Below, piece by piece: positions 1-64,000 of a stretch of 64,000 bases of DNA. The translations under genes and the position numbers were made by a program. The notes under the pieces are model-generated. The model was not told the DNA's origin, searched no databases, and worked only from the letters and a program-made list of their open reading frames with translations. This DNA comes from Candidatus Hydrogenedentota bacterium (lineage in GTDB: Bacteria; Hydrogenedentota; Hydrogenedentia; Hydrogenedentales; SLHB01). The stretch lies in the NCBI GenBank assembly GCA_020848835.1, contig JADLHJ010000059.1, positions 183,854 through 247,853 on the forward strand, given 5' to 3'. The stretch's first letter is position 1. Each line of letters starts with the position of its first letter.

Positions 1-447
1 GACCTGATCACAATCCACGCCTGCGGCGGGGCGAAAATGATTGCGGCCGCGCGCGAAGCAGTCGAAGGATCACAAACACGCGTGCTCGCGGTTACCGTGC
101 TGACAAGCATCAACGACGCGGTCTTGCAGAATGAAGTCGGCATTCCCGCAAGCGCGGAAGAAACGGTGACGCGTTTCGCAAAGCTTGCGGTCAACAACGG
201 CGCGCACGGTGTCGTGGCGTCGCCGCATGAGATCGCTGCGATTCGCAGCGCTGTGGGGCATGGGCCTCTAATTGTCACGCCGGGCATACGGCCAGCGTGG
301 GCGTCCACCGACGACCAGGCCCGCTTCATGACGCCACGCGAAGCCGCGCTGGCTGGCGCAAACTTCGTGGTCGTGGGCCGGCCGATTCTGAAACATGCAA
401 ACCCAACCGAAGCGGTCGCGCTCGTGACAAAGGAACTCGCTGTATGA
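1..447 (+). CDS. pyrF: orotidine 5'-phosphate decarboxylase, C-terminal part
   Basis: Cut by the window start: the reading frame is open from base 1 (DLITIHACGG...) and the ATG at 37 is internal. The 148 residues present match the C-terminal half of OMP decarboxylase, which converts OMP to UMP in the last step of pyrimidine synthesis. Visible family signatures are the D-x-x-T-x-H start, the V-x-SP-x-E segment (VVASPHEI), the late strand with LIVTPGIRP and the phosphate-binding end NFVVVGRPI. The stop overlaps the pyrE start as ATGA, indicating an operon with translational coupling. Family assignment is firm; the N-terminal half is outside the window. Confidence 0.95.
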   Translation, partial: DLITIHACGGAKMIAAAREAVEGSQTRVLAVTVLTSINDAVLQNEVGIPASAEETVTRFAKLAVNNGAHGVVASPHEIAAIRSAVGHGPLIVTPGIRPAWASTDDQARFMTPREAALAGANFVVVGRPILKHANPTEAVALVTKELAV

Positions 448-1025
448 CCTCCGGACAAGTCCTCGATATATTTCGCGCAACCGGCGCACTCCTCGAAGGA
501 CACTTCCTCTACACCAGCGGACGCCATGGGGCGCACTTTGTACAGGCATCCCGCGTGCTGCAATTCCCTAACTACACCGAACGCCTCTGCAAAGCGATCG
601 CAGACAAGTGGGCAAACGATAAGATCGAACTCGTATGCGGACCCGCAACCGGCGGCATTATCTTGTCCTATGAAACCGCCCGCCACCTCGAATGTAGATC
701 CGTGTTCACGGAAAAGGACGATGAAGGTGGTGGCATGTCGATGAAACGTGGCTTCAAACTCGATCCCGGCACAAACTTGTTGGTCGTCGAAGACATCGTC
801 ACCACAGGCGGCTCGGTGAAAAAAACAATCGAACACCTTCGCGCACGCGGCGCGCGTATCGCGGGCGTGTCCGTGCTCGTCGATCGCAGTGGGGGAGAGG
901 CCAACTTCGATTGTCCCTACAAACCGCTCTCGTATCTTCAACTGAAAAGCTACGACCCGAAAGAATGTCCCGGCTGCCAAGACAAACTGCCCTTGAGCGA
1001 CCCGGACGACTTGGTCATTCAATGA
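444..1025 (+). CDS. pyrE: orotate phosphoribosyltransferase
   Basis: Catalyses orotate + PRPP to OMP, the step before pyrF. The ATG at 444 overlaps the pyrF stop (ATGA) and gives 193 aa, normal for the family; the longer ORF from 297 only runs back through pyrF in another frame. The PRPP-binding loop is seen as LLVVEDIVTTGGSV (about residues 112-125), and the orotate-binding region as YTSGRHGAHF near residue 28. The C-terminal stretch ECPGCQD carries two close cysteines; CPLC/CPxC-like tails occur in some PyrE. Its own stop overlaps the next gene start by 4 nt. Confidence 0.95.
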   Translation: MTSGQVLDIFRATGALLEGHFLYTSGRHGAHFVQASRVLQFPNYTERLCKAIADKWANDKIELVCGPATGGIILSYETARHLECRSVFTEKDDEGGGMSMKRGFKLDPGTNLLVVEDIVTTGGSVKKTIEHLRARGARIAGVSVLVDRSGGEANFDCPYKPLSYLQLKSYDPKECPGCQDKLPLSDPDDLVIQ

Positions 1026-2056
1026 TCCGTGAGTCAGTACTTGTAGCACTCGCTTCCGCGTTTTTTGCACTCTATGCAATTGCCGACGATTCACTTCTTT
1101 CTCATCCTCGCGCGGACATGAGTCTTGGCGCAATCGCGAAGCAACTCAACGCACCCGGCATTACTATCCTCAAGCCGGACAAAGACGAACCCGAATGGTG
1201 GGCGGGAGCGCCTTCCGTTGCACGCGATAAGGATGGCGTTTTTTGGATGGCCTGCCGCATGCGCGCCGGCGAAGGCGAGCGCGGTCTGCGCGGTTACGAG
1301 ATTCGTATACTCCGCAGCAGCGAAGGCGAGCATTTCGAAAAAGTACTCACCATAAAACGCGAGGATGTGCCAATTCCGGGATTCGAACGCCCCGCACTGT
1401 TGATCGATCCCGCGACGAACAAATTTAAACTGTACGCCTGCGGGCCGTGGAAGGAAGGTCCGTGGTCCATCATTAAATTCGACGATGCAGCAACCCCCGC
1501 GGAATTTCTTGCGTCCACAGCCAAACCGGTAATCGTGCCGCGCGAAAAAAACTATGAACGCGATCAACAACCGATTGAATACAAAGATCCCGTGATCGTC
1601 TGCGCAGAGAACAAATACCATTGCTACGTGATCGGCTACGTGCGTCGAAACGAACGCATATTTCACTTCGTAAGCGACGATGGCGAAAAATGGCAACCCG
1701 TGGGAAATCCTTACGAACCGATTATGGATTTGAGCGGCTGGCACGATTTCTTCGTGCGTCCTGCCTCGGTTGTTTTCACCGGCGCGGGCCATCTCTACGT
1801 GTACGAAGGGTCCAAGACGTCCTGGTACGATCCCGTCTACAACGTCGCGACCGGCCTGGCATACACCTTCGATCTCCATCGCGTTATTGATCTCACGCCG
1901 AACGCGCCACTCGCCGTGAGTGTGACGCCGAGCGAACATTTCGCGACGTTCCGCTATTCGAGTTGGTTGCGCGTCGAAAACGCGTTTTGGGTCTACGCGG
2001 AGGTTACTGCGCCAAACGACACCAAAGAGATTCGTCTCTTCAAGCCGGTTCTCTAA
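1022..2056 (+). CDS. secreted glycosidase-like beta-propeller protein
   Basis: Predicted 344 aa. I chose the ATG at 1022, overlapping pyrE as ATGA, because it starts a clear signal peptide (hydrophobic SVLVALASAFFALYAIA, cleavage near ADD); the upstream start at 911 lies inside pyrE. The body has repeated blade-like segments with acidic and aromatic residues (PEWWAGAPSVARDKDG, RSSEGEHFEKV, SDDGEKWQPVG) typical of GH43/GH130/sialidase-like five-bladed propellers. Substrate cannot be told. Its place between pyrE and truA looks incidental to pyrimidine metabolism. Function is inference from fold only. Confidence 0.6.
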   Translation: MIRESVLVALASAFFALYAIADDSLLSHPRADMSLGAIAKQLNAPGITILKPDKDEPEWWAGAPSVARDKDGVFWMACRMRAGEGERGLRGYEIRILRSSEGEHFEKVLTIKREDVPIPGFERPALLIDPATNKFKLYACGPWKEGPWSIIKFDDAATPAEFLASTAKPVIVPREKNYERDQQPIEYKDPVIVCAENKYHCYVIGYVRRNERIFHFVSDDGEKWQPVGNPYEPIMDLSGWHDFFVRPASVVFTGAGHLYVYEGSKTSWYDPVYNVATGLAYTFDLHRVIDLTPNAPLAVSVTPSEHFATFRYSSWLRVENAFWVYAEVTAPNDTKEIRLFKPVL

Positions 2057-2068
2057 TCCGGCAACCCA

Positions 2069-2827
2069 ATGCCAACATTGCGCGCCACAATTCGTTACGT
2101 CGGCACTCCCTTCGCGGGGTGGCAGGTGCAGCCCGACCGAACCACCGTGCAAGGCGAAATCCAGCGCGTCCTTTCGCAAATCGCAAACAAACCGGTCCGC
2201 ATTTATGGCGCAGGCCGCACGGATGCGGGCGTTCACGCATTCGGACAAGTCTGCTCCTTTCCTTGGGTTGGCGAACAGGATCTCGAGAAACTGCGTCGCT
2301 CTCTCACGCGGATGTTGGGTCCATATATACAGGTCACCGCATTGCACTCCGCGCCCGGTGGATTTCATGCGGGCGATTCGGCGAAAGGCAAGCGCTATTG
2401 GTTTTGCGTCTCCAATGCGGAAGAGCCCGATCCATTCAATGCAGCGTATTGCTGGCAACTCCCGCGCGGTGTGAATCTCGACCGCTTACAGTCGCTGACC
2501 ACGCAATTCACCGGCACGCGCGATTTCGCCGGCTTTCAAAGCAGCGGATCGGAACGTGAAAGCACCGTGCGCCGACTGCATTCGATCGAATTGCACGAAG
2601 GCGGGATCGTTGCGCCCTTTGATGCGAAGGGTCTATTCACTATTCGCTTCCACGGCGACGGCTTCCTCTACAAAATGGTGCGCAATATCACCGGCACTCT
2701 GGTTGATGTTGCGCGCGGCGCTGTTCCGGAAACGCGCATTGCGGAATTGTTCGAATCTGGTGGACCTTACCATGGCAATACAGCGCCCGCGCACGGGCTA
2801 ACACTCGTCGAAGTGCTGTATGCCTAA
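2069..2827 (+). CDS. truA: tRNA pseudouridine(38-40) synthase
   Basis: 252 aa, usual TruA length. Isomerises uridines 38, 39 and 40 in the anticodon arm of tRNAs. Visible family motifs: N-terminal YVGTPFAGWQVQP, the catalytic aspartate in GAGRTDAGVHAFGQV (about residues 49-63), RLHSIEL and the C-terminal FLYKMVRNITGTLVDVARG. Begins 12 nt after the preceding stop and overlaps the following methyltransferase gene by 8 nt, so it is part of the same transcript as pyrFE. Confidence 0.95.
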   Translation: MPTLRATIRYVGTPFAGWQVQPDRTTVQGEIQRVLSQIANKPVRIYGAGRTDAGVHAFGQVCSFPWVGEQDLEKLRRSLTRMLGPYIQVTALHSAPGGFHAGDSAKGKRYWFCVSNAEEPDPFNAAYCWQLPRGVNLDRLQSLTTQFTGTRDFAGFQSSGSERESTVRRLHSIELHEGGIVAPFDAKGLFTIRFHGDGFLYKMVRNITGTLVDVARGAVPETRIAELFESGGPYHGNTAPAHGLTLVEVLYA

Positions 2828-3587
2828 GAACGGACTGCCCACGCAGGAACAATATAGCCACGAAAGTCTCACCCGCTACGAATGGATTTTCGGTAAGGAC
2901 TTTCTCAGTTCAGGCGCGCCCGAAGTTGCGAGTCACGCCGCGAAAGCGCTTGATCTTAGACCGGGCGCGCGCGTGCTGGACATCGGGTCGGGTCTCGGCG
3001 GTGCCGCATTTTTTTTCGCGGAAGCGTATTCCGCGCAGGTGACCGGACTTGACGTGCTACCGCAGATGCACGCGGAAGCGCAACGTCGCGGTAACGAGCG
3101 GAACATCGTCAATGTCGCGTTTATCCTTGGGGACGTATTGTCGGTACCACTGCCTGCCGCGCAATTCGATGCGGTATACAGCAAGGATTCGTTTCTTCAC
3201 ATCCAAGACAAACAAAAGCTGATGCAGACATTGTTCAGGTTGGTCGCACCAGGAGGACGCATATTCTTCACCGACTACCTGCGCGGGCGAGCGTTCGGAA
3301 GCCAAGAGTTTGAGACCTACGCTGCGGATTCCCAATACAGCCTGGCAACCGTTGAGCAATATGTCGAGCAATTACGGGTGGCAGGATTTCAGAATATTGT
3401 AACGGGTGATTGGAGCGAGCGATTAACTGAAATACTACGTGAGGATATCGCCAAGCTGCGTGCTTGCGATTCAGTGCTAGCGACAGCCGATGTTGACTAT
3501 CTGATTGATCGATGGGAACTCAAATTGCGCTGTCTCCATTCCGGCGACATGAAGTGGGGAAGTTTCGAAGCACGCCGCGTAAAATAA
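2820..3587 (+). CDS. class I SAM-dependent methyltransferase
   Basis: 255 aa. Contains the SAM-binding glycine motif VLDIGSGLGG (about residues 45-54), an acidic motif II (VTGLDV) and a post-motif region QFDAVYSKDSFLHI. The layout (YEWIFG near the N-terminus, then methylase core, then FFTDYLRG) is like phosphoethanolamine/sarcosine N-methyltransferases such as Pmt and GSMT/SDMT enzymes. With an ectoine cassette nearby a solute-related methylation is imaginable, but nothing in the sequence fixes the substrate. Start overlaps truA by 8 nt. A hairpin lies just after the stop. Confidence 0.75.
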   Translation: MPKNGLPTQEQYSHESLTRYEWIFGKDFLSSGAPEVASHAAKALDLRPGARVLDIGSGLGGAAFFFAEAYSAQVTGLDVLPQMHAEAQRRGNERNIVNVAFILGDVLSVPLPAAQFDAVYSKDSFLHIQDKQKLMQTLFRLVAPGGRIFFTDYLRGRAFGSQEFETYAADSQYSLATVEQYVEQLRVAGFQNIVTGDWSERLTEILREDIAKLRACDSVLATADVDYLIDRWELKLRCLHSGDMKWGSFEARRVK

Positions 3588-3914
3588 AAGATGCGCTATG
3601 CCTTGGGAGCCATAGCGCACTCGTCAGAGGGTAAGACCTGGGGCTTGCCAATTCCAACGGCAGTGGGATTAGTCTGCCGGTTTAATTCTGGATGACTTGC
3701 CTTGGCCTTTTAATAAGGTTGACATCCGTGTCACTCGCCGCGACCTCCGTGTCTTGGCTTACATCTAATTTATCGACAAAAGCTGGAAAATCTTTAGCGA
3801 ATTGTGAGGAGTTTATCGCGCGCTAAATTGCTGTGGGACTTCACATTAATACAAAAAAAGAAAGCGCGCGCTCACGCCAATAGGACGGTGAGCGCGCGCA
3901 AAGGGCGTGAGTGA
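3588..3914. other. intergenic region between convergent genes
   Basis: 327 nt between the methyltransferase (+) and fliS (-). It holds a 9-bp hairpin right after the methyltransferase stop (arms 3592-3600 and 3611-3619, no T-run after it) and the strong minus-strand terminator at 3851-3899. I see no ORF with support and no tRNA-like cloverleaf in the 230 nt between the two hairpins. Confidence 0.6.
3851..3899 (-). terminator. rho-independent terminator of fliS
   Basis: Perfect 12-bp inverted repeat (GCGCGCGCTCAC at 3864-3875 and its complement at 3888-3899, 12-nt loop), followed on the minus strand by a T-rich run complementary to ACAAAAAAAG. It lies 15 nt past the fliS stop. Confidence 0.85.
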
Positions 3915-4352
3915 TTAGCCCTGCATATTCAGCACGGCAGCGCCGTGCACGTTTGCCGGTTTCGATTCTTCCGCGCTTTGCGTTGCAGCTTTCGCGAAGG
4001 CTTCCTGCCAGGTGTTGCGCATTGCCGTGAGGTGCGTAATCACTTCATCGAGCGGCGAGCTGTCCTTGCGAATATTTGCTTTGATCAATAGGTGCTGGAA
4101 GTATTCGTAAATGCGGTCGAGTTGTTTAGCGATCGCGACTTTCATGTCCAGCGAATTGCGGAGTTCGGCGACGATGTCCTGCGCGCGCAGCAAGTTGTTG
4201 TGAACGCCTTCGGTGCGGCCCTTCGAGAGTTGCCGTTTCGCTTCTTCCGCGCGCTGGATCGCGCCGTTGAACAACATCACGATGAGTTTGCCCTGCGACG
4301 ATGTCTCGACATCGACGCGTTTATAGGCGTTGTACTGTGCGGCTGCTGACAT
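3915..4352 (-). CDS. fliS: flagellar secretion chaperone FliS
   Basis: 145 aa. FliS binds the flagellin C-terminus in the cytoplasm, preventing early polymerisation before export. The N-terminus (YNAYKRVDVETSSQGKLIVM) and the LFNGAIQRAEEAKRQL helix are characteristic, as is the late IYEYFQHLLIKANIRKD helix. Follows fliD with a 19-nt gap and a good ribosome site (AGGAGGACC before the ATG), and ends at a strong terminator, so fliD-fliS form one unit. Confidence 0.93.
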   Translation of the reverse strand: MSAAAQYNAYKRVDVETSSQGKLIVMLFNGAIQRAEEAKRQLSKGRTEGVHNNLLRAQDIVAELRNSLDMKVAIAKQLDRIYEYFQHLLIKANIRKDSSPLDEVITHLTAMRNTWQEAFAKAATQSAEESKPANVHGAAVLNMQG

Positions 4353-4371
4353 TCTGGTCCTCCTGCATCAA

Positions 4372-6093
4372 TTAAATCGACAAAAATGAACTTTGTATTC
4401 CCGACAATGACGCCCCCTGCTGCTGGAACTGCGAGGCCATCGTCTCTAGTCTTGTGAACTGCGCGCGCAATCGCCGTTCCTTCGCGGCGATACGGTCTTC
4501 CATACGGTCGATGCGATCGTTCAAGTCCTGGATCTGCGTATCGATAGAACCATTGCTTTTTACGCGTTGGTTCAGATAGCCAGTCGTGGAAGTCGCTTCA
4601 TCGAGAAAGTCAAAGAAAAGGTTGGCGATACCCGTTTCACTCGAATTTGAAAACAAATCGCGCACATTGGCGCGGTCGTCGCGCAACGCTTCGCGGAAGG
4701 CGTCCTCATCCATCTGAAGCGGGGATACCACGCCCGAATCGAAGCTGTCACCGGTATCGATGCCAATATCTACAAGACTCTCGAATGTTCCGCTAAGGCC
4801 GGGGATCTGATTGAAGATGTTGCCGCGCAAATAATCCTCGATTTGACGCAGCGAAGCATCGCCCGAAAGCGCGCCTGAGCCGGTGATCTGATCGCGTAAC
4901 CCGGAGATCGCGTCGTTGTACGCGGTAATAAATTCTTGCACGTCCTCAACAATCGCATCGTCATCGACGGAGACCGTGGCTGTACTTGTGCCCGTACTCA
5001 ACAAACGGAGGGTCACGCCGCCGATGGCGTCCGCAATTTCGTTGCTATTGCGCGTCAGCACCGGTCCACCGTTGATGGTGAACTGTGAGTCTGCGCCCGC
5101 GGTCTGCGTGGCCGCGGTGAGATTGGTGACATTGAGGAAATTGCTCGTGCCGGCTTGGAACGAAATCGTGCGGCTGCCCAACGTATCGCTAACCATGCGA
5201 ATTGTGTCGGTCGAACTGTCGTAACTCGCCGTTACCCCTGCATCGCTATCATTGATTCGACCAAGCACATCCGACAAGGTATCCGACGTGGGATCGACGG
5301 TAATGGTCACACCATTAATCTTAAAGCTGCCCGCGGTAATAGCGCCGCCGCCAAACGAAACAGTATTAAGCACTTCGGTCGCACTGATGGCGCCCAGATT
5401 GCGCGTGCTCGAGACCTCGGTCGATCCATTTACGTTTGTAGATTGCGTCGCCCCGGACACATTCAGCACGTCGAGCAGGTTGCTTGTATCACCAGTCGCA
5501 CCAAAATTGATGATGCTCGTATTGCCCGCCGTCGTGTTCGCAATCGTAAGCTTGTCGGTTGTTGCGTTGTAGCTGGCTGTGACGCCTGCGCCATTGGCGT
5601 TGATGGTGTTAATGACAGAGGTAAGAGAATCCGTGGCGGGGTCCACGTTCATTTGAACCCCGTTTATCGTAAATGTACCCCCGGTAATTTCTGCAGAAAT
5701 GCCGCTCGAACTCAATGCCGCCCCAGTATTAATGGCCGCGCCAAGCTTTGCGCTGCTGTTTGCGGAGGTGGCGCTCGCAAGTGCGATGACACTTATTGCA
5801 TAGGCGCCAGACACGGGCGACTCTCCCGAAACGGTCGCGGTGAGGACTGATTCCTCGCTCGACGTTGCCTGGAATTGGCTGAATAGGTTCGTAAGGCGGA
5901 AGTCCTGCGCGCGGTTGCGCAAGGTTTGGAGCGTACTGCGAATGGCGCTGACGGCGCTCTTGGCCGACTCCAGCTCATCAATGCGGTCTTCCAAACGTGC
6001 GATGGGCGCGCGCTCAAGCTGGATGAGCTGGCTGATAATCTGGTTCGAGTTCAGCCCTGTGATGAGGCCGCCGATGTTGAAGCCGCCGCTCAT
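4372..6093 (-). CDS. fliD: flagellar hook-associated protein 2 (filament cap)
   Basis: 573 aa. FliD forms the cap at the growing filament tip. The FliD N-terminal domain is seen at residues 5-100 (GLITGLNSNQIISQLIQLERAPIARLE, coiled-coil). The middle holds two similar segments with INGV-x(4)-VDP-x-(T/S)D-(S/T)L followed by GVTASY (about residues 140-170 and 255-290), i.e. tandem flagellin-hook IN motifs. The C-terminal domain runs from about 380 (VQEFITAYNDAISGLRDQ) and ends in a coiled coil RIDRMEDRIAAKERRLRAQF. No other flagellar genes are in the window. A poor sigma-54-like match upstream was not accepted as a promoter. Confidence 0.95.
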   Translation of the reverse strand: MSGGFNIGGLITGLNSNQIISQLIQLERAPIARLEDRIDELESAKSAVSAIRSTLQTLRNRAQDFRLTNLFSQFQATSSEESVLTATVSGESPVSGAYAISVIALASATSANSSAKLGAAINTGAALSSSGISAEITGGTFTINGVQMNVDPATDSLTSVINTINANGAGVTASYNATTDKLTIANTTAGNTSIINFGATGDTSNLLDVLNVSGATQSTNVNGSTEVSSTRNLGAISATEVLNTVSFGGGAITAGSFKINGVTITVDPTSDTLSDVLGRINDSDAGVTASYDSSTDTIRMVSDTLGSRTISFQAGTSNFLNVTNLTAATQTAGADSQFTINGGPVLTRNSNEIADAIGGVTLRLLSTGTSTATVSVDDDAIVEDVQEFITAYNDAISGLRDQITGSGALSGDASLRQIEDYLRGNIFNQIPGLSGTFESLVDIGIDTGDSFDSGVVSPLQMDEDAFREALRDDRANVRDLFSNSSETGIANLFFDFLDEATSTTGYLNQRVKSNGSIDTQIQDLNDRIDRMEDRIAAKERRLRAQFTRLETMASQFQQQGASLSGIQSSFLSI

Positions 6094-6740
6094 ACGTTAA
6101 GCCCGCCGTGGCGCGCCCGCTGCCCAAGTGCTTGCCACATAAGTACTGCCCTCCAAAGAAATCCCCAGCGCAATGTGCGCCACGGGATTTATCGGCATAG
6201 CAGCGAATCGACTTTAGGATATACCGCGGTCAATTTGTTTCCCCACAAGCCATCTCCGCACTTCAAGTCGCTACGCAGGGAGTTCGCGGATGTGTAGAAA
6301 ATGGTGATAAATAATTGCTTTTAGTAATATATGCCGATTTCAATGAGTATTATCGTTGCTTTTAGACTATTAATTGTAATCAAAACATGCCTTTATTTGT
6401 GTTTTATATAGACTAAACATTATAGATTTATATCTATTACATCGGCATTTTAAAAGTGCGAATCGGAAGCGCAACGATTCGACGCACGGTCACTGCTTGG
6501 GTATAGAGGTAGGAACTCTGCGGTTGTCGCCGGCTTTTTCCACGCAACAGACGATAAATCGGTCCATGTTGTTTTGGCATGACGGGCGGAAGGTAACCGG
6601 GATGGAACGCAGCGGCCCTTCTACGCTCAAACGCCCGTCTGCACGAAATCCAAGCAAAAAAACGGGCGGGCAAGTCTTGCGACTTACCCGCCCGGAGACA
6701 TTCTTCGTATAGCTAACGAAAAACCCAGTAACGTGCGAGA
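6094..6740. other. intergenic region with an AT-rich block
   Basis: 647 nt upstream of fliD and downstream of the 151-aa secreted protein gene (both on the minus strand). About 6296-6440 is very AT-rich (29 G+C in the 120 nt from 6301, about 24%), against a genome near 57%. The rest contains the terminator at 6655-6694. The short ORFs here (6437-6673, 6490-6759, 6497-6712) have no family resemblance, and two overlap the secreted gene or its terminator. The fliD promoter must lie here, but I cannot fix it. Confidence 0.6.
6655..6694 (-). terminator. rho-independent terminator of the 151-aa secreted protein gene
   Basis: Arms CGGGCGGG (6663-6670) and CCCGCCCG (6687-6694) extended by AAGTC/GACTT after one mismatch; on the minus strand it is followed by a run of seven T. 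About 46 nt past the stop of the gene at 6741. Confidence 0.9.
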
Positions 6741-7196
6741 TTACGGGATCATCGACCAAGCATACGACGAGTTGGCGCCAGCGGCACCACCAACGAAGAT
6801 ACGGACCGCGCCGCTAGGAGCGACAGCGTCCGAGTACAGGATCGACGCCGTACCAGCACCGGCGGTACCGGTGGCGTTCGGGATAAGCGATCCTACACCT
6901 TCGTTCGGGTCAGTCTGCACCGGGCGCCAGCCACGAGCAGCGTTACCCGCGATCGAGAACGTGTTGGCAACAGGTGTACGGTTCGAGCCATCCAGACCGA
7001 AGTACAGGACGGTGTACTCGTTGGCCGTTGCTTCGTTGTTCTTGAGCGCGAGGAACGTGGCCGCCAACGACGGCGGGAACAACTGCGAGTCCACGTTGCC
7101 ACCACCGTCACTGAACGACGCAACACCGAGTGTACCGGCGCTAGCCGTAAGAACACCCAACATCAACACGGATGCGAACAAAGCGAGCTTCTTCAT
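6741..7196 (-). CDS. small secreted protein of unknown function
   Basis: 151 aa. Classic signal peptide (MKK followed by LALFASVLMLGVLTASAG, cleavage likely after ASA). The mature part of about 130 residues is rich in Gly, Ala, Ser, Thr and Asn with few charges, and ends in SYAWSMIP; no cysteine, no C-terminal membrane anchor or PEP-CTERM tail is visible. The start is well supported by a near-perfect SD (TAAGGAGGTGA) 5 nt upstream. With a consensus-like promoter, a 220-nt leader and a strong terminator it looks like a monocistronic, highly expressed envelope or extracellular protein. I do not recognise the family. Confidence 0.75.
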   Translation of the reverse strand: MKKLALFASVLMLGVLTASAGTLGVASFSDGGGNVDSQLFPPSLAATFLALKNNEATANEYTVLYFGLDGSNRTPVANTFSIAGNAARGWRPVQTDPNEGVGSLIPNATGTAGAGTASILYSDAVAPSGAVRIFVGGAAGANSSYAWSMIP

Positions 7197-7566
7197 TCTT
7201 TCACCTCCTTACTCTGTAGAAAACTGCATACCAGGCGTTAAGGACAAGGTTATTTACATGTGGCGACACGCGAGGAAATACTACACCCCTTTTCCCCGAA
7301 GAACTCCAAGATCCGTGCAGCCCGCTCACGCAGCCAACCACGACGTTTCTAAACCCTCTCCCAAGCGACCCATAAAGCCCCGCACAAACGGGACCGAATG
7401 CAGCTGGTTCTCTCCTGTATGACTCTATCATACAGCGAGCAGTGTGTCAACCGATTTTCAGACGGCTAACACTTATTTAACACGAGTCCTACGTATGAGT
7501 TCCGTCATTTGCAAAGTATTTCCAGTAGGATATCTGTCGTTCCCTTTTGGAACGTATTTGCTCTCG
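7197..7566. other. leader and promoter region of the 151-aa secreted protein gene
   Basis: 370 nt between the sulfatase-like gene stop and the secreted protein gene (both minus strand). It contains the promoter at 7422-7450 and about 220 nt of untranslated leader before the SD. A small hairpin (CGTTCC at 7538-7543 with GGAACG at 7549-7554) lies after the sulfatase stop but lacks a T-run. The 76-aa ORF at 7201-7431 begins upstream of the expected transcription start and has no support. Confidence 0.6.
7422..7450 (-). promoter_or_regulatory. sigma-70-type promoter with overlapping inverted repeat
   Basis: On the minus strand: TTGACA (7450-7445), 17-nt spacer, TAGAGT (7427-7422). A perfect inverted repeat GTATGA-5 nt-TCATAC (7417-7433) overlaps the -10 element and could be an operator. 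Expected start near 7415, giving a leader of roughly 220 nt for the secreted protein gene. Confidence 0.55.
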
Positions 7567-9024
7567 CTACTTGAGATATCCAATACTCCGAATATTTTCT
7601 TGCTGCTCAGGAGTCAGGGCACTCGTCGTTGACGACTCTTGACGAAGCGGATGCGATGCGTTCGCAGAATGGAAGTCTTGCAACATCTTCCGAAGCGGCG
7701 CAGCAGCAGTATGAGATGGCTCAAGAATGGTACCGTTACGCTCACCTGGATCATTTTTAAGATTGATAAAGGTTTCGTTGGACGCAATCTTATCTACGAT
7801 GAGCTTCTCCTCACCCAGAACTATTGCATCAAGGTCGCGATTCGAACCCTTGATTGACATCATTGCGGCAGAGTAAGAGGGGCGATCCACGGGCAGCGCG
7901 CCTGATAGAGTCGCGATGTCCCGCCCTTGCCATTCAGGACGGGGGTGTAGGCCTAGTAAGGCCGCGCAAGCCGGAAGGATGTCGACCAGCTCGACCGGGG
8001 CATCCACGGTGCGTGGCGATTTTCCACGAACATACACAATTAGAGGTACCCGCGTAAGTTCTTCGTAGACTGTCTTACCATGTCCGATCGAGCCGTGCTC
8101 CCAGAGTTCCTCACCGTGGTCAGAGGTCACGACGATGATGGCGTTGGGGTCGGATTCTCTCACGCGGTCAATGAGTCGACCTAGTTGAACGTCCAAGTAA
8201 TGCACGGACGAATCGTACTTGGCGCGTAAGTATTCCTCGCCTTCTTTTGACAGATTTCCATATTTGCGCTGGTTAGTGATGCCAACTTCGAACATGATGC
8301 GATCACGGTAGCAGTCACTATAGTTTTCGACTAGCTTCCGGTCCTCTTTGGAAATGGACGGCAAGTTCGCATCTGCGTCCACGAAGTCGGCTGGCGTTTC
8401 GTAAGGGGCGTGGGCGTCCATGTAATGAACATATAGAAATCGTGGCGATGGCAACTTCGAGAGTTCTTCAAGTGCGGCGTCAGTCACGGCATTGCCGTGA
8501 AACTTGGGGTACTTTAGGTACTCGTAGGAATCAAAGCCTTGATCGAAACCGAAGTGGGACACAATATTCGCGTTGCTCTGTATTCCGGCATTCGCATAGC
8601 CCTGCGATTTCAAAAATTCAGCAAAAGTCTCGAAGGACGGCGGTAGTACGTCAGTCTCCGGAAGGGCGTCTTCACTGAGATCGCCATCAATACCGTAGTA
8701 AACCTTGTGCACTTCGGGGTACAACGAGGTGAAGAGTGTAGCCATCGACGGCTTGGTCCAAGTCGCCTGTACGCGGCAGTTGCGGTAATCCAACGATTCC
8801 GAAGCCAGTTTGGCGAGGTTCGGCATAAGGGGTTTGCCGTTACGCTGCATGTGGACGCGGTCCGCGCGCAAGGTATCGGCGACAATCAGCACAAGATTAG
8901 GTTTCGCTACCTCGACAGTCTCAACGCTTCCGGGTTGCGAACAGGAAGCGCAGAGGACGGCGCCCATCAGACAAGATGCCGGGGCAAAAAACAGCCCCCA
9001 AAATAAGCGAAAGCGCGCTTTCAC
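7567..9024 (-). CDS. sulfatase-like (alkaline phosphatase superfamily) lipoprotein
   Basis: About 485 aa from a GTG at 9024; the TTG at 9099 would overlap the divergent gene. The chosen N-terminus KARFRLFWGLFF...AVLCASC looks like a lipoprotein signal, though the lipobox is not ideal. Sulfatase-fold motifs: NLVLIVADTLRADRV (metal aspartates), VTSDHGEELWEHGSIGHG (metal D and H, about two thirds along), and the C-terminal LTPEQQENIRSIGYL typical of this group. The nucleophile region reads TWTKPSMATLFTS, with Thr where a formylglycine Cys/Ser would sit, so sulfate ester hydrolysis is doubtful and a phosphatase or phosphotransferase role is possible. Substrate unknown. Confidence 0.75.
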   Translation of the reverse strand: MKARFRLFWGLFFAPASCLMGAVLCASCSQPGSVETVEVAKPNLVLIVADTLRADRVHMQRNGKPLMPNLAKLASESLDYRNCRVQATWTKPSMATLFTSLYPEVHKVYYGIDGDLSEDALPETDVLPPSFETFAEFLKSQGYANAGIQSNANIVSHFGFDQGFDSYEYLKYPKFHGNAVTDAALEELSKLPSPRFLYVHYMDAHAPYETPADFVDADANLPSISKEDRKLVENYSDCYRDRIMFEVGITNQRKYGNLSKEGEEYLRAKYDSSVHYLDVQLGRLIDRVRESDPNAIIVVTSDHGEELWEHGSIGHGKTVYEELTRVPLIVYVRGKSPRTVDAPVELVDILPACAALLGLHPRPEWQGRDIATLSGALPVDRPSYSAAMMSIKGSNRDLDAIVLGEEKLIVDKIASNETFINLKNDPGERNGTILEPSHTAAAPLRKMLQDFHSANASHPLRQESSTTSALTPEQQENIRSIGYLK

Positions 9025-9129
9025 TGGACACACAGGCTCCGTAGTTGGGAGTTGGTTTGATCGCAACGTATAATGCCGCTCCCATTGCGGGAATGGCAAA
9101 CGCTCCTACACCGAATCGGACATCGCTAC

Positions 9130-10881
9130 ATGGCAACACGCACCTGGCCCAGTTGGGTTACACGCTTCGAGGAAACCTATCTCGCAGGCGGCTCGAGTAT
9201 GTTTGTATTGCATGGCAACGTGGGCGACATGGTTGCGAGCGCGGAGAACGGCGCGGCCGCATTCGAGCCGCTGCCGGATTTTCTTGCTACGCGGCTCTTC
9301 GGCAAGTATGACCTTGTTTTGCACTACGACTTGGGGCGCGGCTTGCGCGCTTACGCGGGTGGCGACGGCCAACGCCTGACGCGGATGAACGCCCTGTTGT
9401 TGCGCATACTCGGCGGAAGCCTCGAAACCGTCACAGAACCGGGACAGGCATTTCGCGTTCTGGATCGCCTGATTTCACTATTGCTCGTTGCGGACGACGC
9501 GGCATCGCGTAAAGTCGCCGTTTTAATTGATTACGTCGATTTCATCTGCGCCGCGGAAGACCGGCCTACACCTCATCTCGCGACATTGCTAAATTGGGCG
9601 CGCAGCCCGGTTGTGCGCAGTGTGAATCTCGTGTTTGTGCTGATGACCGAAAGTCTCGCGCGGTTGAACCAGTCGCTGGTCCAGAGCCCATACACGGAAG
9701 AGATTGGCGTCGAGTTACCGACCGTCGAAGAGCGTAAACTGTTCGTCACAAGCCAGTATCCCGCATTGGCAAACGATGGCGAGCGGCTTGCAAAAATGAG
9801 CGCAGGTCTTACGCTGACAAATTTCGACGCGATGCTGCGCCTCGCAACGCGCGCGGACGCCGGTAAGGTGGTCGCTGACCCGGTGAAAGACGAAGGCGCC
9901 AAAAAATCCGCATCCGATATTTCCACGGAGAAGTTGGCGGCGATCAAGAAGAACCTGATGGAAGCGCAGTTACCAGGGCTTATCGAGTTTGTGCAACCAA
10001 AGTACGATCTCACGATGGTTGCTGGACATAGCGCGGCAAAAAATCGATTGATCAATGACGCGAAGCTGGTACGCGAGGGTAAGTACGATGCAGTGCCGAT
10101 GGGCTACTTGATCTGCGGGCCGGTGGGAGTAGGCAAGACATTTCTGGCCCAGTGCTATGCGGGCGCGGTCGGGATACCGTGCATCACCATTCTCAATTTC
10201 CGCAGCAAATACGTCGGCGAAACAGAAGCGAATCTCGAACGCATTCTCTTCGTCGTGCGTGAACTTGGGCCCGTCGCGGTAATTGTCGATGAAGCGGACG
10301 CCGCGGTCGGCGATCGCACCGCCAGTGGCGATTCAGGCACGAGCGCGCGCGTGTTCGCGCAGCTCGCCTCGCAAATGGGCAACACGCAGTATCGCGGCAA
10401 AATCATTTGGTTTTTGCTGACGTGCCGGCCCGATTTGCTTCCAATCGACCTAAAAAGGCAGGGGCGCTGCGAGGAACATATCCCGCTTTTCTATCCGGAA
10501 ACAATAGACGATCGGAAGGAAATGTTTCTTGCGATGGCGAAGAAGCTGAAACTTCCCCTCGACGAGAAGTCGTTACCCGATTTGAGCAAGACGCCACCGT
10601 TGAGCGGCGCGGACATCGAAAGCGTGCTCACGCGCGTGCGCCGGGAGTCGTTGATTCAGGAACGGCCGATTGATGCACAGCTTGTGCAGGAAGTCGTCGA
10701 GAATTTTAGGAGCTTGCGAAGCCAGGCGCACGAACTGCAGTTGATTGCGGCGATCCTTGAGTCTTCCGATCAGCGATACCTGCCGGATAACGTGCGCAAT
10801 CAAATCAACTCGCCGGAACAGTACTCGGTACTTGCGCGAAAGTTGCGTGAGTTGCAGACAATCGAGGATGGTAACGCGTAG
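9130..10881 (+). CDS. AAA+ ATPase (Ycf46-like)
   Basis: 583 aa from the ATG at 9130; the ORF track start at 9073 is also possible but adds a tail unlike the rest. The N-terminal 300 residues form an extra domain beginning with a FVLHGNVGDMV motif, as in Ycf46-type and related bacterial AAA proteins. The AAA module has Walker A GPVGVGKT (about residues 330-337), Walker B VAVIVDEADAAV (about 381-392) and a sensor-like WFLLTCRPDLLP. No protease or transmembrane part is visible. Divergent from the sulfatase-like gene; the MarR gene follows after 5 nt, so the two may share a transcript. Biological role unknown. Confidence 0.75.
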   Translation: MATRTWPSWVTRFEETYLAGGSSMFVLHGNVGDMVASAENGAAAFEPLPDFLATRLFGKYDLVLHYDLGRGLRAYAGGDGQRLTRMNALLLRILGGSLETVTEPGQAFRVLDRLISLLLVADDAASRKVAVLIDYVDFICAAEDRPTPHLATLLNWARSPVVRSVNLVFVLMTESLARLNQSLVQSPYTEEIGVELPTVEERKLFVTSQYPALANDGERLAKMSAGLTLTNFDAMLRLATRADAGKVVADPVKDEGAKKSASDISTEKLAAIKKNLMEAQLPGLIEFVQPKYDLTMVAGHSAAKNRLINDAKLVREGKYDAVPMGYLICGPVGVGKTFLAQCYAGAVGIPCITILNFRSKYVGETEANLERILFVVRELGPVAVIVDEADAAVGDRTASGDSGTSARVFAQLASQMGNTQYRGKIIWFLLTCRPDLLPIDLKRQGRCEEHIPLFYPETIDDRKEMFLAMAKKLKLPLDEKSLPDLSKTPPLSGADIESVLTRVRRESLIQERPIDAQLVQEVVENFRSLRSQAHELQLIAAILESSDQRYLPDNVRNQINSPEQYSVLARKLRELQTIEDGNA

Positions 10882-10886
10882 ACGCA

Positions 10887-11459
10887 TTGATCCTCGCCTC
10901 GCGATTAAGAAACGGAACAACACCTACGCCAAATCGAGTACACATAACCGGCCTTGGTTCGCATTCACCCGAACGGGACGACCTGCGTATCCTGCGGGCA
11001 CTGCGCAGGATTATCCGCGCGGTCGATATTCACTCGCGTAAATTGGCGACGACACACAAGCTAACTGTGCCCCAGTTGCTCGCCTTGATGTGTATCGTAG
11101 AGGATGGACCCGTCAGCGCCACGCACATCAGCCAGCAAATCCATCTCAGCGGAAGTACGGTTGTCGGTCTCGTCGATCGGCTCGAAGCGAAAGGTCTGGT
11201 ACAGCGTCGTCGCAGTACCGAAGATCGACGGCTCGTTCATATTGCGGTGACGCCACTCGGCATAGAAGCCGCCAGAGCTGCCCCTTCTCCCTTGCAGGAT
11301 CAGCTTGTTAAGCGACTCGCCGATTTAAACGCAGCGGAGCGCGAACAGCTTGCCCAATCGCTGGAACGTGTAGTCGAGCTGATGCAAGCCCGCGAGATTG
11401 ACGCATCGCCGATTTTGGATGTAGGCGACATGAAGCGCGCAACTGATCCATCGTCGTAA
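10887..11459 (+). CDS. MarR-family regulator, probable ectoine repressor EctR
   Basis: 190 aa from a TTG 5 nt after the ATPase stop; no better ATG or GTG is present before the domain. The winged helix is at about residues 60-130: KLTVPQLLALMCIVEDG, then the recognition helix region SGSTVVGLVDRLEAKGLVQRR and the wing STEDRRLVHIAVT. In halotolerant methylotrophs a MarR protein, EctR1, is encoded next to and represses ectABC; position directly upstream of ectA here suggests the same job. That role is inference; the family is clear. Confidence 0.85.
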   Translation: MILASRLRNGTTPTPNRVHITGLGSHSPERDDLRILRALRRIIRAVDIHSRKLATTHKLTVPQLLALMCIVEDGPVSATHISQQIHLSGSTVVGLVDRLEAKGLVQRRRSTEDRRLVHIAVTPLGIEAARAAPSPLQDQLVKRLADLNAAEREQLAQSLERVVELMQAREIDASPILDVGDMKRATDPSS

Positions 11460-11467
11460 CCTCCTTT

Positions 11468-11529
11468 ATTGCAGCAATTTATCGCAATTAATCATTTAAG
11501 TTGCACATCCTATTAATTCTTGTTAGAAT
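11468..11529 (+). promoter_or_regulatory. ectA promoter and candidate operator
   Basis: TTGCAC (11501-11506), 17-nt spacer, TAGAAT (11524-11529) form a good sigma-70-type promoter. A perfect small palindrome ATTGCAGCAAT (11468-11478) and a nearby CGCAATTAAT lie just upstream and could be the MarR operator. The expected transcription start (about 11536) is only a few bases before the ATG at 11540. Confidence 0.55.
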
Positions 11530-11539
11530 CATTTCTGTA

Positions 11540-12061
11540 ATGATTATTTCAAGTCATAAAATAATGCTACCATCACAACATAGGACTATCCGGTTCAGGA
11601 TTCCCACGGTAGATGATGCAAGCGACGTATGCGGGCTGGTGCGCAACTGCCCTCCGCTTGAATTCAATCCGCCCTACGCCTACCTGCTGCTGTGTTCGCA
11701 TTTCGCGGATACAAGTGTTGTCTGCGACTCTGACGATCGGCTTGGCGGGTTCACCGGAGCATACCGTTTACCGCGCCGGCCAGACACCTTGTTCGTCTGG
11801 CAGATCGCGGTTTCGGGCGACCTTCGCGGGAGCGGGATTGGCCAACTTATGTTGAGCAGCATCCTTGCGCGAGAGGCGCTGCGCGACGTCCGCTACCTCG
11901 AAGCAACCGTGACACCATCGAATTCCGCATCACGCCGGCTATTTACGTCATTTGCCGAACGACGTGGGTGTCCCATTGTTCTTAGCGCGGGATTTCGCGC
12001 AGATGATTTTCCGGGTGGAAACCACGAAGCGGAGCAACTGTTTCGCATCGGGCCGTTATAA
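11540..12061 (+). CDS. ectA: L-2,4-diaminobutyrate acetyltransferase
   Basis: 173 aa from the ATG at 11540 (alternative ATG at 11564). Second step of ectoine synthesis: acetyl-CoA + diaminobutyrate to N-gamma-acetyl-diaminobutyrate. EctA hallmarks are present: NCPPLEFNPPYAYLLLCSHF, the LFVWQIAVSGDLRGSGIG acetyl-CoA (GNAT) motif, and LEATVTPSNSASRRLF. The TTG start at 11501 in the ORF track falls on the -35 box and is rejected. No SD precedes either ATG, so translation may be leaderless or begin at 11564. First gene of the ectABCD-ehuBCDA run. Confidence 0.93.
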   Translation: MIISSHKIMLPSQHRTIRFRIPTVDDASDVCGLVRNCPPLEFNPPYAYLLLCSHFADTSVVCDSDDRLGGFTGAYRLPRRPDTLFVWQIAVSGDLRGSGIGQLMLSSILAREALRDVRYLEATVTPSNSASRRLFTSFAERRGCPIVLSAGFRADDFPGGNHEAEQLFRIGPL

Positions 12062-12101
12062 ACCTTTTTTCCACGTTGCAACGAAAAAAAGGGGAGTTTG
12101 C

Positions 12102-13430
12102 ATGGATTCTAAAACCGGTACGACAAAGGTGTGCGACACGAGCGCTTTCGAGAGCTTGGAGTCCAACGTTCGCGGCTATTGCCGCGCATATCCGACCGTG
12201 TTCGATCGCGCCCAGAACGCGGTCCTCTACGACGAACGCGGGCGCGAATACATCGATTTTCTCGCCGGCGCGGGCACTTTGAATTACGGCCATAACAATC
12301 CGATTCTGCGCCGGGCGTTGCTGGATTACATTTGGAACGACGGTATCGTTCACGGACTCGATATGTACAGCGGCGCGAAACGCCGTTTTATCGAGGCGCT
12401 CGACGAAATCATTTTGCGTCCCCGCGAGATGGATTACCGTGTGCAATTCACGGGGCCGACCGGGACCAATGCGGTGGAAGCGGCGCTGAAACTTGCGCGT
12501 AATTACACGGGGCGCACCAACGTCATCGCGTTTACCAACGGGTTTCACGGCGTCACGCTCGGTTCCGTGGCCGCCACGGGGAACGCACATTTTCGGTCCG
12601 CTGCGGGCGTTGGTCTGCACGATACGACGTTCATGCCCTACGACGGATACTTTGGCGAGCATGTCGATACGATCGCGTATCTCGAACGGATGCTCACGGA
12701 CAACAGCAGCGGTCTCGATTTTCCCGCCGCGGTGATCGTCGAGTGCATTCAGGGCGAAGGCGGCGTCAACGAAGCGAGCTACGATTGGCTGCGCAGGCTC
12801 GAGCGCCTTTGCAACGCGCACGGGATTATTTTCATCGTTGACGACATTCAGGCCGGTTCCGGCCGCACCGGCACATTCTTCAGTTTCGAAGAGGCAAACA
12901 TTGTGCCGGACATCATCACCTTGTCGAAATCGCTCAGCGGTTACGGACTTCCGCTGTCGGTCGTGCTGATGAAACGCAAGCTGGACATCTGGAAGCCGGG
13001 CCAGCACAACGGGACATTCCGCGGCAACAACCTTGCATTCGTCACGGCAGCGGAAATGCTTTCGACGTATTGGCGCGACCGCGAGTTCTCGCGCCAAGTG
13101 CAAAAAAAATCGTGGTACCTCGGGAAGCGCTTGCACCAACTGCGCGAAATGCATCCGTGCATCGTGGGCGTGCGCGGGCGCGGATTGATTTTTGGGATAG
13201 AAATTGCTTCCGGCGAGTTGGCCATCGAAATACGGGACGCGGCATTTCGGAACGGCTTGATCATCGAAACCTGCGGTTCGCGCGATCACGTCATCAAGCT
13301 TCTACCCCCACTTACAATTGAAGACACCGTGTTGGCCGATGGGTTGCGCGCGCTCGAGCGCTCCATAAATGAAGTGACACAAGCGGCGGACAATGACGGA
13401 GCAGTCCATAACACGGAGGCCTTGGCGTGA
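12102..13430 (+). CDS. ectB: diaminobutyrate-2-oxoglutarate transaminase
   Basis: 442 aa from the ATG at 12102, with a good SD (AAGGGGAG) before it. Makes L-2,4-diaminobutyrate from aspartate semialdehyde, the first ectoine step. Class-III PLP aminotransferase features: FTGPTGTNAVEAALKLAR, GFHGVTLGSVAATGN, the PLP-ring aspartate in IIFIVDDIQAGSGRTG, and the Schiff-base lysine in LSKSLSGYGLPLS. The EctB-specific segments AGAGTLNYGHNNP and GIVHGLDMYSGAKRRF are evident. The stop overlaps the ectC GTG start as GTGA. Confidence 0.95.
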   Translation: MDSKTGTTKVCDTSAFESLESNVRGYCRAYPTVFDRAQNAVLYDERGREYIDFLAGAGTLNYGHNNPILRRALLDYIWNDGIVHGLDMYSGAKRRFIEALDEIILRPREMDYRVQFTGPTGTNAVEAALKLARNYTGRTNVIAFTNGFHGVTLGSVAATGNAHFRSAAGVGLHDTTFMPYDGYFGEHVDTIAYLERMLTDNSSGLDFPAAVIVECIQGEGGVNEASYDWLRRLERLCNAHGIIFIVDDIQAGSGRTGTFFSFEEANIVPDIITLSKSLSGYGLPLSVVLMKRKLDIWKPGQHNGTFRGNNLAFVTAAEMLSTYWRDREFSRQVQKKSWYLGKRLHQLREMHPCIVGVRGRGLIFGIEIASGELAIEIRDAAFRNGLIIETCGSRDHVIKLLPPLTIEDTVLADGLRALERSINEVTQAADNDGAVHNTEALA

Positions 13431-13837
13431 TTGTACGAACATTGGAATCGATTCGAGATAGCGATCGCGAGGTGCATGCGCCGACCTGGGTCAGCCGACG
13501 ATTGCTACTAAAAAAAGACGGCATGGGGTTCTCCTTTCACGAGACGACCATTTACGCGGGCACCACGACGAACATGTGGTACCGCAATCATCTTGAGGCC
13601 GTGTATTGCATCGCCGGCGAAGGCGAATTGGAGGAAGTGGAAACGGAAGTGATTCATGAAATCAAACCCGGAACGATGTATGCGCTTGAGCAACACGACC
13701 GGCATGTGTTGCGGGCAAAAACGGAATTGAAATTAGTGTGCGTATTCAATCCGCCCTGCACTGGCCAGGAAAACCACGACGAGTACGGCGGATATGCGCT
13801 TCTTAACGACGACGCGATTCCGGCGGTGACCGCATAA
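13427..13837 (+). CDS. ectC: ectoine synthase
   Basis: 136 aa, GTG start overlapping ectB. Cyclises N-gamma-acetyl-diaminobutyrate to ectoine; single-domain cupin. Characteristic EctC stretches: MIVRTLESI, FSFHETTIYAGT, the metal- and substrate-pocket region NHLEAVYCIAGEGELEE, GTMYALEQHDRHVLRA and CVFNPPCTGQE. Length and all core motifs are normal, so the enzyme should be active. Confidence 0.96.
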   Translation: MIVRTLESIRDSDREVHAPTWVSRRLLLKKDGMGFSFHETTIYAGTTTNMWYRNHLEAVYCIAGEGELEEVETEVIHEIKPGTMYALEQHDRHVLRAKTELKLVCVFNPPCTGQENHDEYGGYALLNDDAIPAVTA

Positions 13838-13862
13838 TCGCGTCCACGATAAGGGGTATCTC

Positions 13863-14795
13863 ATGGAGACAATGATCGACAAATATCCCAGCCGGGTTGA
13901 TGGCGAAGCGTGCTTGTTGCCACGCCTGGATCCCGTTGTTCACGGGAATAAGCCAGGGCAACTTTCGCGCGCGGAACTCAGTGCGTTCGAAAGCAACGGG
14001 TATATCGTCATTCGCGACCTGCTCAATGAACGAGAAATCAATATGCTTCAGCACGAGTGCGAACGTCTGCGGCGCAGCGAACGCATTCGGCAGTCCGAGC
14101 TTGCAGTCACTGAGCCGACCAGCGGCGAAACGCGATCAATTTTCGCCGTGCAGACCGTGAGCGACGTGTTTGCCGGTCTTGTGCGCCATAAAAATATTCT
14201 CAGCGCGGTCCGGCAATTATTGGGCGGCGACGTTTACTTGCATCAAACGCGCGCCAACCTGAAGCCAGGATTTCGCGGCAAAGAGTTCTACTGGCATTCG
14301 GACTTTGAAACGTGGCACGCAGAGGACGGCATGCCGTCGATGCGTGCCGTGAGCTGTTCGATAGCACTCACCGACAACTACGAGTTCAACGGCCCGCTAA
14401 TGTTGGTCCCCGGATCGCACATGTACTTCGCGCAATGCCTGGGCCGCACCCCCGACGGGCATTATCTGAAGTCGCTTAAGAAACAAGAGTACGGCGTTCC
14501 CTCCGACGCGCAATTGGAGTGGATGGTGAAGGAACACGGAATCGACGTGCCGAAATTGCAGGCGGGCTCGATGGTCATTTTCGACTGCAACACGATGCAC
14601 GGATCGAACAGCAACATCACGCCGTATCCGCGCACGAATATTTTCGCGGTGTACAACAGCATCGAGAACACGCTGCAAGAACCGTTTGCAGCGGAAGCGG
14701 CGCGCCCCTGGTTCCTTGGAAACCGTGAGCCGGAGATTCTGGAGCCGGCCGATTTCTCCGAGATAGGGAATGCAATGCCGGCCCTGCCGGCCTAG
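13863..14795 (+). CDS. ectD: ectoine 5-hydroxylase
   Basis: 310 aa. Fe(II)/2-oxoglutarate dioxygenase turning ectoine into 5-hydroxyectoine. The EctD signature FYWHSDFETWHAEDGMPSMR is present; its H145-x-D147 and the later H246 (MHGSN) are the expected iron triad, and NGPLMLVPGSH and the 2-oxoglutarate-binding R after the second His (PYPRTNIF) are conserved. Start ATG at 13863 has AAGGGG upstream; an ATG three codons later is an alternative. Sits 25 nt after ectC and 10 nt before ehuB. Confidence 0.96.
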   Translation: METMIDKYPSRVDGEACLLPRLDPVVHGNKPGQLSRAELSAFESNGYIVIRDLLNEREINMLQHECERLRRSERIRQSELAVTEPTSGETRSIFAVQTVSDVFAGLVRHKNILSAVRQLLGGDVYLHQTRANLKPGFRGKEFYWHSDFETWHAEDGMPSMRAVSCSIALTDNYEFNGPLMLVPGSHMYFAQCLGRTPDGHYLKSLKKQEYGVPSDAQLEWMVKEHGIDVPKLQAGSMVIFDCNTMHGSNSNITPYPRTNIFAVYNSIENTLQEPFAAEAARPWFLGNREPEILEPADFSEIGNAMPALPA

Positions 14796-14805
14796 CGCGT
14801 CTCGC

Positions 14806-15714
14806 ATGGTATATCGTGTCTGTATAAGTTTCGCGTGTCTTGCCGTCCTGACGATTTCGGCGGGCTGCGGGAATGCGGCGGAACACAAAAATCGCGAAGG
14901 TGAGACGACACTCGATCGCATCAAACGGACCGGCGTTATTCGTGTGGGTTATGCGAATGAAGCTCCTTATGCGTACCTCGATTCGCGCACCGATTCGCTG
15001 ACCGGCGAAGCGCCTGAAGTGCTCCGCGCGGTCATGAAATCGATGGGCGTGAACAAAGTCGAAGGCGTGCTCACCGAATTCGGGGCGCTGATCCCCGGTT
15101 TGCGGGCAAAGCGTTTCGACATAATCGCGGCCGGCATGTACATCACGCCGGAACGTTGCCAACAGATCGCGTTCTCCAATCCGAGTTATTCGATCGGTGA
15201 AGCGTTCATCGTGCAAACAGGAAACCCGAAAGCCCTCCACAGTTACGCCGACGTTGCGAAACACGAATCGGCGACGATTGGCGTCATGGCGGGCGCCGTC
15301 GAACGCGGATACGCAACGGGGTCTGGAATTCCGGATGCGCGCATCGTCCTGTTTCCCGACGCGCCGAGCGGCCTCGAAGCCGTGCAGATCGGCCGGGTCG
15401 ATGCGTTTGCCGGCACAAGCCTGACGATACGAAGCCTGCTCTCGAAAACGACAAGTTCAAAAATAGAAGTCGCCACGCCATTCACCGATCCGGTGATTGA
15501 TGGAAAAGAGATCCGCGGGTATGGCGCGTTTGGGTTCCGTAACGAGGATTCATTTCTGCTGGACGGCTTCAACGGCGAACTAGCCAAATTCATTGGGTCT
15601 CCGGAACATCTTGCGCTGGTGGCGCCTTTTGGATTTACGGAAAACGAGCTGCCGGGAAACGTTACAGCGGCGGAACTCTGCGGCACCACAAGCGCCGCTG
15701 CCGAACCGAATTAA
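14806..15714 (+). CDS. ehuB: ectoine/hydroxyectoine ABC transporter, substrate-binding lipoprotein
   Basis: 302 aa from the ATG at 14806, which begins a lipoprotein signal (VCISFACLAVLTISAGC, lipobox SAGC). Solute-binding protein family 3: TGVIRVGYANEAPYAYLD, GVLTEFGALIPGLRAKRFDIIAAGMYITPERC and the late GYGAFGFRNED are EhuB-like. It should capture ectoine and hydroxyectoine at the outer face of the inner membrane. The ORF track start at 14770 lies inside ectD. Followed by two permeases and an ATPase, and directly downstream of ectD, which supports the substrate. Confidence 0.9.
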   Translation: MVYRVCISFACLAVLTISAGCGNAAEHKNREGETTLDRIKRTGVIRVGYANEAPYAYLDSRTDSLTGEAPEVLRAVMKSMGVNKVEGVLTEFGALIPGLRAKRFDIIAAGMYITPERCQQIAFSNPSYSIGEAFIVQTGNPKALHSYADVAKHESATIGVMAGAVERGYATGSGIPDARIVLFPDAPSGLEAVQIGRVDAFAGTSLTIRSLLSKTTSSKIEVATPFTDPVIDGKEIRGYGAFGFRNEDSFLLDGFNGELAKFIGSPEHLALVAPFGFTENELPGNVTAAELCGTTSAAAEPN

Positions 15715-15732
15715 TGCGGTGGCTGTTTTACG

Positions 15733-16392
15733 ATGAGTCTATTCGAGTTCATACCGTCTCTTTTGAGCGGGCTTGGCGTCACGCTAACCTTGACGGGCGG
15801 TGGGGCGTTAGTTGCCGTAGTGCTGGCGTGGCTCGCGGGGCTCGCGCGCCTTTCCCATTTTGGCCCGCTGCGTCTTGCCGCAGCCACCTATGTCGAAACA
15901 TTTCGCGGGACCTCCGCGCTCGTGCAACTCTATTGGTTTTTCTACGCGCTGCCGCTCTTTGGAATCGAGCTGTCGGCAACGGCCACGGGCATCATCGTGC
16001 TCGGGCTGAACATTGGCGCGTACGGCGCGGAAGTCGTGCGCGGCGCGGTCTTATCGATTGACCGTGGTCAGTCCGAAGCCGCGGCAGCCCTTAATCTCAG
16101 CAACCTGAAGCGCCTGTGGATCGTTATCGCACCGCAAGCATTGCTGCGCATGTTGCCTCCCGCCGGCAATCTGCTCATCGAGTTATTGAAGAGCACCGCG
16201 CTTGTGTCGCTGATTACGCTCAACGACCTCACCTTTCGCGGCATGCTCTTGCGCGCAGAAACGCTGCGCACGGTGGAAGTATTCGGTCTATTGCTGATCA
16301 TCTATTTTTGCGTAGCCCAAGTATTGACCCTGGGACTTCATGCCGCCGAGCGCCGGCTTTCAAAGGCGTGGCACCTGGAGGGCGCGCGATGA
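15733..16392 (+). CDS. ehuC: ectoine/hydroxyectoine ABC transporter permease EhuC
   Basis: 219 aa, about five membrane segments. Polar-amino-acid-type permease with the conserved cytoplasmic EAA loop GQSEAAAALNLSNLKRLWIVIAPQA and the N-terminal TFRGTSALVQLYWFFYALP. Start 18 nt after ehuB; its stop overlaps the ehuD ATG by 4 nt. Forms the membrane channel with EhuD. Confidence 0.88.
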   Translation: MSLFEFIPSLLSGLGVTLTLTGGGALVAVVLAWLAGLARLSHFGPLRLAAATYVETFRGTSALVQLYWFFYALPLFGIELSATATGIIVLGLNIGAYGAEVVRGAVLSIDRGQSEAAAALNLSNLKRLWIVIAPQALLRMLPPAGNLLIELLKSTALVSLITLNDLTFRGMLLRAETLRTVEVFGLLLIIYFCVAQVLTLGLHAAERRLSKAWHLEGAR

Positions 16393-17051
16393 CGTTTGAA
16401 TGGCAATTCGCGCTGGAAGTATTACCGCAGTTGCTTCTCGCGCTGCGCGTAACGGTCCTGGCAACAGTATTTGGGATTCTGCTGGCTGCGATACTGGGGC
16501 TCGTGTGGACCCTTGCGCGGCGGATTGGTGCGGCCCCCGTTGCATTTGTTGCGCGCTACTCGGTCGAGTTCGTGCGCTCGACGCCGTTACTCGTGCAGAT
16601 TTACTTCCTGTTCTATGTTGCGCCGGAATTCGGTATTACGCTGTCGCCGTTCCTGGCAGGCGTTATCGCGCTCGGTATTCACTACAGCGCATATCTCTCC
16701 GAAGTTTATCGCGCGGGAATCGACGCGGTCCCCAAGGGCCAGTGGGAAGCGGCAAAGGCGCTTAATCTTGGCCCCGCCGACACGTGGCGTCGCGTCATCA
16801 TTCCGCAAGCCTTGCCGCCCGTGTTGCCGGCGATGGGCAACTACCTGATCGCGATGTTCAAAGATACGCCGATGCTGTCCGCGATCACCGTGATGGAATT
16901 ACTGCAGACCGCGAAAGTTGTCGGTGCGGAACATTTCCGGTATCTGGAGCCGCTCACGCTTGTGGGTGTGCTGTTCTTGCTCTTGAGTCTCGGGTCCGCC
17001 GCGTTGGTCCGGTGGGGCGAACGTCGGTTTAACGTTGCGGCGCTGCGGTAG
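16389..17051 (+). CDS. ehuD: ectoine/hydroxyectoine ABC transporter permease EhuD
   Basis: 220 aa from the ATG at 16389 overlapping ehuC (ATGA); the ORF track start at 16116 reads back through ehuC. Typical HisM/GlnP-type permease: [25 protein letters not shown] loop [27 protein letters not shown], and [21 protein letters not shown]. About five transmembrane helices. Partner of EhuC. Confidence 0.88.
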
Positions 17052-17055
17052 AACG

Positions 17056-17832
17056 ATGGCCCCATACATCGCCATACGCAACCTCACAAAGTCGTTCGGG
17101 AAACTCGACGTACTACGCGGCATCGACCTAGATGTGCCGCAAGGCGAAAAGCTCTCGATTATTGGGCCGAGCGGCTCGGGCAAGTCCACAATTCTACGCA
17201 TACTGATGACCTTGGAGCGGCCCACGTCCGGCGAAATCGCGATCGACGGCGAACCCCTCTGGCACATGCGAAACAACGGGACCTTGCGCCCCGCAAACAA
17301 GCGGCATCTCCGCGCCATGCGCGCCAAAGTGGGGATGGTGTTCCAGCATTTCAATCTGTTTCCGCACATGACGGTGTTGAAAAACGTGACAGTGGCCCCG
17401 CGCCATGTGCTGCGTCTGTCGCGCGAGGAGTCGGAGTTTCGCGCGATACAGTTACTCGAAAAAGTCGGCCTCAGCGAAAAACTGACTGCGCATCCCGCGC
17501 AGCTCTCGGGCGGGCAAAAACAGCGCGTGGCAATCGCGCGGGCGCTCGCACTTTATCCGAAGATCATGCTGTTCGACGAAGTCACTTCCGCATTGGACCC
17601 GGAGCTTGTCGGCGAAGTGCTCAACGTGCTCCGCGATCTTGCGCAAGAGACCGACATGACCATGCTCCTCGTCACGCACGAAATGCGCTTTGCGCGCGAA
17701 ATATCCGATCGCGTCGTGTTTATCGATCAAGGCCTAATCATCGAGCAGGGTCCGCCGGAGGCGATTTTCTCAGAGCCCGCTGAGATGCGGACGCGAGAAT
17801 TCTTGCGTGCAATACTCGGCGAACAGAGTTAG
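17056..17832 (+). CDS. ehuA: ectoine/hydroxyectoine ABC transporter ATP-binding protein
   Basis: 258 aa from the ATG at 17056, 4 nt after ehuD. ABC ATPase with Walker [10 protein letters not shown] (about residues 37-45), Q-loop [14 protein letters not shown], signature [15 protein letters not shown], Walker [13 protein letters not shown] and the H-loop LLVTHEM. It belongs to the polar amino acid importer ATPases. Last gene of the cassette; the hairpin beyond it is better placed as a terminator for the convergent pfp gene but may serve both. Confidence 0.9.
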
Positions 17833-17850
17833 ACCTGCATGCAATCAAAT

Positions 17851-17883
17851 AAAAAACGCGGCGATCGCATTGCAATCGCCGCG
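17851..17883 (-). terminator. rho-independent terminator of pfp
   Basis: Nine-bp perfect stem (CGCGGCGAT at 17857-17865, ATCGCCGCG at 17875-17883, 9-nt loop) followed on the minus strand by six T. It lies about 20 nt past the pfp stop and 25 nt after the ehuA stop; on the plus strand no T-run follows. Confidence 0.8.
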
Positions 17884-17904
17884 CATATACTTAGATCATG
17901 ATCG

Positions 17905-19113
17905 TTACTTGTTCAGGACTTTTTCCACTTTGGGTGCGGAGAAACGCGCTTGCGTGGGCATCGGGCCTACCAATGGTTTCACGTACTTTACAAACTCATC
18001 GGTTACGCCGTTGGCGTCCGCGTTGATGAACTTGTCCGGCATGTGGACGGACTCGCGGGCCACGTCTTTTAGCGCGGACAGTTTGTACTCTACCGCATAA
18101 TCGCCAACGCGCATGATGCTAACCGAGCCGCTCATGCCGTGGCCGATGGCGTAGTGCGCCGCCTTTTCGCCGACTTCGCGCGCCTCGCGCTGGTCCACTT
18201 CACTCACGCAACCGAGGAAACTGCGCTGCAGGTAGCCGAGGGTATCCGCACGAACGCGCTTGATCGTCGTGCCGCTCTTCACCCACTCGCTGAGTAAATC
18301 GCCGAGCGCGCCCGTGCCGCTGAGTTGTACGTTGCCGTGGGCGTCTTTTTCGTTGGTAAATTCTGCCGCGATCGCCTTGCCGCTCGGACCAACGATACCT
18401 TCGGACACCGCGACGATGCAGCGGCCATACTTGTCGAACGCGGCCTGAACGTCCGCCAGAAACTTCTCTTTGGTGAGCGGGCGTTCGGGCAGGTAGATGA
18501 GGTGCGGACCGTCGTCGGGATATTGTTTCGCGAGGATGGATGCCGCTGTCAGGAAGCCTGCGTGACGGCCCATCACGACGCCAAGATATACGCCCGGCAA
18601 CGCGCGGTTGTCGAGGTTCACGCCCGCGAAGGCTTGCGCGACGAATTTAGCCGCGCTGCCAAAACCGGGGCAGTGATCGGTGACTTTGAGATCGTTGTCG
18701 ATCGTTTTCGGCACATGGATGACCTGCATCTCGTAGCCCGCGGCCTTCGCTTCTTCGTAGACAATGCGGCAGGAATCGGCGCTGTCATTTCCACCGCAGT
18801 AGAAGAAGTAACGCACATCATGTGCGCGGCAGGTTTCGAAAATCTTCTTGCAATACTCGGCGTCCGGTTTGTCGCGTGTGGAGAGCAATCCTGACGACGG
18901 CGTGCCCGCGACGTCGAGCAGATTCTGCGTAGTGCATTCCGTGAGGTCGATGAAATCTTCATTGACGACGCCGCGCACGCCGTGCAGCGCGCCGTACACT
19001 CGGGTTACTTCGGTAAATTTGCGCGATTCGAGCACCGCGCCGACAACGCTCTGGTTAATGACGGCCGTAGGACCGCCGCCTTGTGCGACAAGCACTTTGC
19101 CTTTTAATGCCAT
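17905..19113 (-). CDS. pfp: 6-phosphofructokinase, probably pyrophosphate-dependent
   Basis: 402 aa. Phosphorylates fructose 6-phosphate (reversibly if PPi-linked). Family motifs: N-terminal VAQGGGPTAVINQS, FFYCGGNDSADSC, VIHVPKTIDNDL and VVMGRHAGFL. ATP-using enzymes have GGDGS and PGTIDND; the Asp after the Gly-Gly-x position and the Lys in PKTIDND are the residues known to mark PPi use, so I call it PPi-dependent. The x being Asn instead of Asp is a variant also known among PPi-type enzymes as far as I recall. Good SD (AAGGAGATAGACC). Alone on its strand, with its own terminator. Confidence 0.85.
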   Translation of the reverse strand: MALKGKVLVAQGGGPTAVINQSVVGAVLESRKFTEVTRVYGALHGVRGVVNEDFIDLTECTTQNLLDVAGTPSSGLLSTRDKPDAEYCKKIFETCRAHDVRYFFYCGGNDSADSCRIVYEEAKAAGYEMQVIHVPKTIDNDLKVTDHCPGFGSAAKFVAQAFAGVNLDNRALPGVYLGVVMGRHAGFLTAASILAKQYPDDGPHLIYLPERPLTKEKFLADVQAAFDKYGRCIVAVSEGIVGPSGKAIAAEFTNEKDAHGNVQLSGTGALGDLLSEWVKSGTTIKRVRADTLGYLQRSFLGCVSEVDQREAREVGEKAAHYAIGHGMSGSVSIMRVGDYAVEYKLSALKDVARESVHMPDKFINADANGVTDEFVKYVKPLVGPMPTQARFSAPKVEKVLNK

Positions 19114-19247
19114 GGTCTATCTCCTTCAGCCGGGCGTCCCGGCGGCTATGGCAAGTTCTCGTGAAATGCGTCGCAATTCCCCAAGCGGACGCAGAGAGGG
19201 AGAGTATACAACGCTACGGATTCGGGCGTCGAATTTGCGGAATACGC

Positions 19248-20351
19248 CTAGGTGGTGGCAGTCGCTGGCAACAGGCCGACTGCGAAGGGCACAGGCGAAT
19301 CGCCTCGATAGCGCGGCACGATGATTTCCGTTTCGCCAATTATCTGACGCGACACGAAGAGCGCCGATGCCGGATGGGTGTAGGCGATTTCTTTCAGGTA
19401 CTGCCACCACTCTCCGTTTTCGATCGTGCGTCCCAGCAGAGTCGCGGGTATTTTGTGCGGGTCTTCGCCTGCCATTTCTTCGATCTCCCGCGCGAGCGAT
19501 ACGCGCGCACCGCCGCGTTCGGCGATGGCGTGTTGAATGCGCGCTTCGAAGTCGCGCATCAATCCGCATGCTTCGCGATAGCGGTGCACGAAGTCGCGCC
19601 AGTTCGGATCGCGCTGCTTTATCAGTTCGGCGAGAAACGCCAGGCGCGTTTGGATTGAGCGCGACTCAAGACGCGCCGCGGCATTCGGGTCGAGAAGGAG
19701 GTAAGTGAGCGCGGTGCGCAAGAACTGCTCCGGCTGCTGCAGCGGGATGCAATCCTCCGCAGACTGCGGATATACGCCATGCAGCATCAGCGCTTTCGTT
19801 TGCCAATCGGCTACGAGCGGCAGCGGCTCCGGGAACGCGGCGTAGTTATATTCCAAGCCCGTCGCCACGAGATAACCGTGCACCGCGCGGCGCACGTTGT
19901 CGTCATCGAGCGCTTTTTCCGCCTGCGCAAAAAACTCGTCCTGCATGCGCCGGCGAATGCGCAGCAACTCATAGGCCTGCGATGCGATCGTGTACTTGCC
20001 CAGGCGCACGGCGTTGTCCGCCACGGCGATCACCAGCTCCGCAGGCAACTGAGCTGGACGGTTTGCGTCGAGCTCGCGCTGGATGTGTTGCCAAGTCGCA
20101 TCGGCACGGACTTGCGTTAACGCGGTGCGGAACTCCGGTTTCGACTCGAGATCGGCATCTGGCAGCAGATAACTGTATTTGGAATCTTCAAAGCGTTCCG
20201 AAGAATTTGGCCGTGCAGGCGAAAATGCCTGGAACAACAAACGAAAGTTGACAAAATCCCCTTCGGCCACGGTTTTCGCGAGTGATTTTGTGGTCAATTC
20301 CTGATTGACAATCTTAGGCGCAGCGGCCGTATTTTTCTTTCCAAAGAACAC
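19248..20351 (-). CDS. conserved hypothetical protein, partner of the J-like gene
   Basis: 367 aa from a GTG at 20351, which lies 2 nt after the stop of the upstream J-like gene; the ORF track start at 20408 would overlap that gene. No signal peptide or membrane segment. Mostly alpha-helical composition with leucine-rich, TPR-like stretches (RLGKYTIASQAYELLRIRRR; NVRRAVHGYLVATGLEYNY). No catalytic motif recognised. Tight spacing shows it is co-expressed with the J-domain-like protein and may act with it. Function unknown. Confidence 0.6.
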   Translation of the reverse strand: MFFGKKNTAAAPKIVNQELTTKSLAKTVAEGDFVNFRLLFQAFSPARPNSSERFEDSKYSYLLPDADLESKPEFRTALTQVRADATWQHIQRELDANRPAQLPAELVIAVADNAVRLGKYTIASQAYELLRIRRRMQDEFFAQAEKALDDDNVRRAVHGYLVATGLEYNYAAFPEPLPLVADWQTKALMLHGVYPQSAEDCIPLQQPEQFLRTALTYLLLDPNAAARLESRSIQTRLAFLAELIKQRDPNWRDFVHRYREACGLMRDFEARIQHAIAERGGARVSLAREIEEMAGEDPHKIPATLLGRTIENGEWWQYLKEIAYTHPASALFVSRQIIGETEIIVPRYRGDSPVPFAVGLLPATATT

Positions 20352-20353
20352 GA

Positions 20354-20941
20354 TTAATTTGCTCCCTGCGCAAGCACACTGCCGGCAAACTTCTGGCGTT
20401 CGGTCCAATCAATATTGGGTTTTGTCACGTCCGCATAGGGCAGCCGCTCGAGTATTTGCTGGTAAAGGCCGTTGCGATAATGCCGCAAGATGCGGGAGGC
20501 ATGGCGTTCGTGGGCCGCGTCCCAATGACTGGTCTCGACGCATTCCTTATCGCGCCCGCCGGCAAGCATCGCATCTTCGACATACCGAGACAAGAACGAG
20601 CGCACATGTGCATCGTAGCTCTTGCGCAGCTCGTTGGTGTCCCCGCCCGCCTCCGCGGCGCGGCACCACTCCAACTCCAAGTCAATCAACTCTTTCCGAT
20701 CGCGCCAATACGTATCGCGCAGTTCGGTCTCGCGAAGCAGAAACAGCCCCGCATTGAGCTTGGCCATCTCCAGCAGATACTTCGCGCGCCGCTCCTCAGT
20801 AATTTCGACGGCGGCGATCTCCGCCACGAGGTTCTTCATCTTGGTCCGGTAGGATTTTCTCACCTCTCCGGGCTTCGCGTCTGGTTCAAGTTCCAATATC
20901 TCGAAATAATTGACGTATCCGCCGTCATTGGGTGTAGGCAC
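20354..20941 (-). CDS. J-domain-like protein lacking the HPD motif
   Basis: 195 aa. Residues 11-45 (NYFEILELEPDAKPGEVRKSYRTKMK) match helices I and II of a DnaJ J-domain, but the loop that should carry His-Pro-Asp reads NLVAEIAA, so it should not stimulate Hsp70 in the usual way. The rest is helical, charged, without Gly/Phe or zinc-finger regions. First gene of a two-gene unit with the 367-aa protein. Could be a structural adaptor with a J-like fold; the homology itself is moderate. Confidence 0.6.
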   Translation of the reverse strand: MPTPNDGGYVNYFEILELEPDAKPGEVRKSYRTKMKNLVAEIAAVEITEERRAKYLLEMAKLNAGLFLLRETELRDTYWRDRKELIDLELEWCRAAEAGGDTNELRKSYDAHVRSFLSRYVEDAMLAGGRDKECVETSHWDAAHERHASRILRHYRNGLYQQILERLPYADVTKPNIDWTERQKFAGSVLAQGAN

Positions 20942-21679
20942 TTGCCGAGGTCCTTATATTTCTAGCGTATCGCGCTTGACCGTGGAAACCAGTAGTTTAG
21001 CGCGTGGCGGCGGCGTGTGACAAACCCTATGGCCGGACTGTTGCCAACGCGGGAGAAACACCGGCAATCGGCGCACGAACTGTACTGTCGCGTTTTTCTT
21101 GAAGACAAGATGGCGCGGTGCTTTGCTTACACGGTCGTTCACAATCCCAAACATGGCGAATGGCTCCGGGACGCGCCGCGCTCGGCGAGCGAGGCGCTAC
21201 CTGATATCGCGGCCTTGTGGGTGCTACCAGGCGCATCTCATTTGCGTGCGTGATGGGATGGTCACGCGCACGGGCCTTAGCGGTGCTCGGCTCTACTTGG
21301 TAGCCCACGGCGTTGCACTCTCGCGACCACGGATAACTCGGCTCGCACGGATCGGGAGTTTGGGGAACAAGGGGTCGGATCGTGCGGCTTGCACTTGGCG
21401 GTTGAATCCGCACGCGAAACGACCTCTGTTTGGTTGACGGTTTGGGGTATGAACTGCGCTTATTGGTGCGGTCGCGCGAAGATGAATTTTGGGAAACAAG
21501 GATTTTTGATGGAAATTAATATTGTGATTAGAGTTGTTCGTTTATTGAGATACTGCAGTGACGGTCCATTCGGATCTGCGCGATCCGATTTGGCCTGGCG
21601 TGGAGCCCGGGCACTACAAGTTTTGGGAGTGGGCGTCGCTGAATAGATTGTGTTGTCTTGTGTGGGGCAAGATAGAAGT
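20942..21679. other. 738-nt region without a supported gene
   Basis: Lies between two divergent genes. Short ORFs exist on both strands (20954-21154, 21017-21253, 21027-21413, 21099-21437, 21460-21786) but overlap one another, have arginine/proline-rich shadow-like translations and match no family I know. No DnaA box consensus, tRNA or long inverted repeat was seen. It may be a decayed gene. The composition shift described in the findings begins at its right-hand side. Confidence 0.5.
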
Positions 21680-23476
21680 ATGAACCTACACCTCAGCTTA
21701 ACGTCACGCGCGATCATACCTCTCGTCATGATCCAAGCGGCATTCTCGATCGAATACACAGGCAGACCGGCCACTAGTGCGGACATTTACGCTGACACTT
21801 GGGTCGCTACAGACGACGCCGGACGGAAGTTGCCAGAAAACGATACGGCTGGGACTTTGCACTCCGAAAAGCTCATTGGAATTTTTTATTGGACCTGGCA
21901 TGTGCCGAATGCCGGTGGGCCGAATGACAATACGAAGATCATTGCGGCGGCGGGGGATTCCAAGTCTATTGAGTGGCCGGTGAATGGTGCGCCGCATCAT
22001 TGGGGGGAGCCGGAGTTGGGGTATTACTGCATGCGGGATCCCTTTGTGATTCGGAAGCATGCGAGCATGTTGTCGGATGCGGGGATTGATGTGATTTTCT
22101 TTGATACGACGAACCCGCCGCACACGTGGAAGGAGGAGTACGAGGCATTGTGCCGCACGTATACGGAAATGCGGGCGGAGGGGAACGTGACGCCGGCGAT
22201 CGCGTTTATCGCGCCGTTTGGCGATCCGATGCCGGTGGTGGATCGTGTTTGGAATGATTTGTATAAGCCGGGGTTGTGGAGCGATCTGTGGTTTAAGTGG
22301 GACGGCAAACCGTTGATTCTTGCGAATGTGGCGTTCTGCAAGGACGAGGCGATGCGAGACTTCTTCACGTGGCGGCGTCCAATGCCGGACTATTGGCTTG
22401 GGCCGAGCGGGCCGGACCAGTGGAGTTGGCTGGAGGTGTATCCGCAGCACGCGTTCAAAAACAGCAAGGGCGAGGTGGAGCAGGTGAGCGTGGGCGTGGC
22501 GCAGAATGCGTTGCCGAACACGCCGGGTCCCGCGCCGATGAGCGACGTGCGCGGGGCGATGGGGAGGAGCTGGCACAACGGGGCGAAGGATACGCGTCCT
22601 GATGCGGTGAACCTGGGGTTGAATTTTGATGAGCAGTGGAAGCGGGCGATTGAATTGGACCCACAATTTATTTTTGTGACGGGGTGGAACGAGTGGACGG
22701 CAGGGCGTTATTCGGAGTGGAGCAAGTACACGGACGAGACGAGTTATTACAAGGGCGGGTTGTTCGTCGATCAGTATACGCACGAGTACAGCCGGGATTG
22801 CGAGCCGATGCGCGGCGGGCACACGGATAATTACTACTACCAATTGGCGAGTTGGGTGCGGAAGTTTAAGGGCGTGCGGGAACGTCCGAAGGCGGCGGGG
22901 CCGAGCGCAATTACGATCAACGGCGCGTTTGAGGATTGGGCGAAGGTCACGCCGGAGTATCGCGATACGATTGGCGATGTGACCCATCGTGATTTCTTGG
23001 GCTATGGCAACGTGCGGTATGTGAACGATACTGGGCGGAATGATTTTGTTGTTGCGAAGGCCGGGTATGACGATGAGAATTTGTATTTCTACGCGCAGAC
23101 GCACAAGGCGATCACGCCGCATACGGATAAGCATTGGATGTTGTTGTTGATCGACGCGGACCAGAATGCGGGGACGGGTTGGTTGGGGTATGACTTTGTA
23201 ATCAATTTGGAAACGCCGAGTGAATCAGAGACGACCGTGAAAGCGTGGAAGGATGGCGCTTGGGTAGGTGCTGGCGCGGGGACCTATCGCGTGAATGGGA
23301 ATGCGATGGAGGTTGGTGTGCCGCGCACAATCGCGAACAAAGCGGGTGCGACTCCCGCATTCGATTTTCATTGGGCGGACAATATTCAGAGTTTCGGCGA
23401 TGTATCGGAGTTGGGGGTGAATGGGGACAGTGCGCCGAATCGTCGGTGGAATTATCGGTTTGAGGTGGCAGAGTGA
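21680..23476 (+). CDS. secreted GH99/GH71-like glycosidase with C-terminal CBM9/DOMON-like domain
   Basis: 598 aa from the ATG at 21680; the earlier start at 21650 precedes a poorer N-terminus. Signal-like segment up to about residue 26. Residues 60-400 carry motifs of the GH99-like TIM-barrel group: LIGIFYWTWHVPN, MRDPFVIRKHASMLSDAGIDVIFFDTTN, KPLILAN and FVTGWNEWTAG with an acidic pair. From about 415 (ITINGAFEDWAKVTPEYRDTIGD ... DDENLYFYAQT ... MLLLIDADQNAGTGW) is a CBM9/DOMON-like sandwich. Likely acts on extracellular glycans; substrate unknown. + strand is markedly G-rich through the gene. Confidence 0.7.
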   Translation: MNLHLSLTSRAIIPLVMIQAAFSIEYTGRPATSADIYADTWVATDDAGRKLPENDTAGTLHSEKLIGIFYWTWHVPNAGGPNDNTKIIAAAGDSKSIEWPVNGAPHHWGEPELGYYCMRDPFVIRKHASMLSDAGIDVIFFDTTNPPHTWKEEYEALCRTYTEMRAEGNVTPAIAFIAPFGDPMPVVDRVWNDLYKPGLWSDLWFKWDGKPLILANVAFCKDEAMRDFFTWRRPMPDYWLGPSGPDQWSWLEVYPQHAFKNSKGEVEQVSVGVAQNALPNTPGPAPMSDVRGAMGRSWHNGAKDTRPDAVNLGLNFDEQWKRAIELDPQFIFVTGWNEWTAGRYSEWSKYTDETSYYKGGLFVDQYTHEYSRDCEPMRGGHTDNYYYQLASWVRKFKGVRERPKAAGPSAITINGAFEDWAKVTPEYRDTIGDVTHRDFLGYGNVRYVNDTGRNDFVVAKAGYDDENLYFYAQTHKAITPHTDKHWMLLLIDADQNAGTGWLGYDFVINLETPSESETTVKAWKDGAWVGAGAGTYRVNGNAMEVGVPRTIANKAGATPAFDFHWADNIQSFGDVSELGVNGDSAPNRRWNYRFEVAE

Positions 23477-23563
23477 ACGCGGTTTGGGATGGGAATGATG
23501 GGAAGTGTGGGATGAATGGGAAGTATGGGAGGAAACATTAAGCGTACGTTGCTGCCAGATTGG

Positions 23564-23857
23564 TTAGCGTATCGCTGCGTTGCTCCAGGGTTGAGTAGAA
23601 GCTTTGCGAGCGTTTTTTAGTTCATAACGGAGCGCGCTGATCCACACGATGGCACTCGTAGCGATCATGCACGCTCCGAGTATCCAGCAGCCGAAGCGGT
23701 ATTCTGCGCTCATTGTCCCACCAATGGATATGTTGTGAAAACCTTCGGGTGACATTAATTGCATCGCAAAGTAGTTGCGCGCCAAGTCCGATATTGCTGG
23801 TAACGAGACGATGACTGTCCCGAATACAATGAGGCATACACCTATTGCGCTTCGCAT
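23564..23857 (-). CDS. small two-helix membrane protein
   Basis: 97 aa. Two hydrophobic segments, residues 4-24 (AIGVCLIVFGTVIVSLPAI) and about 54-76 (FGCWILGACMIATSAIVWIS), with a basic C-terminus (RYELKNARKASTQPW). No family recognised. It lies alone between the glycosidase and esterase genes. Coding status rests on length and the sensible membrane topology, so moderate confidence. Confidence 0.5.
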   Translation of the reverse strand: MRSAIGVCLIVFGTVIVSLPAISDLARNYFAMQLMSPEGFHNISIGGTMSAEYRFGCWILGACMIATSAIVWISALRYELKNARKASTQPWSNAAIR

Positions 23858-23912
23858 TACTTAATCCTTCGAGGTTGTATATCCAAATATTACACGACTA
23901 CGACAGGAGTGC

Positions 23913-24791
23913 TCAAGGTCTTTTTGCGCCGTTGGCTTCCATGAATGCGAGGATTTCTTTTGTTGTGGCGTCTTTCTTCTCGCCGATGTCGCTGTTGAGG
24001 GTGATGTGGTTTTTGTCGGGGGCATCGAACTGGCGCGCGGTGATGCCTGCTTTTGTTAATGCTGCGGCGAGGCCGTCGGCTTGTTCTCGCGAAGCGATGC
24101 GTTCGCCAGCGTGGACGAGAAGGAATGGGGGGATTTTTTTACCCTTTGCCACGTGTGTGATAGGTGAGGCGTTGAGCCACGTTTCTTTGTTCTTGCCGAA
24201 CGCTTTTTCGTAGCGGCCTTTCGCGAACAACTCGCCGCTGGTGACCATCGTGGGTATGTTGTACCCGCCGCCGTCGAGCACGATGGTGCCGCGGATTGCG
24301 CTGAGGTCGCAGCCGCCTTCCTTTAGGTACGTTTCATCGGTGGAGATCAGCGCGGCGAGATGCGCGCCCGCGGAGTGTCCCATGACGTAGATGCGTTTTG
24401 GGTCGCCGCCGTATTGCGCGATGTTTTTGTAAACCCAGGCGACGGCTTTGCCGCAGTCTTGCGCGTGGGCGGGGTGTTGCACGGCGGGGGAGAGGCGGTA
24501 GTTGATGCTGACGAACACATAGCCAGCGGTGGTGAAGGCCTCAGGTTTATCGCCCACCATGCGCTTGTCACCGAAGCGCCACGAGCCGCCGTGGATAAAG
24601 ACGAGAACCGCGTGCGGGCCGGGCGTGCTTGGCGCGTAGATGTCGAGTTGGTTTAATCGCGCGCGCGAATCGGGGTTTGTGGCGTATTGGATGTCTTTGG
24701 TGACGGTGAAAGCGCTATCTTCCGCATGCGACATAGATGAAAGCACAACAAGTAAACCCACGAGGAGATTCGTCTTGTATTGCAGACACAT
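23913..24791 (-). CDS. secreted alpha/beta hydrolase (BD-FAE-like esterase)
   Basis: 292 aa from the ATG at 24791, which starts a signal peptide (NLLVGLLVVLSSMSHA); the longer ORF to 25214 is arginine/proline-rich and antisense to the next gene. Esterase/lipase features: oxyanion motif VFIHGGSWRFGD, SINYRLSP, nucleophile elbow MGHSAGAHLA, acid and late His (DAPDKNHITL). Similar proteins act as carbohydrate or carboxyl esterases. Substrate not shown. Confidence 0.82.
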   Translation of the reverse strand: MCLQYKTNLLVGLLVVLSSMSHAEDSAFTVTKDIQYATNPDSRARLNQLDIYAPSTPGPHAVLVFIHGGSWRFGDKRMVGDKPEAFTTAGYVFVSINYRLSPAVQHPAHAQDCGKAVAWVYKNIAQYGGDPKRIYVMGHSAGAHLAALISTDETYLKEGGCDLSAIRGTIVLDGGGYNIPTMVTSGELFAKGRYEKAFGKNKETWLNASPITHVAKGKKIPPFLLVHAGERIASREQADGLAAALTKAGITARQFDAPDKNHITLNSDIGEKKDATTKEILAFMEANGAKRP

Positions 24792-24934
24792 GGAATCCAA
24801 TCCTTTTTTATTGTCAGGTGCAACACGTAGTGTTTGGGGAATGTTCCTGAAATTGCAAGTTGGATGGATCGAAAAAGGAATACGATTACAATTACGATTA
24901 CGAGTAGGAAGTACGGACTTAGTGTGAGGGAGCG

Positions 24935-26011
24935 ATGCGAAATTCACAACCATCGAAAGAGATAATGGCGCAGTTGCGTGCGGGATGCGTGATTCCTGCG
25001 CATCCTTTGGCGTTGACGGCGGGGGGGAAGTTTGACGAGCGGCACCAGGCCGCGTTGACGCGGTACTACTGCCATGCGGGCGCTGGGGGCGTTGCGGTCG
25101 GGGTGCACACCACGCAGTTCGCGATTCGCGAGCCGAGGCATGGGTTGTTTCGGCCGGTGATCGAATTGGCGAGCCGGGTGGTGGACGATTATGTGGACGC
25201 AAGCGGGCGGCCAATTATCAAGGTCGGGGGCATCTGCGGGCGGACGCCACAGGCGGTGAAGGAAGCGCGAGCCCTGCGTGACGCCGGGTATCACGTTGGG
25301 TTGTTGAGTCTTTCCGCGCTGGGGAAGGAGCCGATCGCAAAAGTCATCCTGCATTGCAAGGTGATTGCGCAGCAGATTCCTTTGATGGGGTTTTATTTGC
25401 AGCCCGCAGTTGGGGGGCGCTTGTTACCAGTGGAATTCTGGCGGAAGTTTGCTGCGATTGAGAACGTGGTGGGGATCAAGATTGCGCCGTTTAACCGGTA
25501 TCAGACTTTTGACGTGTTGCGCGGGGTGGCGGAGTCTGGGCGCGCAGATGAGATCGCGCTGTACACCGGCAATGATGACAACATTGTGATGGACCTGCTG
25601 ACGAGCTACCGGATCGCAGTAAACAAGAAGCTTGTGCGGCTGCGGTTTGTGGGTGGACTGCTAGGACATTGGGCGTGCTGGACGCGCCAGGCGGTGAAGC
25701 TGCACCACGAATGTCAGCGGATTGTCGAGCACGGGGGAGATGCGCCTGCGGAGATGTTGACGCGCGCGAACGAGGTGACCGACTCGAACGCGGCGTTCTT
25801 CGATTCAGCGAACGCCTTCAAGGGATGCATCGCGGGAATTCATTATGTCCTGAAGCGTCAAGGGCTGATGCGTAGCCGTAGATGCCTCGACCCGACGGAG
25901 TTGCTGTCGCCAGGGCAGCGCGCGGAGATTGAGCGCGTGTATGCCGCCTACCCGCATCTCAACGATGACGCATTCGTGGCGAAGCATATCGACGAATGGC
26001 TGAACGCTTGA
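24935..26011 (+). CDS. dihydrodipicolinate synthase-family (DapA-like) aldolase
   Basis: 358 aa, longer than true DapA (about 290). Class-I aldolase features: N-terminal IPAHPLALTAGGKFDE in place of TPF, GVHTTQFAIREP, and the Schiff-base lysine in NVVGIKIAPFNRYQT. The usual GTTGE is not kept and an extra C-terminal region is present, so lysine synthesis is unlikely; such proteins are often N-acetylneuraminate- or keto-sugar-acid lyase-like enzymes in carbohydrate loci. Start 11 nt before a run of coding signal; rsmD follows after 10 nt. Confidence 0.75.
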   Translation: MRNSQPSKEIMAQLRAGCVIPAHPLALTAGGKFDERHQAALTRYYCHAGAGGVAVGVHTTQFAIREPRHGLFRPVIELASRVVDDYVDASGRPIIKVGGICGRTPQAVKEARALRDAGYHVGLLSLSALGKEPIAKVILHCKVIAQQIPLMGFYLQPAVGGRLLPVEFWRKFAAIENVVGIKIAPFNRYQTFDVLRGVAESGRADEIALYTGNDDNIVMDLLTSYRIAVNKKLVRLRFVGGLLGHWACWTRQAVKLHHECQRIVEHGGDAPAEMLTRANEVTDSNAAFFDSANAFKGCIAGIHYVLKRQGLMRSRRCLDPTELLSPGQRAEIERVYAAYPHLNDDAFVAKHIDEWLNA

Positions 26012-26021
26012 GACGCGCCTA

Positions 26022-26567
26022 ATGTTGCGCGTCATTGCGGGGGAGGCAAAGGGGCACCGACTGGAGACGCCGGAGGGTAGCGTGCGTCCGACATCGGACC
26101 GTGCGCGCGAGGCATTGTTTAGTATTCTTCACACGCGGCTCATTGGTGTGCGCTTCGCGGATTTGTATGCGGGATCGGGCGCGAACGGCATTGAGGCGCT
26201 GAGCCGGGGGGCGGAGCACTGTGCGTTTGTCGATAGCGATTCCCGTGCAATCAACAGTATCGGTAAAAATCTGTTTCACACGAAACTGGGACACAAGTCT
26301 CGAAGTTATCAGTTGACACTGCCCGAGTCTCTTGGGGTGCTTGCCGGCAAAGAGTCCGCCTTCGATATTGTGTTCTGCGACCCTCCTTACGCAGGTACGG
26401 ACTATACACGGCTATTGTCAGAAATCTATGAACACAAACTAGTTGCAGCGGGCGGTCTGGTGATTGTTGAGCACGAGTCCAAGCTCGCATTACCGCAATC
26501 TGTGGGCGGGTTGGAGAAGCAGCGCGATGCCCATTATGGGCGGGTTGGAATGACCTTTTTCGCTTGA
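26022..26567 (+). CDS. rsmD: 16S rRNA (guanine(966)-N2)-methyltransferase
   Basis: 181 aa, family-typical. Methylates G966 of 16S rRNA. Motifs: N-terminal MLRVIAGEAKGHRLETP and RPTSDRAREALFSIL, SAM motif FADLYAGSGANGIEALSRGA, and the catalytic motif IVFCDPPYAGTDY. Starts 10 nt after the DapA-like gene. Confidence 0.95.
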   Translation: MLRVIAGEAKGHRLETPEGSVRPTSDRAREALFSILHTRLIGVRFADLYAGSGANGIEALSRGAEHCAFVDSDSRAINSIGKNLFHTKLGHKSRSYQLTLPESLGVLAGKESAFDIVFCDPPYAGTDYTRLLSEIYEHKLVAAGGLVIVEHESKLALPQSVGGLEKQRDAHYGRVGMTFFA

Positions 26568-26592
26568 CGCTGTATGTGGTATCTGCTAGCAT
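26564..26592 (+). promoter_or_regulatory. nrdR promoter
   Basis: TTGACG (26564-26569), 17-nt spacer, TAGCAT (26587-26592). The -35 overlaps the last codons of rsmD. Places the start of transcription near 26599, at the edge of the candidate NrdR box. Confidence 0.5.
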
Positions 26593-26599
26593 TTGCCTG

Positions 26600-26616
26600 A
26601 CACCATATATAGGTGT
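26600..26616 (+). promoter_or_regulatory. candidate NrdR box (autoregulatory operator)
   Basis: ACACC-ATATATA-GGTGT, resembling the known NrdR-box pattern of ACAC and GTGT arms around an AT-rich centre, though one base longer than the usual 16. It sits immediately after the -10 element of the nrdR promoter. A single site is seen; NrdR boxes usually occur in pairs. Confidence 0.4.
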
Positions 26617-26675
26617 ATGAGTACACGCGTCGAGAATCAGCTTGTGGTTGTCGACACGACTAGAAACGAGGTCAC

Positions 26676-27125
26676 ATGCGCTGCCCGTTTTGTGCGTTCT
26701 TAGAAAGTAAAGTTGTTGACTCGCGTTCGTCGAAAGAAGGCGATTCGATACGGCGTCGTCGTGAGTGTTTGAAATGTACGCGACGCTATACCACGTATGA
26801 ACGCATAGAAGAAGTGGCACAGATGGTGATCAAGAAGGACGGCCGCCGCGAGCCGTTCGACCGCTGGAAGATTAAGAGCGGTATCCTGAAGGCGGTGGAG
26901 AAGCGGCCGGTCAGTTTGGAGCAGGTCGAGTCGTTAATAGATGACGTGGAACGCGCGCTGTTTAATTCAAGCGAGCACGAAGTCTCGACGGACAACATCG
27001 GCCTTGCCGTAATGGAACGCCTGAAGTCGCTGGACGAGGTGGCCTATGTCCGCTTCGCGAGCGTCTACCGTCAGTTCAAGGATTTGAACGAGTTCATGAA
27101 CGAGTTGAAGACGCTGCTGACGTAG
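26676..27125 (+). CDS. nrdR: transcriptional repressor NrdR
   Basis: 149 aa. Represses ribonucleotide reductase genes in response to nucleotides. Zinc ribbon MRCPFC...[15 protein letters not shown] (cysteines at 3, 6 and 31, 34) followed by the ATP-cone ([20 protein letters not shown]) and [14 protein letters not shown] near the end. Good SD (GAGGT) before the ATG. The candidate operator upstream suggests self-repression. No nrd structural genes are in the window. Confidence 0.96.
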
Positions 27126-27207
27126 GGACGCGTCCGAATTGCATCCTCCCCGTTCTTTTTGCTAAAGTATTGCCTTTCCGAGCTAATTCCTAGGGAGTTT
27201 TTTTGTC

Positions 27208-27471
27208 ATGCCGAATACCAAGACGGCCAAGGCGCGCGACATTACGAACGAGCGCAACCGCAAGCGCAACGTCGCGATCCGGTCGAAAATGAAGACGCAC
27301 GTGAAGGACGCGGCCACCGCGCTCGACGCGAAAGACAAGGATAGCGTAAAGAAGACGCTGACCAAGGCGCTGGCGGAAATCGACCGCGCTGCCGCCAAAG
27401 GCGTCCTGCACAAGAACGCCGCAGCGCGCAAGAAGTCCACGCTGCAGCGCCGCGCCGCCGCACTCGCGTAA
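27208..27471 (+). CDS. rpsT: 30S ribosomal protein S20
   Basis: 87 aa, lysine/arginine/alanine-rich, normal for S20, which binds the 5' domain of 16S rRNA. Signatures: MPNTKTAKARDITNERNRKRN, IRSKMKTHVKDA, and AAKGVLHKNAAARKKSTLQRR. SD AGGGAG precedes the ATG. Monocistronic, ending in a very strong terminator. Confidence 0.96.
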   Translation: MPNTKTAKARDITNERNRKRNVAIRSKMKTHVKDAATALDAKDKDSVKKTLTKALAEIDRAAAKGVLHKNAAARKKSTLQRRAAALA

Positions 27472-27493
27472 CGCCGCATCACCAGTATATTTT

Positions 27494-27537
27494 CCGCAGG
27501 CCGGTTTCACCGTAAACCGGCCTGCGGTTGTTTTTTT
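27494..27537 (+). terminator. rho-independent terminator of rpsT
   Basis: Perfect 14-bp stem (27494-27507 with 27514-27527, 6-nt loop CACCGT) followed by TTG and seven T. Confidence 0.95.
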
Positions 27538-27618
27538 GTGGAATTGCACTTGGGAGCGCCATTGCGGCTAGAATTGGGCGGCGCTAAATCCGGGGTGGTA
27601 TACAAGGGAGCACGATCC

Positions 27619-28467
27619 ATGCGGGCAGTTGTGAAAGGTCTCATTACACTGATGGCGTTTATGGTGTGTGGCGTTACGGAGTCGGGCGCGGCGGAAGCGA
27701 AGCCGCCGCTGCGGGCGCTGCTCATACTAGGTGGATGTTGCCACGATTATGCTGTGCAGAAGGATATCCTCAAGGCGGGTCTCGAAGAACGCGCGAATAT
27801 TGAAGTTGATGTGGTGTATTCAGAGGATAAATCCACCGCGCCGCCGCTGCCGATTTATGGCAATGCAAAGTATGCAGACGGGTACGACGTGGTGATTCAT
27901 GACGAGTGCTCGGCTGACATTAAAGATAAGGCCGTCGTGGAAGGCGTGCTTGCCCCGCACCGCGCCGGGATTCCGGGTGTAAACCTGCATTGTGCGATGC
28001 ACAGCTACCGCACCGCACCAGATGTGAAGGTGCCGGTGCAGGCGGGGACGGGCGAGTCGTTGTGGTTTGATTATCTTGGTGTGCAATCGTCGGGGCATGG
28101 TCCGCAGAAGCCGGTTGCGATTACGTTTGTGGACAAGGCGCATCCGGTGACAAAGAACCTTGCCGATTGGACCACGATCAAGGAAGAGCTTTACAACAAC
28201 ATCGTAGTACGCGATGCGACCAAGGTGCTGGCGCGCGGGATGCAGGAGCCGAACGACAAACCGAACTTCACCGAGTCGGCGGTGGTGTGGACGAATGAGT
28301 ACGGCGATAAGAAGGCGCGCGTGTTTTCCACGACGATTGGTCACAACAACGAGACAGTTGCCGATGAGCGGTATCTGGACTTGGTGACGCGCGGGGTGTT
28401 GTGGGCCTGCGGGAAGTTGGATGATGCCGGCAAGCCGTTTGATGGGTATGGGCCTTTGCCGCGATAA
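27619..28467 (+). CDS. secreted ThuA-like domain protein
   Basis: 282 aa from the ATG at 27619 (AAGGGAG upstream); the start at 27538 falls at the rpsT terminator. Signal peptide VVKGLITLMAFMVCGVTESGAA. ThuA-type glutamine-amidotransferase-like fold: RALLILGGCCHDY, YDVVIHDECSAD, PGVNLHCAMHSYR, ITFVDKAHPVTKNL, and VFSTTIGHNNETVADERYL followed by RGVLWACG. ThuA proteins are linked to trehalose and other sugar use in planctomycete-like bacteria; exact reaction unknown. Confidence 0.85.
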   Translation: MRAVVKGLITLMAFMVCGVTESGAAEAKPPLRALLILGGCCHDYAVQKDILKAGLEERANIEVDVVYSEDKSTAPPLPIYGNAKYADGYDVVIHDECSADIKDKAVVEGVLAPHRAGIPGVNLHCAMHSYRTAPDVKVPVQAGTGESLWFDYLGVQSSGHGPQKPVAITFVDKAHPVTKNLADWTTIKEELYNNIVVRDATKVLARGMQEPNDKPNFTESAVVWTNEYGDKKARVFSTTIGHNNETVADERYLDLVTRGVLWACGKLDDAGKPFDGYGPLPR

Positions 28468-28511
28468 GACAGGCTGTTGTTGTTTGTGAGGAAATGCGCT
28501 AGTGTGGATAC

Positions 28512-28712
28512 ATGAGCATTGCTGAAATAAAGAACGCAATTGAGGCCCTATCTTTTAAAGAGCGGTGCGAATTGACCGCATGGCTTCAAGACTTTCCGGC
28601 GGACGATTGGGACCGGGAGATGGAGGCCGATGCACGCGCTGGCCGGTTCGATGCCTTGGTTCGCGAAGCCGAAGCGGAATATGAGCGGGGAGAATGTCGC
28701 CCGTTTCCGTGA
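28512..28712 (+). CDS. type II antitoxin-like small protein
   Basis: 66 aa, acidic. N-terminus IAEIKNAIEALSFKERCELTAWLQD, then DDWDREMEADARAGRFDALVREAEAEYERGE, the usual composition of small antitoxins of RelE/ParE-type modules (helical N-part, acidic toxin-wrapping C-part). Its stop lies 19 nt into the toxin gene, so the two are translationally linked. Confidence 0.7.
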   Translation: MSIAEIKNAIEALSFKERCELTAWLQDFPADDWDREMEADARAGRFDALVREAEAEYERGECRPFP

Positions 28713-28963
28713 AAAGCGTCGTTCACCGGCGATTTTGGATCTTATACCGACAGTTGCCTGAACCCGTCCAATTCCTTGCGGTCAAAAATTTTCAACTATG
28801 GCTGGCAAATCCCGGCCATCCCTCACTGCAGTTCAAGCCGATTTCAGGTGACCTTTGGTCTGTACGAATAGGCGCTCACTATAGGGCTGTGGGTAAGTTT
28901 CGCGATCCTAATACGTTTCTTTGGCTTTGGATCGGCACTCATGGGGATTACGACAAGATCTAG
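28694..28963 (+). CDS. RelE/ParE-superfamily toxin
   Basis: 89 aa, basic. Motifs: FWILYRQLPEPVQFLAVKNFQLW, PSLQFKPISGDLWSVRIGAHYRAVGKF and WLWIGTHGDYDKI, close to the HigB/RelE-like ribonuclease fold (RIGxHYRAxG with the terminal HxDYDK). Predicted to cleave mRNA on the ribosome and to be neutralised by the upstream antitoxin, although no activity can be proved from sequence. Lies just before the arsenic operon. Confidence 0.78.
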   Translation: MSPVSVKSVVHRRFWILYRQLPEPVQFLAVKNFQLWLANPGHPSLQFKPISGDLWSVRIGAHYRAVGKFRDPNTFLWLWIGTHGDYDKI

Positions 28964-28980
28964 CGGTCATTCGATTGTTA

Positions 28981-29018
28981 TTGACTATGCAATAATAATT
29001 TGATATTTTTAGAATTAT
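28981..29018 (+). promoter_or_regulatory. ars operon promoter and ArsR operator candidate
   Basis: TTGACT (28981-28986), 17-nt spacer, TATTTT (29004-29009). A perfect inverted repeat ATAATT (28995-29000) and AATTAT (29013-29018) brackets the -10 element. The predicted start is next to the arsR ATG at 29017, and no SD is visible, so arsR may be translated from a leaderless mRNA. Confidence 0.55.
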
Positions 29019-29391
29019 GAAAATAAAAGATGCATTGGACGCCTTGGGAAGTCTATCGCAGGAGACGCGGTTGCGTGTGTTCCGGTTGTTGGTGCGGCGC
29101 GGGCCGGACGGGTTGACGGCGGGGGAGATTGCGGACGCGCTCGGGGTGCCCGCGCCGACTTTGTCGTTTCACCTCGCGCATCTGACGCGGGCCGGCCTTT
29201 TGCAGTTCCGGCGCGATGGACGCAGTTTGACGTATTCGGTAAACCAGGACGGCATGCGTGGTTTGTTGCAGTTTTTGACGGAGGACTGTTGCGGCGGGAA
29301 TCCCGCTTTGTGCGGCGAGCTTGTGCAAAAGGCTGCGTGCGGGAATTTGCCTGCGGCAAAGAAGAAGCGCGCGAACGCAGCGAATGGGTGA
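29017..29391 (+). CDS. arsR: ArsR-family arsenic-responsive repressor
   Basis: 124 aa. Winged helix: LGSLSQETRLRVFRLLVRRGPDGLTAGEIADALGVPAPTLSFHL with the recognition helix at APTLSFHLAHL and wing FRRDGRSLTYSVN. The usual CVC metal site in helix 3 is not present; instead cysteines cluster near the C-terminus (EDCCGGNPALC), the pattern of ArsR versions with a C-terminal As(III) site. Overlaps arsC by 8 nt; heads arsR-arsC-acr3-DGC. Confidence 0.9.
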   Translation: MKIKDALDALGSLSQETRLRVFRLLVRRGPDGLTAGEIADALGVPAPTLSFHLAHLTRAGLLQFRRDGRSLTYSVNQDGMRGLLQFLTEDCCGGNPALCGELVQKAACGNLPAAKKKRANAANG

Positions 29392-29839
29392 TTCGGTAGA
29401 CAAATTAAAGGTGCTGTTTCTCTGCACGGGCAACTCATGCCGCAGCCAAATGGCGGAAGGCTGGGCGCGGCATTTGAAGTCCAATGTCATCGATGCATAT
29501 TCGGCGGGCACCGTCACGCACGGATTGAATCCAAACGCAGTGAAGGTGATGTCTGAAGCGGGAGTAGATATTTCGCAACATGTTTCCAAGACGCTGGCCT
29601 CGCTGAAAGATGTGACGTTTGACTGGGTTATTTCTGTTTGCGACAACGCGCGCGAGGCGTGCCCGGTGTTTCCGGGCCGCACAAGGCAGTTTCATATTTC
29701 GTTTGACGATCCGCCGCGGCTTGCGGCAACTGCGGCGAACGACGAAGAAGCGCTTGCGCACTACCGACGCGTGCGCGATGAAATTCGGGAATTCGTAGAA
29801 ACGCTGCCGGGCGCGCTCACGAACGACGCAGCACGGTAA
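29384..29839 (+). CDS. arsC: arsenate reductase, low-molecular-weight phosphatase type
   Basis: 151 aa from the ATG at 29384, overlapping arsR. Reduces arsenate to arsenite for export. P-loop LFLCTGNSCRSQMAEGWAR (catalytic Cys in C-x5-R-S), later SVCDNAREACPVFPG with the further cysteines expected of thioredoxin-coupled ArsC, and DDPPRLAA. The trxB gene about 6 kb downstream could supply reducing power indirectly. Confidence 0.93.
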   Translation: MGDSVDKLKVLFLCTGNSCRSQMAEGWARHLKSNVIDAYSAGTVTHGLNPNAVKVMSEAGVDISQHVSKTLASLKDVTFDWVISVCDNAREACPVFPGRTRQFHISFDDPPRLAATAANDEEALAHYRRVRDEIREFVETLPGALTNDAAR

Positions 29840-29857
29840 TCATATTTGGGGGGATTC

Positions 29858-30937
29858 ATGAGCGGAGGTGTGACAAAACAGCTTTCCTTTCTGGATCGCT
29901 ATTTAACGTTGTGGATTTTTGCGGCAATGGCGCTGGGTGTGGGGCTCGGTTATTTCATTCCGGGTGTTGAAGTATTTATCAACCGGTTTCAAGCGGGCAC
30001 GACCAATATCCCCATCGCGGTGGGGCTGATTCTCATGATGTACGCGCCACTCGCGAAAGTGCGCTATGAGGAATTGGGCGATGTGTTTCGCAATGTGCGG
30101 GTGCTTGGGTTATCGCTGCTTCAGAATTGGGTGATTGGACCCATCCTCATGTTCGCGCTTGCGATAGTGTTTCTGCGCGATTATCCGGAGTACATGGCCG
30201 GCTTGATCATGATTGGTCTTGCAAGGTGTATCGCGATGGTAATTGTGTGGAACGAACTGGCGCAGGGCGACACCGAATATTGCGCGGGGCTACTGGCGTT
30301 TAACAGCGTGTTTCAGGTGCTTTTTTACAGCGTGTACGCGTGGTTCTTTGTCACGGTGCTGCCGCCACTATTCGGTCTGCAAGGCAGTGTCGTCCAGATC
30401 ACAATCGGGCAGATCGCAAAGAGCGTGTTCATCTATCTTGGCATTCCATTTCTTGCGGGCATGCTGACGCGGCTTGTATTGGTCAGCGCGAAAGGCAAGG
30501 AATGGTATCACCGCGAATTCATTCCACGAATTAGCCCGCTCACGCTTATTGCACTGTTATTCACGATCGTCGTCATGTTCAGCCTGAAGGGGAGCCTGAT
30601 TGTTCGCATTCCCCTGGATGTCGTGCGTATTGCCGTGCCGTTGCTAATTTATTTCGTGGTGATGTTTCTGGTGAGTTTTTGGATGGGGAAGAAGGTGGGC
30701 GCGGACTATTCGAAAACCGCGACGTTGTCTTTCACCGCGGCGTCGAACAATTTCGAATTGGCGATTGCGGTGGCAGTGGCGGTGTTTGGCATCAATTCTG
30801 GAGCGGCGTTCGCCGCGGTTATCGGGCCGTTGGTTGAAGTACCCGTACTGATTGGTTTGGTAAACGTCGCGCTGTGGTTTCAGCGGCGCTACTTCGCAGG
30901 GGGCGAGGTCGCGCCGGTGGCAGCCCAAGCGCGTTAA
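29858..30937 (+). CDS. acr3: arsenite efflux transporter ACR3
   Basis: 359 aa from the ATG at 29858 (GGGGGGA upstream; the GTG/ATG at 29846 adds only four residues). About ten membrane helices. ACR3 signatures: [45 protein letters not shown], the cysteine helix [22 protein letters not shown] and [20 protein letters not shown]. Exports As(III). Third gene of the ars operon. Confidence 0.94.
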
Positions 30938-30981
30938 ATTGCGCGAGCGACTTATCCGCGCATTTTTTGGGGGGAACGGCG

Positions 30982-31356
30982 ATGAGTACAGAAGGCGGAT
31001 GCCAGGCGAAATCGGGGGACAAACTGATCTTTTCATGTTCCGGAGCGGCGGATGTAGGGGCTGTTGCCGATCTCGCTGCCCGGCGGCTGACGAAGGAAGG
31101 TCATGGCAAGATGTTTTGTCTTGCGGGCGTGGGCGGACGCGTGCCGGCGATTATCGAGCGCACGTCAAATGCGGAGAAGATACTCGCGATTGACGGGTGT
31201 GAACTGGACTGCGTGAAGAATTGCTTGGAACATGCTGGGTTCACTGAAATCGCCCATGTTCGTCTTGCGGACCTCGGGATGCAGAAGGGCAAGACCGCAG
31301 TGACGGACGAAGTAGTTGTACAAGTTGTTGCTGCGGGCGCGGAAAAACTGAAATGA
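30982..31356 (+). CDS. DGC-domain putative zinc-binding protein of the ars operon
   Basis: 124 aa from the ATG at 30982 (GGGGGGAAC upstream). DGC domain: LIFSCSGAADVGAVADLAARRL, MFCLAGVGGRVPAI, and the name-giving IDGCELDCVKNCLEHAG, with a run of cysteines able to bind metal. DGC proteins often sit in ars operons beside ArsR and ACR3 but their role is not established; a metal chaperone or sensor is possible. Last gene of the operon, 45 nt after acr3. Confidence 0.85.
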   Translation: MSTEGGCQAKSGDKLIFSCSGAADVGAVADLAARRLTKEGHGKMFCLAGVGGRVPAIIERTSNAEKILAIDGCELDCVKNCLEHAGFTEIAHVRLADLGMQKGKTAVTDEVVVQVVAAGAEKLK

Positions 31357-31395
31357 ACTGGTCAGGATCTCCGAACATTCGGACGTCTGACTGAT

Positions 31396-31440
31396 AACAG
31401 CCAAAGCGGTGTCTGCCCGCCACCGCACTCCAAATAGTCA
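31396..31440 (-). repeat. REP-like hairpin element, solo copy
   Basis: Minus-strand reading: GACTATTTGGAGTGCGGTGGCGGGCAGACACCGCTTTGGCTGTT. The stem is GCGGTG/CACCGC. It matches four other copies at 50577-50676 and 52291-52395, sharing GAGTGCG...CGCTTT flanks with covarying stem bases. Confidence 0.8.
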
Positions 31441-31452
31441 TTCACCGGAAAT

Positions 31453-31884
31453 TTAAGCGATGAGCGGTTCGCGGGCGGGGTTAGCGCGGCGCAGTTTTTT
31501 CCAGCCGGATTCCCAGAGGCGTTCGAAGGGGCGTTGCAGATAGCGGCATTCGAGCCGGGGGCCGATACCGAGCATATGCGGAATGTGGACCTCTTCGAAA
31601 CCGTATATGGTCGTACCATTTGGCGCGGGCGAGAAGTTCACGTCGCCTTCGCCGCGCCAGATGCCGCCGAATATCCAGTGGACGCGCTCGTTGGGGACAA
31701 CGATATCTACCCGTAAAACCAGGGATATCGGGAATTTTTTGAGGCCTACCGTGTACCAGCCGTTGCCACGATCAATGATGCGATCATCGAACGCGAAGAT
31801 GCGGACCCAATCGTGAGGCGTGGGAAAGTAGGAGAAAGCCTGCTCAAGCGGGACAGGAAACGTTTCGTTGAAGTCTACGCGCAT
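31453..31884 (-). CDS. SRPBCC (START-like) domain protein
   Basis: 143 aa from the ATG at 31884, chosen because a strong SD (AGGAGGTCC) precedes it; the start at 31911 overlaps queA. Begins MRVDFNETFPVPLEQAFSYFPTPHDW, the usual first strand and helix of polyketide-cyclase/SRPBCC proteins, then VLRVDIVVPNERVHWIFGGIWRGEGDVNF and a long C-terminal helix. Binds some hydrophobic ligand in this family; none can be named. Probably downstream of queA in the same transcript (23 nt). Confidence 0.65.
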   Translation of the reverse strand: MRVDFNETFPVPLEQAFSYFPTPHDWVRIFAFDDRIIDRGNGWYTVGLKKFPISLVLRVDIVVPNERVHWIFGGIWRGEGDVNFSPAPNGTTIYGFEEVHIPHMLGIGPRLECRYLQRPFERLWESGWKKLRRANPAREPLIA

Positions 31885-31907
31885 GGTGAGGACCTCCTCG
31901 CTTCGCG

Positions 31908-32927
31908 TCACAAGATTAGCATGACATCGCCGAAGGAGTAGAAGCGAAATTTTTCTGCGATGGCGCGATGGTACGCTTCGCGCATGAGTTCGATGCCGCC
32001 GAAGGCGTAAACGAGGGCCAATAGACTGCTGCGGGGTAGGTGGAAGTTTGTTTGAAGCGCGTCTACCGCCCGGAATGTATAGGGCGGGTAGATGTAGTGC
32101 GCGGTTTCGCCGCCGCCGGGTTGAATTATTCCATCAATACATTGCGATTCGAGTACGCGTGTTGATGTAGTGCCCACTGCAATTATCTGGCCGCCCGCAT
32201 CGCTCGTTGCGTTTATGGTGTCCGCCGTTTTTTGTGAGAGTTCGAAGTGTTCCGCTTCGAGTTTGTGATCCTCGATGTTTTCGGTACGCACCGGGCTGAA
32301 GGTGCCGTAACCGACGTGCAGGGTTAGTGTTGTGCGTTTCACTCCTTTGGTGTCGAGCGATGCGAATACTTCGTCTGTGAAGTGCAGGCCGGCAGTGGGC
32401 GCAGCGACGGAGCCCGGTTCCTGTGCGTAGATGGTTTGGTAGCGCGCGGTGTCGGACGGTTCGGAATGTCCTCGGCGAATGTATGGGGGAAGGGGCACAT
32501 CGCCGGATTGCTCGAGTATTGGCAGGACATCCGGCGTATCGAAGACCACGCGGCGGCGTCCATCGCCACGGCGTTCCTCGATGGTCGCAGAGATGGGGCC
32601 GACGGCCACGCGCGTGCCAGGCGCAATTTTTGCGGAAGGTTTCACGAGCGCTTCCCACTCGCCCGGCGCTGTCTCGTGCAATAGAAATATTTCAGCCTTG
32701 CCGCCCGAGGGACGAGTCGCGTAGAGGCGCGCGCGGATCACGCGCGTTTGGTTAAGCACCATGCAATCCCCGGCGCGCAGATAGTTTGCGACGTTGCGGT
32801 ATACGTCTACTCGCATGTCTCCGGTTGCGCGATTGATCACGAGCAGGCGCGACGCGTCGCGCCTGTCTGCGGGGTGTTGTGCGATTAATTCTTCGGGGAG
32901 GTCGTAGTCGAGTTCGGAAATATGCAT
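31908..32927 (-). CDS. queA: S-adenosylmethionine:tRNA ribosyltransferase-isomerase
   Basis: 339 aa from the ATG at 32927. Transfers the ribosyl part of SAM to preQ1-tRNA to make epoxyqueuosine. Motifs: DYDLPEELIAQHPADRRDASRLLV, DCMVLNQTRVIRARL, YIRRGHSEPSDTARYQTIYA, VAAPTAGLHFTDEV, HVGYGTFSPVRTENIEDHKLEAEHF and the C-terminal FHLPRSSLLALVYAFGG...FYSFGDVMLIL. All core regions intact. No other queuosine genes in the window. Confidence 0.96.
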   Translation of the reverse strand: MHISELDYDLPEELIAQHPADRRDASRLLVINRATGDMRVDVYRNVANYLRAGDCMVLNQTRVIRARLYATRPSGGKAEIFLLHETAPGEWEALVKPSAKIAPGTRVAVGPISATIEERRGDGRRRVVFDTPDVLPILEQSGDVPLPPYIRRGHSEPSDTARYQTIYAQEPGSVAAPTAGLHFTDEVFASLDTKGVKRTTLTLHVGYGTFSPVRTENIEDHKLEAEHFELSQKTADTINATSDAGGQIIAVGTTSTRVLESQCIDGIIQPGGGETAHYIYPPYTFRAVDALQTNFHLPRSSLLALVYAFGGIELMREAYHRAIAEKFRFYSFGDVMLIL

Positions 32928-33017
32928 TCGGTTATAATCGCATGCGTGCACACTTGGGTAAAAGCTACTCGCTCACTCATTTGATATTTCACACGCGTTT
33001 TCTAAAGGAGAAGTAGA

Positions 33018-33752
33018 ATGAAATTAATCCTTGCCTCTGCTCTTGCGCTTACCCTCGCGTTTTCCGCATTTGCGGCGGATACGCGGTGTTACGAATTGCG
33101 CATTTACCACGTCGCACCCGGCAAGTTGGACGCGCTGAATGCGCGGTTCAAGGAGCATAGCTGTGCGCTGTTGGAAAAGCATGGTTTCACCAATGTTGGT
33201 TATTGGGTACCGGTGGACAACAAGGACAATTTGCTGATTTACGTTATCTCCAGCCCAAGCCGTGAGGCGCACGATAAAGCGTGGAAAGAGTTTGCTGCGG
33301 ATCCTGCGTGGAAGGAAGTGGTGAAAACGACTGAGGCGAACGGCAAGCTCGTGACGAAAGTGGACAGCATTTATTTGACGTCTACAGATTTCTCGCCGGA
33401 GCTGAAGATAGCGGTGAACGAACCTGCGCGCGCGTTCGAACTGCGAACCTACACGCCCGCGGAAGGGAAGATGGAATCGTTGCTGTCGCGTTTTCGCGAT
33501 CACACGGTGAAGTTGTTTGAGAAACATGGCATGACGAATGTTGCGTATTGGACTTCGACCGGCGTGGAAAAGCCGCAGCTTATTTATATTTTGGCCCACA
33601 AGAGCAAGGAAGATGGGCTGAAATCGTTTGGTACGTTTCGTGTCGATCCGGCATGGGTGGAAGCTAAAAAGGCGTCGGAATCAAATGGAAGTCTGACGGA
33701 GAAGGTGGAATCGGTATACATGACACCGGTGGATTATTCGCAGATGAAGTAG
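33018..33752 (+). CDS. secreted tandem NIPSNAP-family protein
   Basis: 244 aa. Signal peptide LILASALALTLAFSAFA. Two NIPSNAP (dimeric ferredoxin-like) repeats: residues 22-130 (CYELRIYHVAPGKLDALNARFKEH ... GYWVPVDNKDNLLIYV) and 140-240 (AFELRTYTPAEGKMESLLSRFRDH ... AYWTSTGVEKPQLIYIL). SD AAAGGAG precedes the ATG. These proteins are abundant in planctomycete-like bacteria; function not established. Confidence 0.88.
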   Translation: MKLILASALALTLAFSAFAADTRCYELRIYHVAPGKLDALNARFKEHSCALLEKHGFTNVGYWVPVDNKDNLLIYVISSPSREAHDKAWKEFAADPAWKEVVKTTEANGKLVTKVDSIYLTSTDFSPELKIAVNEPARAFELRTYTPAEGKMESLLSRFRDHTVKLFEKHGMTNVAYWTSTGVEKPQLIYILAHKSKEDGLKSFGTFRVDPAWVEAKKASESNGSLTEKVESVYMTPVDYSQMK

Positions 33753-33790
33753 AAGGGCAAACTGTTGCGCCGTGCTCTGCGAGCGCTGCG

Positions 33791-34354
33791 CTACTTGAGC
33801 GCATCTTCGATTAGTGCGATTACGCGCGGGGCGTCGGGTGGTGTTGGCGGTTCGATACGCGCGATGACATGTCCATCGCGCGCGACGAGAAACTTGGTGA
33901 AGTTCCATTTGATTGCGCCGGCCAAAGTGCCGTTTGGTTCGGATGTAAGCGTTTTAAAGAGCGGTGCCGCGTCGTTGCCGGAAACGCGTACTTTGTCGAA
34001 TATTTCAAAGTCAGTCTTGAAGTTGATGCGGCAAAACTCGCGAATGTCTTCGTTTGTGCCCGGCTCTTGGCCGCCGAATTCGTTGCAGGGGAATGCGAGT
34101 ACTTCGAAACCACGATCTTTGTAACGCGCGTGTAGAGATTGCAGTGCTTCGTATTGCGGAGTGAAGCCGCACTTGGATGCGACGTTTACGATCATCAACA
34201 CCTGATTGTTATATCGTTCGCCGATTTTAATTGGCGAACCGTCTGCCTTTTGCACTTCGCAGGAGGAGATATCTGCCCCTTTTCCATTTTTGGGAGGGAG
34301 CACGCTGCCCGCGCCACGGATAACGCGCCGGACGATTTTTCTGAGGATGCTCAT
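33791..34354 (-). CDS. glutathione peroxidase-family protein
   Basis: 187 aa. Thiol peroxidase: MIVNVASKCGFTPQYEALQ with Cys (not selenocysteine) as the peroxidatic residue, LAFPCNEFGGQEPGTNEDI with the Gln and the second Cys, and IKWNFTKFLVARDGHV with the Trp-Asn of the catalytic tetrad. A short hydrophobic/basic N-terminus (ILRKIVRRVIRGAGSV) precedes the domain and is not a clear signal. Bacterial members usually use thioredoxin; trxB is about 1.3 kb away. Start overlaps the DUF1573 gene by 4 nt (ATGA). Confidence 0.92.
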   Translation of the reverse strand: MSILRKIVRRVIRGAGSVLPPKNGKGADISSCEVQKADGSPIKIGERYNNQVLMIVNVASKCGFTPQYEALQSLHARYKDRGFEVLAFPCNEFGGQEPGTNEDIREFCRINFKTDFEIFDKVRVSGNDAAPLFKTLTSEPNGTLAGAIKWNFTKFLVARDGHVIARIEPPTPPDAPRVIALIEDALK

Positions 34355-35454
34355 TCCGCCACTCTATCTTCGGCGGTTTTCTGTGCGTCGTGGTCTTGCT
34401 GCACGTCGACTTTGGACGCGGACTCCGCGGCTTCTTTGCTGGTGGCGAGAATCACGTTCATGCGCTCTTCCGCTTCTTCTCCTCCCACCTTCGCGGTGAT
34501 CTTGAGTGTGGCCTGCAACGATTTTGTTTTGCCCTTGGGCGACGGCAACGCGGTGACTTTTACGCGCACGGTATTCTCCGGCGCGCCGGTTTCGATCTCC
34601 GCTTTGAAGCGTTTCTCCCGCGAGATGAATGTGGCTACATCGGTTATGGGTGCGCCGTAGGGGGACATGAAGTCCACGGTTCCCGAGACGGGCTCTTTAT
34701 CGTTTTCTTGCAAGAGCACGAGTTGCCGTGTCGCAGCCTGCAACGGTTTCTTCACGTGTGCGCGCAACAGGATGGTTTTCTCCGGAGTTTCAGTGTCATT
34801 TGTGTTGATGACCAACTGATCGTTGACCGAGCCGAAAGCGATCGACACCGACGGTTTTACCGTGATGTCGATAGTCCCTTCTTTTGAACCCGGCTTGGAG
34901 GCGACCTCGAACTTGGCAGGATCAAACTTCATGTCCGTGATTGCCAGGGGCGGCTGGCCTGCAAAAGTAGCGAGCGTGATGGTCTGTTCTGGTTGCTCGC
35001 CGCGTTTAATTTCGGGGATTTCCAGAGTAATGGGATATTCTTCGGCGGCGGTGCCTTTCAAGATCAATTCGTCTGGCGGAACATTGCCGGCGTAGTTGAC
35101 AATAACTTTGGATTCGATAGGGTTGTGTTTGCCGCGGGTCTTTAGCTGCACCGGCACATCAAGCGATTTTCCGGGCTCGATAACGGTGTTCTTTTCAACA
35201 TCGGCGACTGTGCAACCGCAGGTGGATTGCACGCGCGTTACGGTGACGGGTTCCTTACCGGTGTTTGTGACTTGGAAAGTGTGTTTAACAATGGCGGCCT
35301 GCCGCACACTGCCGAACTCGAAGACGGTTGTGCGACGTTCACCGCGCGCGGGCTTCGCGGCGGCAGGCGATTTTGAAGTTTCCTCGGCCGGCCTTGATCC
35401 GCAGGACTGCGCGAATGCAGCGAGCAAAACGAAAACGAAAATTCTGATACTCAC
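34351..35454 (-). CDS. DUF1573 lipoprotein-like protein
   Basis: 367 aa. N-terminal signal RIFVFVLLAAFAQSC with a cysteine at the expected lipid site, followed by a Ser/Ala/Lys linker. DUF1573 (Ig-like) at about residues 40-145: FEFGSVRQAAIVKHTFQVTNTGKEPVTVTRVQSTCGCTVAD...IEPGKSLDVPVQL. Further Ig-like repeats follow to the end. Likely periplasmic; function unknown. Translationally coupled to the peroxidase gene. Confidence 0.82.
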   Translation of the reverse strand: MSIRIFVFVLLAAFAQSCGSRPAEETSKSPAAAKPARGERRTTVFEFGSVRQAAIVKHTFQVTNTGKEPVTVTRVQSTCGCTVADVEKNTVIEPGKSLDVPVQLKTRGKHNPIESKVIVNYAGNVPPDELILKGTAAEEYPITLEIPEIKRGEQPEQTITLATFAGQPPLAITDMKFDPAKFEVASKPGSKEGTIDITVKPSVSIAFGSVNDQLVINTNDTETPEKTILLRAHVKKPLQAATRQLVLLQENDKEPVSGTVDFMSPYGAPITDVATFISREKRFKAEIETGAPENTVRVKVTALPSPKGKTKSLQATLKITAKVGGEEAEERMNVILATSKEAAESASKVDVQQDHDAQKTAEDRVAE

Positions 35455-35643
35455 AACATAACTCCGATTTTCCGGACTTGCATAGCGGGCAATAATACAT
35501 CATTGCTTGGCGCTGTGGATCACCGGCGATTTGCCGTGTACAGCATCGCCGCGTATAATCTCGAAGCGTGTGCCAACATTCCAGTCTGAGGGCGGATCTC
35601 ACAAATTGACACGTCCTGCCTCTCGTATGCCTAGGAGTCGCCC

Positions 35644-36594
35644 ATGGAAAAAGTGATCATCATCGGTTCAGGTCCCGCCGGGTATACCGCGGCGCTGTAC
35701 TCCGCGCGCGCGAACCTCTCGCCGCTATTGTTTGAAGGCGAACTGAGCAAGGACATTCTGCCGGGCGGGCAGTTGATGACGACGACGGAGGTCGAGAATT
35801 ATCCCGGCTTTCCGGAGGGTGTCACCGGGCCGGAGATGATGGAGCTTTTCAAGAAGCAGGCGGAGCGTTTTGGCGCTCGTATCGAGTCGAAGACGATTAC
35901 TTCTGTCGATTTTTCCAAGCGGCCTTTCACGCTTGTGTCAGGTAAAGAGACTTTTCAAGCGAAGTCGATCATCATCGCGACGGGCGCGACCGCGAAGTAT
36001 TTGGGTCTTCCTTCAGAAGAAACGTATATGAACCGGGGTGTTTCCGCTTGCGCGACCTGCGATGGCGCGTTGCCGCGTTTTCGTAACAAGCCGCTGGTCG
36101 TGGTGGGAGGTGGCGATACCGCGATGGAAGAGGCCATCTTCCTCACGAACTATGCGAGCAAAGTGCACATCGTGCATCGTCGCGATAAGTTTCGTGCGTC
36201 GAAGATCATGGCGGACCGCGCGATTGCGAACCCAAAGATTGTTTGTGAATGGAATTCCACTGTGGATGAAGTGTTGGGTGACGAGAAACTGGGCGTAACG
36301 GGCGTGCGCCTTAAAGATGTGAATACCGGCGTGACGCGCGACATTGAATGCACGGGATACTTTTCGGCGATTGGGCACAAGCCGAACACGGATTTGTTCA
36401 AAGGCGTGCTCGATATGGATGAAACGGGATACCTTGTCACGAAGCCAGGCTCGACCTATACGAATATCGATGGGGTGTTTGCGGCTGGCGACGTGCAGGA
36501 CCGTGTGTATCGACAGGCAATCACTGCGGCAGGGTCGGGCTGCATGGCTGCGATTGACTGCACGCGCTGGCTTGAAGCCAATGAACACGAGTAG
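35644..36594 (+). CDS. trxB: thioredoxin reductase
   Basis: 316 aa. FAD/NADPH enzyme reducing thioredoxin. FAD motif [18 protein letters not shown] at the N-terminus, redox pair ACATCDGAL (about residues 135-143), NADPH motif [16 protein letters not shown], and C-terminal [32 protein letters not shown] before the ATG. Followed by a separate membrane protein gene after 33 nt. Confidence 0.96.
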
Positions 36595-36627
36595 CAATAC
36601 CGACCCGCGGAATCTCGTAGTTCTATA

Positions 36628-37761
36628 ATGGATGCGGCGTACGATCGTATTCCCGTCGTCGCCCTCGAAGTCGCGCCAACCTCCACGCGCATGCTCTCTC
36701 TCGATGCATTGCGCGGGTTCGACATGTTTTGGATCATCGGCGTCGATCAGCTCATCTTTTCGATCAAGAAGACTTTCCCTTCACGTTTTACCGAAGTGCT
36801 TGCGGGCCAGTTCGAACACGCGACGTGGGAGGGGTTTCGATTCTACGATCTGATTTTTCCGTTGTTTGTTTTTCTAGTAGGAATTACCACTGTGTTTTCG
36901 CTGAGCAAAGTACCGGAAACCGGTAGCAAGGCCGCGGTATACAAAAGGATTGCGCGACGCTTCTTGTTGCTCTACTTGTTGGCGTTTGTGCATGACGGCG
37001 TATTGTGGGGCGAAAACATCAGAATGCTGGGTGTACTGCAGCGCATCGCGTGGTGTTATCTCTTCACCTCGCTGATTTACCTGCACCTGCGGTTACGCGG
37101 TCTTATTATCGTGTTTGCGGCGATATTGATTGGATATTGGGCTTTGATGACATTTGTGCCGCCGCCTGGCGAAGCCACACCCACTTTTGCCATGCACAAA
37201 AACTGGTCGAATCGAATTGACAGCAAGCTTCTGCTCCCCGGGGATTGGGAGCCGCGCGGCTGGCGCAATGAAGGATACCTCAGCACCTTGCCCGCAATTG
37301 CGACATGTATCCTCGGCACTTTCACCGGCGTTATGCTCCGGGCGAAACACTTAAGCGATGTGCAGAAGTTTCGGTATATGGCGATGGGTGGGGCGGTGCT
37401 TTTGATCGTTGGTTACTCGTGGGGATTGCAGTTTCCCGTAATCAAGCGGATTTGGACGTCCACTTACGTGTTGGTTGCCGGCGGGTACAGCCTCCTGTTG
37501 CTCGCGTCGTTTTACTACATCATTGATATGCGGCGCTGGCGCAAATGGGCAACGCCCTTCCTCTGGATTGGCGCGAACGCAATCGTCGCTTATGTGCTTG
37601 CGAGCATCGCGCCGTGGAGTTGGTTCACGGGTCCTTTTGCCAGTTGGCTTGCGGCGTATTGCGGGGGTGCGTCTAACGTAGTGGCGGCCGCCGTCATTCC
37701 CTGCCTTGTAATTCTTCTTATGTACGTGATGTACCGGAAACATTGGTATTTGCGCGTTTAG
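36628..37761 (+). CDS. HGSNAT-like / DUF5009 membrane acyltransferase-family protein
   Basis: 377 aa with about ten hydrophobic helices. The N-terminal RMLSLDALRGFDMFWIIG is the hallmark (SLDxLRGxxM) of heparan-alpha-glucosaminide acetyltransferase-like proteins; also DLIFPLFVFLVGITTVFSL and GVLQRIAWCYLFTSLIYL. Eukaryotic HGSNAT acetylates terminal glucosamine across the lysosomal membrane; the bacterial role is presumably sugar acetylation at the inner membrane, which is inference. Confidence 0.82.
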   Translation: MDAAYDRIPVVALEVAPTSTRMLSLDALRGFDMFWIIGVDQLIFSIKKTFPSRFTEVLAGQFEHATWEGFRFYDLIFPLFVFLVGITTVFSLSKVPETGSKAAVYKRIARRFLLLYLLAFVHDGVLWGENIRMLGVLQRIAWCYLFTSLIYLHLRLRGLIIVFAAILIGYWALMTFVPPPGEATPTFAMHKNWSNRIDSKLLLPGDWEPRGWRNEGYLSTLPAIATCILGTFTGVMLRAKHLSDVQKFRYMAMGGAVLLIVGYSWGLQFPVIKRIWTSTYVLVAGGYSLLLLASFYYIIDMRRWRKWATPFLWIGANAIVAYVLASIAPWSWFTGPFASWLAAYCGGASNVVAAAVIPCLVILLMYVMYRKHWYLRV

Positions 37762-37766
37762 CCTGC

Positions 37767-38897
37767 TTATTTCACCACGCCCAAGTACTCGCGATTGACG
37801 CGTTTGCCGATGCCCGTGAGGATTTCGTAGGGGATGGTGCCGGCGCGTTCGGCGAGTTCGGCGACAGTGATTGATTCGCTGCCGTCGCTCCCGATGAGAG
37901 TAACGGTGTCGCCGACGGCTGCGTTTGGCACGTCGTTTATTTCAACGATGATTTGGTCCATGGAGACGCGGCCGCGGATTGGGCAGCGCCTGCCCCGAAT
38001 CAGAACTGACGCGCGGTTGGAAAGGCTGAGGGGATAGCCATCCGCGTATCCCACGGGCACAATGCAGGTGCGCAGTGGGCCATTCGCAGTATAGGTGCGG
38101 CCATAGCCGATGTTTGCGCCGCGCTCAAGATCCTTGATGAGTACGATCTTCGATTCCCAGCGCAATACTGGCGAAAGTGTGGGCACCATGGGCGGCGTGT
38201 CCGAGGGCCACACGCCGTAGGTCATGAGACCTACGCGCACCATGTCGAAAGTTGCGCCTTCGTGATTCACGACGCCGGCGCTGTTTGCGGCGTGGGTCAT
38301 TTCGTAGGGGATGCCTTCTTTTTCGATTTGGCGCAACACCTGGCGAAAAACGCGTAGCTGGGTCGCGGTAAAGGAATCGCGCGTGGAATCGGCGACGGCG
38401 AAATGTGTCGCGATCCCTTCGACATCGACGTGCGAGATTTTTGTGACGGATAGCAGTTCTTTCACGGCGGTTTCGGCGGCGAAGCCTTGGCGGCCCATGC
38501 CGGTATCGATTTTGCAATGCACCGGCACAACTTTGTTGGCCCTGCGCGCGAGATCACCGAGGCGCTCGGCGGTATCGAGATCAGAGATCATGAGGCGCAG
38601 GTCCGCTTCGATTGCGGCGGAGAGCGCTTCGGGTTCGGGTTGGACCAAGAGCAGTATCGGTGTGGTGATACCCGCTTCGCGCAGTTCAATCGCTTCAGAC
38701 ACTGCTGCGACCGCGACCATACGCACGCCCTCTGCAATGGCCTTGCGCGCAATGGGGATGGCGCCGTGGCCGTATGCGTCCGCCTTGATAACGGCGATAA
38801 TTCCGCATTCGCGCGGGATGCGCGCACGCACCGCGCCAAAGTTTTTGCCGTATGCGTTGAGATCGATAATGGCGCGGGATGAGTAGGGAGCGCTCAT
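37767..38897 (-). CDS. alr: alanine racemase
   Basis: 376 aa from the ATG at 38897, overlapping pgsA by 4 nt; the ORF track start at 38990 lies inside pgsA. Provides D-alanine for peptidoglycan. PLP lysine in ECGIIAVIKADAYGHGA, HCKIDTGMGRQGF, the AANSAGVVNH segment, and the second-subunit catalytic tyrosine in GANIGYGRTY, followed by GYADGYPLSLSNRASVLI and RVSMDQIIVEI. Complete. Confidence 0.96.
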   Translation of the reverse strand: MSAPYSSRAIIDLNAYGKNFGAVRARIPRECGIIAVIKADAYGHGAIPIARKAIAEGVRMVAVAAVSEAIELREAGITTPILLLVQPEPEALSAAIEADLRLMISDLDTAERLGDLARRANKVVPVHCKIDTGMGRQGFAAETAVKELLSVTKISHVDVEGIATHFAVADSTRDSFTATQLRVFRQVLRQIEKEGIPYEMTHAANSAGVVNHEGATFDMVRVGLMTYGVWPSDTPPMVPTLSPVLRWESKIVLIKDLERGANIGYGRTYTANGPLRTCIVPVGYADGYPLSLSNRASVLIRGRRCPIRGRVSMDQIIVEINDVPNAAVGDTVTLIGSDGSESITVAELAERAGTIPYEILTGIGKRVNREYLGVVK

Positions 38898-39532
38898 GTG
38901 GAACTGCCCATACGAAGGCTGCGCCAGTTGGCCTGCATGAATCTCAGGCCGGAGTACACGGTATAGCCGGCGACGAAAACCATTGCCCACATGGACGAAT
39001 ACTCGAGCGCGGTGCGATAGCCTTTGGTGTAATTGGGCGCGTAATCAACGACGAAGTGCTCGGCGCCTGCGAGAAACAGGAACACAAAGATATACACGAG
39101 TTGGAGGACCGTCTTTGTTTTTCCATATACGTCGGCGGCGATCACAATTCCGTCGCTTGCGGCGAGCAGGCGCACGCCCGTCACCAAGAATTCGCGCGCG
39201 AGAATTGCAACAATGGTCCAGCCAGGAATGATAAGGCATTTCGCGGCGGGATTGGGGAAGACGCCTTGAGCGGGCGCGCTGGAAAGCGTCATCATCATGA
39301 TAAAGGCCGCCATCACGAGGACCTTATCGGCGACGGGATCGAGCAGCTTGCCAAAGTTAGTGATCAGATTTCGCTCGCGCGCGATCTTGCCGTCGTAATA
39401 GTCCGTGATCGTCGCGATGGTGAATACGAAGTAGCCGAGCCAATAGCACCACCACCAGTCGAAAGAAAGCAACGCAACGAAGATGGGCACCATGATTACG
39501 CGCGCAAGGGTAAGTTTGTTTGGAAGATTCAT
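38894..39532 (-). CDS. pgsA: CDP-diacylglycerol-glycerol-3-phosphate 3-phosphatidyltransferase
   Basis: 212 aa, integral membrane enzyme making phosphatidylglycerol phosphate. CDP-alcohol phosphotransferase motif D-x2-DG-x2-AR-x8-G-x3-D-x3-D is fully seen as ITDYYDGKIARERNLITNFGKLLDPVADK, and the start MNLPNKLTLARVIMVPIFV is typical. A roughly 25-residue loop (SAPAQGVFPNPAAKCLIIPG) is a little longer than usual. Lies between the RodZ-like gene and alr in a cell-envelope cluster. Confidence 0.93.
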   Translation of the reverse strand: MNLPNKLTLARVIMVPIFVALLSFDWWWCYWLGYFVFTIATITDYYDGKIARERNLITNFGKLLDPVADKVLVMAAFIMMMTLSSAPAQGVFPNPAAKCLIIPGWTIVAILAREFLVTGVRLLAASDGIVIAADVYGKTKTVLQLVYIFVFLFLAGAEHFVVDYAPNYTKGYRTALEYSSMWAMVFVAGYTVYSGLRFMQANWRSLRMGSST

Positions 39533-39653
39533 TGCGAACGCACTCGTGCCCGGTAAGTGACACGTATGCTAACAAATCGGGGGAGCGGATTGCATGAAAC
39601 ACAACACCGCCGCGCAGTGCATCGCGGCGCGCTGCGATGAATAGTAGTAGCGG

Positions 39654-40127
39654 CTAGCGCCGGGGCTTCGGCGTTTCGGGTACGCGGATGTCGTCGGCCG
39701 TTGCCGCATGCGCACGCGACTCCGTCGGCTGCGCGTTTGGCCGCACTACGACGGTATACGTGAACCAGCTCAACGCGATCACCGCGCAGACCGCCGCCCA
39801 CGCCATGGCATCGCCAACCCAGCGTGGGGGAGGCGCAACCTTGCGGGTGTCGTTCGGCGTGCTGCGACGAAGGAACCCGGTGCTCGGGCGGATACACGCT
39901 TGGTACGTGTCCACAAAGCGGTTGGGCTCTACGTCGAGCAACTGGCAATACGTTTTCAAAAAACCGACGGAGTAGCACGCGGCGGGCAGGTTATGCACGG
40001 CGCCTGCTTCGATGGATTCTACGAACTGTGCTGGCACACGAATGCGGCGATAGATATCTTCCGAGCTGAACCCCAGTTCTTCCCGTCTCGCGCGCAGTTC
40101 ATGGCCAGGGAAAGTTAAATGGCTCAT
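39654..40127 (-). CDS. RodZ-like membrane-anchored HTH protein
   Basis: 157 aa. N-terminal RodZ-type helix-turn-helix: LRARREELGFSSEDIYRRIRVPAQFVESIEAGAVHNLPAACYSVGFLKTYCQLL. Then a basic linker and one membrane helix (AMAWAAVCAVIALSWFTYTVV, about residues 107-127). The C-terminal periplasmic domain of full RodZ is missing; only about 30 residues remain. Probably binds MreB-like actin or acts in envelope organisation, by analogy. ATG overlaps the ftsK stop (ATGA), linking it to division. Confidence 0.82.
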   Translation of the reverse strand: MSHLTFPGHELRARREELGFSSEDIYRRIRVPAQFVESIEAGAVHNLPAACYSVGFLKTYCQLLDVEPNRFVDTYQACIRPSTGFLRRSTPNDTRKVAPPPRWVGDAMAWAAVCAVIALSWFTYTVVVRPNAQPTESRAHAATADDIRVPETPKPRR

Positions 40128-42772
40128 GCAACCTCGTTGTTCGGTGGCATACTCACCAGGATCTCACGGGCCTTACTGCCGATATGAGGTCCCACTATCC
40201 CCCTCATTTCCATCATGTCAATGAGCCTGGCCGCGCGAGTATATCCTACACGGAGGCGTCTTTGCACCATAGAAATTGAGGCTTGTCCCGTTTCTAACAC
40301 AACCTGTACGGCTTCATCGAATTTTTCGTCGTCTTCGTCCTCCATGATTTCAAGCTGATCCTTGGACTTCCCGAAATTCTGGATTTCGTCGCGGTATTGC
40401 GGCGGGGCCTGCGTCTTCAGGTAAGCGATAAGGCCATTCATTTCCTGGTCGCTTACGAACGCACCCTGGATACGGGTGGGCTTGGACTGCCCAGCCGGCA
40501 GGTACAGCATGTCGCCTTTGCCGATGAGGCGCTCGGCACCAATCTCGTCGAGGATGCAGCGCGAGTCCACGCGCGAAGATACCTGGAACGAGATACGGCA
40601 GGGGAAGTTGGCTTTGATGACGCCGGTCAATACGTCCACGGAGGGTCGCTGGGTGGCGATCACGAGATGGATACCGACGGCGCGCGCGAGTTGCGCGAGG
40701 CGCGCGATGGCGTCTTCCACCTCGGCGCGCGCCAGCATCATAAGGTCCGCCAATTCGTCGATCACGCAGACGATGTAAGGGAGCTTGCGGATCGATTGGA
40801 CCGCTTCGCTGTTCTGCTCGGTCTGGTCGTCGCCGCCTTCGGAAACGAGTTCGATTTCGCCGTTGTCTACGCTTTGGTTATAGACCTCGATGTTGCGCAC
40901 GCGGAGGTGCGCGAAGAGGCGGTAGCGCTCTTCCATTTCCGTGATAAGCCATTGCAACGCGGACGCGGCCTTTTTCGCATCAGTGACCACGGGCGTGATT
41001 AAGTGTGGAATATCGTCGAAGATCGAAAGTTCAACCATCTTCGGGTCGATGAGCATCAACTGCAATTCATCGGGTGTGCGCGCGACAAGCAGACTCGCGA
41101 GCAACGTTTTTACGCATACCGTTTTACCGGCGCCTGTTGCGCCAGCGACGAGCACGTGCGGCATGCCAGTGAGATCGGCGACGCTGACTTCGCCTGCGAT
41201 GTCCTTGCCGAGCGTGAGGGGCAACGGGCCTTTGCTGCGGCTGAAGGGACGCGACTCGAGCAGCTCGCGGATCACGACGGGCTCGCGGAATTTGTTGGGC
41301 ACCTCGATACCCACGCGACCTTTTCCGGGGATCGGCGCTTCTACGCGTACGCGGTGTGCCTTGAGAGCAAGCGCGATGTCGTCGGCGAGGGAGAGGAAGC
41401 GGCTGACCTTGATGCCGGGCGCGGGCTCCAGTTCGAAGCGGGTGATGGTAGGCCCACGCGTCACGTCTGTCACGCGCGCTTCGATGCTGAAAGTCTGCAA
41501 CGTTTCTTCGAGTATCTGGCTGGTCTTAAGTAATTCGTCGCTCCAGTCCTCGACGGGGGGCGGCGTGGGCATATCGAACAATTCGAGCGACGGCTTAGTG
41601 TAGCGTTTGGGGTACACGTAGTCGGCCGGAAGTTCGGCGTCGATGGCAGTTTTGCGGCGCGGCATCGGCGCGCGTTTCTTCAGTGCAGTGAATTCGATGG
41701 GCGCGCGCACAGGCTGCGTAATAGTGGGCTTCGCTTCATCGGCTATCCCAATGATTGCTGCATCGCTCTCTTCCGTTTCGTCTTCTGTAGCTTCGTCGAG
41801 GTCAGCTTCGGCTTCTTCTTCGCCGTCGTCTTCGCCGTAGATTAGATCCTCGTCATCATCGTCATCTAGATCCGGTGTGCTTTGCGAGGTCCAGATGCGA
41901 ATGCGTTTTTCTTCGGCTTGCTCCGTTGTGGTCGTGTCTTCTTGTTCTTCGGATTCAACAATTGCGGCCTGTTTCGCCGGAAGTTTCTTGCCCGTTTTTG
42001 CCGCGAGGGGCTCATCGCGTTTTTCATTGTCGTTGTTCGCGAAACGCGCGAGGACGATTGGCGCAGGTGATTCGACGCGCGGCTGCGACGGAATCTTTTC
42101 TGCTTTAGACTTCGTGGCTTTTGACTTGTCGTCCTTGTTTAACGCGCGGCGGTTGGCCCATGCCGATTTCGCACCGCCGGTGACCGCATTCACAAACGCC
42201 GCGATCGTTGCCGTCGCAAACTTCGCAACGGCCATGACTACGATTCGAATCGCGTCGAACGCGTGAACGAAGAGAAACTCGGTGGCAAGCAGAAGGCCAA
42301 TTACAAACAACGCTGCGGCGATGATGTTCGAGCCAATGTCACCGAAGGCGTTCAGCAAGAACGATCCCAAGAACCCGCCAATCACACCACCTGCGTGGTC
42401 GCCGCTTGGTGTGGGCGTGACGTCGATGTGAAGAAGCGCGGAGACAGAGAACAGCATTACTACCGCGCCGCCCGCGCGCCACAATAAGCGATCGAGACCT
42501 TGATGACGCAGCAGCATACTGCCCCAGACGAGTGTCAGGAAGTAGAGCAGGTGAACCGCGCCGCCAAACGCGATGCTTCCGATTCCGGCAACGATTGCAC
42601 CCGGCTTGCCAAGCAGGTTTGAAACTTGCGCCATGCCTTCGAGCGGGCGTCGGACATCGGATTTGTAGCCGTCGGTGATGAGCGCCAGGAAAAGGAGAAT
42701 AGTGAGAGCGATCATGGCGATGCCAACAATTTCATTTGTGCGCTCGCGCGAGCTATATGGCATGCCGCTCAT
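40124..42772 (-). CDS. ftsK: DNA translocase FtsK/SpoIIIE
   Basis: 882 aa from the ATG at 42772, which has AGGAG upstream; the TTG at 42808 is rejected. N-terminal membrane domain (residues about 15-200, four helices), then an acidic low-complexity linker (DDDDEDLIYGEDDGEEEAEADLDEATEDE), then the motor: Walker A GATGAGKTVCVK, Walker B YIVCVIDELADLMM, VHLVIATQRPSVDVLTG. The C-terminal winged-helix gamma domain (FDEAVQVVLETGQASISMVQRRLRVGYTRAARLIDMME) should read KOPS-like DNA. Couples chromosome segregation to septation. Confidence 0.96.
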   Translation of the reverse strand: MSGMPYSSRERTNEIVGIAMIALTILLFLALITDGYKSDVRRPLEGMAQVSNLLGKPGAIVAGIGSIAFGGAVHLLYFLTLVWGSMLLRHQGLDRLLWRAGGAVVMLFSVSALLHIDVTPTPSGDHAGGVIGGFLGSFLLNAFGDIGSNIIAAALFVIGLLLATEFLFVHAFDAIRIVVMAVAKFATATIAAFVNAVTGGAKSAWANRRALNKDDKSKATKSKAEKIPSQPRVESPAPIVLARFANNDNEKRDEPLAAKTGKKLPAKQAAIVESEEQEDTTTTEQAEEKRIRIWTSQSTPDLDDDDDEDLIYGEDDGEEEAEADLDEATEDETEESDAAIIGIADEAKPTITQPVRAPIEFTALKKRAPMPRRKTAIDAELPADYVYPKRYTKPSLELFDMPTPPPVEDWSDELLKTSQILEETLQTFSIEARVTDVTRGPTITRFELEPAPGIKVSRFLSLADDIALALKAHRVRVEAPIPGKGRVGIEVPNKFREPVVIRELLESRPFSRSKGPLPLTLGKDIAGEVSVADLTGMPHVLVAGATGAGKTVCVKTLLASLLVARTPDELQLMLIDPKMVELSIFDDIPHLITPVVTDAKKAASALQWLITEMEERYRLFAHLRVRNIEVYNQSVDNGEIELVSEGGDDQTEQNSEAVQSIRKLPYIVCVIDELADLMMLARAEVEDAIARLAQLARAVGIHLVIATQRPSVDVLTGVIKANFPCRISFQVSSRVDSRCILDEIGAERLIGKGDMLYLPAGQSKPTRIQGAFVSDQEMNGLIAYLKTQAPPQYRDEIQNFGKSKDQLEIMEDEDDEKFDEAVQVVLETGQASISMVQRRLRVGYTRAARLIDMMEMRGIVGPHIGSKAREILVSMPPNNEVA

Positions 42773-43025
42773 ACTACTCCTGCTTGTGTTGTTGGGCAGG
42801 TACCCCAAGCCGTAGGGAGTTTAACAAATGACCGTATTTCTTGCAACAAAATATTGTGGTCAATATTGGCAGAAATCTATGTATTGTACCAACTTGTCAT
42901 GAACTTTTTGATGAATTTAGTGTATTAAGCTGAACATATTTTTAGTAATAGACTGACAAGCAAATTCTGGACTATGGTTGCGGTGTTGCATGCCAATGAA
43001 ATCATGGTGTCACTAAAGGAGACGA

Positions 43026-43325
43026 ATGATGACGAAATGGATGGCAATCGTGGCGGTCGCGTTCATGTTGCTGGTGGGAGTGATAGCAGTGTCGGCCCAG
43101 CAAGACAGTGCTCAGACGATTGGGGCATACCCGCATGTGGGAAAAGCGTGCGAGGTCCATTTCGAGGCCACTGGGATCGATACACTAAGCGGCACGATTC
43201 TCCAACAAAATGCTGAATACCTGACTTTAACCGTGAACGAAAATAAAGACGTAGTTTGGGTAAATGTGGGTCAAATTGCCTACGTCAAAGTGGTGGGCAT
43301 GGGCCCGGCTGCGCCGGTGCGTTAG
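43026..43325 (+). CDS. small secreted protein with Sm-like pattern
   Basis: 99 aa with SD AAGGAG; ATG 43026 or 43029. Signal peptide MAIVAVAFMLLVGVIAVSA, cleavage before QQDS. The mature 70 residues (GKACEVHFEATGIDTLSGTILQQNAEYLTLTVNENKDVVWVNVGQIAYVKVV) follow the strand pattern of an Sm/LSm barrel: a hydrophobic, Gly in LSGTI, and a terminal IxxIxxV strand. This fold call is by eye only. The stop overlaps the convergent regulator gene by 4 nt. Function unknown. Confidence 0.65.
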   Translation: MMTKWMAIVAVAFMLLVGVIAVSAQQDSAQTIGAYPHVGKACEVHFEATGIDTLSGTILQQNAEYLTLTVNENKDVVWVNVGQIAYVKVVGMGPAAPVR

Positions 43326-44533
43326 GAAGGTTTTTGGCCTTGTACTTCTTGCAGTCGTGCGACCTGCTGCATGACCTGTTCCAAGTGGGTCATTTTGCCG
43401 CGGTCGCCGAGTTCCTGCTGAATCTTGATGAATTTTTCTTCGCGGTTCAGAAATGCTTGCACGACTTCGGGGTCGAAGTGTTCGCCGGCGGCGTCGAGAA
43501 TGATTTCGCGTGTCTTTTCGTGCGGGAAGGGATCTTTGTAGGGGCGTTTTGTGGTCATGGCGTCGTAGGCGTCACCGAGCGCGACGATGCGTGCTGGGAG
43601 CGGAATGTCGGGCCCGAGCAGCCCGTGCGGGTAGCCGCTGCCGTTGAATTTCTCGTGATGGTAGTATGCGATGTCGCGGCCCATTTCGAGAAACGAATTG
43701 CCGCCGGCCTCAGCATCGGCCGCTTTTAACGTATCGCCGCCGATGAGCGCGTGCGTCTTCATTATGTCGAATTCTTCGTTCGAAAGTTTACCCGGCTTGA
43801 GAAGTATGGCATCGGGAATGCCGACTTTGCCGATGTCGTGCAGCGGGCTCGAGTAGTAGAGCGTTTCCACGAAGCCGCTGTCGATGATGCCGTCGTATTT
43901 CGACCAGGTGGCCATCTCAATTGCAATCTCGCGCACATAGCGTCGCATGCGTTCGAGATGTTCGCCGGTCTCAGGGTCGCGCGATTCGGCCAGGCGCGCG
44001 AGGCTGAACACGGTGGCTTGCTGGGTTCGCTCAACTTCAACGGTGCGTTCACGCACGCGTTCTTCCAGGATTTGCTTGTCGTCTTCGAGGCGTTTTTGGT
44101 AGCGCAGAATTTGGTCTTGCATCGCTTTTGATTTGACGCAACTGCGGATGCGCGCTTCAAGGAGGACGGGATCGATGGGTCGGGTGAGGAAATCGTCCAC
44201 ACCGCTCTCAAGTGCGCGGAGGTTTGCGTCATGGTCCGCGACTCCGGTGATCATAATGATGGGAATGTGGCGCGTGGTGAAGTTGCGTTTGAGGCGTTCG
44301 CACACCTCGAAACCATCCATGCCGGGCATCATCAAATCAAGCAGAATTACATCGGGAGGCGTGGCGGCAATAATTTCGAGTGCTACCTCGCCGCCATTTG
44401 CGGGTACGACCGTGTAGCCTTTGGGTGCGAGCATGCGCCGGTACAACTCGAGGTTCTCCGGCATATCGTCCACAACCAAGATTGTGGGCAGGGTCCTGGT
44501 GTATTCGACGACTTCGGTGCCAGCTGCGTTCAT
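43322..44533 (-). CDS. response regulator with HD-GYP phosphodiesterase domain
   Basis: 403 aa. Receiver domain at residues 16-132 (ILVVDDMPENLELYRRML; phospho-Asp in DVILLDLMMPGMDGF; MITGVADHD; switch Lys replaced in FLTRPID). A coiled coil (DDKQILEERVRERTVEVERTQQ) links to HD-GYP at about 180-375: SRDPETGEHLERMRRY, PLHDIGKVGIPDAIL, THALIGGD, YYHHEKFNGSGYPHGL and VALGDAYDAMTTKRPYK. All metal ligands seem kept, so active c-di-GMP hydrolysis is expected. RpfG-like. Confidence 0.92.
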   Translation of the reverse strand: MNAAGTEVVEYTRTLPTILVVDDMPENLELYRRMLAPKGYTVVPANGGEVALEIIAATPPDVILLDLMMPGMDGFEVCERLKRNFTTRHIPIIMITGVADHDANLRALESGVDDFLTRPIDPVLLEARIRSCVKSKAMQDQILRYQKRLEDDKQILEERVRERTVEVERTQQATVFSLARLAESRDPETGEHLERMRRYVREIAIEMATWSKYDGIIDSGFVETLYYSSPLHDIGKVGIPDAILLKPGKLSNEEFDIMKTHALIGGDTLKAADAEAGGNSFLEMGRDIAYYHHEKFNGSGYPHGLLGPDIPLPARIVALGDAYDAMTTKRPYKDPFPHEKTREIILDAAGEHFDPEVVQAFLNREEKFIKIQQELGDRGKMTHLEQVMQQVARLQEVQGQKPS

Positions 44534-44708
44534 GCAAACCTCAAAAAAGCAAAACGCGATGGCGTCCGATCAGGCCCCGCGCTCCGCTCCAACTCCATGC
44601 GCATCGTAGCACGGTATTGAAGATCGCGCAAGGAATATCGCCACGTTGACCGCGCGCGAGCGCTTGCGCATACTTTCGCGATGCACATCAAAGGAAAGCA
44701 GGCGCATC

Positions 44709-45098
44709 ATGCCGGGACGTGACACCGCTGTCATATCGGGGAAAGATCTGCAAGATCAGGTTGCAGCGTTGGGCCGCGAGCTTAGTCTTTCGGTAGACAC
44801 GGAAGTGGAAGTGGGACGGCGCGTGTGGGGTGCGCGGCGGAGGATCGATGTTGTACTCAAGCACAAAGAAACGCGCGTGAGTCTCGGCATCGAGTGCAAA
44901 TATCAAAGCGGGCCCGGCAGCGCGGAAGAGAAAATCCCCGCGACGATCCAAGACATTCGCGCGTGGCCGATTCGCGGTATCGTAGTGTATTGCGGCGCGG
45001 GTTTTTCTACGAACATGGAATCCTATCTTTTATCTACAGGCATGGCGGTTGAACTGTGCGATCTGAAGCCGTGGTTGGAGTTGTACTTCGGCTTATGA
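44709..45098 (+). CDS. compact PD-(D/E)XK nuclease-like protein
   Basis: 129 aa from the ATG at 44709; the track start at 44646 has no better support. The core is RRRIDVVLKHKETRVSLGIECKYQ, with D47, E62 and K64 in the spacing of the PD-(D/E)XK nuclease active site and Q66 after it. Upstream GKDLQDQVAALGRELSL resembles the first core helix, and GIVVYCGAGFSTNMESYL the last strand and helix. No separate DNA-recognition domain fits in this length. The stop overlaps the start of a Dam methylase gene (ATGA), suggesting a restriction partner or repair accessory. Cleavage activity and specificity are unproven. Confidence 0.75.
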   Translation: MPGRDTAVISGKDLQDQVAALGRELSLSVDTEVEVGRRVWGARRRIDVVLKHKETRVSLGIECKYQSGPGSAEEKIPATIQDIRAWPIRGIVVYCGAGFSTNMESYLLSTGMAVELCDLKPWLELYFGL

Positions 45099-45946
45099 CT
45101 AAACAAATGCCGCGGCGCATGTCGATGCCGCGCCCATTCTTGAAGTGGGTCGGTGGGAAGGGGCAGCTTCTAAACGAATTGCTGGCACAGGTGGATCGCG
45201 CCGGTAAATTCCATCGCTATCACGAGCCCTTCGTAGGCGGCGGCGCGTTGTTTTTCGAGCTGGTACGCACGGGGCGCATGCCCGCGGCGAAGGCATATCT
45301 TTCGGATAACAATGCAAACCTGATTGCCGTGTATCGCGGCGTGCGTGAAGATGTGGACCGGGTGATAGCGTTGTTGCTCGAACACAAACGCAAGCATTCG
45401 GAGAAACACTATTACGAAGTGCGCGCCCGGGCGCCGAAGGACGACATCGATCAGGCGGCGCGGATTATCTACCTGAACAAAACAGGCTATAACGGACTGT
45501 ATCGGGAGAACAGCCAGGGAAAGTATAACGTGCCGTTTGGACGGTATAAGAACCCGGGCATCTGCGATGAAGAAAATCTGCGTGCCGTTGCGAAAGCGCT
45601 GCAAAAGGCCAAGTTGGAAGTCAGGCATTTCGCCAAAGTGTTGGATTGTGTGGACAAGGGAGATTTTGTGTATTTCGATCCTCCTTATCATCCCGTCTCA
45701 AAGACCGCGTCGTTCACCGGCTACGACAAAGGCGGATTTAGCGAGGACTTTCAGCGGCTGCTGGCGAAAATCGCCGAAGACCTCGACGCGCGCGGCGTGC
45801 GTGTGCTGTTATCGAATTCGATGACGCCACTGGTGAAAGAACTGTATGCGAAATTTACAATCGATGAAGTATTTGCTAACCGCAATGTAAACAGCCGCGG
45901 AGACCGGCGCGGGAAAATTAGCGAAGCGTTAATTCGGAATTTTTAG
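45095..45946 (+). CDS. dam: DNA adenine methylase, Dam/DpnM type
   Basis: 283 aa from the ATG at 45095, coupled to the nuclease gene. N6-adenine methyltransferase of the alpha group: FLKWVGGKGQLL (SAM-binding start), YHEPFVGGGALFFEL, LSDNNANLIAVYRGV, YLNKTGYNGLYRENSQGKYNVPFGRYKNP, catalytic DPPY at about residues 195-198 and SNSMTP late. These are the motifs of Dam and DpnM enzymes, which methylate GATC, so GATC is the expected target. Complete. Confidence 0.93.
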   Translation: MTKQMPRRMSMPRPFLKWVGGKGQLLNELLAQVDRAGKFHRYHEPFVGGGALFFELVRTGRMPAAKAYLSDNNANLIAVYRGVREDVDRVIALLLEHKRKHSEKHYYEVRARAPKDDIDQAARIIYLNKTGYNGLYRENSQGKYNVPFGRYKNPGICDEENLRAVAKALQKAKLEVRHFAKVLDCVDKGDFVYFDPPYHPVSKTASFTGYDKGGFSEDFQRLLAKIAEDLDARGVRVLLSNSMTPLVKELYAKFTIDEVFANRNVNSRGDRRGKISEALIRNF

Positions 45947-45988
45947 CGGAATACCTCAGCCTCTGGCTTCGGGTGATGTTGAATGGGG

Positions 45989-46049
45989 GCACGGGCGTCC
46001 CGCCCGTGATTTTTGGATTAAAATTCAATCACGGGCGGGACGCCCGTGC
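45989..46049. repeat. long perfect inverted repeat made of nested palindromes
   Basis: Arms of 23 nt (45989-46011 and 46027-46049) are perfect reverse complements around a 15-nt loop. Each arm itself folds, CACGGGCG against CGCCCGTG. It sits between the convergent dam and glycosyltransferase genes. No T-run follows, and the structure looks like a dispersed REP-type unit more than a simple terminator, though it may also stop transcription. Confidence 0.85.
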
Positions 46050-46054
46050 TCCTG

Positions 46055-47614
46055 TTACGGTATCCTCGCGACGGTTTCTTCTAGCGATAGATTCGGTATG
46101 GGATTGCGCTCGTAGACTTCTCGGGCGATTGCTTTCAATGTGCGTTCGCGTTTGCGCGCTACAATAATTGCCGCAGGATCGTGCGCGGACGCCGCTTCGC
46201 GCAGTTCCATGCGCAACACCACGTAGCCGAGCGATTCGATTGCCGCCCACACACTGGCCGGATCGTGTGACGGACTTAGGCGCTTCATGTCCTCTGCGGT
46301 AAGCCCAACGACTAAAGTTCCCCCGCAGCGGAGCAGGCCACGGATATTGTTCAGGACTTCCTCCGAAATGTTTAGTGTTTCACTCGGCAGGGCCAGGACG
46401 GTATCGAATGGTGCACTATCGGGCACTTCATTGGCGGCCATTAAACCGTCGTAGGACCCGCGGCGAATGTTTGCGCGTTCGGCGTCATTCGCTACCCCGG
46501 TCAACTGTTGGACGCCTCGTCCGCGCAATGAATACTTCGTTACGCCTGCGTTCATCCCGTAGTCTGCGACGTGGCCGGGGACAGTGGGCAGGTAATCAAG
46601 AATTGCCCCGTGGCCGCGCAGGAGGGGCCATGCACGGGCTTGCACCCAATCGACCTTCTCTCCGACGATGGCCAGAAGCTGCTGAACGCGGTGCGCATAG
46701 GTGTGGTTTGCGAGCACTTCGGAGCGCGCGCTTGCGGCGACCTTTTCGCGCGCGGCATCATCATTTGCGTACTTGCGCGCAAGATCGATTAGATCGTCGT
46801 CGTCATATGCAATCAGATGTTCGCGATCACGGAATAGTTCGAAGAGGCCGTTCACATCGGCGTTGCGATTGGTCAGTAAGGGCACACCAATCGCCATCGA
46901 TTCGAACACGCGCATGTTTATGTCCTGCGCGACGGAGCTATTGAATGCAAGTCTGGCGGTCGAATAGGCGCGGGACATTGAAGTTGTGTCGAGTGCGGTA
47001 TCGGCCAGCACGGAGAAGTGTTCCGCTAGACGCGAAATGCGGTTTGCGCGTTCCGCATGCAGGGATCGTTCAATGCTCCCGACAAACGCGAGATCATGAA
47101 TTTTTTCCACCGGCATCGGGCGATGTACATCCGGATCGCAGGCCAGGGGCAGCCAATGTGCATGCGCACAACCGGCGGCCGCGAAGTGCGCGGCAAATTC
47201 GCGTTGCGCGGCAAACACAAAATCGTAGGGCCGCGCGTGAATCATTTCGGCGAAGTCGTGCCAGGTGTCGATACTGAGGTGTGCCGTGGGGCAGGTGAGC
47301 CAATCGATATTTTCTATCTGCGGCACGCCGGACTGGAGGGCTACGACAAGGTCCGGGCGCCAGCCATCCGGCAATGCTTCGACAAGTTCGTTGACAGAAG
47401 ACACGTCGCGATCCACGTCGTTAGATGTGACTAAATGTGCGAGATGCGTGCGGCCGGTAGCTTCGAGGTCGGCGGCTGTCAGCGACGAGCCAATTGTCAC
47501 GACATCGCAGAAACTGCGAAAGGCTTTGACGTAGTGGTGGACCCAGATAAAGGGTGTAGCTTTGCAGACGATGCAGACGCGCAGGCGGGACGAGGTATCA
47601 GGCAAGCTCGCCAT
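46055..47614 (-). CDS. CgeB-like glycosyltransferase fused to a methyltransferase-like domain
   Basis: 519 aa from the ATG at 47614, overlapping the upstream regulator gene by 17 nt. GT-B fold in residues 1-330: LRVCIVCKATPFIWVHHYVKAF, SIDTWHDFAEMIHARPYDFVFAAQ, then SVAQDINMRVFESMAIGVPLLTNRNADVNGLF and AYDDDDLIDLARKYAND, the glycosyl-transferase family 1_2 (CgeB) signature. From about 330 (VADYGMNAGVTKYSLRG ... FDTVLALPSETLN ... LLRCGGTLVVGL) a class-I methyltransferase-like fold follows, without the usual GxGxG loop. Donor and acceptor unknown; envelope or flagellin glycan is possible. Confidence 0.78.
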   Translation of the reverse strand: MASLPDTSSRLRVCIVCKATPFIWVHHYVKAFRSFCDVVTIGSSLTAADLEATGRTHLAHLVTSNDVDRDVSSVNELVEALPDGWRPDLVVALQSGVPQIENIDWLTCPTAHLSIDTWHDFAEMIHARPYDFVFAAQREFAAHFAAAGCAHAHWLPLACDPDVHRPMPVEKIHDLAFVGSIERSLHAERANRISRLAEHFSVLADTALDTTSMSRAYSTARLAFNSSVAQDINMRVFESMAIGVPLLTNRNADVNGLFELFRDREHLIAYDDDDLIDLARKYANDDAAREKVAASARSEVLANHTYAHRVQQLLAIVGEKVDWVQARAWPLLRGHGAILDYLPTVPGHVADYGMNAGVTKYSLRGRGVQQLTGVANDAERANIRRGSYDGLMAANEVPDSAPFDTVLALPSETLNISEEVLNNIRGLLRCGGTLVVGLTAEDMKRLSPSHDPASVWAAIESLGYVVLRMELREAASAHDPAAIIVARKRERTLKAIAREVYERNPIPNLSLEETVARIP

Positions 47615-49091
47615 GCTCGATGACGTGGACGAGTGCGTCCGATGCGTCCACATCGAATTGGATGCCGCGTTGTTTCCTGATTTCGCCAACGATATCCCCG
47701 GCGGGCAACGCGTCGCGATATGCGCGCGGACTCGACATGGCGACGTATGCGTCGGCGACGCTCATGATTCGGGCGAGAATCGGAATCTGATCACCATGAA
47801 GGCCGTCGGGATAGCCGCTGCCATCAAGGCGTTCGTGGTGGTGGCGGATGATTTCCAGGTGCGCCTTCGGTAGAAACTGCGCGTTGCGCGCGAGATCATA
47901 GCCGATGATCGGATGCCTGCGAATTGCCTCCCATTCATCTTTGGTGAGTTCGCCGGTTTTTGTTAGCAGGGAAACATCGAGCGAGATTTTTCCAAGGTCA
48001 TAAAGCGCAGCGCCGATTTCGATTGCCGCGAAGTCAGAGGCGCCGAGGCCGAGCCTTTTGGCGATGGCTTGCGCCGCGCGGGTAACGCGGGAGGCTCGGC
48101 CCTTGCCGTTCGACTCGCGCAGTTCCTGCAACTCCGCCAGTTGGCGCAGCGTGGCGATGTGGCCGGATTCACAGAGGCGCACGAGACGAATATTTTCGAT
48201 TGCGGCGGCGGCGTGCTTGGCCATAACGTCGAGCACTTTGAGATCGGCTTCGCTGAAGTTCGCGCCATTGTGTTTGCCGCATACATTCAGCACCGCGAGT
48301 ACTTGCGAGGGCCCTTTGCCGGCCGAAGCGAAGGAAATATGCTCCATCGCGCCTGCCAGCGGAACAGAAACGAAGGACGAATGCGGCAAGCGCCGGCTGA
48401 GCGATTCCGTTTCGTGGCTGCGAATGTTTGTGACGAGCAGCGGCTGCTGCGTCTGCATCACGCGGCCGCTGATGCTTTCGGCAACATTGACGCGGGCGGA
48501 TGACGCTTCGCGGGGAAGACCACGGCTGGCGACAACTTCGAGCGCCTGTCCATCAGGCGTGGCCAACATGAGCGAGCCGCGTTGCGCGCCGACTTGGCGC
48601 AATGCGGACTCCAACACAAACTCGTGCAGTTCGAATTCGTCGCGGATGTTTGCCATGGATTGGCTGATCGAAAAAATCTCGGTTAACTCATTTAGACGCG
48701 CGTTCTCTGACTGGAGCCTCGCGCGGTCTAAAGCGTTGGACACAGCAAGTTTTACTTCGCTGAGACTGAAGGGCTTCAGCACGTAGTCGTATGCGCCTTC
48801 TTTCACGGCGGCGCGCGCGGTCTCGAGCGTGGCGAAACCAGTCATCACAATGGGAATTAGCGAAGGACGAACCTTTCGCGCGCGACGGATCAGTTCGATG
48901 CCGTCCATATCGGGCATCATGATATCCGTGAAGAGCAGTGCGAATTCGTCGCGCTGTACGATTACCTCAAGCGCGGCGGGCGCGCTGGCAACCGATTCTA
49001 CGGAATAGCCGTCATCGGTGAGAATATCGCTGAGTAGTTCGCGAATGACCGACTCGTCGTCAACGATCAGAATACGGTTCGCTGCGTTCAT
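47598..49091 (-). CDS. response regulator with GAF and degenerate HD-GYP domain
   Basis: 497 aa. Receiver at residues 6-120 (ILIVDDESVIRELLSDIL; phospho-Asp in LLFTDIMMPDMDGIEL; switch Lys in DYVLKPFSL). GAF-like domain at about 165-305. HD-GYP region at about 310-480 keeps RHHHERLDGSGYPDGLHGD and the SVADAY aspartate, but reads GRASRVTRAAQ where GHxxRV is usual and ALYDLGKIS where HD-x-GK is usual, so two metal-binding histidines are missing. Phosphodiesterase activity is doubtful; it may be a binding or signalling version. Followed by the glycosyltransferase gene. Confidence 0.88.
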   Translation of the reverse strand: MNAANRILIVDDESVIRELLSDILTDDGYSVESVASAPAALEVIVQRDEFALLFTDIMMPDMDGIELIRRARKVRPSLIPIVMTGFATLETARAAVKEGAYDYVLKPFSLSEVKLAVSNALDRARLQSENARLNELTEIFSISQSMANIRDEFELHEFVLESALRQVGAQRGSLMLATPDGQALEVVASRGLPREASSARVNVAESISGRVMQTQQPLLVTNIRSHETESLSRRLPHSSFVSVPLAGAMEHISFASAGKGPSQVLAVLNVCGKHNGANFSEADLKVLDVMAKHAAAAIENIRLVRLCESGHIATLRQLAELQELRESNGKGRASRVTRAAQAIAKRLGLGASDFAAIEIGAALYDLGKISLDVSLLTKTGELTKDEWEAIRRHPIIGYDLARNAQFLPKAHLEIIRHHHERLDGSGYPDGLHGDQIPILARIMSVADAYVAMSSPRAYRDALPAGDIVGEIRKQRGIQFDVDASDALVHVIEHGELA

Positions 49092-49145
49092 GAACGGGCC
49101 GGTACCCCCTTTACGTCCCTATATGATACCACATGCGCAGGGAGA

Positions 49146-50528
49146 TTAGCCTAGCGTCTTAAGGATTTGACGTGCGCGTTTGATTGCTGCCTTGACTTGT
49201 CGCGGAGCGGTGCCGCCGACGTGATCGCGGCGGCGCAAAATATTCTGAGGATCTAGGCAGCGATATACATCACGTTCGACTCGCGGCGAGAATTTCTTGA
49301 ATTCATCGAGGGTAAGTTCAGGAAGACGTTTTCCGGTTTTGGTGCAGTGGAGCACTATGCGGCCCACGATGCCGTGGGCTTCGCGGAAAGGGACCCCTTT
49401 TTCAGCGAGGTAGTCCGCGATGTCGGTCGCTTCGAGAAATCCTTCGCGCGTAGCTTCGCGCATAGTTTCGATGTTGAAACGAATGGAAGGCAGCATCGCG
49501 GTAACAACGCGGATGCAGAGCTGCACGGTGTCGGATGCATCGAAGACGGGCTCCTTGTCTTCCTGCATATCGCGGTTGTAGGTGAGTGGAAGCCCCTTCA
49601 TCAGCGTAAGAAGTGCGGCGAGATCGCCATAGACGCGGCCGGTCTTTCCGCGCACGAGTTCGGCGACGTCCGGGTTTTTCTTTTGCGGCATGATGCTTGA
49701 GCCAGTGGTGTAGGCGTCGCCGATTTCGATGAACCCGTAAGCAGGTGTGGACCACAGGATTAGTTCCTCGCAGAGACGCGAGAGGTGCATCATCGTGATT
49801 GCGGCGTTTGCGCAAAACTCGATCAGGTAGTCGCGATCCGACACGGCGTCCATACTGTTGCCGCATACCGCGTCAAAGCCAAGTTCTTCGGCAACGGTGA
49901 AACGATCGATGGCGTGCGGCGTTCCGGCGAGCGCGGCTGAACCAAGTGGCAAAATGTTCACCCGCGTGCGCAGTTCGATGAAGCGGATACGGTCGCGGTG
50001 GAACATTTCGAAATACGCGAGCATGTGATGCGCGAGAGAGACGGGTTGCGCGTGCTGTAGGTGTGTGCAACCGGGCAGAATCGTTTCGACGTGCGATTCG
50101 GCGATACGAACAAATGCATCCTGAAGATGCGCGAGCTGGTGATCGATGGCGTCGATCTGGTCGCGCGCCCAAAGGCGCACATCGGTCGCGATTTGATCGT
50201 TGCGGCTGCGTGCTGTGTGCAGGCGTTTTCCCGCATCGCCGATTCTTTTGACGAGCGCGGTTTCGATATTGGTGTGAACGTCCTCGAGAGCGGGATCGAA
50301 AACAAACTTGCCCACTTCGATATCTTTGGCGATGGCGCCAAGGCCGGTAATGATTTTCTTGCTGTCAGCCTTGGAGATGATTCCCTGCGCGCCGAGCATG
50401 CGCGCATGAGCGATGCTGGCGCGGATGTCCCACTTCGCAAGGCGCGCGTCGAACGAAACGGACTCCCCAAGTTTTTCGACGAGCGAATCGGTTTTGCCTT
50501 CGAAACGCCCGCCCCATTGCTTTGCCAT
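49146..50528 (-). CDS. argH: argininosuccinate lyase
   Basis: 460 aa, last step to arginine: argininosuccinate to arginine + fumarate. Motifs: N-terminal QWGGRFEGKTDSLVEKLGESV, HTARSRNDQIATDVRLWARD, PGCTHLQHAQPVSLAHHMLAY, and the superfamily signature TGSSIMPQKKNPDVAELVRGKTGRVYG. Good match over the full length. Downstream end of the argD-argF-argG-argH run, separated from argG by a small gene and a REP pair. Confidence 0.97.
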   Translation of the reverse strand: MAKQWGGRFEGKTDSLVEKLGESVSFDARLAKWDIRASIAHARMLGAQGIISKADSKKIITGLGAIAKDIEVGKFVFDPALEDVHTNIETALVKRIGDAGKRLHTARSRNDQIATDVRLWARDQIDAIDHQLAHLQDAFVRIAESHVETILPGCTHLQHAQPVSLAHHMLAYFEMFHRDRIRFIELRTRVNILPLGSAALAGTPHAIDRFTVAEELGFDAVCGNSMDAVSDRDYLIEFCANAAITMMHLSRLCEELILWSTPAYGFIEIGDAYTTGSSIMPQKKNPDVAELVRGKTGRVYGDLAALLTLMKGLPLTYNRDMQEDKEPVFDASDTVQLCIRVVTAMLPSIRFNIETMREATREGFLEATDIADYLAEKGVPFREAHGIVGRIVLHCTKTGKRLPELTLDEFKKFSPRVERDVYRCLDPQNILRRRDHVGGTAPRQVKAAIKRARQILKTLG

Positions 50529-50576
50529 GCTTTGATTAGTTCCTATCCAAATTGAACGTTGACAAACCCTGCGCTA

Positions 50577-50676
50577 TTTGGAGTGCGCCGGCGGTTAGAC
50601 GGCGCTTTGGCTATGCACGCGCAGGACGGCCAAACAGCCAAAGCGGTGATTGCCCGCCACCGCACTCAATATAGTC
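50577..50676. repeat. REP-like hairpin pair, tail to tail
   Basis: Plus-strand copy at 50577-50612 (TTTGGAGTGCGCCGGCGGTTAGACGGCGCTTTGGCT, stem GCGCCG/CGGCGC) and a minus-strand copy at 50633-50676 (stem GCGGTG/CACCGC). They lie between argH and the Cys-rich gene. Same family as 31396-31440 and 52291-52395. Confidence 0.8.
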
Positions 50677-50687
50677 CACTTCCTTGA

Positions 50688-50978
50688 CTATGTTGTGCGC
50701 CATAACAAGTACGCGATCCAAACAAATAGCGCCACGCAAAAAGTGAAGCGCACTACTTTCCACAGCGGCGTTGTCCTTGACAACTCGGCGTAACACGAAT
50801 CGCACCATGCACCGGTGACCGGCGCATCGGGGTGTGCGCGCGTGTGGCCCATCTCGCCACAGATTCCACAGGTGCCGCAGTAGCCGCGCGGGATGCCCTG
50901 TTGCTCAAAGAACTCCGGTTTCGTCTCCCACAAGTGGCAGTAGCAGGTGTGCGATTGCTCGGCAGTCGTGCTTTCCAC
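50688..50978 (-). CDS. small Cys-rich zinc-binding membrane protein
   Basis: About 96 aa if it begins at the GTG at 50978, 17 nt after argG; the track start at 51038 lies in argG. Cysteine pairs (CYCH, CGTCGICGE, CDSC) suggest one or two bound zinc ions. A single membrane helix (VVRFTFCVALFVWIAYLLW) ends the protein, placing the metal part on the cytoplasmic side if positive-inside holds. No family recognised. Co-transcription with argG and argH is likely. The start is uncertain. Confidence 0.55.
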   Translation of the reverse strand: MESTTAEQSHTCYCHLWETKPEFFEQQGIPRGYCGTCGICGEMGHTRAHPDAPVTGAWCDSCYAELSRTTPLWKVVRFTFCVALFVWIAYLLWRTT

Positions 50979-50994
50979 TTCAAAAGGCAAACGT

Positions 50995-52209
50995 TTACTC
51001 CAGTCCAGCTTTCTTGCGCACACGCAGGCGCAATGCATTCAAGCGTATGAACGCGCCCGCGTCCGCTTGGGTGTATGCGCCTTCGTCTTCTTCGAAGGTC
51101 GAGATCTTCGGATCGTAAAGCGTCTTGTCTGCCTTGCGGCCGACCACGATGCAGTTGCCTTTGTACAGTTTCACGCGCGCGGTGCCGGTTACGTCTTCCT
51201 GCGACTGCTTCACGAACTCCATCATCAACTTCATTTCCGGCGAATACCAGAAGCCGTTGTAGATCAACTGCGCGATCTTCGGCGACATCTGATCGCGGAT
51301 CAACATGACTTCACGGTCCATCGTAAGCGATTCCACTGCGCGGTGCGCGGCATAGAGAATCGTGCCGCCGGGGGTCTCGTATACACCGCGCGACTTCATG
51401 CCTACGAAACGGTTCTCGACCATATCAACGCGCCCAATCCCGTTTGCGCCGCCGAGTTTGTTCAGCTTTGCCATCAGGGTGGCGGGGGAGAGGCGTTCAC
51501 CATCCACCGCGACGGGGATGCCCTGTTCAAAATCGATTTCGACGTAGGTGGGCGTATCCGGCGCTTTCGTCGGATCGACTGAAAGTAAGAACATGTCCGC
51601 TGGAGGCTCAGACCACGGGTCCTCGAGGATGCCGCCCTCGAAGGATATGTGCAGCAGATTGCGATCGGAAGAATAGGGCTTCGCGGCTGTCACCGGAACG
51701 GCGATGCCGTATTGTTTCGCATAGTCGATCATTTTGGTGCGGCTGATGAGGTCCCATTTCGGTTCGCGCCACGGTGCAATGATCGTCACATTGGGTTCCA
51801 GCGCATAGTAGGTGAGCTCGAAGCGCACCTGATCGTTGCCTTTGCCCGTCGCGCCGTGGGCGACGGCATCGGCCTTTTCCTTGCGCAACACATCGATCTG
51901 GCCCTTGGCGATCAAAGGACGCGCCACGCTGGTCCCCATGAGGTACCAGCCTTCGTACATGGCGTTGGCCTGCATCATGGGGAACACAAAATCGCGCGCG
52001 AACTCTTCGCGCATGTCTTCGCAGTAGACGGCGCATGCGCCGGTCTTCACAGCTTTTGTCTTCGCTTCTTCGGTCTCTTCCATCTGGCCAATGTCGGCGA
52101 TGAATGCGACGACGTCGGCCTTGTAAGTCTCCTGCAGCCATTTCAGAATGACCGAGGTATCAAGTCCGCCCGAATAGGCGAGTACGATTTTGTTAATCTT
52201 CGATGCCAT
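50995..52209 (-). CDS. argG: argininosuccinate synthase
   Basis: 404 aa. Joins citrulline and aspartate with ATP. N-terminal ATP motif [20 protein letters not shown] (SGGxDTS), then [45 protein letters not shown] and [22 protein letters not shown]. Full length and all known catalytic segments present. Type with 400-residue subunits. Upstream is the REP pair and the YfiT-like gene. Confidence 0.97.
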
Positions 52210-52290
52210 CTCTATCTTCCTTTCTAGGAACGCAACAGGCGTTAATTTAAAACGTGCGATACTTCAATCGCGCGATGGAACGACGCAAAG

Positions 52291-52395
52291 AAAAGCGCCA
52301 CTGTCACGGCGCACTCCAAGGCGCTTAGCGCGGCCAAATGACGTGGAAAGCGCGCGCGGAGCGCTTTGGAGTGCGGCGAGGTATCGCCGCTTTTC
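52291..52395. repeat. REP-like hairpin pair, head to head
   Basis: Minus-strand copy 52291-52323 (stem GCGCC/GGCGC) and plus-strand copy 52364-52395 (TTTGGAGTGCGGCGAGGTATCGCCGCTTTTCC, stem GCGGCG/CGCCGC). It is between argG and the YfiT-like gene. Opposite internal orientation to the 50577-50676 pair. Confidence 0.8.
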
Positions 52396-52423
52396 CTTAT
52401 GTGCTAGCTCATGCACTGACAGA

Positions 52424-52948
52424 TTACCAACCCTTCCGCTCGCGCAGGTGCGTGATGTGCGCGAGGTGATGTTTGCTATGCCATGCGTAGAGTGCGGCGG
52501 TTTCGTCGAGCGGCACGGTGCCGCGCTCGGGATGATTGAACGTGCGCTGCCATTGTTCGATGGTCATCGATCGCAGGCACTGGACCCAGCGCTTGTGTAG
52601 GCAATCGATCAAGCACAGCGAAGTTTCCACGTCGCCGTCCTTCGCGTCTTCGAGCTCCGCCCAACGATCTTCAGCATACGGTTTTATTGTGGGGCGGTCC
52701 TCCGTAAGCGCCAGCTTGAATCGTATGTAGCTGTTCATATGGCTGTCGGCGACGTGATGGATCACTTGGCGAATCGTCCAGCCGCCTTCTCGATACGGCG
52801 TATCCAGTTGTGTGTCATTTAATCCAGCAACCGCTTCCCGAAACTCTGCGGGTGCTTGCGCGATGATCTCGACAAACCCGTGCAAGGTGTCCGGCGTCAT
52901 GTCCCCTTCGAGCGAGAAAGGGCCGATGGGAAAACGTGGATCGCTCAT
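52424..52948 (-). CDS. YfiT/BstA-like DinB-family protein
   Basis: 174 aa. DinB/YfiT four-helix bundle: PREG-like PYREGGWTIRQVIHHVADSHMNSYIRFKLALTED, then ETAALYAWHSKHHLAHITHLRERKGW. The three histidines expected for the metal site are kept (HHVADSH, HSKHHLAH). Characterised relatives are bacillithiol S-transferases; whether this organism has bacillithiol is unknown. ATG overlaps the argF stop (ATGA), so it is in the arginine operon although its role there is unclear. Confidence 0.82.
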   Translation of the reverse strand: MSDPRFPIGPFSLEGDMTPDTLHGFVEIIAQAPAEFREAVAGLNDTQLDTPYREGGWTIRQVIHHVADSHMNSYIRFKLALTEDRPTIKPYAEDRWAELEDAKDGDVETSLCLIDCLHKRWVQCLRSMTIEQWQRTFNHPERGTVPLDETAALYAWHSKHHLAHITHLRERKGW

Positions 52949-53877
52949 GACTTCGCCTCCGCGTTGTTCTTGATCAACTGCACGAGAATCGCCTTCTGCG
53001 CGTGCAGGCGGTTTTCCGCTTCGTCAAACACGATAGACTGCGGGCTGTCCATCACATCATCGGTTACTTCGAGACCACGCTTCGCGGGCAGGCAGTGAAG
53101 GAACAGCGCGTCTTTGTTCGCAATAGACATCAGCTTCGCATTGACTTGGAACGGCGCAAAGATTTTTTTGCGCTTTCCGCTTTCGTCTTCCTGGCCCATG
53201 CTCGCCCACACGTCGGTGTAGACGGCGTCTGAATCCCTCAGACCCGCTTCGATATCTTGCGTGACGACGATTTCGCCCTTCGCCTCGCGTTTGGCGAAAG
53301 CGAGAATATCAGGATCTGGCTCATAGCCTTTCGGGCACACGACGGTTACGTTCAAAGGCACGCGCGCGGCGAAATTAAGCCACGACGCACAGACATTGTT
53401 TCCATCGCCAATATAGGCCAATTTCAAATTGCCCAGATCGCCGCGGTGCTCGCGCAGCGTCTGTGCATCCGCCACGATTTGGCAGGGATGCAACTTGTCG
53501 GTCAACGCATTCACGACGGGTACGGACGCGTGTTCCGCGAGCGCAACGACCGCTTCATGACTGAAGGTGCGCGCGATGATGCCGTCCACCCAGCGCTCAA
53601 GGTTGCGCGCAACATCCGGCACGGACTCCCGTTCGCCCAGACGGATCTGCCCTGACTCGAGTACGATGCCGTGTCCGCCGAGTTGGAAGATACCGGTTTC
53701 AAAAGTCACGCGCGTGCGCAGGCTGGGCTTCTCGAAGATGAGCGCGAAAGTCTTCCCTTTAAGCGGATGCGTTACATTGCCTTCGCGCAGATCCTTTTTA
53801 AGAGTATCCGCCAAGTCCATCAACCCGACGATCTCGTCGCCCGTCAGGTCCGCGAGTGAAATGAAATCCAGAAACAT
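52945..53877 (-). CDS. argF: ornithine carbamoyltransferase
   Basis: 310 aa. Ornithine + carbamoyl phosphate to citrulline. Motifs: carbamoyl-phosphate loop FEKPSLRTRVTFE (STRT-type, here SLRT), LTDKLHPCQIVADAQTLREH (HPxQ), AYIGDGNNVCASWL, VYTDVWASMGQE and the ornithine loop LFLHCLPAKRGLEVTDDV (HCLP). All intact. Coupled to argD (stop of argD and ATG of argF touch) and to the YfiT-like gene. Confidence 0.96.
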   Translation of the reverse strand: MFLDFISLADLTGDEIVGLMDLADTLKKDLREGNVTHPLKGKTFALIFEKPSLRTRVTFETGIFQLGGHGIVLESGQIRLGERESVPDVARNLERWVDGIIARTFSHEAVVALAEHASVPVVNALTDKLHPCQIVADAQTLREHRGDLGNLKLAYIGDGNNVCASWLNFAARVPLNVTVVCPKGYEPDPDILAFAKREAKGEIVVTQDIEAGLRDSDAVYTDVWASMGQEDESGKRKKIFAPFQVNAKLMSIANKDALFLHCLPAKRGLEVTDDVMDSPQSIVFDEAENRLHAQKAILVQLIKNNAEAKS

Positions 53878-55064
53878 TACGAAGCTCCAAGTACCTTGTC
53901 GAGCGTCGCGACGACGTGATCGACTTGTCCGTTGGTGATGATTAGGGGCGGCGCAAAGCGCAGCACGTTTGGCCCTGCGGGCCCGCAGACGATTCGCGCT
54001 TCCAGCATTTTTGCGATGACCGGCGCGACGGGTTCTTTCATTTCGACACCGATCAGCAAGCCATTGCCGCGCACTTCGACGATGTTCGCGTGCCTTGATT
54101 TTAACCCGTTCAACTTCTCAATGAAGTACGCGCCAACTTTTTTTACATTGTCGAGGAAGCCCGGTTCGAGCATGGCCTCGACGGTCGCCTTCGCCGCTGC
54201 TGTACACACTGGGTTGCCACCGAACGTGGATGCATGCGAGCCGACGCTGAAGCCGGATGCGACTTTCTCGGTACAACCCATCGCGCCGATTGGCATGCCG
54301 TTCGCCAGCGCTTTCGCAAGCGTAATGATGTCCGGCGTCACGCCAAATTGTTCGTGGGCAAACAGCGTGCCCGTGCGCCCCATACCGCATTGGATTTCGT
54401 CGAAAATCAGCAGGATGTTCCGCGCATCGCACAATGCCCGCACGCTCTTGATGTATTCGGTGTCCACCACGCGGATGCCGCCTTCGCCTTGGATCGGCTC
54501 CAACAAAACGGCCCCGACATCGTCTGTCAGGGCTTTCATGAGTGCGGCGTGATCGTTGAACGGTACGTGTACGATTCCCGGAAGCATAGGCGCGAAACCT
54601 TCGTGATACTTCGGCTGGCCAGTGGCCGTAATCGCGGCCATCGTCCGGCCGTGAAACGACTGTTGCATTGAGATAATCGTCGGCTTCAGTGTGCCTTGCT
54701 GTGACCAATACCGCCGCGCAAGTTTAATCGATGCTTCGATTGCGGTCGCGCCGCAATTGCTGAAGAACCAGCGGTCGGCGAAGGAATGTTTCGAGAGGAG
54801 GTCAGCGAGTTCGGCGCAGGGTTGGGTGAGGTAGAGATTCGAGACGTGTACGAGGGTTGCGGCTTGCTTGGTAATCGCGTCGGTCACTTTCGGATGACAG
54901 TGCCCGAGTGCCGTTACGGCGATGCCCCCAAAGAAATCGAGGTACTCATTGCCTTCCGCGTCCCAGAGTGACGTGCCCTTGCCCCGCACAAACGCGATGT
55001 TCCGCGCGCCGTACGTGTTGATAATGTGCGCTTCCGTAAGCGATTTGATCTCGTCCGTCTTCAT
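53877..55064 (-). CDS. argD: acetylornithine aminotransferase
   Basis: 395 aa. PLP enzyme of class III making N-acetylornithine. Motifs: GTSLWDAEGNEYLDFFGGIAVTALGHCHP, FFSNCGATAIEASIKLAR, MQQSFHGRTMAAITATGQ, LLIFDEIQCGMGRTGTLFA with the PLP Asp, and Schiff-base Lys in ITLAKALANGMPIGAM. First gene of the argD-argF-yfiT-argG-x-argH series. Family is clear; members also act on succinyl-diaminopimelate. Confidence 0.94.
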   Translation of the reverse strand: MKTDEIKSLTEAHIINTYGARNIAFVRGKGTSLWDAEGNEYLDFFGGIAVTALGHCHPKVTDAITKQAATLVHVSNLYLTQPCAELADLLSKHSFADRWFFSNCGATAIEASIKLARRYWSQQGTLKPTIISMQQSFHGRTMAAITATGQPKYHEGFAPMLPGIVHVPFNDHAALMKALTDDVGAVLLEPIQGEGGIRVVDTEYIKSVRALCDARNILLIFDEIQCGMGRTGTLFAHEQFGVTPDIITLAKALANGMPIGAMGCTEKVASGFSVGSHASTFGGNPVCTAAAKATVEAMLEPGFLDNVKKVGAYFIEKLNGLKSRHANIVEVRGNGLLIGVEMKEPVAPVIAKMLEARIVCGPAGPNVLRFAPPLIITNGQVDHVVATLDKVLGAS

Positions 55065-55207
55065 AACGACCCTCCCGGCGGATACCCCGCGTTGGCAATT
55101 CTATATGCCAACTGCGCGGCCTATGCGCACCCCCGCCGGCTCCTTGCCCCTAAAACAATTCGAGCGCGTTCCGCGTGAACGCGCCCGACACCGCGCCGCA
55201 GCGTGCC

Positions 55208-55552
55208 TTAGTCTTTCTTTTTGGCCTTAGACTTCTCGGTGGGCTTTGCCGCCTTCGATTCAGACTTTGACTCTGACTTGGTTTCAGACTTGGATTCCGA
55301 CGATCCCTCGCTCTTGCCTTCGGCCTTCGCGCCGGAATCGCCCTTGTCCTTGCCTTCACCGCCGGTCTTGCTCTTATAGTCCGTTTCGTAGAAACCGGAC
55401 CCCTTGAAAATGATTCCTGCGCCTGTGCCGATCAGCTTCTGCATTTTCCCGCTGCCGCAGGAGGAACACTTCACCCGCGGTTTGGCCGACATCGCGTGGA
55501 AGACGTCGGTCGGCACATGGCACACCTGGCACTGATACGTGTACGTAGGCAT
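55208..55552 (-). CDS. FmdB-family zinc-ribbon protein with low-complexity tail
   Basis: 114 aa from the ATG at 55552. N-terminal 60 residues are an FmdB ribbon: MPTYTYQCQVCHVPTDVFHAM and VKCSSCGSGKMQKLIGTGAGIIFKGSGFYETDY, two CxxC pairs. The last 50 residues are a Ser/Lys/Glu repeat region (SESKSETKSESKSESK) with no fold. Regulator by name only; function unknown. Confidence 0.85.
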   Translation of the reverse strand: MPTYTYQCQVCHVPTDVFHAMSAKPRVKCSSCGSGKMQKLIGTGAGIIFKGSGFYETDYKSKTGGEGKDKGDSGAKAEGKSEGSSESKSETKSESKSESKAAKPTEKSKAKKKD

Positions 55553-55765
55553 GGCTAACTTCGTCCTTGTTTTAGGTAAAAGTCCATTCAGTCCTGAAAC
55601 GGGAAAATATAGCAAGGCAAGGGAAAAATTGCAAAAAAGCATGGGCGGATGGCGGCGGTGATTTCAGAGAAATCGTGTCAAAAAACCTTGTCATTGGGCT
55701 GATTGGGACTATAATGAGCCGGGTTGTCTGGCGCTGGATAGATCGAACAGGAGGCAAAAATCATC

Positions 55766-55912
55766 ATGAAGAAGTCATGGAACAAGTGGGTATGGTATGC
55801 CGTGCTAGTTGCAGTCGTGTGTGGTCTGTTCGGGCCAACGATGGTGGCGAATGCGCTGTCTGAAGTAGATCGCGCGCGTTGCCCTGGACCGGCTACCGGC
55901 GACGTCCAGTAA
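55766..55912 (+). CDS. 48-residue membrane or exported peptide (absent from the ORF track)
   Basis: ATG at 55766, stop TAA at 55910-55912, with AGGAGG about 11 nt upstream. Begins MKKSWNKWVWYAVLVAVVCG, a basic start and hydrophobic segment, then LFGPTMVANA as a possible cleavage region and a short polar tail. It ends 9 nt before the next gene and may be translated with it. Too short for family calls; support is the SD and the signal-like start. Confidence 0.5.
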   Translation: MKKSWNKWVWYAVLVAVVCGLFGPTMVANALSEVDRARCPGPATGDVQ

Positions 55913-55921
55913 AAGAGGTGC

Positions 55922-56956
55922 GTGTTGCGTAGATTTCTAATTGCGGCATCAATTGCCGCCGTCATGGCTGCATGCCTTGCAAAGGCCGAAGCGACGCTTG
56001 ATTGGAGCGTGACGGCGTATAGCGACGGCGCGCACAACGCCTTCACAGACCTCGCTTCGTTCAAAGGTATGTACTATCTGGGATTTCGTCACGGCGAGAC
56101 TCATGCATCGTTGGATGGCGAAATCCGCGTGATGCGCAGCGCGGACATGAAGACGTGGGAATCGTGCGGGACCATCGATACAGCGGGCGATGATCGGGAT
56201 GCAAAGCTGATTGCCGTAGGCGACACGTTGTATCTGTATTTCGGTACGTGGGACATCGTTCATCGATCGGGGCACGACACGCCGGATCGTGGCGCGGTTC
56301 GTACCTACTTCGCGACGACAAATGATGGGACGACATGGTCGAAAGTGCAGGGTATTTATGAACCCGGCTTCTGGCTATGGCGTGTTCGGCACCATGACGG
56401 CGCGTTCTACAGCGCGGCGTATACCGCCGTGCGGCCCACACCCGATTCGCGCGAAACCCGGTTGTTACGATCCATAGACGGATTGAAGTGGGACCTCGTT
56501 TCCGTTGTCACGAAAGATCGCCTTGCCGGCGAGGCAGACATGTTATGGCGGCCGGACGGCGCGGTGTGGGTGTTGACGCGCACGGGCGATGACAAAGGCG
56601 ATGCGGAATGGCTGGTTTCCGATTCCACCATGCAACAATGGATCGGCAAAGGCACCGGTACGCCGGTCCACTCACCGGTCTTTGCGACGTGGAAAGACCG
56701 CGTGTTTGTGGCAGGACGGGATTACCGCAAGGGGGGAAGCACTACCAAGCTCTGGGAATTCAAGGACGGCGCATGTACCGAGTTAATTACGTTACCCAGC
56801 AAGGGAGACACGTCGTACCCCGGCCTGCTCGTAGACCCCGCCACGGTAGATGCGCCCGCGCCCGCGTTTTTTATCACATGGTACTCGCAGCACGATGCGC
56901 GACCTGGAGAAAAACACAGGGCCGACATTTTCGCAGGCAGGATTGTCGTTGAATAA
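55922..56956 (+). CDS. secreted sialidase/GH43-like propeller protein
   Basis: 344 aa from a GTG at 55922 (AGAGG upstream). Signal peptide LIAASIAAVMAACLAKAEA. Repeated blade motifs: FKGMYYLGFRHGETHASLDGEIRVMRSADMKTWE, KLIAVGDTLYLYFGTW, RSIDGLKWDLVSVVTK, DMLWRPDGAVWVLTRTGDD. Asp-box-like SxDGxxW elements point to the sialidase/propeller fold. Similar in type and length to the product at 1022-2056. Substrate unknown. Confidence 0.65.
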   Translation: MLRRFLIAASIAAVMAACLAKAEATLDWSVTAYSDGAHNAFTDLASFKGMYYLGFRHGETHASLDGEIRVMRSADMKTWESCGTIDTAGDDRDAKLIAVGDTLYLYFGTWDIVHRSGHDTPDRGAVRTYFATTNDGTTWSKVQGIYEPGFWLWRVRHHDGAFYSAAYTAVRPTPDSRETRLLRSIDGLKWDLVSVVTKDRLAGEADMLWRPDGAVWVLTRTGDDKGDAEWLVSDSTMQQWIGKGTGTPVHSPVFATWKDRVFVAGRDYRKGGSTTKLWEFKDGACTELITLPSKGDTSYPGLLVDPATVDAPAPAFFITWYSQHDARPGEKHRADIFAGRIVVE

Positions 56957-57059
56957 GAACACGCCCCTCAATCTAGTGCAGGATTGTAATATTTGTGTTT
57001 CAGTGCGTATAGTATAGAAACCGATTCTTTTGCGACGCCTACCACGAGGAGCGTTTTGT

Positions 57060-58673
57060 ATGACTCACCGGGCAAGTTTGATTGGTTGGGGCTGTGCTGT
57101 CGTTTTGTCAATTTTTTGTTTGCACGCGAATGCGATCGTGTACGTGTCCCTGGATGGCGATGGCTCAACCGGTGAAACCTGGGACACGGCATTCTTAAGT
57201 ATTGAAGATGCACTAGACCAAAGGGCCACCGGCGAAGCGATATACGTCGCGAAGGGCACCTATATCATAGGTAGCGTATTGGCCTTGCCTTCGGATATTG
57301 AGATTGTCGGCGGGTTTTCGGGGGAAGAGAAGGGCGGTCCCGGCGAGAGCGATCCGGAAGAATTTCCGACTTTGCTCGACGGTTCCGAGACCGCAGGCAG
57401 TATTTTTTTGTGCAGCAGCACAGCGGACGTCGTTATCGAAGGGTTTACGCTAACGGGCTGCATCGGCGGCGGTAGCGGATATTACAGGGGTGGCGCGATC
57501 AGGGTCGATTCGGGCGCGGATGTCGAAATCCATGACTGCCGTTTTGTCAATAACGATATCGATGGCTACGGTGGCGGCGTTAACGTCGTTGGCGCAAACG
57601 CTGAAATCGAAGACTGCGTCTTTGACAACAACTCTGCCCAGGAAGGCGGCGGTGTTAAGGTGCACTCCGGATCTGCGTCGTTGCGCCGCTGCGTTTTCGT
57701 GAAGAACAAAGCAAATCTCATTGGCGGAGCCTTCTCCGGTTACGACTCCGATACGGAAGCGATTGGCTGCATTTTTCTGCGAAACGACGGACCCTACGGT
57801 GGTGCCGCGGAGTGTCATGAAGGTACGCGCGCGGCTTTTGTAAATTGCCTGTTTGCACGAAATACCGCGGAACAAGAAGGCGGGGCAATCACACTTACCT
57901 TTCAAAGCGGTTGTTCCATAGTGAACTGCACGATCGCAGGTAACTCAACGGAAGATACCGGCGGCGGTGTTTTCATGCACGATTCCGAAGGCTCCATCAC
58001 CAACTGCGTTTTCTCGAAGAACAATTCCCACGCGATTTTTGAAAACAGCACAAGTACAGATCCCATCGTGACGAATTGTTTGTTCGATGCCAATCCCGAT
58101 GGCGCTTATTTCAATGAGGGTTCGCAGTCGATTGCCAACGCGTCCGGCGCAAACAGCATGAACACCATCCTCGCGGAGGCGGATGGAAATCTCGACGGCA
58201 ATCCAAAATTCGCGAACCCGAAAGTGGATGACTATCACCTCACGGGAAAGTCACCGGCGATCGACGCGGGCGTGGCAACCGATGCGCCCGATGACGATAT
58301 CGATGGCGACGACAGACCCATAGCGTTTGTAAAGGGCCCGTCAACTTTTGATATCGGCTACGACGAATACAACCTGGATGCGACTATCACGGTGAAAAAG
58401 CCGCGCGATGGCGACAAATGGAAGCGCGGTGACACAGTCCGAATCCTGTGGGATTCTGATGGCTATACGGGTTCGTCCGTACGTATCGAATTGCTTCGAA
58501 ATGGCGAAGTAGCGCTGCTCATAACCAAGAGCGAACCAAACACGGGTGTATTTGAGTGGACAATTCCTGACGACGTACCCACGAAGAAGGGTTATTCGAT
58601 CCGTATCACTAACGCGGACGACAAACGCTTCAAGGATGAGTCGGAAGGCACATTCAGAATTGCCGCGCCGTGA
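57060..58673 (+). CDS. secreted right-handed beta-helix protein with C-terminal KNH-like Ig domain
   Basis: 537 aa from the ATG at 57060 (GAGGAG upstream). Signal peptide SLIGWGCAVVLSIFCLHANA. Residues about 45-420 are repeated coils with GG-x(1,2)-(V/I) and N-C-x-F/I motifs: GGAIRVDSGADVEIHDCRFVNN, GGGVNVVGANAEIEDCVFDNN, GGGVKVHSGSASLRRCVFVKN, GGAITLTFQSGCSIVNCTIAGN, the PMP-like parallel beta-helix pattern. Residues about 440-537 (ITVKKPRDGDKWKRGDTVRILW ... FEWTIPDDVPTKKGYSIRI) match a Kre9/KNH-type Ig-like module. Probably a surface adhesin or polysaccharide-binding protein. Confidence 0.78.
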   Translation: MTHRASLIGWGCAVVLSIFCLHANAIVYVSLDGDGSTGETWDTAFLSIEDALDQRATGEAIYVAKGTYIIGSVLALPSDIEIVGGFSGEEKGGPGESDPEEFPTLLDGSETAGSIFLCSSTADVVIEGFTLTGCIGGGSGYYRGGAIRVDSGADVEIHDCRFVNNDIDGYGGGVNVVGANAEIEDCVFDNNSAQEGGGVKVHSGSASLRRCVFVKNKANLIGGAFSGYDSDTEAIGCIFLRNDGPYGGAAECHEGTRAAFVNCLFARNTAEQEGGAITLTFQSGCSIVNCTIAGNSTEDTGGGVFMHDSEGSITNCVFSKNNSHAIFENSTSTDPIVTNCLFDANPDGAYFNEGSQSIANASGANSMNTILAEADGNLDGNPKFANPKVDDYHLTGKSPAIDAGVATDAPDDDIDGDDRPIAFVKGPSTFDIGYDEYNLDATITVKKPRDGDKWKRGDTVRILWDSDGYTGSSVRIELLRNGEVALLITKSEPNTGVFEWTIPDDVPTKKGYSIRITNADDKRFKDESEGTFRIAAP

Positions 58674-58697
58674 CTACTCGCGTCGCGAAGTGGAGCG

Positions 58698-59330
58698 TTA
58701 TCCGGGTTTGACCACAACCTCGCGCTTTGCCCGGTTCGTGGCAAATTGTGCGAGCGTGCCGGCGATGGCCAGTGTAAGCCAACACGCAGCGACGTACATG
58801 CGGTCGCGGCCAAGTTCGAGCGGTTCCTGCATGATGTCGAGGAAACTGGGGCCGACCAAGAAATAACCCAACCCGCAGACCGTGAACCACGCACCGATCG
58901 TGGATGTCGCTAGGATGATGATTACTTTTTCGAGGGCCACTGCGAGTAACCCCCCGACTACCCCCGCGCCTAGTACGGCAAATACGATCCAAGATTCAGG
59001 GCGCCCGAGCAGGACCATGTGCGCGGCCAGTGCCGTTGCCAACATACCGAGCATGAAGAGTCCAAGTTTATAGACGAATATCAGGGCGGCCGCGCCGCAC
59101 AGCCCGCCCAACGCGCCTGCGATCATCATGATCCACGGGTTGCCTTGGCCGAAGTACCCGCCCAGTGCCGCTGCCATCCCGCCGGCGAGAATAAAGCCTG
59201 TCATGCATATGATGAACTTCAGTGTGCGGTAGCCCAGAAAGCAGTAGAGCGTACCGACGAAGATGGCGATCGCCACCATGCCGTTTTCGGTAAGCGGAGG
59301 CAGGTCGGCAAGTTGTTGTGATGTGTCCAC
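58698..59330 (-). CDS. DUF4203/TMEM198-like multi-pass membrane protein
   Basis: 210 aa with about seven hydrophobic segments spaced through the protein (MVAIAIFVGTLYCFLGYRTLKFI, CMTGFILAGGMAAALGGYF, IMMIAGALGGLCGAAALIFVY, LGLFMLGMLATALAAHMVLL, WIVFAVLGAGVVGGLLAVAL and two more). The gly-rich paired helices with the early G-Y-R motif recall DUF4203 proteins. Convergent with the beta-helix gene. Function unknown. Confidence 0.65.
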   Translation of the reverse strand: MDTSQQLADLPPLTENGMVAIAIFVGTLYCFLGYRTLKFIICMTGFILAGGMAAALGGYFGQGNPWIMMIAGALGGLCGAAALIFVYKLGLFMLGMLATALAAHMVLLGRPESWIVFAVLGAGVVGGLLAVALEKVIIILATSTIGAWFTVCGLGYFLVGPSFLDIMQEPLELGRDRMYVAACWLTLAIAGTLAQFATNRAKREVVVKPG

Positions 59331-59538
59331 GGCGAAATATTGGCGCGAAGCCGGTTCGCTGTCAACATTTTAACCACTGCGAAATAATCGTTTCGTTGGT
59401 CTTCGTTGAAAAACGCATTTCAATTTGGGTGGATTCTCCTATTGACTCCGGCCCAGAAAAATTTTATACCCAACATGGTGCAAGCATAACTAGGTAATTC
59501 GACATCCGTATGTGAATCGATTTTTTGGAGTTCTTGTA

Positions 59539-60393
59539 ATGGAGATTTTCTCGCCGGAGTTTTATTCGTGGATGCGTGAGGGGTCCTTGCGATCCGCACG
59601 CGAAATTGTGCCGCTGGTCCGCCGCTTTGTTCGTACAGATCGCGTTGTAGATATCGCATGCGGCACCGGCGAGTGGCTGAAAGTTTTTCGCGATCACGGC
59701 TCCAGTGGTGTCCTGGGTGTGGATGCCGATTGGGTATTACGAAACAAACTCGTAATAGAGCGCGAAGAGTTTATCGTCGCGGACATTACCCGAACTTTTG
59801 CAGTCCCAGGCAAATTCGATCTGGCATTGATGTTGGAGGCGATTCAGCATGTGCCCGCGGGGCGCGCGCGTGAAACGGTGCGAACCCTCACCGATTTGGC
59901 CCCTGCGGTGCTGCTGTCAGCGCCGATTCCATATCAAGGTGGTTCCGGTGACGACGTCCACGAACAGTGGCCGGAGTACTGGGCGAAGCTTTTTTCGGAA
60001 GTTAATTATGTGTGTATTGACGCCATACGTCCGCAGATTTGGATGAACGAACGGGTGGAGTGGTGGTATTCGCAAAATATGATTCTGTATGTGAGAAAAG
60101 ATCAACTAGATCTAAACTCTGCGCTGCGCGCGGCATACGAATCGACGCCAAACCCGCCCCAAAGGCTTGTTCACCCGAAACTCTACGAATCACGTTCGAT
60201 TCCGTGGGAGCAGCCGGAGGGCCGCGTCGAGCGAATCGCGCGCGGCGCATATCGTCGCGTCCGCACAGCGTTTGCGGCATACAAAACGCTCTGGTTATGC
60301 GCCTATACGACCCCGACCGCGACGATTCTCAATGCGTTTTGCGAAATGACGCGCGGTGTATCTCAGATAGAAATGGCGATCGGCGTGTTGTAG
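59539..60393 (+). CDS. class I SAM-dependent methyltransferase
   Basis: 284 aa from the ATG at 59539 with GGAG upstream; the start at 59512 adds nine residues. SAM motif VVDIACGTGEWLKVFRDHGSSGVLGVDADWV, acidic residue at GVDADW, and FDLALMLEAIQHVPAGRARETVRTL. A FkbM/UbiE-like core followed by a proline-rich and basic C-terminal part (RIARGAYRRVRTAFAAY). Looks like the capsule- or glycan-type methyltransferases; substrate unknown. A 14-nt perfect palindrome (60402-60415) lies just after the stop. Confidence 0.72.
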   Translation: MEIFSPEFYSWMREGSLRSAREIVPLVRRFVRTDRVVDIACGTGEWLKVFRDHGSSGVLGVDADWVLRNKLVIEREEFIVADITRTFAVPGKFDLALMLEAIQHVPAGRARETVRTLTDLAPAVLLSAPIPYQGGSGDDVHEQWPEYWAKLFSEVNYVCIDAIRPQIWMNERVEWWYSQNMILYVRKDQLDLNSALRAAYESTPNPPQRLVHPKLYESRSIPWEQPEGRVERIARGAYRRVRTAFAAYKTLWLCAYTTPTATILNAFCEMTRGVSQIEMAIGVL

Positions 60394-60509
60394 TGGCGCT
60401 TCGCCCCTAGGGGCGTGCCTGGGCTTCGGTCAGGGCGAGGAAGCTGACGAGCAATACGCGAATCATTACCAGGACGAGCACAAGAATACTTCTCCTGCGT
60501 GTGCTTTGA

Positions 60510-61946
60510 TCAGATGACTTCCCACTCGGCTTCGCGTTGTGGGGGTTGGAAAATTTTCCGTCGGTCGGCTTCCAACACGCTGGGCCGGCGCTTAAACGCG
60601 GTGCCGAGGTTTGGAAAATTGCGAAAACGCGTGGAAGACTGGGCAAATTTATCAATCAGATGCAGGTGTATGATCAGCCGTGCGGTGCGGAACTGGCGAG
60701 GCGATGAGCAAAAGATGGTCACGCAGTGTTCTGCGGCGTGGTTAATGGTATCCGTAAAGGCAAGTGGCACAAGGGAGTCGCGCTCGGACCAACCAAACAA
60801 GTCCATGTCGTCGGATTGCTGCGGCGCTTTGGTGCCAACGGTCTCGTATTCGATATGCAGCCGCTGGAACGTCCGGATGAGTTCGTCGAACCAGTGCGTG
60901 ATCGTGCGGTAGCCTTCATCGGCAACGTCCAGTTCGATGTGTGTGGCGTCCACGTTTGCCGTTGTGCGTTGCGCAAGATACATCTGGCGGTCTTCGTTCA
61001 CTTCGGGGATCATGCGGACGCGGGCTTTTTCCGCGGCATCGCCGTAGTTGAAGCTTTCGAGAATGGTGGGGATGGTGAATTTGGTTTTGGAAAGCAGCGC
61101 GAGTTCGCGCAGTAGCGGGCCAGCAAGGCCGTCTTGTTCGAAAGTTACTTCCAGCGGAGGTTGTGGTGCGAACAAATCGGCGCTCCATGCCCGGTTCATT
61201 TCCCCAAATAGGCTGGTAAGCTGACGGCCAATGCCCTCCGATCGGCCATTCACGGCAAGTGTCAAGAGGCGGGCAAAATCTTGCGCGGGCTGCCAGCCGG
61301 GCTTCTTGGCAAGGTCACGTTCGACAACGTAGCGGAGCGCGACGAGTCGATCGAGCGCGAGCCACGCGGTCTCCTCGGGTGCACGCCAATCCACGCACAA
61401 GGTTTCCGACCAGCGCTGAATCCATTCACGCAATTGACGCGCGGTATAGCTGCGCGGCTGCCGGCGGACCTCGTCGAGCGAGTTCGCCTCGACGCGGTCC
61501 TTGCGCAATACATCGCCGAATTCCTGGGTGAACTGTGCGGGTGCATCCGCATAGAGAAGCAGCTCGTCGGTGCGCGCGTCATACAAATACGAGCGGAACA
61601 AGTCGGTGACGAAAGCGTAGCCTGCGCCAAAAAAACGATTGGTGTCCACCAGTGTGCGGGTCGTTTCGCAGAAATCGAGTCCACGCTTCACTACCGCGGC
61701 GGGTGGTTCCAGCATGCCCGGCAATGTGAAGTAGGTGACCAGTGGCGCGTGCGTTTTCAGCCGTATGACGTATGCCGTCGTGCTCGGCAAGCCGGGCACT
61801 GCTGCCGGCTCGACTTGGTCCGGATCGTCCCATCCGAGCAGCGATAAGAACTTCTCCGCAAAACGATGTTGATCGTCGCGGGTCGAATCGGCGATCCGTT
61901 CCCACCACGATTCGCAGAGGCGCTGGATGTCAATCGCACTTCTCAT
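60510..61946 (-). CDS. conserved hypothetical protein of the 60-62 kb pair
   Basis: 478 aa from the ATG at 61946, 1 nt after the stop of the upstream gene. No signal peptide or membrane helix. Begins with a helical STRDDQHRFAEKFLSLLGWDDP segment, then LPGMLEPPAAVVKRGLDFCETTRTL and FFGAGYAFVTDLFRSYLYDARTDELLLY, which recall the N-terminal parts of large restriction-modification-type proteins, but I see no methyltransferase or nuclease motif. A mainly acidic/aromatic C-terminal half follows. I do not recognise it. The tight link to an HTH gene suggests a regulated two-gene system. Confidence 0.6.
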   Translation of the reverse strand: MRSAIDIQRLCESWWERIADSTRDDQHRFAEKFLSLLGWDDPDQVEPAAVPGLPSTTAYVIRLKTHAPLVTYFTLPGMLEPPAAVVKRGLDFCETTRTLVDTNRFFGAGYAFVTDLFRSYLYDARTDELLLYADAPAQFTQEFGDVLRKDRVEANSLDEVRRQPRSYTARQLREWIQRWSETLCVDWRAPEETAWLALDRLVALRYVVERDLAKKPGWQPAQDFARLLTLAVNGRSEGIGRQLTSLFGEMNRAWSADLFAPQPPLEVTFEQDGLAGPLLRELALLSKTKFTIPTILESFNYGDAAEKARVRMIPEVNEDRQMYLAQRTTANVDATHIELDVADEGYRTITHWFDELIRTFQRLHIEYETVGTKAPQQSDDMDLFGWSERDSLVPLAFTDTINHAAEHCVTIFCSSPRQFRTARLIIHLHLIDKFAQSSTRFRNFPNLGTAFKRRPSVLEADRRKIFQPPQREAEWEVI

Positions 61947-61947
61947 G

Positions 61948-62553
61948 CTATGCCACACCTTTAGCTTTTGGGACGTCGTAACCCGCGGCTTCGATACGCC
62001 GCCAGATCACGTCTTCCCGTCTTCCGAGGAGATCCACCCCGTTACGTAGAAAATCATCGACGCGAGGATCTTGTCCGGCCAAACCCAACATGAATTCATC
62101 GCGTGTTAATGCATCAATCGGCACCACATCCTTGGAACTGAACTCTGGCGCTCGTCGTCCTGAATAGACGAGCAAATGACGGTTCTCTTTTTCATTGTGA
62201 ATTAAAAGCACCACCGAAGGTTCCACTGCAGCTTCTCCACGAATGCGATCCTGTGGTGTTCCAGCGCGCAGGAACAGGCTGCGCAGATCGTGGAAGAGGG
62301 GAAACTGCGTATCGACCTGATAATAGGTCCGATTACCTTCGCTGCGGCGATAAAGGAGCTTTATTTTTGCAAGCCGTTCTAGCTCGCGCTGTACTGCGCG
62401 GATAGGAAGTCCTGTGGCGGACTCGATTTGACGCTGGTAGTAGTCACGCATCGGATCGGTAAGAAACAAACGCAGGACTTCAGCGCGTGCTCCGGAGCCG
62501 AGCAAAGCGCTTAGCGTTTCATTTCCCCGGGGCGTTTTTGGAGTTCTTCCCAC
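61948..62553 (-). CDS. winged-helix regulator of the 60-62 kb pair
   Basis: About 201 aa from a GTG near 62553 (VGRTPKTPRG); the TTG at about 62601 is less likely. Residues 10-90 form a winged helix: SALLGSGARAEVLRLFLTDPMRDYYQRQIESATGLPIRAVQRELERLAKIKLLYRRSEGNRTYYQVD, the type of HTH usually fused to MNT nucleotidyltransferases. The C-terminal part (VVLLIHNEKENRHLLVYSGRRAPEF) lacks a clear GSxxxG...D-x-D active site, so any nucleotidyltransferase domain is degenerate. Immediately followed by the 478-aa gene. Confidence 0.65.
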   Translation of the reverse strand: MGRTPKTPRGNETLSALLGSGARAEVLRLFLTDPMRDYYQRQIESATGLPIRAVQRELERLAKIKLLYRRSEGNRTYYQVDTQFPLFHDLRSLFLRAGTPQDRIRGEAAVEPSVVLLIHNEKENRHLLVYSGRRAPEFSSKDVVPIDALTRDEFMLGLAGQDPRVDDFLRNGVDLLGRREDVIWRRIEAAGYDVPKAKGVA

Positions 62554-63373
<820 letters not shown>

Positions 63374-63498
63374 GTTCTATCGGGTGCGTAGCGAACTGAA
63401 GTGAAGTGTGGCGGGGGCCTGAGGTGACACGGGCACGCCAGTAACGGGAGCCCTGAACGCGGGTGGCGCGATCAGCGGGCACGCTAAGGAGACACGAA

Positions 63499-64000
63499 AT
63501 GCGATTGTTTGGGTTGAAACTGGGGACTACATTGACGGGAGGCCTGTTCGTTGCAGCCCTCCTGATGATGACTATGACGGCGTTGCCGGCATTCGCGGAC
63601 GACGCGCCGGCTGACGCGACCGCGACCGATGCCGCGCCTACTGACGCGCCGACTGAGGAAGCCGCAGCGCCCGCGCCCGCACCGGAGCTGAATTCCGGTG
63701 ACACCGCGTGGATGCTTACTTCGATGGCATTGGTATTGTTTATGACGATCCCGGGCTTGTCGCTTTTCTACGGCGGCCTGGTGCGGTCGAAGAACGTGCT
63801 GTCTATATTGATGCAATGCTTCGCGATCACCGCCGCGATCACCGTTATCTGGGTGGTGATTGGTTATTCAATTGCATTCGATACGTCCGGTTCGATGAAC
63901 AAGTACGTTGGCGGATTCGGCAGGGTCTTCCTGAAGGGACTCGCGGTTGATTCGCTGACGCTTACGATCCCGGAATCGGTGTTCATTGCGTTCCAGAGCA
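63499..64000 (+). CDS. amt: ammonium transporter, N-terminal part (runs off the window)
   Basis: ATG at 63499 (AAGGAGAC upstream); 167 codons present, open to base 64000, absent from the ORF track. Long Ala/Pro/Thr-rich N-terminal signal region (ALPAFADD then TDAAPTDAPTEEAAAPAPAPE), then the Amt start NSGDTAWMLTSMALVLFMTIPGLSLFYGGLVRSKNVLSILMQCF, with the first two membrane helices and the conserved GLxLFYGGLVR. It transports NH4+/NH3 through the inner membrane. 125 nt after glnB and probably in its transcript. Confidence 0.95.
   Translation, partial: MRLFGLKLGTTLTGGLFVAALLMMTMTALPAFADDAPADATATDAAPTDAPTEEAAAPAPAPELNSGDTAWMLTSMALVLFMTIPGLSLFYGGLVRSKNVLSILMQCFAITAAITVIWVVIGYSIAFDTSGSMNKYVGGFGRVFLKGLAVDSLTLTIPESVFIAFQS

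Follow-up and report, generated by a model that had tools for sequence, protein, structure and literature searches.

The closest described systems are those of the DpnII type. In the pneumococcal DpnII system, DpnM methylates duplex DNA and DpnA single-stranded DNA (PMC3573125), and LlaDCHI is likewise a GATC system (PMC4190342). Both combine a nuclease of Pfam family PF04556 with DpnM and DpnA methylases. MutH/Sau3AI-type proteins, for their part, are PD-(D/E)XK nucleases functionally tied to GATC methylation, and in the Vsr-Dcm pair the gene of a small repair nuclease overlaps that of a methylase, here a cytosine methylase, Vsr serving to repair deaminated m5C.

The locus described here lies in a stretch of 64,000 nucleotides from Candidatus Hydrogenedentota (hereafter the window), where a small PD-(D/E)XK nuclease gene runs into the gene of a Dam/DpnM-type methylase. 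It resembles DpnII and LlaDCHI in the two families of partner methylase and in the presumed GATC target, and MutH/Sau3AI-type proteins in joining a PD-(D/E)XK nuclease to GATC methylation, whereas it differs from Vsr-Dcm in that its partner is an adenine methylase. A sequence-only reading of the window had proposed a very compact nuclease-Dam pair, possibly a minimal restriction-modification (R-M) or repair module, whose nuclease would be either a reduced restriction enzyme relying on another factor or a GATC-linked repair or nicking protein. The comparative evidence assembled below supports the pair as such, most probably as a minimal R-M module.

The Gene Pair in the Window

The nuclease is single-copy in the window's genome, and its gene shares with that of the methylase the four-nucleotide overlap that had been noticed beforehand (Table 1), through which translation of the two is presumably coupled. 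The methylase belongs to the Dam family by its TIGR00571 (dam) match (E 4e-81), its closest PDB match is the DpnM structure 2dpm (E 7e-60), and the target-recognition stretch NGLYRxNS..(F/Y)NVPxGRYKNP is conserved between these two proteins. The inverted repeat downstream, present within the window in these two copies only, is possibly a terminator-type hairpin of the nuclease-Dam unit. Upstream, a conserved (C/G)ATACT hexamer precedes the nuclease start by ~25-40 nt in most Hydrogenedentota loci (about 44669-44674 in the window) and may be the operon's -10 element.

Table 1. Features of the nuclease-methylase locus, in window positions.
Feature	Position	Strand	Description
PD-(D/E)XK nuclease gene	44709..45098	+	129 aa; open reading frame, Pfam, alignment, AlphaFold2, PDB fold search, DpnII profile match
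Dam/DpnM-type N6-adenine DNA methyltransferase gene	45095..45946	+	283 aa; predicted GATC target; 2dpm match
ATGA stop/start overlap, 4 nt	45095..45098	+	nuclease stop shares letters with the Dam ATG at 45095
Perfect 19-bp inverted repeat CACGGGCGTCCCGCCCGTG	45990..46048	.	43 bp past the Dam stop

Family, Residues and Predicted Fold of the Nuclease

By sequence the nuclease belongs to PF20472 (PDDEXK_11), its sole significant Pfam match (E 1.7e-18, 67.2 bits against a cut-off of 23.7), and all 82 aligned members match the same family in a Pfam scan; the 129-aa protein has no credible NCBIfam match and no PADLOC match. The Pfam name gives the superfamily fold only. A literature search on PDDEXK_11/PF20472 returned no paper naming the family, and its linkage to GATC methylases is unstated in the literature searched.

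The catalytic residues proposed from the sequence, D47, E62 and K64, proved to be invariant in the 82 aligned homologues, and the same triad is invariant in 23 relatives gathered without sequence patterns. In the alignment of 82, 29 columns never vary, including R38, W40, G41, R44, Q66, W86 and P87; since the contig-set homologues were retrieved by patterns spanning residues 59-66 and 72-79, invariance within these two stretches is partly an effect of that retrieval. Structure prediction agrees with the proposed core. An AlphaFold2 model based on the 82 homologues (pLDDT 87.3, pTM 0.82) has the predicted order H11-24, E28-35, E44-51, E58-65, H72-83, E89-95 and places the three residues on neighbouring strands of a textbook alpha-beta core; as modelled, this is the D...E-x-K arrangement on adjacent strands that defines the PD-(D/E)XK superfamily. 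Foldseek matched the model to MspJI, Hjc, EndoMS and Can2, PD-(D/E)XK proteins at moderate similarity only, so that no solved structure is close to the nuclease, and neither the protein nor its profile gave a credible match in sequence searches of the PDB. The protein is predicted to be a GATC-specific restriction endonuclease reduced to its catalytic core.

Relation to DpnII

An 82-row profile of the nuclease was compared with ten DpnII proteins by hhalign. Residues 14-121 align to the DpnII C-terminal catalytic domain, at 76% against full DpnII and at 85%, with a score of 38.8, against the C-terminus alone; 40 column-shuffled DpnII profiles scored at most 23, and no match came from the DpnII N-terminus or from Mrr. 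The alignment pairs D47 with D218, E62 with E231 and K64 with N233 (numbering of the L215 DpnII), so that a lysine stands where DpnII has an asparagine. MTES_1575 scores 40, equal to DpnII, but over 43 columns of a short motif region only, and because it scores as high the relation to DpnII is stated here as remote. Membership of PF04556 was rejected: the window nuclease has no match to that family in Pfam and lacks the N-terminal region, and only 6 of the 82 relatives match it, with a best E of 0.048. The nuclease is therefore best called core-sized, remotely DpnII-like and outside PF04556.

The expectation that DpnII nucleases are about twice as long was borne out, complete DpnII proteins having about 285-309 aa, with an N-terminal region of ~170 residues that the 129-aa protein does without. 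The two kinds of system differ further in that window-type systems usually have one methylase and DpnII systems two, and in that, unlike DpnII, no copies of the window-type nuclease were found on phages, plasmids or viral contigs. A complete Dam-DpnII-DpnA operon is present in a nuclease-free Hydrogenedentota genome (G066).

Distribution and Linkage to GATC Methylases

A relatives set of 100 genomes, comprising the Hydrogenedentota phylum and outgroups, holds a full-length nuclease in 24 genomes, the window's included, the other copies being 67-88% identical to the window's; one further genome has a broken copy. A PF20472 search of 68 genomes of the phylum recovered exactly the same 24 carriers, with one copy each, and found none in 14 named control genomes. 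All 24 intact nucleases in the relatives set lie directly upstream of Dam, with the ATGA overlap at 21 of the 24 junctions, an adjacency far beyond chance. Dam, scored as present at E 1e-20 or better, was matched in 47 of the 100 genomes, and none of the 53 genomes without a Dam match has the nuclease. The converse does not hold, the nuclease being absent or broken in 13 of the 37 genomes that keep the window's Dam subfamily.

A scan of GTDB contigs yielded 140 nuclease relatives, and the best 80 of the 140 were taken for locus analysis. These are 55-81% identical over the same length and come from about ten phyla (Hydrogenedentota, Chloroflexota, Acidobacteriota, Myxococcota, Verrucomicrobiota, Armatimonadota, KSB1, Fibrobacterota and a few others), so that the pair's range is much wider than the window alone could show. 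In 71 of these 80 loci Dam adjoins the nuclease or lies close by, with a gap of ~0.6-0.8 kb in two of the 71. The 71 loci scored for gene order, which have a long enough Dam and include two of the window's genus, comprise 38 nuclease-Dam, 23 Dam-nuclease and 10 convergent arrangements. The order of nuclease before methylase, which had been remarked upon as unusual for a toxic enzyme, is thus characteristic of Hydrogenedentota, whereas outside the phylum it is often reversed or the genes are convergent. In one Fibrobacteres locus (L080:4222-6274) Dam-like genes flank the nuclease on both sides (E 6e-40 and 2e-79), an arrangement similar to that of DpnII systems with their two methylases.

Nine of the 80 loci are without Dam. 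In six of them (five Verrucomicrobiota, one Acidobacteriota) a DpnA-like beta-class methylase adjoins the nuclease, with 57% local and 52% global identity to the second methylase of LlaDCHI from plasmid pSRQ700, and about 39-43% identity to CcrM-like methylases of Sinorhizobium and Azospirillum; its best single PDB match is CcrM. Because the DpnII system itself has both DpnM and DpnA as its GATC methylases, the methylase partner varies while the inferred GATC target stays constant. In the nuclease tree a locus with Dam (L077) groups with two that have the DpnA-like partner (L064 and L069; support 99/92), and its nesting there therefore indicates a methylase swap, the target by inference still being GATC. 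Two other Dam-less loci (L054, L086) are at contig ends. In the last, L070:5001-5387 of genome G100, the nuclease homologue lies near gluQ/panB-like and penicillin-acylase-like genes without an adjacent methylase, and no match to a Dam or DpnA-like methylase was found in this 2.2-Mb assembly, which may be incomplete; the nuclease is either solitary or has its methylase on a missing contig.

An endonuclease gene that adjoins its cognate methylase is the mark of a type II R-M system, and such adjacency was found throughout the relatives set, in most of the wider loci with Dam and in the six with a DpnA-like partner. As to the question whether homologues always neighbour Dam, the majority do, but not these six or L070. 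With the six counted in, a neighbouring methylase is nearly universal, and the catalytic residues never vary, so that neither of the grounds on which the sequence-only reading was to be refuted applies. No third gene common to the loci was found, so nothing as yet supports the idea that the nuclease depends on another factor.

Constraint, Decay and Stability of the Locus

In 99% of 2,485 locus pairs the two nucleases are more alike than the two Dam proteins (mean identity 61% versus 50%), in a sample whose ranking by nuclease similarity favours higher nuclease identity; the relatives set, obtained by whole-genome search, agrees that the nuclease is the more conserved. Between G005 and G021, dN is 0.028 and dS 0.46 for the nuclease, against 0.134 and 0.90 for Dam, and the nuclease is under strong purifying selection. 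In two DpnII systems that were compared, by contrast, the restriction enzyme is about equal to DpnM in conservation (39% and 41%).

Hydrogenedentota genomes often share a single chromosomal place for the pair or for Dam by itself: in six genomes (G001, G005, G008, G037, G038, G055) the pair is found close to argH, as a rule together with a response regulator, and the Dam of two Dam-only genomes (G003, G023) is at the same argH locus. Decayed copies also occur. In G042 (L180:3034-3159) a 264-nt in-frame deletion has removed nuclease codons 25-112; 41 codons remain, still joined through the ATGA to an intact Dam. In G016 the nuclease is truncated, with another gene between it and Dam. Strong constraint, decayed copies and Dam-only loci together therefore indicate a nuclease that is strongly selected where present, yet dispensable and outlived by Dam. 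In the nuclease tree most phyla form blocks, with some mixing.

Restriction-Modification as the Probable Role, and Its Alternatives

Gene linkage, the predicted fold, invariance of the catalytic residues, exchange of the methylase partner, nuclease decay with Dam retained and strong purifying selection are best accommodated by a type II (P-like) GATC R-M system consisting of the two genes, with a catalytic-core-only endonuclease, a reading that we regard as probable; the profile match to the DpnII C-terminal domain and the complete DpnII operon of G066 also speak for it. In the host chromosome Dam would methylate the GATC adenines of both strands, and the 129-aa protein would be the cognate endonuclease, a PD-(D/E)XK core without DpnII's N-terminal region. 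It would presumably act as a dimer of identical subunits, each recognising one half of the palindrome by means of the conserved basic loop 35-46 (VGRRxWGAxRRID), and D47, E62 and K64 would cut both strands at unmethylated GATC in incoming DNA, m6A presumably blocking cleavage and defence being the likely benefit. The nuclease decay in G042 and G016 may be likened to that of dying R-M systems.

Several observations count against R-M. A nuclease more conserved than its methylase is unusual for such a system, and the fixed argH locus in Hydrogenedentota is unlike a mobile one; the lack of phage, plasmid or viral copies, a GATC frequency no lower in nuclease-bearing genomes than in others, the L070 nuclease without a methylase match, and the remoteness of the DpnII match, equalled in score by MTES_1575, point the same way. 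It is conceivable, if rather doubtful, that in many uncultured phyla the GATC nuclease has become a lasting companion of Dam on the chromosome and serves genome maintenance rather than phage defence, for example in the surveillance or processing of unmethylated GATC.

Repair is an unlikely alternative: a MutH-like nickase would nick the unmethylated strand at hemimethylated GATC, the parental strand being marked by Dam or DpnA-like methylation. Long residence at one locus, stronger constraint on the nuclease than on Dam and two kinds of GATC methylase partner would all suit such a role, as would the occurrence of MutS in 18 and MutL in 14 of the 20 carriers searched. However, MutL keeps DQHAxxER and CPHGRP in 10 of 10 nuclease-bearing Hydrogenedentota examined; of 13 other carriers at least 11 keep both motifs and a further one comes close. 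A MutH substitute is thus unneeded, which makes the role less likely, and MutH-type repair, which goes with a MutL lacking the endonuclease motif, is not supported on this ground. In addition, one genome of 99% completeness (G027) combines the nuclease with MutS yet gives no MutL_C match, no mut gene is among the pair's immediate neighbours in the window, and the losses in 13 of 37 genomes noted above sit poorly with a repair function. The Pfam scan gave no MutH/Sau3AI-type family matches among the aligned relatives. Of the two roles that the sequence-only reading had left side by side, restriction therefore fits better than repair, since the MutL motif is kept, the nuclease can be lost with Dam kept, and Dam is replaceable by a DpnA-like methylase.

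We consider it distinctly improbable that the nuclease is an addiction module or cell-cycle guard rather than a defence enzyme, cutting GATC to punish the loss of Dam or unfinished methylation and so stabilising an epigenetic Dam. The stable locus, high constraint and lack of mobile-element copies would agree with this, but G003 and G023 still have Dam at that locus without the nuclease, and a guard of this kind would be biochemically identical to a restriction enzyme. There is little likelihood of a nuclease with another sequence specificity or none, co-transcribed with Dam by happenstance: the GATC target is itself deduced, and remote similarity extends to several PD-(D/E)XK families, but the linkage recurs across phyla in all three gene arrangements, with methylase partners from two unrelated GATC families. 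That the nuclease is a methylation-dependent (type IV-like) enzyme cutting Gm6ATC is scarcely credible, although the fold is common to modification-dependent enzymes such as MspJI, as it would cut its own Dam-methylated chromosome and the nuclease is found with methylases, not replacing them.

If active, the nuclease would be unusually compact for a restriction enzyme with sequence specificity, and the unstudied family PF20472 would gain a function. The unchanged partnership with GATC methylases across about ten phyla would make target specificity predictable from genomes alone, and a nuclease more constrained than its methylase, whose loss Dam survives at a fixed locus, offers a natural series on the origins of orphan Dam from restriction systems.

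Tetranucleotide Frequencies

GATC frequency is alike in nuclease-bearing, Dam-only and Dam-free genomes, with no extra depletion in the nuclease-bearing ones, and is therefore uninformative as a sign of restriction pressure. A Lake Biwa metaepigenome paper (PMC6329791) offers no GATC case that could be used for a carrier of the nuclease. Other tetranucleotides are scarce in individual genomes. In G032 (L262, L284-L286) the observed/expected ratio is 0.02 for AGCT and 0.06 for CTAG, the scarcity of AGCT suggesting avoidance under an AGCT-specific restriction system, and ATAT at 0.11 of expectation in G033 (L290) and GGCC at 0.31 in G004 (L263-L266) are possible restriction-avoidance signals.
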